64,000 bases of DNA from Xestospongia bergquistia (taxonomy: Eukaryota; Porifera; Demospongiae; Haplosclerida; Petrosiidae): contig OZ014413.1 in the NCBI GenBank assembly GCA_963965975.1, forward strand, positions 8,086,101 to 8,150,100, written 5' to 3'. Shown piece by piece: positions 1 through 64,000 of this stretch. Position 1 is the first letter of the stretch; each line of letters starts with the position of its first letter. The position numbers were made by a program, and so were the translations under genes. Below the pieces are notes generated by a model. That model was not told the DNA's origin, searched no databases, and worked only from the letters and a program-made list of their open reading frames with translations.

Positions 1-3000
1 AAACAGTCTGAGCTTCTTCATATCTCCATCCATAGTTAGATATAGTACCCCAAGCATTGTTGATACAAATCTCTACAGTGCCTTCATAATCTGTGGACCC
101 TCCAAATAGTCTGATTTGTCCATCAGTACAATTAGAATATGTAGAACCATAAACTAAATTTAATATATAAAGCACATATGTAAAGATATAGTCATTGCTA
201 ACCAGGACATACGACATTGGCATCATTCCCAGCTGAAGAACAAGCTGGAGCACTGGTATTGATAGCGCAGTTAAACAAGTGATCCTCAGATCCATTACAA
301 TTTAAACCAGTAAAGTATGTAGGATCATAGTAATTATTATAATAGGTTGATTGAATTGCAAGGGAACCTAAAATTGTGACAAGTAAACAAATTTAAAAAG
401 AACATGAATTAATGAATTAGTGAATGACAGAAAAGCATCTCTATCAAGCAAAAAGTAGAATGGTGATATAGATATCCATTCATAGTAGCCACAATATCAA
501 GATCATAATTGTTCATTTATAGCAATAGCAGTAGTAGAATTAAAGGATTCAACTTACAACAGGAATAATAGTTACTAATAAAGAAACTCCTTAAAAAAGG
601 ACTCAAAGCAGAATAAAATACTGCCTTATTGACTTCCATTTATTTTCATGTCCTCCGTTTTTTTGTGAATGTGATTAATATAATTAATTAGAATTAAGAA
701 AATGGTATCTCTAGGAGAGGCTAACTCTAAGCTCCTGGAGCAATTGCAAACACAATAAGAAGAAAGAATATTAAGTCATCCATAAATAGGCAGTGCTAAT
801 ACATGTCAAATACTAAACTAAATAATAGATACAAACAATCTCATACCATACTGCGAGAATCCTAGCTGTTTACAGACCACACTAGCATCTTTATTATCCC
901 AATAGCTGTCCTTACAAATTGATCCCCATACTCCTCCAATGCAGATCTGTACTGCACCATAATAAAATATACCACCATAAAGACGAATTTCCCCTGATTT
1001 GCAAGGCTCTATAATAATATATTATTGAATACCATTTATAATTTATGATAATAACAACTTGATAACCTGCACATATAACTTCAACAACTTTGTTATTAGA
1101 GCAGTACTGAATATTAGAGGTTAATGATGAACTACATGATCTCAATGTAACTTCACTGCCTGAACAATCAAATCTAGTATAAATGAACGGATATCTTTCA
1201 TCAGTTTTCCCAATCTTATAGCTATTATCTGTGGATATAAAACATTATATAAAGGACTTCATATAGCATAAGGACATAAGCAAAACATACCATAAGCAGT
1301 ATATCCAAGTTCATAACAAGCCACATTAGTATCACTATTACTCCAGTAAGAATTTAAACACACAGTACACCAAGCTCCATTAGTACATATATGAAGTATT
1401 CCCTCATTTGGTTTTGAGCCACCATAGAGTCTAATATCTCCTTCAGTACAATTAACTGGACCTTCAATGGTAGCTACAAGTAACATATGAATTTTTGAAA
1501 AATATATGTATAAATACTAACTCCTTTGACACAATACAGCAACAGCACTGGAACAAGACAAGGAAGATGAAATGTTGTATTTACAATCTGATAAATTCAT
1601 TTTAATTCCATGACATCGAATGTCAAAAATATTGTAAGTATTGGCATTGCTTGACAATGTATTAGTATAACTTTTAGATCCTAAAAATGTATGTTATTCA
1701 AACAATAATATATATAATACAGAAACAATTTACCATATGAAGAGTATCCAAGTTCAGTGCAAATAACACTTGCAAGATTGTCATCAACTACACTGTTCCC
1801 AGAAGCACAAATATAACTCCAAGAACCATTGATACAAAGTCTTACATTACCATAACGATTAGAGATACCAGAGTATAGAATTATCTCACCATCAATACAT
1901 GGAGCTTTGTGGATAATTTTTAAAAAAGAACTAAACCACATGAAATATTAATTTTTATTAACTCACATTCACATTTAACTCCAGCTTCTTGGTAGTTGGT
2001 GCATTGAGGATAAGAATATGGAAACTGATTTACATTGCAGTCAAATAGATTATTCAGGTAATTAGAACAATATGCATGATATAATAGAATGGGTTGAGTA
2101 CTAATACCAAAGTAAGAATTTAGGACATAACCAGAACCTAACAAAATGAAAGTTTAAGAACTTTGTTATTATAATATTTATAGATAAATACCTTGATATC
2201 CTAACTGATGACAGACAGCATAAGCCTGTTTTTTGTCCCAATTATTATCACACACTGTTCCCCAAACTCCATTTATACACACTTCTACTCTTCCTTCATA
2301 TTGTGTTGTTCCATCTGTTAGTCTGATCTCACCAGTAGTACAGTTAGAAAATGATACATGAATCACTAAATAAAAAGAAAAGATTATTTTTGAAAAAGGG
2401 CTTAAAAGGAAGTAATACTAAACATTATAAATCTCTCGTTCATAATCAATAATAATTGCAAACTATGAAAATTATCAATGTATCAATCTTTTGGTTAATA
2501 TTTATTTAGTTTTTGCTGAATATTTCATTGTTACATGAAACACAACACTAATACTAAATCCATGATCACATCCACTTACATTGACATATTACTGAAGCAT
2601 GATGATGCAAGAGGCACTACTATTAAAATAATCCAAACACAAAAATGTTTAGGAAATTAAGACATTCAACTATTGTGCTTGGCAATGTTAAGTAATAATA
2701 GTACTATAATTGATTTGGCTATATGGTATGCATATACACTAAATGCATACATACTTATACACAGATTTATGTAAAAGGACCCATAACCTCTCATAGGAGG
2801 AAGGAGTGTACTATTATAAAGTCAATGTACCATTTAGATAAACCACAGTAATTTGAGTGTGACTATATTTGGATACTTAAGTAACCAGCCAAATTATGAA
2901 TATGATTGCCTTACTATGACATAATTAAATATTCCTTATGTGGCCATTCATAAAGGTTGTGTTTGTTTGATACTGGTTGCACCACCATTCATTCTTCTCT

Positions 3001-3587
3001 TGTGAGGATATTGTAATAATAAGCTTCATAGTCCATACATTTCAAATGGGAGTGTTGATTCTAAGCAGGCCAATAGATTAAAAGATAGAACCTAAAAGCA
3101 TAAATGGCTAGTTTGTTCTTTATAAGGCAGGGTAGCAAGATTATTTTTAACACTAATACCAAGTCCATGTCACATCCATTTAGAGTATGGTCATACACTT
3201 ACATTGACATATTACTGAAGCATCTTGATTGTGATTACAAGAATATCTACTCAATCCATTCTGTGGACAGTCCCAAAGTGACTCTTCCTCTCCGGTACAG
3301 TTCAAATCATTGATATGAACATACCAGATTCCCTCAGTGTATGCATTAGTCTGTGCAGAAGCTCCTAAATAAAATTAACATTCAAGTTAAATATCAACAG
3401 TTACTTAAGTACATACCATGAGGTGAGTATCCTAACATTCTACAGACTACACTGGCATCTTTGTCATCCCAGAAGTCATCACATACAGTTCCCCAGACAT
3501 TGTTAGCACAAATTTGTACTCGACCATATCTCCTAAAGTAACTACCAGACTCACTAATCAGACGTACTGTGCCATTTTCACAGGGAG
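1..3587 (-). CDS. Gene A exons 22-32: SRCR domains 11-15 and part of 16
   Basis: Exons: 3,417-3,587; 3,203-3,364; 2,192-2,365; 1,967-2,137; 1,734-1,904; 1,522-1,680; 1,291-1,473; 1,067-1,228; 847-1,008; 203-367; and 153 down to the window edge. Each corresponds to one exon of gene B (exons 18-28), so the two genes are collinear here. Exon 29 (1,067-1,228) is the most divergent half-domain but splices in frame and has the same length, 162 nt, as gene B exon 25. The introns at 368-846 and 2,366-3,202 are the long ones in this part. Confidence 0.85.
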
Positions 3588-6500
3588 CTAAAATCAAATT
3601 TAAATGTATTACTTATAACTATAGTAGATCTTACCTTCACATTTCACTCCAACATCATAAGAATGAGAACATGTTGAATAAGGAAATTGTCGATAAGGAC
3701 AGTCAAGAAGGTTAGATTCCTGTCCAGAACATTTTACTACAGACATTAGTATTGGACCAGTTCCTTGTCCAAACTTAGTAGCAGTTCTATAAGTAACTGA
3801 GCCTGTTGTATATATATATATATATATAATATATACATAATAACAAAAATATAACAATTCTACCTAACTCCATATGTCCAAGTTGTCTGCATACAACATT
3901 ACTATCTGGTGTTCCCCAGTAATAGCTAGACCTCCACCACCATGAAGAGTACCTAGAACTACATACAGTACCCCAAACACGATTAATACACACTTCAACT
4001 CTTCCTTCATATTGTGTATTTCCTCCAACTAATCTAACATCACCATCCTCACAGTCAGCCATGATAATACTTGCATCTAGAAATATAAAATATTTTAAAT
4101 GAATATGCTTAACATATAACAACCTTCAGAGTTGCTAATTCTAAAAATTATTAATTATTTAACATATTTCGTATTACGGGATATCATAGACATTTGGCTT
4201 TTACTAAAAACAAGGCTAGGCACACAATATAGATCCATACTATGCAATATCAATATGGCTATGACATATAGCCCTGTAACTGATACATTAAATATTAGGA
4301 TAGTACCAATGTTTACCAAATGATATAATTTCAGTGTGGGAGACAGTACATTGTTTTTATGCATGTGTGGAGCATTTGCCATTTCTATGGTGTTTATGTT
4401 CATTGTAGAAACTACTTTCACATCTTTTATTGATTGAATTTGTGAGTGTGTTCACTATAAGTGATTATTATGCAATTATCATTTAATACACTTTATTAAT
4501 CAATGGAAAACTATAGCATAGAAGTTTAGGTTTCTTTAACAACAAGGTTGAACAACACCCCTTGCAGTGGTTAATCATTGATATAAATTTACTATAAAAA
4601 TTTATCTATTAATTAAGTCAGTTTGTGTAATTTTTAATTGATCAGTTAATATTTAATATCTAATTATAAAGATCTATGACAAAATCAGACTAAGAATCGT
4701 ATTCTTGCCAATGAGGTCATCAAATCTAAATCTGTTGCCCAAATTGGGGTATTATATATCAGATATTATGTATTCTGTTTGTTTGATATCAGGCCACTAA
4801 AGTTTAGGATTATTCTTGGAAATTTAAGCAAGAATATAAAGTTAGAGATGTTAGTATGTTTATGAACATTTTCAAATGATACAATATTTAGCCAATGGAT
4901 TGTTTTGCTAAAAGAAATCTTTTGAAATGTTTAACAAACTATCTTCATTATCAGTAATGTATTATGTGCAATTATATTATAATTATTATCTATAGTCTAA
5001 ATTATTCACACAATTTTAGAGACACCTACCTTGGCACTGTAGTGAAGCGTCATGACTGGACAGACATTTGTAGTCCAACAGTCCATTATATGAACAATTC
5101 CATATAACATTCTCCCCTCCAGTACAGTTCAGATCAATAATATGGAAAGGCCAGGTATAATCAGTGTAGTAACCAGATGCAGCAATAGCTCCTTAACGAG
5201 TGAGAAAATAATATCAATCACATAGTATATATAGTTAGATAGGTTATATGCATAGATTCACAAACAGTCAAGAATCAAACATCTCTGTATTCAAAAAATT
5301 AACTCAAAATACATTATAGAATAAAGCAATTTTCTATGTAAAGCAGGTGTGTGCGTATGTGTGTTCATGCATATGGTTGGTGTATAGGCCACTCACTCAA
5401 GCCTTGGGCTACTAGCCTGAGGCTTGAGTGAGTGATCATGTGTGACTGATAAGTAGATCCATGCAGTGACATTAATTTTATTGATTAACACTATTGTATA
5501 ATCAAGCCACCTCTTTATTAAGGCCAAAATTATTGGTCCAGAGGGTGGTCTGATTAAGAAGGTTTCACTGTATAACAGAAAGTAATGAAAGTTGTTCCAC
5601 ATCAAACTTACCATATTGAGAATATCCAAGCTGTGTACAGACAACACTAGCATCAGCATTGTCCCAAAAGTCACTGCAAATAGTACCCCATGTTCTATTA
5701 ACACATACTTCAACACGACCTTGAATTTGAGTACCACCTTGTAACCGAACTGTACCATCTGTACAAAGAGCTAGAGAAAATACACAAGATATAATCTTCA
5801 CGTAGATATAAGTAAAATATATCTTACGTTCACATTTCAGTCCTAAGTCATACTTGTGATTTGAACAGGAAGAGGTGACACTAAACACATTCCTATGACA
5901 ATCAAATAAAGAGTCTTCATTTCCTCTACAATTCACATAACCAAACATTATTAAACTATTTCCTTGTCCATAAGTACTACTGCTATATGTTTGTGCACCT
6001 ACAGTAGGTGAGTTTGATAGCTATAACAACAAACAATTAAAATTAATACTATTACCTAGTTCTTGATGTCCAAGTTGTCTACAGGCTACTTTTGTGTTAA
6101 CACTATCCCAGCTTCTACGACATACTGTACCCCAGACTTGATTTATACACACTTCAAGTCTTCCTTCATAGTCTTTTGTTCCACCAACTAAACGAATGTC
6201 TCCTGTCTGGCAACTAACAGGTCTAGTAATGTTTACTGAATGCAAAAGTAAATTAACCTGACTATTATTGATGACAAATACCTTGACATATCACTGAGGC
6301 ATCATGATTTGAAAGACAGGAGTAAAAGTCAGATGTTCCATTGTATGAACAGTTCAATATACTACTCTCATTTCCAGTACAGTTCAAATCAATGATACCA
6401 AAAGGCCACACATAGTTAGGGTAATAACCAGAAGCAGATATGGCACCTACAATGAATTTTAAAGATAAGGAAGAGGATGACAGTCATATTCACCATAACG

Positions 6501-9500
6501 AGAGTGTCCAAGTTGACCACAAACAACACTGGCATCTTCATAGTCCCAAAAGTCACTACATATTGTTCCCCAAATATTATTAACACATACTTCAACACGA
6601 CCATAATATGATCCACCTCCACTGAGTCTAACAGTACCATTCTCACAGGGAGCTAATTATATACAAATAAGTATAGAATAAAATAAATTTTACGTAATAA
6701 TTAATTAGTACAACAAGAATAAATGTGTATAAATGGCCTAAGACTAATGCTAATGTTGTAAGAGATTGGATAATTGCTAACTTTAAATGCTAGAGAGTTA
6801 ATTGGCAGATACTATGAAACTGCTCAAAGATGTTTTCTCAAGTAGTAAAACTCAAATGCTTTGATCAGTCATGACAAATTCAAAGTGCTCACAGTAAAAG
6901 CAATGATATTCATTGTTATTATGTTTATCAACAATTACTATATGTGGGATACTTTCTTTTGTCATTCTTATATAACAGTAAAATGATGAAAACAAACATA
7001 CAAGTATACATACAAAACATGTGGTACAAATCAATCTAAAGACTGCCCCAGACTGAAACTAATAACCCTCTAAATAATATCAGCAATACTTTTTAATTGC
7101 TATGATAGTCTATCTCACCTTCACATTTCACTCCAGCATCATAATAATGTGTACATAAAGAAGAATGAATTTTTTGATAAGAACATTCAAGAAGATTAGG
7201 TTCCTGTCCAGAACATCCTACTCGAGACATTAGTATTGGACCTATTCCTTGTCCAAATTTATTAGCGTTTATGTAACTAATTGCACCTGAAAAAATAAAA
7301 GAATAAATTTGTACTACTAGTTGAAATTACTATTATGTCAAAGATATGAAGAAGACTCCCTGATTGTTTGTGTGTGTTAATGATCACTGAATTAACTATC
7401 ACATAATAAAATTACAAAACAACAAAACCAACGTAAATTCTGTTGGAAAATCAAATCACTGAAATCTCCAATTCCATGCATCTCTGATTGGTTGCTTACC
7501 CAATAATGTCAATATTAAGTTACTACAATCCTGGTAGATTCCCTGTCAGAATTGTATGAGTAAAATTGCGATAAGCAAAGCTAGGTCTGAAACCGTGTAC
7601 TCCCTCATACAATAAATGCAAAAGCAATCGAAAACTACACGTGTGCCTATAGTTTACTAAAATAATGTAACTTCAGCATGAGTGACTGAACTCTTTAGAA
7701 TGCCAAGGCATACATATTTATACATGACAGTATGTATACATAAATTATTCAAGAAATTGCTATTTTCGTATTTAAAAAGAACAAAAACAATTTATTAATT
7801 TAATTTTCTTTATTTATTGTAAACATCATATACTCTAACCTATGAAGGAGTGTGTACTATCCATACTGTTCATAGTATTAGTTTGTTTCTTAACATAACT
7901 TAACTCACAGCAGTAATAATCTATCAATGCATGTTCAACAGAAGTCTTAAAAAAAAAATTTCCAGTGGCATTTAGAGTTCAAAGAGGGCAAGCACATGCA
8001 TACCTACCAAAATCCATGTATCCAAGTTGTCTGCATACCACATTGCTATCTGATGTTCCCCAGTAATAATAAGACGAATGTGAATAGTATCTAGAGCTAC
8101 ACACAGTACCCCAAGCTTGATTAATACACACTTCAACTCTTCCTTCATATTGTGTATTGCCTCCAACTAATCTAAGATCACCATCTTCGCAGTTAGCCAT
8201 AGTGGTATTAAGATCTATAATTCCTTATAAATAAATAATTGACATAGTATAATTTCAGCTACCTTGACATTTTAAGGAAGCATCATGCCTTGATGGACAG
8301 TTATAGCCAAACAGTCCATTATATGAACAGTTCCATATACTATTCTCCACTCCAGTGCAATTCAGATCAAGAATATGAATAGGCCAAGTATTTTCAGTGT
8401 AATATCCAGATGCTGCAATTGAACCTTTAAAAAGAAAATAATAGTGATTGTAGCCAGAGTCCAGACAACTTTACTTGGAAAACTAGGTTGTAATAATATA
8501 ATTTTTTTGTAACAAAAATCTTATATATGTATGTGTTAACAATATGTTGCTGTAATCTTTATTTTTTTGTGATTTTATAAGAATGTTCTCAGTAAAGTTG
8601 CTTAGTATAGCATTATTTAGCCATTTAAAATGAAACCTAAAACTATAGGTAAGGATTAAATAATGTGAAAAAAAAGCACAAGGAAATGTATAACAGAAAA
8701 ATGTGTTGTTCAGAAAATTTTGTCTACCAGGCATGATGTTATCATACATGTAGAAAAATAATAATTAGCATAAATGTGTTGCATATCATTTATGACCTGA
8801 TTTGCAATAAGGGACCATATCTACCAAAACACCATGTCATAGAATGCAATTAAAACGATTTTTTTTCTAAATTTTGTATTCACATTTTCTAATAATATCT
8901 AGTTTTTCCGAGACATATAATTTAGAAAACATCTAATGCAAAATGTATAAGTGTGTATACAGTAACTGTATGAATGTTAAACTATTTTTTTGATATGACT
9001 AAATAGAAAAAATTCCTTTCACAAATCAGGTCATATTATATACCATAGGGAGAGTATCCAATTTGTCTACAGACAACACTAGCATCAGAGTTGTCCCAGA
9101 AGTCACTACAAACAGTACCCCATGTTCCATTAACACATACTTCAACACGACCACCATTCAAAGTATTTCCTTGTAAACGAATATCATCATGGTCACATAT
9201 TGCTAAGTAACAAATGCATATGAGACAACCAGTAAATATCAAGTCTCTTACGTTCACATTTTAGTCCCAAGTCATAGTAATGATTAGAACAGGAAGATGT
9301 TACTTTAAACACGCTCCTACTACAATCAAATAAAGAGTCTTCATTTCCATTACAGTACATGTAACCAAACAGTATTGGACCATCTCCTCGTCCATAGGTA
9401 CTACTGCCATATGTGACTCCACCTAATTATATCAATTTATCTCTCTTATTTATCATGCACTATAAAAACAAACCTAGTTGTTGATATCCAAGTTGTCTAC

Positions 9501-10910
9501 AGGCTACGTTTGTGTCAGTATTGTCCCATTTTTTGTTACACATTGTACCCCAAACTTGATTTATACAAACTTCAAGTCTTCCTTCAAACTCTTTTGTTCC
9601 ACCAACCAAACGAATATCTCCTGTCTGACAATTAACAGGTTCAGTAATATTTGCTATATAGAATAGTAAACTAATCAGCCTATTTATTGAAAATAATTAC
9701 CTTGACATATCACTGAGGCATCATGATATGATGAACAAGAATAAAGGTCAGATGTTCCATTGTATGGACAGTTCCATATACTACTCTCATTTCCAGTACA
9801 GTTCAAGTCAATGATACCAAAAGGCCACACATAGTCAGTGTAATAACCTGAAGCAGGTATAGCACCTACAACAAATATTGAATAAATATGAGAGAAAGCA
9901 TGGTAGTCATATTTACCATATTGAGAGTGACCAAGTTGACCACATACAACGCTGGCATCTTCATAGTCCCAAAAGTCACCGCATATTGTTCCCCAAATAT
10001 TGTTCACACATACTTCTACTCTGCCATAATATGATCCTCCTCCTCTCAGTCTAACAGTTCCATTCTTACAAAAAGCTATTTAAAAAAGGGAAGAATAAAT
10101 ATAATTGAATTGATACAATAAGCAATGAAGTAATATTAAACGAAACTTTAATGAAAGGGTTAAAAATGATAAATTTACTTACATTCACATATGATAGCTC
10201 CATCATAGTAGTGATTTTGACATTTAGAGCGAGTATGAGTATACCTATAGTTCTGGTTACACTTCACCAAGTTAGCTTCTGTTCCACTACAATACAAATA
10301 TCCAAGTAGAATGGGTCCAGTGCCTTGTGAGAATCCAAAATATCCAACTCGGCTATATGAATAGCCTATATACATCATTTATATGTCAACATAATGAATT
10401 AAAGTGTCCAATGAAAATACCTATTGTCATGGCACCAATCTGATTACAGACAACTTTGGCCTCCTGACTACCCCAACTATTGTATGCACAGACTGTGCCC
10501 CATGCTCTATTGAGACACACTTCAACTCGTCCTTGATACTGTGATACTCCTCCTACTAAACGAACATCTCCATCAGTACAATTGCTATAATTAGCAATTG
10601 TCAGAGCTACAAAATTTTTTACTAACATAATATTATCTTACAAGCGAAATCTCTCACATTCACAAAATATATTAGCATCTTTACTCAGAGAACAATAGTA
10701 GTTAGAGAGACCATTATAAGGACAGTCCAGTATAGTGTTCTCATCACCAGTACAGTTTAAATCAATAATGTTGTGTTTGGAGATTGATGATGAGTAGTAG
10801 ACTACAGATGATCCTACTGCACCTACAGGTGCACAGTAATTTTTAACCAGCAACACACAATATATCAAGCATGCAGTTTCAGTGCCTATATATATATATA
10901 TCCGTGCGTG

Positions 10911-11009
<99 letters not shown>

Positions 11010-11473
11010 GGAAGGCCAGGTTGTTCGTTGAAAAATATTGGCAGAAATTAATGAATATCTTACTTGAAACTGATCAAAATCTTTCAATTCTCTGCAGTAT
11101 TTCTTTCTATGATAATTCCTTCATTATAACTTAGTTATTGACTAACACAAGGCATCACAGAAACAATTGGTCAAATACTGAAATGTCTGCCTCTGATTTA
11201 TAGTTCAAAATAACTCAACCATAAACAGTTTGAACACCAAAATCATAGAGGTAACGCGCTCAACTACGATGGATGACCTTTAATAGGTCTCTTTTTGAGC
11301 GCTTTAGAATCAAAATAATGATATCAGTAGTTCAAGAGTTATTCTTAGGAAGCCATTTTTATGAATAATTAATATTAAACGTATGCGAACTGAACCTCGG
11401 TGTGCGTGGGTGCATAGCGAGGGTTACTGTAGTCTGTCAGTGTCTGTGTGTGCTGTGCTGTGCTGTGCTGTGC

Positions 11474-11524
<51 letters not shown>

Positions 11525-12854
11525 TACCCGGGCAAATGGCTTTGAACTGCTTAAACTCTGCAAATACAGCACTGGCTGCCACTATAAAGTATAGTGGAGG
11601 GTAGCAAAACTTCTGTACTTCTTAAGAATACTGCCAAAAGGAGTGTCAAACAAACAAAAAGCTTTAAAAGTCTGAAAAACCTTTGAAAAAAGCACAGCTT
11701 TCAGTAAAAACTCAAGAATTCAATAAAAACCTCCTGCATACAGCTTATGACATTTTCAAACTTTTTTAAGTGAAATTTTTTGCAAAAAAATTTCTTTGGA
11801 GAGTGATGACAGTTGTATTTAAAAACAAGCAAAAAAAGAAAAATATTTTGAAATAAAGTTATGGATGAGTATTCTCATGATAAAAATACAAACAAGATAG
11901 TACGAATGGCAATTGCATCATCCCTAAATAATATCACAAGTATGGGGTGCTGTTTGTGTCAAAATTGAATGATATAATAAATAAGTCATTATTTATTAAA
12001 ATATACAAAAGCCTCAGATGGACATTCCAATTTCAATATAACAGGGTTTTAATGTCCATCCTCGACTTCTCTAAATAATAGAACTACAATATACAACCAA
12101 AGTCAGGGACCCAACCTAACTGGAAACATCTTGCTGATACTAGATTCTAAGAGACAGCTCGTGGTACTCACGCTCCGCATTTTATTAAGTAACAATTAAA
12201 AGTAAGTCATAACATGTTAAATGTACCATTGAATGCATTTCTTTTGACACAAACAGCGCTCCATAATTAAGAAGTAAATCAACAATAATTTGATAAATAA
12301 TGACATATTTAATATATCATGATAATTTATGAATTTTGACACAAACGGCGCCCCATACACAAGCAAAAAATAATTTAGGATATTCACCAATTATATCTAA
12401 ATAACTGAAATGATATCAGAGATATATTGTTGCATTCTGTGCCTGTGCTATTATATAGGAATGATGCTATTGCCATCTCCACTATCTTGTTTGCATTCTT
12501 CGTATTAAAATAAAATAACCATCCCTATATAATACTTATGTTACTATATTATGCTAAATATTTTTATTTTCTAGTATCAATAACATACCATAAGGAGAGT
12601 ATCCCAGTTGTTTACAGACAACACTAGCATCATTGTTATCCCAGAAGTCAGTGCAAATACTACCCCAAGTATTATTCAAGCAAACTTCAACAGCTCCATA
12701 GGAAGATGAGGACTAGATAAGCATTAAGCGTAATGCAGTTTAAATATTTTACTTAACTCACCACACGAACTGAACCATTTAAGCATGGTTGAGCAACTAC
12801 TATATATCTTAGAGATAAACAGAGCAAGAGATCTAGCAAGAGAACAAATAACAT
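1..12854 (-). CDS. Multi-SRCR-domain protein, gene A (5' part; 3' end beyond window)
   Basis: A 32-exon model on the minus strand starts at the ATG at 12,854 and leaves the window inside exon 32. The protein begins with a hydrophobic signal peptide and then carries 15 full SRCR domains plus the first half of a 16th. Each domain is encoded by two exons of about 150-210 nt with phase 1-1 boundaries. The first exon carries the GRVEVC, WGTVC and VVCRQLGY type motifs; the second carries CTGNE or CSG-E, a W/LxxC motif and the closing DAxVxC. Domains show eight cysteines: the six usual for SRCR plus an extra pair (one before the RLVGG strand, one in VEVC). Many N-C-T/S sequons suggest glycosylation. 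SRCR proteins are typically secreted or membrane receptors for adhesion or pattern recognition; the ligand here is unknown. No transmembrane segment or stop is visible because the 3' end is missing. Confidence 0.9.
2540..2620 (-). pseudogene. Exon 23-like fragment inside intron 23 of gene A
   Basis: The stretch ACTTACATTGACATATTACT (here at about 2,573-2,592) followed by GAAGCATGATGATG repeats the donor side of exon 23 at 3,198-3,235. Upstream similarity around a CACTAATAC[TC]AA motif also matches 3,150-3,180. The rest of the half-domain is missing, so this is an exon remnant from a local duplication. Confidence 0.6.
3635..6652 (-). CDS. Gene A exons 14-21: SRCR domains 7-10 (second copy of the four-domain block)
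   Basis: Exons: 6,494-6,652; 6,282-6,446; 6,056-6,235; 5,828-5,998; 5,612-5,770; 5,030-5,191; 3,864-4,076; 3,635-3,802. Exon order, lengths and motifs parallel exons 6-13; exon 16 ([14 protein letters not shown]) matches exon 8. Introns differ in size: intron 18 (5,192-5,611) holds a hairpin element, and intron 19 (4,077-5,029) is about 950 nt without other recognisable content. Confidence 0.87.
5390..5434. mobile_element. Hairpin of a probable MITE in intron 18 of gene A
   Basis: A 15-bp perfect inverted repeat (CACTCACTCAAGCCT ... AGGCTTGAGTGAGTG) encloses a second stem, GGCT-ACT-AGCC, so the whole 45 nt folds into an almost continuous hairpin. The intron around it is 420 nt against a local norm near 50 nt. 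It looks like an insertion of a small non-autonomous DNA element, although its outer ends are not defined. Confidence 0.55.
7119..10075 (-). CDS. Gene A exons 6-13: SRCR domains 3-6 (first copy of a four-domain block)
   Basis: Exons: 9,917-10,075; 9,701-9,865; 9,474-9,653; 9,252-9,422; 9,044-9,202; 8,263-8,424; 8,008-8,214; 7,119-7,286. Each length is divisible by three and each junction is phase 1. The set closely resembles exons 14-21 in the same order, so a four-domain unit was duplicated in tandem within this gene. Exon 12 contains a tyrosine/serine-rich insertion ([11 protein letters not shown]) also seen in exon 20 and in gene B exon 16. Confidence 0.87.
10183..12854 (-). CDS. Gene A exons 1-5: signal peptide and SRCR domains 1-2
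   Basis: Exons, in transcript order: 12,762-12,854 (ATG, about 20 hydrophobic residues, then the first strand of SRCR1), 12,589-12,712, 10,658-10,822, 10,421-10,606 and 10,183-10,365. The frame is kept at every junction. Intron 2 (10,823-12,588) is about 1.8 kb and holds long TG and CTGT microsatellites. The other introns here are about 50 nt, except intron 4 at 55 nt, whose counterpart in gene B is 1,149 nt. SRCR1 has the IIDLNCTG type second half; SRCR2 has the GTGPILL type second half. Confidence 0.88.
10913..11008. repeat. (TG)n microsatellite, about 48 units
   Basis: A nearly pure dinucleotide tract lies in intron 2 of SRCR gene A. Translated open frames across it (poly-HT or poly-CV) are artefacts. 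Confidence 0.97.
11256..11302. other. Imperfect hairpin in intron 2 of gene A
   Basis: GCGCTCAA at 11,256-11,263 pairs with TTGAGCGC at 11,295-11,302. The loop contains a second small inverted repeat, GACCT/AGGTC. It may be part of a small decayed transposon; no function is visible. Confidence 0.5.
11450..11524. repeat. TGCTG and (CTGT)n microsatellite
   Basis: A short TGCTG pentamer run is followed by about twelve CTGT units, all within intron 2 of gene A. The rest of the intron up to 12,588 is AT-rich with no recognised gene. Confidence 0.95.
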
Positions 12855-13074
12855 CTTGCTATTATTAAAACACGGTAATCAGTGAGGCAAAATATTTTTA
12901 ACTTGTTATATAAAGACAGGAAATCAATACTTTAGTTTATTAATGTAGGAGGGGTTAATGTTAGATAATACGTTTAATAAGTGATTTGTTATCAGCTTTT
13001 CAATACTTCATAGGTTTCTGTTTACAAATTTAAATTGTATAATTTTTTTGCATTCATATAATTATATATAATAT

Positions 13075-13150
13075 AATACATACATACATATATATCCATA
13101 TCTATCTATCTATCTATCCATCCATGCATCCATCCATGCATCCATCCATA

Positions 13151-13211
<61 letters not shown>

Positions 13212-13320
13212 GTATATTTATATATACATAAATGGTAATTAAGATGAAGTACATAAAATAATAATTAATAGTAAAATATATATATATATATATAACAGAA
13301 TTAAAGGACAAAAGAACAGG
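13075..13320. repeat. Compound microsatellite (TATC, CCATCCATG, TG, TA, TGTA)
   Basis: Consecutive ATAC, CTAT, CCAT/GCAT, TG, TA and TGTA runs are followed by another TA run at about 13,275-13,293. The tract abuts the retroelement relic at 13,320-13,640, which has a second TA run on its other side. Confidence 0.9.
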
Positions 13321-13640
13321 GCTCTTACTGTGTTGCTGTTACTCCGAGTTTCACGCGTTATGCGATCATCAGATAGCTGAATACTACTCTATTTACAGGT
13401 TGGTTATATAGCATCGAGGTGTTAACTATGTCCTATCCCTACAGAAATGTGGTAAATAGTACTTGTTTTCATGTCGGCATTTTGAGACGAGTTCGGATCT
13501 TTTATTCAGGGTGGTGGTTTTGTCGGCGTTGATGATAGAGAGCTTTTCGGTTAGGCAAAGGTTGCACCGCTTTGTTGTGTTGGAGTAGGCCTGTGCCCTT
13601 CAGTTTATTGACCAGGTAATTTTGAATTCCTCACATTCTA
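13321..13640 (-). mobile_element. Truncated Penelope-like retroelement 3' end
   Basis: The minus strand encodes a short tail ending in a stop at about 13,430 with KRCNLCLTEKLSI, LNKRSELVSKCRH and ENKYYL. This is the cysteine/histidine-rich C-terminus I associate with Penelope-type ORFs (reverse transcriptase plus GIY-YIG endonuclease). An in-frame stop lies just upstream, and nothing of the reverse transcriptase core is present, so the copy is dead on arrival or decayed. A hammerhead-like motif follows the stop codon, as is known for Penelope-like elements. TA microsatellites flank both ends. The family assignment rests on motif memory, not on a search. Confidence 0.65.
13335..13377 (-). ncRNA. 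Candidate hammerhead ribozyme (minimal type I), degenerate
   Basis: Read on the minus strand, the 43 nt contain the core boxes CTGATGA and GAAA, joined by a short CGC/GCG stem II. A three-pair stem III (ACT-CGG-AGT) is followed by the A of a GTA cleavage triplet. Stem I pairs GCTAT with ACAGC, with one mismatch. Penelope-like elements are known to carry minimal hammerheads of this size. The mismatch suggests a weakened or dead copy. Confidence 0.6.
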
Positions 13641-16560
13641 TATATATATATATATATATGAGGCAATTATGCAGTTGAAATGTTAAGTATACAATATGAA
13701 TTGTATTGCCATACCTGAACTATATTTAAAATATGATTAGTGAGTTTTAATTAATATATTTATTACATATGAATACTATTGAAGTCCCACTTGGCCCACT
13801 TAGCCCACTTAGCCTTTGTTTGTTTGAACTTTGCACAATGGGCCATTGTGTTTACTTAAACTTTGCACAATACAAACAGTACCCAGAACTGTGTACTGTT
13901 AACTTAACTTGTTAATACTAAGAAAATTGTATTGATTTAAAAACAGCAGGACTGCATTCTATTCTAAACATTAATATTAAAGTACTATATTCAATCATCA
14001 CATTACAAAAAATGAACAGTAGTCTTTACTTCTAGCAGTGTACACTGATAAATTGTCACAATGCTCACTAGTAGGACATAGATGTCACTCTTCAATTTTT
14101 GTAGTGTATATATACTCAAGTATAAAACATTTAATAATACGCATAGTAACTGAGGCCTGCTTAATTTTTTTATTAATTAGGTTACATTACTCTAATATTG
14201 CCAAACCTGAGATAAACATGAAAACTTATAAACTACATTCACACTTCCATACAACATAATTATAATGTATAATATTTATGTTAAATAGCATTTATTTCTA
14301 ATTAATTTATATACACAAAATACTAATTAAATTTAACTTTGTACAAAGCAAACATCTAATATTATTTTAGCTACAGCTTTGGACAAATATATTTATTATT
14401 ATGAGTAATGAACGACAATATTACTATGTGACAGCTGGTACTCTCTCAGAATAACAATTGCTAAGGAGCAAGCAAAAAGTTAAATAATCATCCAGTTTTA
14501 ACTGTGGGAGTAACTATGTTCATAACTTCTTGGATACAATATTTTGTTTGGTCAGCAAGAAAAAACATAGTAAGGGCATTTAACAAGGTATGTGGTTATC
14601 ATGATTTGAAATAAGTATGAGGCAATTGTTACTGAACTAAAATAGAATTATGAAAGCATATGTTATAAAAGAAATGATATTTTGCAAATTTTGCTAAATA
14701 TATTGATTGTTTTAACCAATATTATATTAATCAGTCACTTTAATTGCAAGAATCCACAAAAAATATATACATCGAAAACATTAACAACATACACTGTTAG
14801 AACTGCATAGTAATGTATTTAAACAAATTAATTCTAAAAAAGGGCATGTGTGTAGTAAGGAGGAATGTCGTGAGTGACAGATGTTGTGATATACACAATG
14901 ACACTGCTATGATGCCACATGTACAAATTACATAGAAACAAACCTCACATGTCAGCTCAGCATCCATGAAAACTATTTTTAGTCTAACGTAATAGATGCT
15001 AAAAAGAATCTTCATTACTTTGACAGTTACCTACATCAGTACATTTTAGTAACAAAATGCAGCTTACGTGAAGTTCCCTCTTGTTACCTTTCTTACTTGC
15101 TATGTACACTTATGACTAAGGATTGGTTAAATCAGCCAATCCATTTTCACAGTGAGCATTTGTTAATTCATCATATGGCAAAATAGGCCTACTGTTTTAT
15201 ATATTCAGAATTTAAAGAAAAGCGCTTGTTGTGATGATAACCAATACTCGTATCATGATATGAGCCTTGGTTACCATGGTTTCATTAACAGGATGCAAAC
15301 TCATGCAATAATATCAAGTTACTATAAAGCCAAACTTTAGTCTAAATTAACAAAGCCAATCTAATGTCACCTTGTAGACTATTGATTGAAACCATACCAT
15401 TGATGCCACTTCAACTAAACTAACCTGTATGCTGGTTAGTTCACTTGAATAGAATCCATCTATTGCTCATTGCTTCAAGTATTGAGCCATACGCTATAAG
15501 TTTACACTTGTTGAGTTAGACTAGTTTGTTTTCTAAGTTGGGTTTACATTGTATTAATGAACTAAGATAACCAAGTTCTCGATTAAAATAACATGGTTTT
15601 TAAGTGTATGTACACTTCTGCTACTTAGTACCACTAGGTGTCTAGTGTTTTAGGCAGTTAGCTAGTCTTTTTGTCACATCTAAGTCATCAGCTTTGTACA
15701 AGAATGATCCAAGTGGCTACAACTCCTTATCAAAGTGTAAACTAAACAAGAATAACAATAATCATAATACAGCAATGGCGTTTAATAATTGACTATGCTC
15801 TAATTAATTAAAAATAGTTAACAAGAAAAGTTTGTATCCGTGTTTCAGCCATTAATTGTCTGTGTGTAGTATTTAACTTGTTTTATATATTAGCTATAGG
15901 CAGTGGTTATTGTCAGATAGAAACTCAATGTTTTGCTATATATTATGTATAAGCTAATTACAAACCAGACCCTCATAAATATGGACAAAAGATCAAGCAA
16001 ATCAGTGACTTGAACTACTGGCCGCACCATGCTAATAAATTCAGAGCTAGGACAATTAAGATAGTTAATTAATTCAAGTTAAAGCCACTGTGTTATCGAT
16101 TATTTAGTTGATTGGTTATTCACCCAAGTATTTCCTTTACATATCTAACTCTCCTATATATTAACTTACGCCATTTCAGGAAATTATACTCAAATACATT
16201 TCTTTAATTGCTTAGCACCTCTCCAGTTTAAGGTCAAAGTAGATTAAAACCACACCCACATATGCAAATTATAGTATTCCAACATTGAACATTTATGTAG
16301 TCAAAAGCACTTTCTTTCGAAATGGCACGATTTTGTTTTCTATTGGAGTACATGGTTTCACTAAAGATTTTGATTTGACAATTGTGCATCCACTCTGGCA
16401 CAAATCTTCAACCCCTTCTTCATATTTTCCATTACTTTGCATTGATTCATTGACAATATGCTTTTAAAGTTGATCACCACCTAGTCCTTATATGTTGCTG
16501 GTTTGATGAAGAATTTAAATTAGTTTAACAGATTAGTAGAAAATGCTGACAAAAAATTGT
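13640..16560. other. Intergenic, AT-rich, no gene recognised
   Basis: Only short chance open frames are present. I see no domain, splice-linked coding pattern or RNA gene. A TA microsatellite lies at about 13,639-13,660. Confidence 0.6.
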
Positions 16561-16564
16561 CAGA

Positions 16565-16722
16565 GCAATCAAAGTTGCTAATAATTATAGTCAAACAAAA
16601 TGAAATCATTTAAATGTAAAATGCTGAAGCTGCTGAGTAATACAAAACAATTGTTAATATTATATTATTGAGAGCATTAAAAGGATACTGTAATCCAATG
16701 AACCAACAAATAAAACTGCTTT
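16565..16722 (-). pseudogene. Transporter gene fragment 1
   Basis: This stretch aligns with about 19,000-19,150 of the intact transporter (AGTCAAACAAAATGAAATCA, GCTGAGTAATA, CCAATGAACCAAC), with indels and substitutions that destroy the frame. It shares derived changes (ATTTAAATGTAAAATGCTGAAG) with the other fragment at 21,340-21,664, so both descend from one already altered copy. Confidence 0.75.
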
Positions 16723-17965
16723 TTAGAGCCTGACACCTCTAAAAAGTATGAAGACAGGGTCAAAATTTAGCTTGTCACAAGATGAAAGTGAAAATTTTAA
16801 AATGTTAACAAAAGATTGTCAGTCATAAAATCCAGTTTTAAATACAAAATCGTTCATTGTCGTTTCTTTATGATACTATAATTAATGTGTTTAGCATCTT
16901 TGGTTTTCATTTTATAAAGTAATAGAATATATATGCATATGATGAACTGTTATTATTTTAACTTCATGTGGTTTGTTACTTTTGCAGTTTATTAGATGTT
17001 AAGCATGTTCTATTTATATTGGCATTGTTATTATTAGCTAATTGCTGTAAGATTATTATTCACATGTTAAGAGCTATGATTATTTAAACAATATGGAGTG
17101 TAATGAGATTAACAGCCAATGTTAAAAACAAAACATAGTGCCTTTACTAGTAGGTTCCCTCCAGAGTAATTATAACTAGATGAAAGTAAAAGAAATACAG
17201 TAATTTCTTTACAAATTGTATATCCAAGTAATTAAGTTTTCTTTTATATCATAGTCACATCAATTAAGCCGAGGAAATTATTTCTTTGACTTGATTTTAA
17301 AATTATCAATTCTTGTATTATTTCAAAAGACTTCTGACCAAATTTCAATATTTTTTATTTACATCTGTTAGCAAGTAGTCTCATTTATAATTTCACAACA
17401 ATGCTTACTCTCCTAAAATCAGTTTGAGAATATTTCTATAACAGTTATAGAAGTGTCTTTGTTATCTATACCATCTAGAAAACAGAATTGCCAAAATCAT
17501 TTTTGGAAACAAACAGTACTTGATGCACCAATTGAATAGTTTGATAAATTAGACCTAATTATAAACTTAAATAGATAGTTAATATAAGTTACAGCCATTT
17601 AGGCATATTATCACTATGCAATTAACTACTTTGATGTTCAATAGACATAGCAGCAGTAGTCTATGTAGGAGTCATTACTGTTAAAATGATTATAATTTTG
17701 TATTTTAACCAATTAATTTTTATCCAACAATTAAAGATAGAACAAATAAAATTATTTTAAATGTAAATGTACACAAAACATTAGAATGGGGCACTCCATG
17801 CCTTTTATGTATCTTGTACTAAGAGGATATCAACCAATATGTTGAATAAGGCAATTACATTAATTATTAATATATTATCTTAGTCAAAACATAGTTCCAT
17901 TTAAGGAAATGAATAGTAAACAGTGTTGTGGTTATGGTATTATAAAGAAGCACTCTTTTATACAA

Positions 17966-19687
17966 TTATTTGCTATATATAGTAAATGTTGGATTATCAG
18001 TACTTTCAAGTTCCTGCCTATCTAATTGCCTTGATTCATATTCTGTAATGATAATTCTCTCATTGACATCAGATAGTTCATTACGTTGTCTATACTTGTA
18101 TTTATATGCAGCAATAGTATAACAGATGACTGAAGTCAACACAAGACCAGTTTTAACAGCATAATATTCCCAGTGACATCCAATAGATGATGTACTCATA
18201 GACTGTGATGCGAGATAGACCCACATGAACATGTACCACAATGTTATCAGTAATCCTTGCATTTGACGAGGGCCTTGAGCTGCAATAAATTCAATGACAG
18301 TCACATAATAAATGAGTGCTCCAATACCATTCAAGACTTGGGGGATTAGTAGAACATAAAATGGCCAAGCTCCTTTGACAATGTCATCTCTTGTACTGCT
18401 GATATTGTCATTGTTATCCAAGCATACATTGGTATGGTTATCATACCTCATCACACTTTTATTAAATGTAAAAGTCACAATAGTTATAACAAACATTTCA
18501 ACCAATATAAGCATTAGTCCAATCCAGATACGCTTCAACATATTAGGAATATAGCGTGAGAAAAATGGCACTATTACAAACTGAAAGAAAGGAATGCCAA
18601 CTGAAAGTATACAGAGTGATATTATATCAGGAAACGATAGTAAAAGGTGTTCCATGAAAGAAAGTGAAGCCTGTTTTGCTTTCAGATATTGATAACTTAT
18701 CCCAGATGATATATCTCTTAAGCTATATCCATACAATGCTAAAATAATAACATATATGTACCAGAAGCTTTTAACATCCTCTACTTCTTCAGTAGTAAAT
18801 GGTCCTCCATATCTCTCTTTACCAAGATCTAGTCTGGAAGGAGGAGACTCTCCATAAGTAAATGCACTACGTTTCACTGGTTGCTTGTGTTTCCATGCAT
18901 ATCTCATTACCCTCCAGATTAGTTTAACAGGATTACTGTAGTTAGATGGTCCAGTATAAAGGCTTGATTTAGCAAAACAACCTAATAACAAAGCAATCAA
19001 TATTGCCAATACAGTCAAACAAAACGAAATCATTAAAATGTAAAATCCTGAAGTTGCTGAGTAATATGAAACAATTGCTAATGTAATATTATTAATAGCA
19101 TAAAAAGGATATTGCATTCCAATGAACCAACGAATAAAATTACTGAGATCATAGGATGGAGCAAAAAGAAGCTGATCACATCCAAACTGGATCACATTGG
19201 ATTGAAAGAGACCAAAACCAAGATGAAGAGGAAAACTGAAAACAATCCATAGCAAAGAAGTAAGAATGGTTATTGTTGTCTCTGATAATGAGAGCTTTGT
19301 CAATGCTATACTAATAGGAATAACAGAAAAAACCATAATATAACCCACTACAAGTATACCAGTGCCAAAAAGTATAACTTTGTAGCGTGTCCATTTCTCG
19401 CCAAAGTAGCCAAGGACCGGATAAAAAAGAATGTACAATGACGATACAGCAATTAAACTCTTCGGTATTTCAAAATTTGTTTCATCTCTGAAGAGAGAAC
19501 TGTTAAAATACACATTAAAAGTTACTATGGTGTAGATTAGAGCTCCCCAAAAAATAACAATGACAGCTCCTTTTGAATGAACACAAGAATATTGATATTT
19601 CATATGTGTCCTACATCGTGGTACACAACACACTGCAGCAAAGGAGTTGCTCTCAGTGACATAACCAGTGACTGATTCTTCTTCCAT
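17966..19687 (-). CDS. POT/PTR-like major facilitator transporter, copy 1
   Basis: This is an intronless 573-aa membrane protein with about 12 hydrophobic segments. It resembles the proton-dependent oligopeptide/nitrate (POT, SLC15-like) branch of the MFS: SNVIQFGCDQL resembles the family xxFGxDQF motif, RWFIGMQYPFYAIN resembles the FYxxIN motif, a cytoplasmic loop ends GGPFTTEEVEDVKSFW, and EFIAAQGPRQMQGLL lies in the late helices. The ExxER proton-coupling motif of helix 1 is not visible, so coupling and substrate are unknown. I start at the Met at 19,687 because copy 2 begins there and has equal length; an in-frame Met 26 codons upstream exists only in this copy. The Cys-rich N-terminus (AVCCVPRCRTH) is conserved between copies. 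Confidence 0.82.
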   Translation of the reverse strand: MEEESVTGYVTESNSFAAVCCVPRCRTHMKYQYSCVHSKGAVIVIFWGALIYTIVTFNVYFNSSLFRDETNFEIPKSLIAVSSLYILFYPVLGYFGEKWTRYKVILFGTGILVVGYIMVFSVIPISIALTKLSLSETTITILTSLLWIVFSFPLHLGFGLFQSNVIQFGCDQLLFAPSYDLSNFIRWFIGMQYPFYAINNITLAIVSYYSATSGFYILMISFCLTVLAILIALLLGCFAKSSLYTGPSNYSNPVKLIWRVMRYAWKHKQPVKRSAFTYGESPPSRLDLGKERYGGPFTTEEVEDVKSFWYIYVIILALYGYSLRDISSGISYQYLKAKQASLSFMEHLLLSFPDIISLCILSVGIPFFQFVIVPFFSRYIPNMLKRIWIGLMLILVEMFVITIVTFTFNKSVMRYDNHTNVCLDNNDNISSTRDDIVKGAWPFYVLLIPQVLNGIGALIYYVTVIEFIAAQGPRQMQGLLITLWYMFMWVYLASQSMSTSSIGCHWEYYAVKTGLVLTSVICYTIAAYKYKYRQRNELSDVNERIIITEYESRQLDRQELESTDNPTFTIYSK

Positions 19688-19929
19688 GATACAATTGCCT
19701 CGAGTGCTATATGGTTTAAGTATATAATGTGCAAAAAAGTTATCCTTATAAACTATGAATGTCATTATTTGTAGACTTGCAATTCAGTTTATACATAAGG
19801 CTAAAATTTCCCTCTGTAACCTGCACTTTGTACTGCCAAATAAGGTGATAACTTTCCTCAATGGAAAGTCCTTTCTATTTATATTATGATTTTTATACAT
19901 ACTTTAACAATACATGTAATAAACATGAA

Positions 19930-20720
19930 AATTTCAAAAGGGTTAAGTGGTCATTTATTTAGTTTTGGCCTATTTATTATATTTTTAGTTAGTTATTGTT
20001 AGTTTTGGCCTTTGAGCAATCAATACTTATAGTTAGTTTTATAGTTAGTTTTTTCCTCAAATAAATACTTTTAGTTTGTTTTGCATTTAGTTAGTTATTT
20101 CCAGTACTAAATATTTTAGTTATTGCATGTAATTTTAGTTAATATGAATAAAATACTGAGTAATATGCTAAATTTAAACTTTAGACAGATATGCAAAATA
20201 GGTACTGTTCAAGTTTGCCTTTCATCAATGCATCCATTTCTATATTACTTTCATTCAATTAACTATTCCTTCCATTAGTGCATGCAATAAGTGTTTTGTC
20301 CATAATGTAACATGGACTAAAGTTATTAAACATACTGCTGAATAATCTATTAACTTTATAGTACTCATTAAGTGAAGCAATTTACATACACACACACATA
20401 TATATATACCTACATATATATATGCATATAGATTGCATGCACATGCTACTAAAAGCTCTATTGATCAGTATTGAAAGAATACTTTTTCATTTCTATCATT
20501 ATGCTTATTAGGATTAAATCTTAATATAAATAAATATTGCTAATAGAGCTTTAGGTATTAGAGTTAGTTATAGTTATTTTTCTCTCTAAGTAGATAAGTT
20601 TAGTCAGTTTTACATATTTTAGAATAATTTTAGTTAACAGCAGTTACTAAATTATAATTGAGATTAAACTAAAGTTTTAGTTGTAGTTAACTAAAACAAC
20701 ATTAATTTTCATCAGTGAAG
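19930..20720. repeat. TTAG-rich low-complexity 5' flank of transporter copy 1
   Basis: Clusters of TTTTAGTTAGTTA and TTTTGGCC motifs recur at 19,940-20,110 and 20,560-20,700. The same flank is found at 23,840-24,010 next to copy 2, so it belongs to the duplicated unit. No coding sequence is seen. Confidence 0.6.
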
Positions 20721-21339
20721 AGCTATGTTTAAAAAAAACAAAGGCTCTTCATTCTATATGGAAAAATATAACATTTCACTACAACAATTTTTAGTAATTT
20801 TTAGTAAATTACTATATTTATTAAATATGTTCTTTGCTTTACAATGTTGAGTATTCTTAATCACTTTAAATACAGCTGTTATAAAAAGTTCTTATGGTTA
20901 CTGTTATTGGTAGCTAACCGATAAATATATAATATATATTATTAATTTTTGAGAGACAGAATCCCTGGATTGCTTAGTATTTTATTATTAACGAGACAAA
21001 GACATAAATTATATCTGATAACAACCTGCATCCTATAAAAGTAAAGTAAAAATGATACTTTGATTATTTTCATTCAACTTTTAGTTATAAAGTCAGTCCA
21101 AAATGGAAGATTGTTACTTTGTCAGTTTATTAAATGTCAAGTATTTTCTAATTATATTGGCATTGTGTTATTATTGGTTAATTATGTGTAAGATTACACA
21201 TGTTGAAAATCATGCTTATTTAAAATGATATGGAGAGTAATGAGATTAACAAGTAACAACCAATGTTAAACAGCAAAATATAGTACCTTTAATAATGGAG
21301 AGCCATCTCTCCCTCTGAACTAAATGGATGATAAAATAA

Positions 21340-21664
21340 TAGCATATATATACCAGAAGCTTTTAACTTTTTCTACTTATTCAGTAGTAAATGCATAGCC
21401 CTCCATATCTCTCTTTACCAAGATCTAGTCTGGAAGGAAGAGGCTCTTCATAAGTAAATGCACTAAATGATACTGGTTGTTTGTGTGTTTAAGCATATCT
21501 CATTACTCTCCAGATTAGTTTAACACAATTACTGTAGTTTGATGGTCCAGTTATATAGGCTTGATTTAGCAAAACAACCTAATAACAAAGCAATTAAAGT
21601 TGCTAAGATAGTCAAAAAAAATGAAATCATTTAAATGTAAAATGCTGAAGTTGCTGAGTAATAC
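21340..21664 (-). pseudogene. Transporter gene fragment 2
   Basis: It matches about 18,745-19,070 of copy 1 (ACCAGAAGCTTTTAAC, TCTCTCTTTACCAAGATCTA, GGCTTGATTTAGCAAAACAA), with small insertions, deletions and a frameshifted loop. It ends abruptly where the 3' flank of copy 2 begins. It is a remnant of a third transporter copy. Confidence 0.82.
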
Positions 21665-21884
21665 GATAAAATTATTTTAAATGTAAATGTACACAATACA
21701 TTTGAATGGGGCACTCCATGCCTTTATGTATCTTGTACTAAGAGGATATCAACCAATATGTTGAATATGGCAACTATATCAATAATTAATATATTATCTT
21801 AGTCAAAACATAGTTCCATTTAAGGAAATGAATAGTAAACAGTGTATTGGTTATGGTATTATAAAGAAGCACTCTTTTATACAA

Positions 21885-23606
21885 TTAGTTGCTATATATA
21901 GTAAATGTTGGATTATCAGTACTTTCAAGTTCCTGCCTATCTAATTGCCTTGATTCATATTCTGTAATAATAATTCTCTCATTGACATCAGATAGTTCAT
22001 TACGTTGTCTATACTTGTATTTATATGCAGCAATAGTATAACAGATTACCGAAGTCAACACAAGACCAGTTTTAACAGCATAATATTCCCAGTGACATCC
22101 AATAGATGATGTACTCATAGACTGTGATGCAAGATAGACCCACATGAACATGTACCACAATGTTATCAGTAATCCTTGCATTTGATGAGGGCCTTGAGCT
22201 GCAATAAATTCAATGACAGTCACATAATAAATGAGTGCTCCAATACCATTCAAGACTTGGGGGATTAGTAGAACATAAAATGGCCAAGCTCCTTTGACAA
22301 TGTCATCTCTTGTACTGCTAATATTGTCATTGTTATCCAAGCATACATTGGTATGGTTATCATACCTCATCACACTTTTATTAAATGTAAAAGTCACAAT
22401 AGTTATAACAAACATTTCAACCAATATAAGCATTAGTCCAATCCAGATACGCTTCAACATATTGGGAATATAGCGTGAGAAAAATGGCACTATTACAAAC
22501 TGAAAGAAAGGAATGCCAACTGAAAGTATACAGAGTGATATTATATCAGGAAACGATAATAAAAGGTGTTCCATGAAAGAAAGTGATGCCTGTTTTGCTT
22601 TCAGATATTGATAGCTTATTCCAAATGATGTATCTCTTAAGCTATATCCATACAATGCTAAAATAATAACATATATGTACCAGAAGCTTTTAACATCTTC
22701 TACTTCTTCAGTAGTAAATGGTCCTCCATATCTCTCTTTACCAAGATCTAGTCTGGAAGGAGGAGACTCTCCATAAGTAAATGCACTACGTTTCACTGGT
22801 TGCTTGTGTTTCCATGCATATCTCATTACCCTCCAGATTAGTTTAACAGGATTACTGTAGTTAGATGGTCCAGTATAAAGGCTTGATTTAGCAAAACAAC
22901 CTAATAACAAAGCAATCAATATTGCCAATACAGTCAAACAAAATGAAATCATTAAAATGTAAAATCCTGAAGTTGCTGAGTAATATGAAACAATTGCTAA
23001 TGTAATATTATTAATAGCATAAAAAGGATATTGCATTCCAATAAACCAACGAATAAAACTACTGAGATCATAGGATGGAGCAAAAAGAAGCTGATCACAT
23101 CCAAACTGGATCACATTGGATTGAAAGAGACCAAAACCAAGATGAAGAGGAAAACTGAAAACAATCCATAATAAAGAAGTAAGAATGGTTATTGTTGTCT
23201 CTGATAATGAGAACTTTTTCATTGCTATACTAATAGGAATAACAGAAAAACGCATAATATAACCCACTACAAGTATACCAGTACCAAAAAGTATAACTTT
23301 GTAGCGTGTCCATTTCTCGCCAAAGTAGCCAAGGATGGGATAAAAAAGAATGTACAATGTCGATACAGCAATTAAACTCTTTGGTAATTCAAAATTTGCT
23401 TCATCTCTGAAAAGAGAACTGTTAAAATACACATTAGCAGTTACTATGGTGAAGATTAGAGCTCCCCAAAAAATAACAATGATAGCTCCTTTTGAATGGA
23501 CACAAGAATATTGATATCTCTTATGTGTCCTACATCTTGGTACACAACACACTGCAGTAAAGGAGTTGTTCCCAGTGACATAGCCAGTGACTAATTCTTC
23601 TTCCAT
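21885..23606 (-). CDS. POT/PTR-like major facilitator transporter, copy 2
   Basis: This intronless 573-aa paralogue of the gene at 17,966-19,687 has the same length and the same POT-like motifs (QFGCDQL, FTTEEVEDVKSFW, EFIAAQGPHQMQ). About 17 of roughly 22 amino-acid differences fall in the first 135 residues, including M29K, K30R and V120R; the remaining 438 residues are almost identical. This pattern suggests gene conversion of the 3' two thirds, or selection on the N-terminal part. The gene is head-to-head with the R-SNARE gene, with a 1.25-kb spacer holding a TA microsatellite. Function beyond membrane transport cannot be told. Confidence 0.82.
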   Translation of the reverse strand: MEEELVTGYVTGNNSFTAVCCVPRCRTHKRYQYSCVHSKGAIIVIFWGALIFTIVTANVYFNSSLFRDEANFELPKSLIAVSTLYILFYPILGYFGEKWTRYKVILFGTGILVVGYIMRFSVIPISIAMKKFSLSETTITILTSLLWIVFSFPLHLGFGLFQSNVIQFGCDQLLFAPSYDLSSFIRWFIGMQYPFYAINNITLAIVSYYSATSGFYILMISFCLTVLAILIALLLGCFAKSSLYTGPSNYSNPVKLIWRVMRYAWKHKQPVKRSAFTYGESPPSRLDLGKERYGGPFTTEEVEDVKSFWYIYVIILALYGYSLRDTSFGISYQYLKAKQASLSFMEHLLLSFPDIISLCILSVGIPFFQFVIVPFFSRYIPNMLKRIWIGLMLILVEMFVITIVTFTFNKSVMRYDNHTNVCLDNNDNISSTRDDIVKGAWPFYVLLIPQVLNGIGALIYYVTVIEFIAAQGPHQMQGLLITLWYMFMWVYLASQSMSTSSIGCHWEYYAVKTGLVLTSVICYTIAAYKYKYRQRNELSDVNERIIITEYESRQLDRQELESTDNPTFTIYSN

Positions 23607-24252
23607 GATACAATTGCCTCGAGTACTATATGGTTTAATTATATGTGAAGTTATCCTTATAAGCTATGAATGTTATTATTTATAGACTTGTATTTTAGTT
23701 CATACATAAGGCTAAAATTCCCTCTGTACCCTACACTTGTACTGCCAAATAAGGTGATAACTTCCCTCAGAGTAAACTATTATGATGTTTATACATACTT
23801 TAACAATACATGCAATAAACATGGAAATTTCAAAAGGGTTGAGTGGTCATTTATTTAGTTTTGGCCTATTTATTATTTTTTAGTTAGTTATTGTTATTTT
23901 TGGCCTTTGAGCAATACTTTTAGTTAATTTTTCCTCAAATAAATACTTTTAGTTTGTTTTGCATTTAGTTAGTTTAGTTATTTCCAGTACTAAATATTTT
24001 AGTCACTGCATATAATTTTAGTTAATATAAATAAAATACTGAGCAATATGATAAATTGAAACTTTCAGACAGATATACAAAATATAGGTACTGTTCAAGT
24101 TTGCCTTTCATAAATATATACATTTCTATATTACTTTCATTCAATTAACTATTGTTTATTATAAGTGTTTCGTCCATAATGTAACATGGAATAAAGTTAT
24201 TAAGCATACTGCTGAATAATCTATTAACTTTATAGTACTTATTAAGTGAACA

Positions 24253-24264
24253 TATATATATGTG

Positions 24265-24332
<68 letters not shown>
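24253..24332. repeat. (TA)n microsatellite
   Basis: About 40 TA units lie between transporter copy 2 and the R-SNARE gene. Confidence 0.95.
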
Positions 24333-24335
<3 letters not shown>

Positions 24336-24858
24336 CGTTCTATCTAGAATTTATTTTTTGGGGGAGAAGTTGACTTCCAATGTTGAGTATTCTTAATCAC
24401 TTTAAATACAGCTGTTATAAAAAGTTCTCATGGTTACTGTTATTGGTAGCTAACCGATAAATATATAATATATATTATTAATTTTTGAGAGATAGAATCC
24501 CTGGATTGTTTAGTATTTTATTATTAACGAAACAAAGACACAAATTATATCTGATAACAACCTGCATCCTATAAAAATAAAGTAAAAATGATACTTTGAT
24601 CATTTTCTTTCAACTTTTAGTTATAAAGTCAGTCCAAAATGGAAGAGTTGATCTGCAAGCACTGTAAATAACGTCAGTCTAAGCAAAAACATTTGTTTCA
24701 AGACAATGTATTGATTGACTTATATACACCACCATAGCATCAGGTATGAATAATGCTACAGACTATTACATACGTCTATGACCTTTCAATGAATACTATT
24801 TATATATTCATTAACTATTATTCAGCCACACCCCTATATTGCTGCAAACACAGCTATC

Positions 24859-26009
24859 ATGTAAGTGATCTTTTCAGCTACAAAATGTCAATTTTAATAT
24901 AGTCCTTGGCTTATATAAATGATGTTTTTATGATCCAGGTCATACGGGGCAATCAAACCTTCAGAAGATAGATCCAGAAGGCCATGGGAAGCCAGATCTC
25001 GCATACCTTTACAAGATCGGCCGAATGGAGAGGGAGATGATTTAAACAAGCTAAGAGTACAAGTAGATTGGGTATGTTTTCAAATCTAACTCAATTGTTT
25101 TAAGAGACTAGCCATTACTTAAAATGCTACAAGAGTATAATAAATGTAGCATGCTAATGTATACAAAGAAGTTTGAATTTAATGTGTCGTGTTAATTCTG
25201 GATAGATCAGTGGTATGCTGGACACAACATATACTGATCAACACAGAGTATCTGGATTGAAAGAAGAGATTAAAGAGGTTTGTGTCAGAACTTAATATGT
25301 ACATTTGTGAGAGTACATTAAAGTATTACATTATAATTGCAGATTAAGAACGATATGGAACATGTTGTTGATAAACATGGAGTCAAGGATAATGCTATGA
25401 TGGAACAACTGTGGAGGAAGGCAAACAGGGTATGTTTACTAATGAGTGTGTGTGTGTTTCAGTAATGGGATTATCTTGTTTTAGATTAAAAATATTGTCC
25501 AGTCAAACATCGAAAAAGTTGAAAGAAGAGGGGAAAATATTGAATTACTTGGGGAAAAAGCAGGTACAATTGTTTTCATAAAGTTATATCAATATTATTA
25601 TAATGTTCTTGTAATGTCTAATATTAATTTTTTTTTACTTTTTATAGCAATTCTGGAAGAAGATGCAGCTATGTTTGAACGTGGAGCTACACGGGTAGCT
25701 CAATCTTATGAAAATCCATGGTGGAAAACAAAAAAGGTAGATTCAGACTGTGTAATATTATTACAATAAATTGATATACTAAAGCTTGCATTTTATCAAC
25801 AGTTTTCTTTTCTCTTGAATATGTATAGTTCTGGATTGTGTTCATTATAATTTGTATAATCATTATACTTTTTCTATTAGCTGCTATTAGTAAGTTTCTT
25901 ATTGATACTTTATAATTATACTAATTCCGTTTTTCATTTTATCTGTCTCTTTTCCAATGTAGTTATTCCTATTGTTGTTCTTGTCTTAAAAAAAGAAGAC
26001 AGCAACTAG
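24859..26009 (+). CDS. R-SNARE, VAMP/synaptobrevin-like
   Basis: Exons: 24,859-24,860; 24,939-25,071; 25,206-25,277; 25,343-25,429; 25,485-25,563; 25,648-25,736; 25,829-25,889; 25,963-26,009. The model gives 189 aa and stays in frame throughout. The SNARE motif (about residues 95-150) contains IEKVERRGENIELLGEKA, with the zero-layer arginine near residue 113, as in VAMP proteins. It is followed by a WWK juxtamembrane motif and one C-terminal membrane anchor with a short tail (KKEDSN). R-SNAREs sit on vesicles and pair with Q-SNAREs to drive fusion. No longin domain is present; the N-terminal 45 residues are basic and polar, and residues 46-98 form an extra predicted helical stretch. The start is inferred: a donor GTAAGT directly follows AT, and the acceptor brings G, making ATG across the intron. 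Confidence 0.82.
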
Positions 26010-28310
26010 ACTAATAAATTGAATTGTTGAAATTGCAATGCCTGAATGCAGGTATTGCTGCATGTGTGTATAATTAACTTATAATTTTTATAATAACATA
26101 TGTATATATATTTTATTTGATCATTAAAGCTAACGTCATAATTACAATGAAAACCTAATTACTTTTTACATATGTACATGTATATATTGCAACTTATTCA
26201 AGTTTGATCATATATCCATTCTTGTGTCAGGAAGTTTTAAACAAACTTTATTTAAACCCATTTCTTATTATCTTTACCCCATATCCCAATAGATAATGAG
26301 TGTTCCCTTGCCTCTTTTACATCATATCTACTTTGTATTTTTCAGATATTATGTCTAAAATAACTAGCATTAAAATATTTCCTCCTTTACCTACATATGG
26401 TTGAAAGATTAGATAGGTTTTCTTGTATTATTTGACAAGTACATGAACGATATGTTATATTAAATATAGATTGGTTTCTTGTACTATAGTCAACAACACC
26501 ACAATTGTTGTAGAATCAATGTTATTGTGTCATTTGTCAAGAGGATTATGTTTTCACAACAAAACTCATACTGACTTACATATTCAGTAAACTGGTAATA
26601 TAAATAGAAGACACATAGATTATTACAGTATAATAATGTACTGTTTTGTTGCCATATTGGTTACTGAAACTGATCATATGGTGTTTTGCATAAACACAAC
26701 TTAAAAGGAAGTTGAAAAACACACATTGATATGGTGTTATACCTGTTACAAACTTGTAAAAACAATCTGTGAACTGTGTCTTTGCCAGTAGTGAAGTGCA
26801 TGACTATTTTGTTAATGCATTCATGATCAATAGTATTCATTGCGTCATGTTGTGTCTTGGTGTGATTTTATGTGTAAATTTAGATTAACACTGCATTCAT
26901 AGTCTCTAAAGTAAGAAGACTAAGTGTTTCTTTACTTAATTTGATGAATTGAAACAAATCATTATTGCATGTTGTTGTAATCCTTATTGTAACGAATTGT
27001 AAACTGTTATGTAAAGTATTAAGTGTATTATGATTCCAATATATATAGTACTACACTTGACCTGTCTTAATTTCTGTGTGTCTAAACTAACTGAGAAATT
27101 CAAGGTTGTTACAATACTGTTTATGAGGCTTACTAAGAAGCTGCTCTTGCCTCTACTCTACAGATACTAAACAAACAATTTTCTTATTGAAGTATTTATG
27201 AATTTGTTGTATCCAGTCTAAAGGAGCCTATTTAAAGGTATTCTACTTTCTACTGTATTGTCATCAGTATATAAATTTGGAGCTGTTTTTACACTTTCAT
27301 TCACTTATTTGATGCAACCGATTTGTACAAATATATTTCCTCAGATTGTTAGGTAAGAAATTGTTGAGTTACAAAGCATAACTAAACTGACAGCTGCATT
27401 TACTTATATTGCCATTATATATATATATATATATACTGCTCTGTATATTTGTACTATAATGTTTACTTAGTATACAAGACTATGTGAACATAATCAAAAC
27501 AATATATGTATGACAGCTGTTACTCTATGAAAGAATTACTATTGTTAGACTAAATGCAGGGAATTGTGGTACATGTCTGGTCTTCTGCATATTAGTCATT
27601 ACACATGTTGTGTTTAGTATGGCAAAGAAGTCCAGTGGGACTGTCCGAGATCATCATATCTTAATACTGATTCCAAACCCTTAAACCTCAACATTAAGCG
27701 ATAAAGTATGCAGCCTGATGTTTATAAATTCTACTGGGTCATGCTCAAAGGTCAGACTGTCCCACTGGGCTTTCATAGATTATAACTTTGATTGGAATGG
27801 ATGCCAGAATGACGAAATAAATACAATTATGTAAAACTGTCTACAATAGTTATAGGTTCAAAGGGGATACATTCAGTTAACTTTTCTTTCATGCTGGTCT
27901 AGAGTCTACTCTGCTCATTGAGCTTTTTCTATGGCTTTCCATTCTCTGATTCAGCCAAGCTTCTTTTTCTAAAGCACTAGGTGTTGTCTTCGCCCATTAA
28001 CCTGATAATTCTCTTCTCTTATTCACTCTCCTTTCTCTTTGCTCTGTAGTCTCAATATCAAGTCTTTTTCTCTATCTTTCTTTTCTCTGTACACTTCATT
28101 CCTTTCCACTACTTCAAAGTACCACAATCGGTTCGACAGTCTTCTTATTCTGGTAGCGGTATTCTGGTATTCTGGTATTCTGGTATTCTGTATTACTATT
28201 GTCTATTTTAATTCCTACCTTACTGCCTTAAATTATATTTAAAGCAGCTATCATATTACGTTGAATTTGATATACGGAATGATCAAACCATAATCTACAT
28301 CTATATTGCA
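26010..28310. other. Intergenic between R-SNARE and ankyrin gene
   Basis: AT-rich sequence without a recognised gene. It holds a MITE-like element at 27,628-27,772, a short TA run near 27,418-27,435, and a small TATTCTGG repeat at about 28,146-28,190. The 5' untranslated exon of the ankyrin gene may begin after the acceptor near 28,312. Confidence 0.6.
27628..27772. mobile_element. MITE-like element with 18-bp terminal inverted repeats
   Basis: AAGTCCAGTGGGACTGTC at 27,628-27,645 and GACTGTCCCACTGGGCTT at 27,755-27,772 are reverse complements with two mismatches. They enclose about 110 nt with no coding capacity. This is typical of a small non-autonomous DNA transposon; target-site duplications are not clear. 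Confidence 0.6.
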
Positions 28311-28399
28311 GGTTACCCCAAATCATAGCCCTGAGAAGAAGGAGAACTGGCTGCAAGAAGTCATTTTAAAATTGGCAGTAATATCATAGCCGCCTGACT

Positions 28400-30853
28400 A
28401 TGGACCAAGTAAGTATAATTATGTAATAAAAATGTATGGATTATATAAGATATTGTATAAAATGTATAAAATAAAATATTATATAAAATATATATATTAT
28501 ACTACAAATCAGTTACACTTTAAAGCTAAATATGTTATTTTAACAACTGATTAGTAGCTTATATTGATAGAATATTACAGAATGTATAATTCATGGTTTA
28601 TTGTATATTTTGTTGTTTTGTAATAGTATACCATACCAACAAATTATATAGTGAGTAATTCACATGAATTAAAAGTTTCATAGTAATCTCATCATGTAAG
28701 CTACAAATATAACGAAGTAATTTTTATAGTGTAACAATGGAAACTTGATTTCACTTTCTTAGACCTTCATACCATTATGACAAATATTAATTTGTTGTGA
28801 TTTGAGCCAAAAAATTCAATTCTTCCCATCATTATTGATATGAATCCTTAGTAAATAATAAGTTTATAAAAGAAAATTGAATACTATATGGACTGTGTTA
28901 TACAAGATTATTAATGTATGCTATTCTGGTTTTACATATTGTTAGTTTTGAATTGAAATTTAATAATCCTTTTTTGGGTTTTAAAAAAACATGAACCATA
29001 GTTTATAGCATATATTGTAAGTTTTATTGCCTTTTATCATATTTCTTACTGAATCAGGTATTGCTGATTGCTACTATACTTGGAGATGTGGAGAAAGCTC
29101 GAGTAGCTCTACAGAAAGGAGCTAATGTCAACACACAAGATGTGGTAAATTATAATTATGAACGATATATTTTAAAGTTCCATAACGGAATTCTAAAATA
29201 AATATCAAATTTATGGTATATAGAGAGGCTCTTTACTACTTACAATTACTGTTATAAACATTATTTATTAGTGATTGTGTGTATAGATTAAGTAAGATTC
29301 TGGCTGTTTTGTGATAGTACAGCTGTGTAAACAGTAATTATATGGGTACTATGATTCTTTGACTCAATATAGTTATGATATTTGTGGTTTTAGAAATTCA
29401 TTACAATAGAGACTTAGAAGTCAAGGCTTTAATGTAACCTCTCTTCCCTCTTGAAATTGAGCTTTTATAAAGTGATCATTGCATGCATCACATAGATAGA
29501 GGCTCTTGCCAAAAATTTAGGAAGGTTGATAATTTAAATTGTTAATAGTAATAAATTATCTAAATTTATATAATTATGCAGATATATATTGTATATCATA
29601 AATTTTAACTTTGTATATTAAATAGGTATTACAAACTTCAATTTTTATGAATAGACTTTTGTACTTATGTTATACTTTTGCCATTCAGGACTGGAACACC
29701 TCCTTATATTGGGCAACAAATGAAGGTCATACTGAAATAGTGTTATTATTACTACAATCAGGAGGAAATCCCAATATTACTAACAAAGTAATATATAGTA
29801 TAATATTTCAATGTTGCTTTAAATGGTCTAACTTGATTGTTTTTACCACTTAGGATCAGATCACACCTTTATATTTGGCATCAAGTAAAGGGTACTTCGA
29901 AATAGTATCACTTTTATTACGATCTGGAGGAGACCCCAATATTGTTGATAAAGTAATATCAAGCAATAACCTAATTTTCCTAACAGAACAATACTAATCG
30001 TTGTTTTTTTTTCAGGAATGGAACACACCTTTATATTGGGCAGCAGCTAAAGGTCACTCCAAAGTAGTATCATTGTTGTTAATGGCTGGAGGAGATCCAA
30101 ATATTGCCAATAAAGTAAATCTTTACATAATATCATTTTAATAAAATTTATATTTTAATACAAACACTATAGTATTTATAGTTGCACATGCAATGTAATC
30201 TTTTTTTAAACTAAGGATCAAAACACTCCTTTATATTGGGCTGCAAGTGAAGGTCACACTGAAATAGTATCATTGTTGCTGCAGTTTAGGGGTGATCCTA
30301 ATATTGCTAATAAAGTGAAGACCAGCACATTTTATATGTACTGTGCCTAATGCATCTGTTTCTTCCAGGATCAAAACACACCTTTATATTGGGCAGCTGT
30401 TAAAGGTCACACTGAAATTGTATTAATGTTGATACAGGCTGGAGGAGATCCTAACATAGCTGATAAAGTATGTTATATAATTATATTATATTAATCAGAG
30501 ATATGACATGTCTGAATGGAGTAGTATTTAAAGATAGAACAAAAAATATTTTATCTTATAGAACCAAAACAGTCCTTTGTATTGGGCAGCTAGTGAAGGT
30601 CACACTGAAATTGTATCAATATTGATAAAAGCTGGAGGGGATCCTAATATTCCTAATAAGGTAATGTCTTAGCGTAGTGAATAGACAATGACACAAATTA
30701 TTTGTATATGTATTCATTTGTATAATTTTGTCAAATTTACTGTGGTGACTCCAGGATTTGAACACTCCTTTACATTGGGCAGCAAGTGAAGGTTACACTG
30801 AAATAGTATCCCTGTTAATACAGGCTGGAGGAGATCCCAACATTGCTAATAAA
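28400..30853 (+). CDS. Exons 1-9: start and first ankyrin block
   Basis: Exons: 28,400-28,408 (MDQ only); 29,058-29,144; then seven 99-nt, phase-0 exons, each encoding one 33-residue ankyrin repeat: 29,689-29,787; 29,854-29,952; 30,016-30,114; 30,216-30,314; 30,369-30,467; 30,562-30,660; 30,755-30,853. A typical repeat reads TPLYWAASEGHTEIVSLL followed by GGDPNIANK. Exon 2 is a half-repeat cap. Confidence 0.85.
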
Positions 30854-33800
30854 GTAATTATTCTCACAATTACTATATATTCATGAACAATGAACTTTAT
30901 ATGTGTACTATGATTTTATCTCTTTAGCAATGATATGTGGTTTTTAAAATTTATTACAATATAGACAGAAAAGAAGGAGTTTAATGCAGCCCTTCTTTCC
31001 AATGACATGTATTGTATAGGTTATATAATCCAATTAACAAATACTTGCTTTATAATTATTTAAGGTAGATCATGGTATTTCACATAAATAGGGGCTCTTG
31101 CAACAGCTAAAAAGTATCCCTAGAATTGAACAAAAGTTAATGAATTTACATTCTCAGTAACAGTATACTATTCAAGTAATAAATATATTGATCTTTACTA
31201 TATATATACACATAAGTTATTATTCATTTTAACAAAGTTTATGTTTTTAACAATGCACTCAATTTTGTGTAAATTTATGTTGTTGTTTTTTATTTTCTGT
31301 TTGCTATTCAGGACTCAAACACACCTTTATACGAAGCAGCAAATGAACATCACACTGAAGCAGTGTTATTATTATTACAGGCTGGAGGAAATCCCAATAT
31401 TGCCAACAAAGTAATGTATTGTTATATAGTATGTTGCTTGATGGCCTAATTATGTTATCTAGGATCATATCACACCTTTATATTTGGCATCATGTAAAGG
31501 CTACATTGAAATAGTGTCAATAATATTACTGGCTGGAGGTGATCCTAACTGTGCTGATAGAGTAAGATCTAACAATAAAGAACTGTTCATAACAGAGCCA
31601 TGCTAATCATTATTAAATTCTTTAGGAAGGAAACACACCTATATATTGGGCGGCAGTTAATGGTCATACTGAAATAGTATCATCTTTGTTAAAAGCTGGA
31701 GGAGACCCAAATATTGTTAATAAAGTAATATTTTGTAGGATTAAAAATTATATTTCTCACACAAACATTGTAATAATTATAGTTGCAATGCACATATATT
31801 TTTTTAAAAATAGGACAAACACACTCCTTTATATTGGGCTGCAAGCGAAGGTCACACTGAAATAGTATCATTGTTAGTACAGTCCAAGGGTGATCCTAAT
31901 ATTGCTAATAAAGTAAAAACTAATGCAAAAAAAATAAGTCTAAAAATCAATGTCTCTCTTAGGACCTGACTACACCTTTATATTGGGCAGCTGTTAAAGG
32001 ACACACTAAAATTGCGTCAATGTTGATACAGGCTGGAGGAGATCCTAATTTTGCTGATAAAGTAGGAATATACTCTCTAGACTAGTCTAAATAGCATAGA
32101 ACAACATAGAAGCTAATATTCCTTTTTATGGATCTTTTAGAACAAAAACACTCCTTTATATTGGGCAGCTAGTGAAGGCCACACTGAAATTGTATCAATG
32201 TTACTGCAAGCTGGAGCAGATCCTAATATTGCTAATAAAGTAATATCTAGTGTATTAATATTGTAATGAGAAACAAACAAAAATAATTAGCAATATTATT
32301 AATTGACATTGTTTTCTTTATTTCATGTGATTATTATAGGATCTGAACACTCCTTTATTTTGGGCAGCAAGTAAAGGTTACACTAAAATAGTATCCCTAA
32401 TAATACAGGCTGGAGGAGATCCCAACATTGTTAATAAGGTAATTCCTTTTCATGATTGATATGTTTTTCTAAAATTATTGGCAATTTCATACATTTTCTT
32501 TTCTTTTGTTAAGGATCATGAAACACCATTAATTTTGGCATCAAATGAAGGTCACACTGAAGTGGTATTATTATTAATACAGTCTGGAGGAGATCCTAAC
32601 ATTCCTAATAAGGTAATATTCAGATGCAAAAGAAAAAATGTATTTAAAAATACTTTGTTCTTATCAAGGTCCATGAGACTCCTATACTTAGGGCTGCAAA
32701 ACAAGGTCACACTGAAGTATTATCACTAATTTTACAAGCTGGAGGAGAGCCTAATGTTGCTGATCAAGTAGTAATACTAAAACTTTACTAAATATCTAAT
32801 TTGAGCACTTCACTTAAGTCAGAAATAGTAATTCTTAAAAATGGTAGTCACTCTCCAATTTAATCTATTGATGAGCATTGCAATTAATAATCTGTTTATA
32901 TCTGTATACATGTATTAGAAATAATTGTTATAGTTAAAAATAGGATTGTAGCTACTAAAAATTGTAAGAATTACATGAGGTTAGTTTTCACAAGTTTTTT
33001 ATTTAGGTTACATTAATTGCAAATGTAAAACACCATAATAACATTGACTGATTCTGTTTTATTTATACTTAATAGACACCTCTACATGTTTGTATAATGA
33101 GTGGTAATTCTGCTATGGTAGAACTGCTATTGCAATATGGAGCTGATCCAAATGCTGTTGATGAAGTTAGTGTCTATAATGTCACTAGGGACTAACATGT
33201 TTATTATTGCATTATGTTTTGTGATCATACCTTACTTAAATTTTAATTTCTTTGGCCTTCATATTTAATAGAATGGCGATACTCCTTTGCATTATGCTTG
33301 CAGATACAGTCAAGCTGACATTGTATACCTCTTATTATCTGAAGGAGTTGATATCACTATCAAGAATGATGATGGAAAGACAGCATTAGATGAGTGTTAC
33401 AAAGACACTATTAAAAATCTATTTGCCAAACATAATCCTAAACGAGGTGAAGATGTGCTATTTGCCTTGCATGCATATATACTGTATAATGAAATTTACA
33501 AAATGTTTACTTTTACCTTATTAGCCTAAAGTACCATTTTATATAATTATCTATATTTATCTAGTTCTAGAAGAGGTTTTTCAATGGAATATTGAAAATA
33601 TTGAAGAGGAGCAAGTCTTTGAAAAGGCAGACTATGGATTTAGACTTGTCATTCCACCATCATCAGTAGAGGAAGGGCAAGTTGTCAACACCCAGGTTAA
33701 AGTAGTTGCACCGGTACCAGAGAAGTTTGATTTCTATCTGCCTGCTAATTTTGAGCCAGTGAGCTGTTTCTATAGAATTGAAACAACAGGACAATTCTCT

Positions 33801-36800
33801 AAGCCTATTGAGCTTCACCTTCAACACAATGTCGAGCTTTTGTCCCAAGAGGACAGCAGAGATCTTGCCTTTGTAGCTGCTAAAGGATCTCCACCTTACA
33901 ACTTTGAGCTACTGTCCTTTGACACATACCAACTGTTCAAGTGTAACGACAACTCTGGCATTTTAATAGTACCTGATTACTCAATTTTTTCAATCATTCA
34001 GCAAATGAGTACAGAGCTACAACCGTTTTGTAACTATGTAATCACAATCTTTTTTAAGCAGATGACAAAATCTTCATGGAAAATACAAGCTGTTGTGACA
34101 AAAAATCTTGGACCTTTTCTCAAAGTAAGCATATAAAAATGGCAGAAATATTTTTGGCAAAATATACATATATACATGTATTTATATACACATGTATATT
34201 TATTCTGATATTGCTTATATCTAATAGAGGGTGAACACAGAATGTTACTTTGATAGTTGGAACAAAATTGACCCAGTCTCTTTCCATTTTGATCCAAATA
34301 AAAATGAAATAACGTTGACATCTACTAATGACTTTGACATTAAGCCAATGTGGAAGAAGCACTGTCAAGTGAGATTTATCATATTATTTGTTAACATTGC
34401 TTTCTTTAAACAAGGTCACTAAGGAAGCAGTTGATCAAAGTAACCCTGGCTCTGCATTGGTTTACTTGCAATTTATAGCCACACTAAAGGACACTGCAGA
34501 GTGCTCTAACTTAGTGTTGCCTTTCAATGGAATGAGAGATAACGAACCGATTGTGATTGCTAGCTGTGAATTACAACAAACTCAAAACACCACTGCTGTA
34601 AATGTTAATTATTCTATTGAAAGTAAAGATAAAAACACTATTGCTCAAATGTTTAATAATAATTATTTAATACAGATCAAATGGTGTCGGCTCATTCTGC
34701 TCCTCCTGCCTGCATGATAGAGTATTTGCCACCACATTACAATTTGGAAGCAATGTCATGTGAGTCAACTAGATATCTGTCAATTAATAGCTTGTCTCTT
34801 TACTCTCCTGTATACAGATCAACAGGCACAGTTTTCTTCGCCTACTATCCAGCCATCACCTAAAACTTCTGTTCCTATCGAAATATTTGGTTAGTTAAAT
34901 TGACTAAGAACAATTTGCTATTATTGTATGAGGTTTTTTAGTTTTTCTAATAATTTATAGATAAAGAACCAAAAAAACAACATCTTATGAGAGTGCTTTA
35001 TCCGATTAAGTATATGTGGGATACTATTGGTGAGCAATTGGCTGTGCGTTATGGTGACATAAAATCGGCTGAATATAATGTGTCATATGACCATACCAGG
35101 AAACTGTCAGAGGTCTTGCAGGTCTGGATTGATAAGAAAACTTGCGAAGTGTCCTGGAGAATGATCATCACAGTTGTATCAGATCCACCTGTTGAAAAAA
35201 AGAGAATAGCTGATGAAATTCGTGATTTCTTAGCAAGACCAGATATACAGAGTGAATATATATCTCTTAATCAACAATGTAAATTGATAGTCTTCTAATG
35301 ATATAATGCATTGTTACTACAGTAGGTCAATATACTTTTACTTCATTTTGTGTTCCAACACCGATTGTACCAAGCCATATTGAGAAAAAAGGTAAATCCT
35401 AGCTATATAAGGCAATGAATGTTAGTATCTTTCTATATAATATAAAGTTATAGTAATGATTTGTTTATATTTAATATTTTTATTTATGCTTGCCAAATTA
35501 TCAAGTGTATATATGCATATATAAATTTTAATAGGTTTCAAGACTGTTTATAAAGTGGAAGTGATCCCTGTCAACAATCAAGGTATGAAATTCTAAATAA
35601 AATTAATCATACTTTTCAGCGAACAATGGTTTTTGAAGATGAGAATCCAGGTATGTTCAATTTATAAAATGAATTACAGTCTTTATAATAATTTGACCTA
35701 ATTTCATTAGAATCTTCTGAATGGAGAGGTATTGATTCTATCCTTTTAAAATTATTTACTTCATTTGTTATCATTAGAGAAAGAGCAAGATGTTTCAGTC
35801 AATTCTGTTGTTTATAAAGGTATAAATGTTTTTATTTGAAGGTATATAAGTTATTACTTCAGATGAGACAGAATTTGCATCAAAAGTTGAAGGCATTGAC
35901 ACTCATGGTACATGTGCTATTTTAAATTAATTTTTATCATCTTATGCTGATGATGCAGGTTCTCAAGATTTATCTGAAGAGAAAGGTATATGAAAATATA
36001 ATGGAGTAAACTAGTTACAAGACTTGTTATCTATTTTTTGCAGTTATTGACAAATATTTTGATGAAGAACAATTTGTTTCTAATGATAACGAAAGTATGA
36101 ATTTATAAGTGCTACAATCTCCTTAGAGTATATATAATGCTCCTTTATAGTTGGAAAAGATGTTTTTCCTGTTTATGAACAGTCTATGCTGAATATGGAA
36201 CCAGGTATAGATTTTCCAGTGATTAATAATGTAATGATGTAATAATACGTTGTTACAATATTTAAATTAAGATCACAATTTTCAAAAAATTAATTATAAT
36301 ACTTAGATACATGATCTGAAAACTATTCTTCAAATTATTGATGTTTATGAACATGCTTTTGTAGGAATTCAAACTACTTATATTGAAACTGTTGAAATGG
36401 AAACTATTTCAGTAATAATGGAAGAAGAATCTTCAGAGAATACAATACAAGGTAATTTTGACTTTTCAAAATACACAACATGCACATTTTCCACTACAAA
36501 GGATATCAACACTTATTTACCTATGCTTGTACATCGTATATGCCAATAAGATTAATTTATTATTGCAATACATGTAGACAATGAAAATATTGGTCTTGAA
36601 ACTTCAGTAGTGGTAGAACAAAACATTTATGTTGATCCTACAGAATATATAATACAAGGTATTATGTTTTAATTTTAACCATGTGCCTACTTATTTTTAG
36701 TAACATAATAACACAAATCAATGATGAAAACATTTTTACATTTTGCTTGATATGTCAATTAATTCTTGATATGTTTATAGACAAGGAAAATATTGAATCT

Positions 36801-38981
36801 GAAACATCTGTAGAGATTGATCAACAAGTTAATGAAGAATCTTCAGAGAATACAATGCAAGGTATTTTGACTTTTGAAAACACACATGCACATTTTCCAC
36901 TACAAAGCATATCAATACTTACTTACTTACTTAGGCTTATACATGGTGAATGCTAACAGATAATATTTTATTATTATAATACATATAGACAATGAAAATA
37001 CTGGTCTTGAAACCTCAGTAGCAGTAGAACAAAACATTTATATTGAGCCTACAGAGTATATAATACAAGGTATTATTTTTTCAATTTTAAAAGTGTACCT
37101 ACTAATTTTTTATAACATAACAACATAAACAATGGTGAAAACAAAAGTACATATTGTCTGGTATCTTAATTCTTGATATGTTTTTAGACAATGAAAATAG
37201 TGATTCTGAAACTTCTGTAGAGGTTAGTCAACAAGTTAATGAAGAACCTTCAGACAATACAATACAAGGTATTTTGACTTTTCAATATACACATACACAA
37301 ATTTTCAATTACAAAGCATATTAACACTTACTTACCTATGCTTGTACATCATATATGACAATAAGATTAATTTATTATTGCAATACATGTAGACAATGAA
37401 AATACTGGTCTTGAAACTTCAGTAGTGGTAGAACAAAACATATATGTTGATCCTATAGAGTATATAATACAAGGTATTATGTTTTAATTTTAAACATGTG
37501 CCTACTTATTTTTAGTAACATAATAACACAAATCAATGGTGAAGACATTAGTACATTTTGTTTGATAAGTCAATTAATTCTTGATATGTTTATAGACAAG
37601 GAAAATATTGATTCTGAAAATTCTGTAGAGATTGATCAACAAGTTAATGAAGAATCTTCAGAGAATACAATGCAAGGTATTTTGACTTTTCCAAACACGC
37701 ATGCACATTTTCCACTACAAAGCATATCAACACTTACTTACCTATGCATGTACATGGTATATGCCAATAAGATTAATTTATTATTGCAATACCTGTAGAC
37801 AATGAAATTGCTGGTCTTGAAACTTCAGTAGTGGTAGAACAAAACATATATGTTGATCCTACAGAGTATATAATACAAGGTATTATGTTTTAATTTTAAA
37901 CATGTGCCTACTTATTATTTATAACATAACAACACAAATCAATGGTGAAAACAAAGGTACACTTTGTTTGATATGTCAATTAATTCTTGATATGTTTATA
38001 GACAAGGAAAATATTGATTCTGAAACTTCTATAGAGATTGATCAACATGTTAATGAAGAATCTCCAGAGAATACAATAAAAGGTATTGTGACGTTTCAAA
38101 ATACACATACACAATTAATTTTTGATATGTTTATAGACAATGAAGATACTGTAGAGGTTGAGCAACAAGATTCTTTAGAGAATACAATGCAAGGTATTGT
38201 GCTTTTCAAAGTACACACACATTTTTACAACAAAGCATGTAAGTCAATTAGACAAATTTATTCTTGATACATTGTAGACAGTGAAATCACTGAAATGGAG
38301 AATACTTTAGAAAAGATGAAACAAGAATTTGATGAATCTACAGACACTATGATACAAGGTATGCATGTTTTTGTTATGTACATATCCTCAGTTTTACTGC
38401 AATTAATGTACTCAAGCAAAAAATATTGCTGAAATGAAAGGTATACATGTCTGTTATGCCAAATATATGATAGATTTATATCTGATTCATTTAGACAATG
38501 AAAGTGCTAATTTCGAAACAGGCACTACTTCTGTGGAAGTGGAAACACAACTTGATGAGGAGGCTATTGAAAAAAAAAAGCCAGGTACTATGCATTATCT
38601 AAAACACTCAAACTCATTTTACTATATTATTATCTTGTGTTTAAGCACAAACTCTCAATGAAAGCAAAGGTATTATGTAAATAATTTTACTTTTTAAATA
38701 GCTTGTATAATATTATAAATAGACAATGAAAGTAGTCATTCTGAAAAGGAGACGGTGTCAGTGAAAGTGGAACAAGAACCTGATGAAATGGAACAAGAAG
38801 CTCCTTTAAAATCATCCAATCCAATAGGAGTAAGCAATAATAATATATAATAATCACTACATATAAGTACATATCTACTAAATTAATGTACTAAGCTATT
38901 TAATTTCTAAAACTTAACGTAAATTAATTAGGTGCTCTTTTAAATGCATACAATATTATATATAATATATAGATCCATACA

Positions 38982-39071
<90 letters not shown>

Positions 39072-40092
39072 TATGTATGTATCTATGTATACTCTTAATT
39101 TCTTATTTGAAGTAACCATTTATCTTAATCCAGTTTGCTGCTCATCACCTTCATCAACAAGCTAAGCAATGGGAGGAGAAAAATAATGATATGGTGTCAG
39201 CTACTAAAAGCATGGCCAGACTGATGATGCAAATGTCTAAATTTTCCAGGTAAACTCATATAAATTATCACTGAAATGTTAGCAATAAAATGATCTATTA
39301 TAAATAACAATTGAAGACTTGTACAACATTTTGTTTCTAATCATTACAATATTACATATCATAGTATGTGTGACATATGTATCAAAAATAAGACATCAGA
39401 ACAAAGTAGTAGTAGTAATTAAAACTTGACAGGATATACTTGCTAAAGAAGCTCATACTATTGTGATCATGCTATTAATATGATAAAAATAGGCAATAAT
39501 TAACTTGCATGTTTACAGAGATGAAGAATGTGATGTATCCTCTAAAGAAGATTTTATGGAAACAGCTAACCTTATAGTCAAAGAAAGCCAAGAAGTTGTC
39601 CAAATGGCTAGAAAAATTGCTTCTCTTTGCACAGATGAGCACATGAGAAATGTGAGTACTACTTATATTAGATATTGAACATGTATAGTCTAATATTGTA
39701 AAAGTTTATATACCATCAACTAACTATTATTATACCTTCAAAATTTATTGATAACTATAATGTAAATTACAGACTCTGTTACAAGTTGTCGATGCTATTC
39801 CAACAATAGCTACTCAACTCAAAATTAATATTTCTGTGGAAAGTACTAAGCAAGAAAGAGATGGTATGTATGTGTTTTCTATGATTCAGTATACAACTAG
39901 TTCATTTTCAAAATAGATAAAGAAGCAGAAAAAGTAGCCACTAACATGTTAATAGTGAATGCTGAGAATCTAATGACCACTGTAGCTGATGTACTAAAGG
40001 CTGCAGAAACTGCTGCTATAAGAATTCCTCTAGAAGCTAAAGCCCAGTTGGTTGGCCTGACCTGGATAAAAACTGATAACTTACTTTTTTAA
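28400..40092 (+). CDS. Ankyrin repeat - ZU5-like - death domain - vinculin-tail protein
   Basis: A 53-exon model (5,304 nt, about 1,767 aa) starts at ATG 28,400, with an in-frame stop upstream, and ends at TAA 40,090-40,092; every junction keeps the frame. Order: about 19 ankyrin repeats (residues 4-650), a ZU5-like domain (about 660-835), an unassigned segment (836-1,003), a death domain (about 1,015-1,095), an acidic linker of short and duplicated 27-residue exons (1,110-1,596), and a vinculin-tail-like domain (1,597-1,767). ANK-ZU5-death is the ankyrin plan (ankyrins also have a second ZU5 and UPA); vinculin tails bind F-actin and acidic lipids. I therefore infer a cytoplasmic scaffold that could link membrane or death-domain partners to actin. 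One gene rather than two is supported by continuous splicing phases, with no stop or start between parts. Transcript evidence would be needed to exclude two overlapping transcripts. Confidence 0.8.
31312..32438 (+). CDS. Exons 10-16: second ankyrin block, duplicate of exons 3-9
   Basis: Exons: 31,312-31,410; 31,463-31,561; 31,626-31,724; 31,814-31,912; 31,963-32,061; 32,141-32,239; 32,340-32,438. Repeat by repeat they resemble exons 3-9 in order (for example DQITPLYLASSKG with DHITPLYLASCKG, and WAAVKGHT in both fifth repeats). The preceding introns also match (TTTATTACAATATAGAC near 30,950 with TTCATTACAATAGAGAC near 29,398), so the unit was copied as genomic DNA. Confidence 0.85.
32514..33446 (+). 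CDS. Exons 17-20: last ankyrin repeats
   Basis: Exons: 32,514-32,612; 32,669-32,767; 33,076-33,165; 33,272-33,446. Exon 20 includes a canonical repeat (NGDTPLHYACRYSQADIVYL) and a C-terminal capping repeat (DDGKTALDECYKD). It leaves phase 0 for phase 1 and joins the ZU5 exon. Confidence 0.85.
33565..34124 (+). CDS. Exon 21: ZU5-like domain
   Basis: One 560-nt exon. The sequence YGFRLVIPPSSVEEGQ, then PVSCFYRIETTGQFSKPIEL and later GILIVPDYSIF, follows the ZU5 pattern (G-x-L-x-IP start, then a kPv strand) found in ankyrins, UNC5 and PIDD. The C-terminal part (ITIFFKQM, KIQAVVTKNLGPFLK) could be the start of a UPA-like region. Assignment is by pattern only. Confidence 0.65.
34228..34889 (+). 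CDS. Exons 22-25: segment between ZU5-like and death domains
   Basis: Exons: 34,228-34,368; 34,415-34,622; 34,676-34,759; 34,818-34,889. I do not recognise the fold. Position suggests either a degenerate UPA domain or a linker. The end (SSPTIQPSPKTSVPIEIF) is a Ser/Pro-rich linker. Confidence 0.7.
34961..35278 (+). CDS. Exon 26: death domain
   Basis: The 318-nt exon encodes a six-helix death-fold pattern: MWDTIGEQLAVRYG, then LSEVLQVWIDK, VSWRMIITVVSDPPV and ADEIRDFLA. Death domains form homotypic signalling complexes. The donor (AAT|GTAAAT) lies before an apparent stop, so splicing is needed to read on; the next acceptor at 35,323 could also be used three bases later (NAG-type choice). Confidence 0.8.
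35323..36204 (+). CDS. Exons 27-35: short linker exons
   Basis: Exons: 35,323-35,391; 35,535-35,582; 35,639-35,650 (12-nt microexon, tentative); 35,711-35,728 (18 nt, tentative); 35,778-35,819; 35,863-35,907; 35,959-35,985; 36,044-36,094; 36,151-36,204. All are phase 1-1, so any can be skipped in frame. The encoded sequence is polar and acidic and matches no domain I know. Confidence 0.6.
36365..38829 (+). CDS. Exons 36-49: acidic linker of alternating 27-residue repeat exons
   Basis: Exons: 36,365-36,451; 36,578-36,658; 36,781-36,861; 36,989-37,069; 37,188-37,268; 37,393-37,473; 37,596-37,676; 37,799-37,879; 38,002-38,082; 38,137-38,193; 38,278-38,358; 38,495-38,584; 38,646-38,669; 38,723-38,829. 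Two types alternate: ENTGLETSVVVEQNIYVDPT and ENIDSETSVEIDQQVNEESS. The dimer recurs every 404-411 bp, introns included. The product is acidic and probably unstructured or weakly helical. Confidence 0.8.
38986..39067. repeat. (GT)n microsatellite, about 41 units
   Basis: Lies in the intron between the acidic linker and the vinculin-tail exons. Confidence 0.97.
39134..40092 (+). CDS. Exons 50-53: vinculin-tail-like domain
   Basis: Exons: 39,134-39,249; 39,519-39,651; 39,773-39,863; 39,917-40,092. The 171 residues follow the vinculin tail closely: FAAHHLHQQAKQWEEKNNDM, MARLMMQMSKFSR, ESQEVVQMARKIASLCTDE, TLLQVVDAIPTIATQLK, and NAENLMTTVADVLKAAETAA followed by a short tail (GLTWIKTDN) that parallels vinculin's C-terminal arm. 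Vinculin tails form a five-helix bundle that binds F-actin, PIP2 and paxillin. The vinculin head is absent. It fits vinculin better than alpha-catenin. Confidence 0.85.
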
Positions 40093-40959
40093 ATTTAATC
40101 TATTATTTTTATTATTAGAGACCAAAACATTTTTGAAAGTATTTAATGATTTTAAAATGTAGTCTTTGTTTTACCTTTTCTTTTATTACTTTTATCTGGT
40201 TGAATTTTTACCATTTCTTTATTTGCATAGTTTTGTTTTCTCATCATTGACTAGTAGAATAATTAAAAGTGTTTATTTTCAGTAGAAGTTAATATATTAT
40301 GTAATCCCACCCCCTAAACATGCAGCAAAGTATGACTTTCTGAAAGTGTGGACATCGAGGTTTGTGTCATTATCAAGCTAATAACCTGAGGAATAGTAAA
40401 AATACGAACTACTTTGACAATTTGGTGAGGTATAAAAGTCTGCATACATGTACATAAATGTATGAAGGGTTTATGTTGCACCATTAATACTTTGAATGTG
40501 TAGGATGACATTTATATCTACAGGGAGACCCTCTAGCTGCAGTATTATATAATTATCATGTGAGTATATGCTTTTATACATTAACTCATACCACAATTAG
40601 GTAACAGGATAACTATTCTACATGTATGCAAAAATGTTTTTTCTTATATTTTATATTCTGACTAACTACATGTTATCTTTAGATAATATGAAGGCAGAAT
40701 CAAAGATAGAAGGTGTCATGTTTGTTGAGACAACAATCATTGAAAACAAAAAGAAAATGCTGGAAGTAGAAGAGAAACATTATTAGTCATAGAGTGTGTC
40801 TGGTAATCAGGGCTCGTGAACAAACCTTTTATAGAATTTTAATTCCCGTTTGTTTGCTGTTTCAATTTAAGTTTAATTGTTAATTAAGTATTAAAGACGT
40901 AGTTCAAACAATTTTTATTTCATGAAGTTTAGTCATATGTTATATATAATTATATATAA

Positions 40960-41013
<54 letters not shown>

Positions 41014-42040
41014 CACAGAATTCAAATTCTTTATTAAATTCCATGAGCATGTGCATTATCTGTTCATAATATTTATAATAGTACACGTTTATCTTACAAC
41101 TTCACTATGTGAGTTTAATTTCTTAATAATTTGCCCATATACATTAATTTTATTGAAATAAGACCTTATATATAACTGCCTTTATCATACATATACTTTG
41201 GTGATAAAATTAGGATATGCTTTTTCTAAATGTATTAGCTATATTTCGGATCTATTACGCGTTCATCTAAACGCTTTGACACGTAGATTCTTTACAGATT
41301 TAAAATTAAATTTACATTGCATAATTAACTAAGTTGATATAACATACCTTATAGAGTAAAGTGTAGCAAGACAAGCGATAGGATACTTTTCAACACCAAT
41401 ACTGCTGTTTTCCTCAGTGGTTCTATGAATTCATTTGATTAGATACTTGTTGATATATTATTGGAGTCACTCTCTTCAACTTTGAAAGAGAGATTAAAGG
41501 AAAGGTTCTTGTTTGTTATTATGATATAAGAGTGACCACTTAGAGACTAACTGTCTTGGAGCTACTAACCTCAATTCTCCTACAATGGTTGTCAATAAAT
41601 AGTTGATTAGAAGAATCTAATATGACAATTCATTGAATGATGTAGAAGGACTCTAATCTCATATTTTTCTAGTACTACTTAATTTGTTTACATTGTCTAG
41701 CTGCAAATCCAAATTTGATTACTAATTACATATTGTTTTTTATTAAACAAAACGTTTACATTATACAAAGAACAATGCAATCCTCTTGTAGACATTTAAT
41801 TATTACTATATATGATGTTGTTTGTTTGTATAATTTATATATATTGATATTAATAATAAAATTTCTTACCAGTACAATCTTAGGTAACACTCGCAAATTG
41901 TATAGCTTTGCTGAGTAAATTAAATTTCTTGCGTCTTATTTACTTTATCAAGACAACAACATATATATTGATATATGTATATTAAAAAACAGATAGTCAA
42001 TAAAATAATAAAATAAAAATATGATCCAATATATAAATTA
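40093..42040. other. Intergenic, no gene recognised
   Basis: 3' flank of the ankyrin-vinculin gene, AT-rich, with a TA microsatellite at about 40,966-41,012. A possible splice-like segment ends in an open stretch at 40,682-40,786 (KAESKIEGVMFVETTI), but it lacks a frame-compatible upstream exon. Confidence 0.5.
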
Positions 42041-42109
42041 TGATTGAAACTAGATATGGCAACATATGTGATTGCAAACAATGAATGTCTAATGACTCAA
42101 TTCATAGCT

Positions 42110-42245
42110 TCACTCTGATGACATCATCATTAAATGACAGGTAGTGATGTCATCATATATGATGACATCATCTAAATCCATCACCTACACCCTAAACCAA
42201 ACCTTATGACACATAGTGATGTCATCATATAGTACAAGTTACATC
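42110..42245. repeat. Cluster of TGATGTCATCA palindromic motifs
   Basis: TGATGACATCATCA, the perfect palindrome at 42,145-42,170, and another AGTGATGTCATCATATAG near 42,220 lie within 130 bp. The motif is one base from the CRE/ATF site TGACGTCA. It could be a regulatory cluster or the ends of a small repeat. Confidence 0.5.
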
Positions 42246-43149
42246 ATCATAGAAGTTACACCAAGAAGGACCCAATTCATATTTTTTTAAATTATTCGGT
42301 AATTTTTTTCTATCTGACTGGCAGTCCATAGGCTTTGTAGTGTATTATGATACTCTGAAGATTACTCCCTCAGCTTTTAGGATTAATCATTAATGTACTA
42401 ATTCATCATGTGATTCATTGATGCATTGATATATATACTGATGACAAAAACGTTAGTTGCAAGTGAAATCGAATTATTTGGTGAACTCATGCAATCTAAT
42501 AGAAGACAGGAATTATACCATTATAAAATAAAAGACTATCAGGTGTTTATCAATGTCATATCAATTCTTGAATGGTGGTACTATTGCAAATTACTGGCTT
42601 ATACAAATCGATTTACATGTGAGGGTGTGGCTTCAATTTACTTTAACCCTTAAGTGGAAAACCTGAAGTATATATGCAAAGCAAGTAAAGATCAGGACTT
42701 GATTACCAGCCACTATATTTCACGTAAGTTAATATAATTAGGAGAATTAGTTTAAAATGTGAAGCATATATTTGGGTCAATAATCAACAATGTTAATAAT
42801 CATTAATGCAGTGGCTTCAACTTGAATTTGTATGTCTTGTCATTGTGGGGTGCAGCCAGAAGTGAAAGTCACTAATTTTCATTATGTATTGTTGTTGTTT
42901 AGGGTTTCGGTGATGTGTTTATACACAGCAAATGATGAAATTACCAATTTAGTGCCTTATACATAGCACAGACTACACATAGACTGAAATATATAGTGAT
43001 TATTAATGGCTCCAAGAGTGGATGAAGCATGAAAGTGAAATTTCCTCACTATTTTATTATGTTTTAATTGTTAATATATACAGCATCATAGTATTATAGT
43101 ATTTTTATCGTTTTTGACATTTTAAATGTTAAATCTGTAAGTCTGTAAC

Positions 43150-44235
43150 TTGTCATTTGTTTAGTAATCATTATAGTTCTATTTAAGCTCAATAACTACA
43201 AAATAGTTTATATATCCACATAGGAAATTATCTGGATTAATGTATTAATGTTACCATATGTCAATGATTACTCAATTGTAAGTTTTTAAATAATCTTTAA
43301 ACTAATCTGCTTGTATTAACCTTAGTACACGTGGTCATGAATGTGTAGATATTATACTTGTAACACCACAATTATAAGGTAAGTTATTATTGTCAACCCA
43401 CATGTTTGTTTAAGAATCTTTTGTAGTTATTTTGAAAAACAATATTATGTTAGCATATGTGAAGTGATTACTCAGTGGTAAGTATAACTTTTAACTTTAT
43501 ATCTTTTGACTAATCTGGGTTTATTAACTTAGTACTTAAGGTCATGCACATGTAGGGATTATACCTATAGCACCACAGTTGTAAACTAAGTAATTATTGT
43601 CAGCCCAAATGTTTGATAGTCCAGGTGTACATGTTTAGATAGTATAGTAAGAGTAGACATAAATATTAGTTTAGGTATCAAATATGAGATAAACAAAACA
43701 TCCTAGTGGATTATGATAGTATTGATAAGATCACTACAGTATAATAGAATTAAATATTATTACAAACTCACTAATCATATTTCAAAGGTATCATGACAGT
43801 ACAATTCATATCTACTTCATAATTACCTTGTATACATGAAAGAAGTATACTATTGTTCATAATTACTAGTAATATTTGAATAATTTCAACGACATTTCAA
43901 TATACTTCAATGACACATGTAGAATGGAATTAATAAAAGCACTTAGTGGCTCATACACTTTGTATTTTATTATTTTTACTAATTTTTGCTTGCAATACAT
44001 TAAACAAAACAGTAACAAGGCTTTTAGTCAAATTTGAGGTTTTGAGACATATGAACTATTTCTTTTTGTTTCTTATTTCTATAGGTTTTCAATATGATTG
44101 CTATTGATATTGATAGTATATATAGAAAAGAAATATGGGAAAATCCATTGGTGTGATGGATAGATAGATAGATAGATTAGAGAGAGAGAGAGAGAGAGAG
44201 AGAGGCAGGCAGCCAGACAGACAGAGACAGACAGA

Positions 44236-44316
<81 letters not shown>

Positions 44317-46300
44317 CAGGCAGGCAGGCAGGCAGACAGACAGACAGACAGATAGACAGACAGATAGATAGATAAAAGTGTGAATAATGGATGAATGAAT
44401 AGATGACAGACAAATAGATAAATACATGAAATTATTAATTTATATAATCTTTAAATTAATATGGATATATTAACCTTAGTATGGTCATACACGTATAGGG
44501 ATTATACCTATAACACCACAAGTATAGTTACTATTGTCAACCCAAATGTTGTTTTGGAATCTTTTTGTATTCATTGCTTAAGTAACTTAAATTGTGTGCT
44601 ATAGTCACACTGTTGTTGACATAAGGCTGTGATAGGGCTAGGGATATCAGCCCCTCCCCTCTTACATGAATAGGGATTAAACCCCTCCAGTTTATGCAGT
44701 AATGACACAAAAAATGATAAAAAATAAGGAATTTCAATTTAGTCCAACCATGGGAGTAAAGGACTGATGTTATATGTAAACTAGTCAATATAATAAATTA
44801 TGGTATCTTAATTGCATGCTTGGTCAATTAATCTTTTATTATTATAAAGTTAAAGGTTAGGACAGTATAACAAATTGCAGTCTTATTGTTGTTAAAGACA
44901 ATTTTGCAAAAATCTAGCCATTACAAGCAAAGTTGAGTAAATCATTGTTGCAGTCCTATTGATAGCCCATGTGTACATGTTTACATAGTATAGTAATGGC
45001 AGACTTAATATCAGTTTTGGCATCAAATTAGTGATGAACAAGACACCCCAGTGGATTATAACAGTTTTGATAAGATCACCAATGTGTAATAGAATGAAAT
45101 ATTATTACAAACTCATTAGTCATATTTCAAACATAGTCTTTATTTACATGTATCATGATAGTATAATTGATATTGATAACTCAATAATTGCTTTTTATGT
45201 ATAGAAGAAGTATACTATTATTAATAATTATATTTATATTTGGATACTTTCAACATTTTTGACATACTTCAATGACACACAAATTAATAATAGCAACTAG
45301 TAGTGACCCATGCACTTTCTGTTTTATTATTTTTACTAATTAAATGCATCCATTACAAAAGTTTATGTGAGTATCAAGATTTTAGTCAAATTTATATGCA
45401 TATTATTAGTCATTATGTAACAATTCAGTACATGTGATTTATTTATGTGAATATGAAATATGAGGCAACGGTTTAGTCCCCACAACATATTATGAATGTA
45501 TTATGTGATATAGACTTAGATATCTATAAAAAAAACTATAATCAGGGACGTTGAAGGGAAAGGTAAGGTCCATGACTAGAGATGTGAATATATCTAGCAC
45601 AGCACTGCTCAGTTTCCTTATGAGGTCAATGTTAAGGTGTTTTGTCAGATACTGTATTATGTAGTTGCATAATCCTTCCTCATTTATGAAGCTATAAACT
45701 CCATGTAATTATATATACATTATGCTAATGTATGAGGTAATGAACATAACTAATTTGGTTTCTTTTGCAATTAAATGAATTTGGTAATGATGGATTAATG
45801 AAACATACTTAGTAAAATGTTTCATCAGCTTAGTTGTGCTATAAGATTATATTGTAGTGTGAGAAATTAGTTTAGGCATCATAGTAGCTATACAAATACA
45901 TAACATCCCAGTGGGATTAAGATAAGTTTGATAAGATCATCAAAGTGTAGTAACATTAATGTATTATTATAAACTCACTAAACATATTTAAAAATGATTT
46001 CTCTATATGTAATAATTCTACTTTACAATTGCTTTGTGTCTATAGAGGGAGTATACTATTATTATTACTATTAATTTGGCTACTTTCATCTACTGTTGTG
46101 TGATACATATGTATTATGAATATATAAAAAGAATTAGTAACTGAATATATAATGTGTTTATTATTTTTACCAAACAGTTGATTTGAATTAAATTTAAAAT
46201 GTTTTAAGTTTCAGCAATGATGTTTTAAGTCAAATTTGAATTTTTCAATTCATATGAACTATTTCTTTATTTTATAGATTGTGGTCTGACTTATCTTTAT
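43150..46300. repeat. Diverged long-unit repeat array upstream of SRCR gene B
   Basis: Three diverged copies share ordered anchors: CATCC(T/C)AGTGG(G)ATTA near 43,698, 45,042 and 45,905; GATAAGATCA near 43,724, 45,069 and 45,930; TTACAAACTCA; and AAGTATACTATTATT. A second motif family (GGTCATACACGTATAGGGATTATACC) recurs near 43,335, 43,540 and 44,480. Copies are roughly 0.9-1.3 kb apart. No coding sequence is seen. Confidence 0.65.
44158..44385. repeat. Compound microsatellite (GATA, GA, GGCA, GACA)
   Basis: About 228 nt of purine-rich repeats are embedded in the long-unit array. Open frames across it (poly-LS) are artefacts. Confidence 0.95.
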
Positions 46301-46603
46301 TATCAATCAGAGTGGGTTGCAAATACATAATTGATTCAAAAGTCAGGGATTTTATATTAGAAATAAAACCTTACTTTATATTAACAATGGTATACATGAT
46401 TATAACAATCTTGAATAATTGAAACAAACTCATGTGTTGTCTAAACTTAAACTATTGATATATGGATATTACTCTTCCAAAGTAATCACATGACATGTGA
46501 CAATAGCCCATCCTACATGAACTCTTACAATAGCGTGACTATAGTATTAACTGTTTATTTTATAATAGTGTTGGTTTTGGATTGATTACTGTTTAACAAC
46601 AAA

Positions 46604-64000
<17,397 letters not shown>

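Follow-up and report, generated by a model that had tools for sequence, protein, structure and literature searches.

The window, that is the whole 64,000-nt stretch of DNA analysed, carries at 28400-40092 on the forward strand a gene for which a model of 52 exons was built by hand. The predicted protein of 1,759 aa contained no internal stop and ended at a TAA codon (40090-40092), and all 51 introns were bounded by GT..AG, with a median length of 94 nt and a maximum of 649 nt. About 19 ankyrin (ANK) repeats came first, then a weakly matching ZU5-type domain and a weakly matching death domain, and a vinculin tail came last, behind a long acidic linker (Table 1). When the whole protein was searched against Pfam, Ank was matched in 18 stretches and Vinculin at E 9.1e-37, and neither ZU5 nor Death was listed at E 0.1. 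Sixteen ANK exons were phase-0 units of 99 nt, and exons 24-47 were of phase 1-1. An earlier note had read an ANK-ZU5-death protein with a vinculin tail here, in one continuous frame; the frame was indeed open over all exons, and as a sequence prediction the protein was confirmed as real, presumably encoded by a single transcript. Exons 49-52 of the present model correspond to exons 50-53 of that note. The linker of the window gene was long, and its approximately 20 small exons, picked by eye, may be partly mis-modelled.

Table 1 Features of the predicted gene in the window
Feature	Position	Strand	Basis
Exons 1-20: about 19 ankyrin repeats after a predicted start, most of them on a single phase-0 99-nt exon each	28400..33446	+	Pfam Ank in 18 stretches, Ank_2 E 2.5e-161; first ATG predicted
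Exon 21: ZU5-type domain and the part after it	33565..34124	+	Pfam ZU5, own match weak; relatives
Exons 22-25: expected place of UPA, UPA undetected	34228..34889	+	Conservation of the initial part, exons 22-23, in relatives
Exon 26: death domain	34961..35278	+	Pfam Death, weak; relatives; FADD profile match
Exon 27: linker exon with prolines, seemingly equivalent to the SPPPIAPKPT-type exons of relatives	35323..35391	+	By eye
Exons 28-47: linker of phase 1-1 exons, acidic for the most part, with alternating repeat exons of 81 nt	35535..38584	+	Gene model
Exon 48: junction exon with DEMEQEAPLKSSNPIG at its end, akin to the pre-tail exon of vinculin	38723..38829	+	Matches in three local vinculin genes
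Exon 49: vinculin tail exon T1	39134..39249	+	Model, similarity search
Exon 50: vinculin tail exon T2	39519..39651	+	Model, similarity search
Exon 51: vinculin tail exon T3; I1689 and V1693 align with human I997 and V1001	39773..39863	+	Alignment
Exon 52: vinculin tail exon T4 and stop	39917..40092	+	Model, similarity search

The two weak domains were secured by relatives in the same genome. Searched alone, the ZU5 part of the window gene matched Pfam ZU5 at E 0.089, below the profile cut-off, and a value of E 0.018 was obtained for exon 21; ZU5 was matched in 12 of 12 relatives at E 0.1 (best 1.5e-6). Likewise, the death exon alone matched Pfam Death at E 0.022, again below the cut-off, and at E 0.1 the Death profile was matched in 18 of 24 members of the family, the best value being 2.6e-7; a profile of the family's death domains matched the FADD death domain (E 0.0012). 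A PDB profile search with the ZU5 exon returned one weak unrelated match only (0.27). At E 0.1 Pfam UPA was found in none of eight spliced members while ZU5 was found in all eight, and a profile of these eight gave no UPA match in the PDB. The HFS motif of PIDD-type autoprocessing was absent from 14 spliced sequences (the window gene and 13 relatives); DYS was seen in the window gene and DFS in 9 of the 13 relatives.

With ankyrins (ANK-ZU5-ZU5-UPA-death) the window gene shares the order of ANK repeats, ZU5 and death domain as well as the long ANK array of 18 stretches, but it has one weak ZU5, no UPA that could be found and an added vinculin tail. Membership of the ankyrin family was rejected on the missing ZU5-ZU5-UPA cassette, and the ankyrin identity given by the earlier note is not supported. 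UNC5 and PIDD are ZU5-UPA-death proteins. They too have ZU5 ahead of the death domain, whereas the present family carries ANK repeats in front and lacks both a UPA match and the HFS motif.

The vinculin tail proposed earlier is real: its exons alone matched Pfam Vinculin at E 4.7e-40. In similarity searches the best score was obtained with Oscarella VIN1 (2e-38), followed by vertebrate vinculin chains (3e-31 or weaker), and the likeness covered the whole tail of about 170 residues. Alpha-catenins scored 7e-10 or weaker and were ruled out as the source. Matches to Pfam and to vinculin tails in the PDB indicate a five-helix vinculin tail, a fold read from sequence only. The head domains D1-D4 were absent, since Pfam aligned the whole protein with a single Vinculin stretch (profile positions 574-846 of 852). 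Splice phases and intron positions of the tail were those of the genome's own vinculin genes, three of which also matched the junction exon, and the phase-1 acceptor of this exon lay at its usual place in 25 of 26 copies.

Relatives were compared from 153 ZU5-region matches, of which the 96 lying over the ZU5 part were used, from 80 of 150 death matches and, of 115 tail matches, from 38 places with the first tail exon plus 3 others. Among the matches listed, both ZU5 and a death domain were matched at 32 of the 38 places on the same strand, upstream of the tail exon; three of these places seemed to borrow the matches from a neighbour, leaving about 29 loci, on four contigs, at which ZU5, death domain and first tail exon were apparently their own. 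ANK matches preceded ZU5 in 11 of 12 fusion loci tested, the twelfth offering just 142 nt of sequence there. In all 24 copies the junction donor lay precisely where it was expected, to the base. The same held in the fusion copies for the T1 acceptor, T1 donor and T2 donor (25/25 each), the T2 acceptor (24/25), the T3 acceptor (21/21) and the T4 acceptor (20/22), and for the T3 donor in just 10 of 21. The 25 fusion copies include C3:8155374 twice (L011 and L040) and are thus 24 distinct ones, 22 of them with an upstream death-domain match in the sequence examined; for C3:8155374 and L031 no death domain of their own was found there. L054 gave no junction-exon match, and the usual junction acceptor was absent from L055. 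Because the death-exon donors of relatives were sought in the phase-1 register only, their phase is no independent test. By a rough count among the matches listed, 32 of 62 loci with ZU5 and Death had no tail inside 12 kb, and of the remaining 30 the locus C1:12247456 has a tail only by borrowing a neighbour's; the wider family can thus do without it.

The descent of the tails was followed in copies with all tail exons in the sequence examined, excluding L030 with its odd T4. All 19 fusion-type tails tested formed one clade (support 100/99) nested inside the local vinculins, which suggests a single capture. By death domain the tail-bearing genes did not form one clade: at least seven tail-state changes were needed on 32 death domains (22 with and 10 without a tail), at least five of them forced by well-supported branches. 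In 500 trials, shuffled labels did as well as the observed ones 54 times, or 68 times when the tail-less label was scored, which means that the tail label is barely clustered on this tree. These changes may be losses, transfers or both. Taken with a comparison of eight hand-picked pairs for tail-type swapping, the results suggest that the last five exons of vinculin were captured a single time and that the family afterwards expanded, with tails being lost or transferred and tail types exchanged between genes.

We regard it as probable that the window gene is one protein-coding gene and belongs to a same-genome family of ANK-ZU5-death proteins with a vinculin tail. The pre-tail exon and four tail exons of a local vinculin would have been placed, most likely once, behind the death-domain exon of an ANK-ZU5-death gene; phase-1 introns apparently flank both sides of the join, so that the reading frame was kept. 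The family would then have multiplied, some copies losing or transferring their tails and tail types being swapped between gene bodies. The products most likely act as death-domain scaffolds anchored to actin, with putative roles in death-domain signalling, immunity or adhesion. The ankyrin repeats would bind a ligand, the death domain, once released or clustered, would recruit other death-domain proteins, and the tail would hold the scaffold on F-actin or acidic lipid. Since the chain includes no vinculin head, its tail should not be kept closed in the manner of vinculin's.

In a rather unlikely alternative, the fusion would be genuine but its tail would have lost actin binding and would work instead as a folded linker or as a module for dimerisation or lipid binding. 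The position of human V1001 was kept in the window gene and 17 of 19 other tails, the remaining two having R or A. At the position of human I997, kept in the window gene and 15 of 19, the other four had A, and I997A is a mutant made of the actin-binding surface of human vinculin (PMC5384775). These substitutions and the frequent tail-state changes favour such a tail, but both residues are retained in the window gene and most relatives, and the tails are under purifying selection (median dN/dS 0.41, below 1 in all 170 usable pairs of 171, L030 and VIN_L003 excluded). Binding of F-actin and PIP2 by the window-gene tail is putative, judged from residue conservation. The positions of K975 and R976 were mostly changed relative to vinculin, K975 being retained by 4 of 19 other tails and R976 by none, but the head-contact residues were lost only in part: position 978 was basic in the window gene and 12 of 19 tails, and R976 was already missing from the local vinculins.

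A decaying or non-expressed family of functionless duplicated remnants is very improbable. Several copies are partial (C3:8154-8163 kb, C1:21.28-21.30 Mb, C6:8482276 and the second copy in L055), but the window frame is intact, selection is purifying, and 20 non-vinculin tails, assembled where all tail exons were present, had open frames, in L027 as far as the available sequence reached and in L030 with a shortened end. Least credible of all is a pair of genes, in which an ANK-ZU5-death gene would have behind it, in frame by accident, a short gene for the tail alone or a vinculin relic. The distance of 3.9 kb from death match to tail in the window gene would fit, as would three tail-end copies on C3 that lie 28-36 kb downstream and are devoid of ANK, ZU5 and death domain. 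Against it, the parts recur together at the 29 loci with gaps down to 270 nt, the junction donor keeps one phase, and L045 needs no more than a single proline exon plus the junction exon for an in-frame link. A chance join of neighbouring genes was ruled out by the order, strand and phases recurring at many loci.

Beyond the fusion itself, the family might tentatively be seen as recombining, actin-anchored death-domain receptors, in which interchangeable ANK-ZU5-death bodies and vinculin-tail cassettes would guard the state of cortical actin and trigger a death or immune response on disturbance, possibly also in self recognition; this wider picture is possible rather than probable. Swapping of tail types between gene bodies would suggest that variety is selected for, much as among immune receptor families. 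To our knowledge, described animals keep actin binding of the vinculin type separate from death-domain signalling, and their joining makes a direct link from actin to death signal testable. Exon shuffling is documented here nearly step by step in one genome, with donor vinculins, captured block, compatible intron phases and resulting family. Among the papers listed by full-text literature searches bearing on the fusion, no description of an ANK-ZU5-death protein fused to a vinculin tail was seen. In the sponge Amphimedon, expansions of the death superfamily with ankyrin and other C-terminal domains have been reported (PMC8195603); those sets are centred on TRADD-N, with vinculin mentioned 0 times in the main text, and share with the present family the large lineage-specific death-superfamily sets and the variable partner domains.

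To investigate the window gene, we assembled its model by hand. The model contains 52 exons with GT..AG at all introns and one open frame of 1,759 residues, as the earlier note had claimed for a frame continuous across exons. Sixteen ANK exons are 99-nt phase-0 units with one repeat per exon. A Pfam scan of the whole protein returned 18 Ank stretches and one C-terminal Vinculin stretch (9.1e-37), and the isolated tail scored 4.7e-40 against Vinculin. In a PDB search with the tail, Oscarella VIN1 was closest (2e-38) and vertebrate vinculin chains ranked next (3e-31 or weaker), while alpha-catenins were far weaker (7e-10 or weaker). These results confirm the C-terminal vinculin tail proposed earlier, including the profile match of the tail exons that had been set as a check beforehand.

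ZU5 and Death were absent from the whole-protein Pfam scan at E 0.1, and the parts scored separately stayed below cut-offs (ZU5, 0.089; Death, 0.022). Support came from relatives in the same genome. ZU5 matched in 12/12 members at E 0.1 (window exon plus 11 relatives; best 1.5e-6), and Death in 18 of 24 (window exon plus 23 relatives; best 2.6e-7). The profile of the death-exon family also matched the FADD death domain (0.0012). The ZU5-exon profile gave a single match, weak and unrelated, a profile of 8 spliced members had no match in PDB, and UPA was not matched in any of these 8. Thus, the ZU5-like region and death domain claimed earlier, weak in the window gene, are upheld through its relatives. 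Ankyrins carry a ZU5-ZU5-UPA cassette (available passages of PMC5135030), whereas none was detected in the window protein; it was therefore rejected as an ankyrin, and the earlier "ankyrin-type" label is not supported. A full vinculin was likewise rejected, since Pfam found the C-terminal Vinculin stretch only and the vinculin head is absent.

Judged from sequence, the fusion of ZU5, death domain and vinculin tail forms a family in this genome, and the window gene is no isolated case. The window lies at C3:8086101-8150100 within a 146.46-Mb assembly of 21 contigs. Genome-wide, Pfam Vinculin gave 54 matches, of which 37 fell in the portion of the profile that covers the first tail exon; the tail query gave 115 exon matches, the ZU5-region query 153 and the death query 150. 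Among the matches listed, 38 tail-exon-1 places were cross-tabulated against 96 ZU5 and 80 death places, and 32 of the 38 had both upstream (<=12 kb, same strand). Three of these (C6:8482276, C6:8613772 and C1:10793191) seem to rely on a neighbour's match, so 29 places were kept, the window among them, spread over four contigs. The six places without both were three ordinary vinculin genes (C1:25.60-25.61 Mb), the partial duplicate C3:8155374, and C1:21.28 and 21.30 Mb. ANK matches lay upstream of ZU5 at 11/12 fusion loci tested; the twelfth had just 142 nt of upstream sequence.

The common order among fusion copies is death domain, junction exon J (counterpart of vinculin's pre-tail exon), then the four tail exons T1-T4. 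No J match was found at locus L054, C3:8155374 and L031 are without their own death domain, the second copy at L055 has a broken one, and the sequence of some loci stops short of T3 or T4. In tallies where one copy was entered twice, splice sites fell on the exact expected base in 24/24 (J donor), 25/25 each (T1 acceptor, T1 donor, T2 donor), 24/25 (T2 acceptor), 21/21 (T3 acceptor), 20/22 (T4 acceptor) and 10/21 (T3 donor, where exon length varies). As a control, positions one base off gave 0; the T3 donor alone had 6, at +1. Three vinculin genes agreed 3/3 at seven sites and 2/3 at the T4 acceptor, because L005 stops before T4. At L045, a proline-rich exon and J are all that separates death exon from tail, so the frame there is independent of picking many small exons.

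The simplest reading of these comparisons is that the tail was captured once, with a vinculin of this lineage as donor. At a threshold of E 1, the window J, which ends DEMEQEAPLKSSNPIG, gave 34 matches, among them the vinculin genes C1:25604053 and C1:25615210. With the AG chosen by eye, the phase-1 J acceptor was at its usual place in 25/26 copies, three vinculins included and L055 excepted. J measures 116 nt in vinculin genes, about 56-62 in most fusions and 107 in the window. The window death exon ends in phase 1, so a join inside such introns would preserve the frame immediately. In a tree of 23 tails with Oscarella and human chains as outer pair, the 19 fusion-type tails formed one clade (100/99) nested within the local vinculins. 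Exchange among copies after capture could blur this single-capture picture.

Pairs of fusion tails had a median dN/dS of 0.41, all <1 (170/171 pairs passed the dS filter), and the window tail gave 0.35-0.59 against the others. When genes were grouped by death domain, those with and without a tail were intermixed, with at least 7 state changes over 32 rows, which probably arose through loss or transfer. Evidence of loss comes from L056 (C1:12248674, 12.25 Mb), a tail-less ZU5-death gene that retains the J remnant EVDEMEKEAPLQS; the sequence searched beyond it contained no convincing T1. Tail types also seem to move between gene bodies. In 8 hand-picked pairs, death-domain and tail identities were compared: 96% and 62% (L026/L028), 95% and 66% (L029/L033), 89% and 64% (L036/L037), the reverse in L028/L036 (71% and 95%) and L026/L037 (67% and 93%), and concordant in L038/L045 (94% and 95%).

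The head-tail contact of vinculin is loosened by the T12 mutant. According to available passages of PMC5384775, T12 changes D974, K975, R976 and R978 of human vinculin, and the actin-contacted surface includes I997 and V1001. The window gene retains both surface residues (I1689, V1693); in 19 other tails, I was kept in 15 and V in 17. At the T12 positions, these tails kept D974 in 19/19, K975 in 4/19 and R976 in 0/19, with R or K at 978 in 12/19. Because Q or S already stands at 976 in the local vinculins, this reasoning about the head contact carries little weight alone. On our best reading, the protein would be a scaffold that carries a death domain, and it would have an actin anchor free of masking by a head in the same chain; its ANK repeats would bind ligand and its death domain would cluster, in an immune or adhesion context. 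By analogy, the clustered expansion and module swapping of the family resemble those of immune families.

In Amphimedon, large death-superfamily expansions with ankyrin and other C-terminal domains were described, and the main text of that account (PMC8195603) makes no mention of vinculin. A single vinculin homologue was reported from the Ephydatia muelleri transcriptome (PMC6820919, in part). No description of the ANK-ZU5-death and vinculin tail fusion was found in the titles and abstract openings returned by full-text searches, nor in passages of PMC5968619, PMC6820919, PMC6040629, PMC5384775, PMC8195603, PMC12909245 and PMC5135030. The domains are known; the architecture appears undescribed and is present as a whole gene family.

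Positions of the window gene and of other features in the window and elsewhere in the genome
Feature	Position	Strand	Remark
Window gene	28400-40092	+	reads as a single gene
Stop codon of window gene	40090-40092	+	TAA; hand model
Long TG repeat	38986-39067		intron between J and T1
Linker-like open stretch (DNMKAESKIEG...)	about 40683-40786		past the stop codon
Long open frame	17966-19783	-	605 residues
Long open frame	21885-23663	-	592 residues
SRCR-like frames, several	5-11 kb; 50-64 kb	-; +	either side of window gene
Partial copies of window gene 3' end (L040, L041)	C3:8154-8163 kb		three; 28-36 kb downstream
Vinculin genes or gene ends	C1:25.597-25.621 Mb	-	three in tandem
Fusion locus	C1:25.697 Mb		within about 100 kb of tandem vinculins
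J remnant	L056:2125-2163		tail-less gene

One partial copy comprised linker, junction and T1-T4, and two comprised T2-T4 only, with a split T2 match; ANK, ZU5 and death domain were found in none of the three in the stretch searched. The L003 vinculin copy had an apparently shorter T2 and an apparent early stop in T4. The linker-like stretch is possibly a relic or alternative exon. The two long frames are 96% identical over 587 residues and look like membrane proteins with many spans; no Pfam match was found at 0.001. Two SRCR-like frames were tested and matched SRCR at 3.8e-19 and 2.4e-19.
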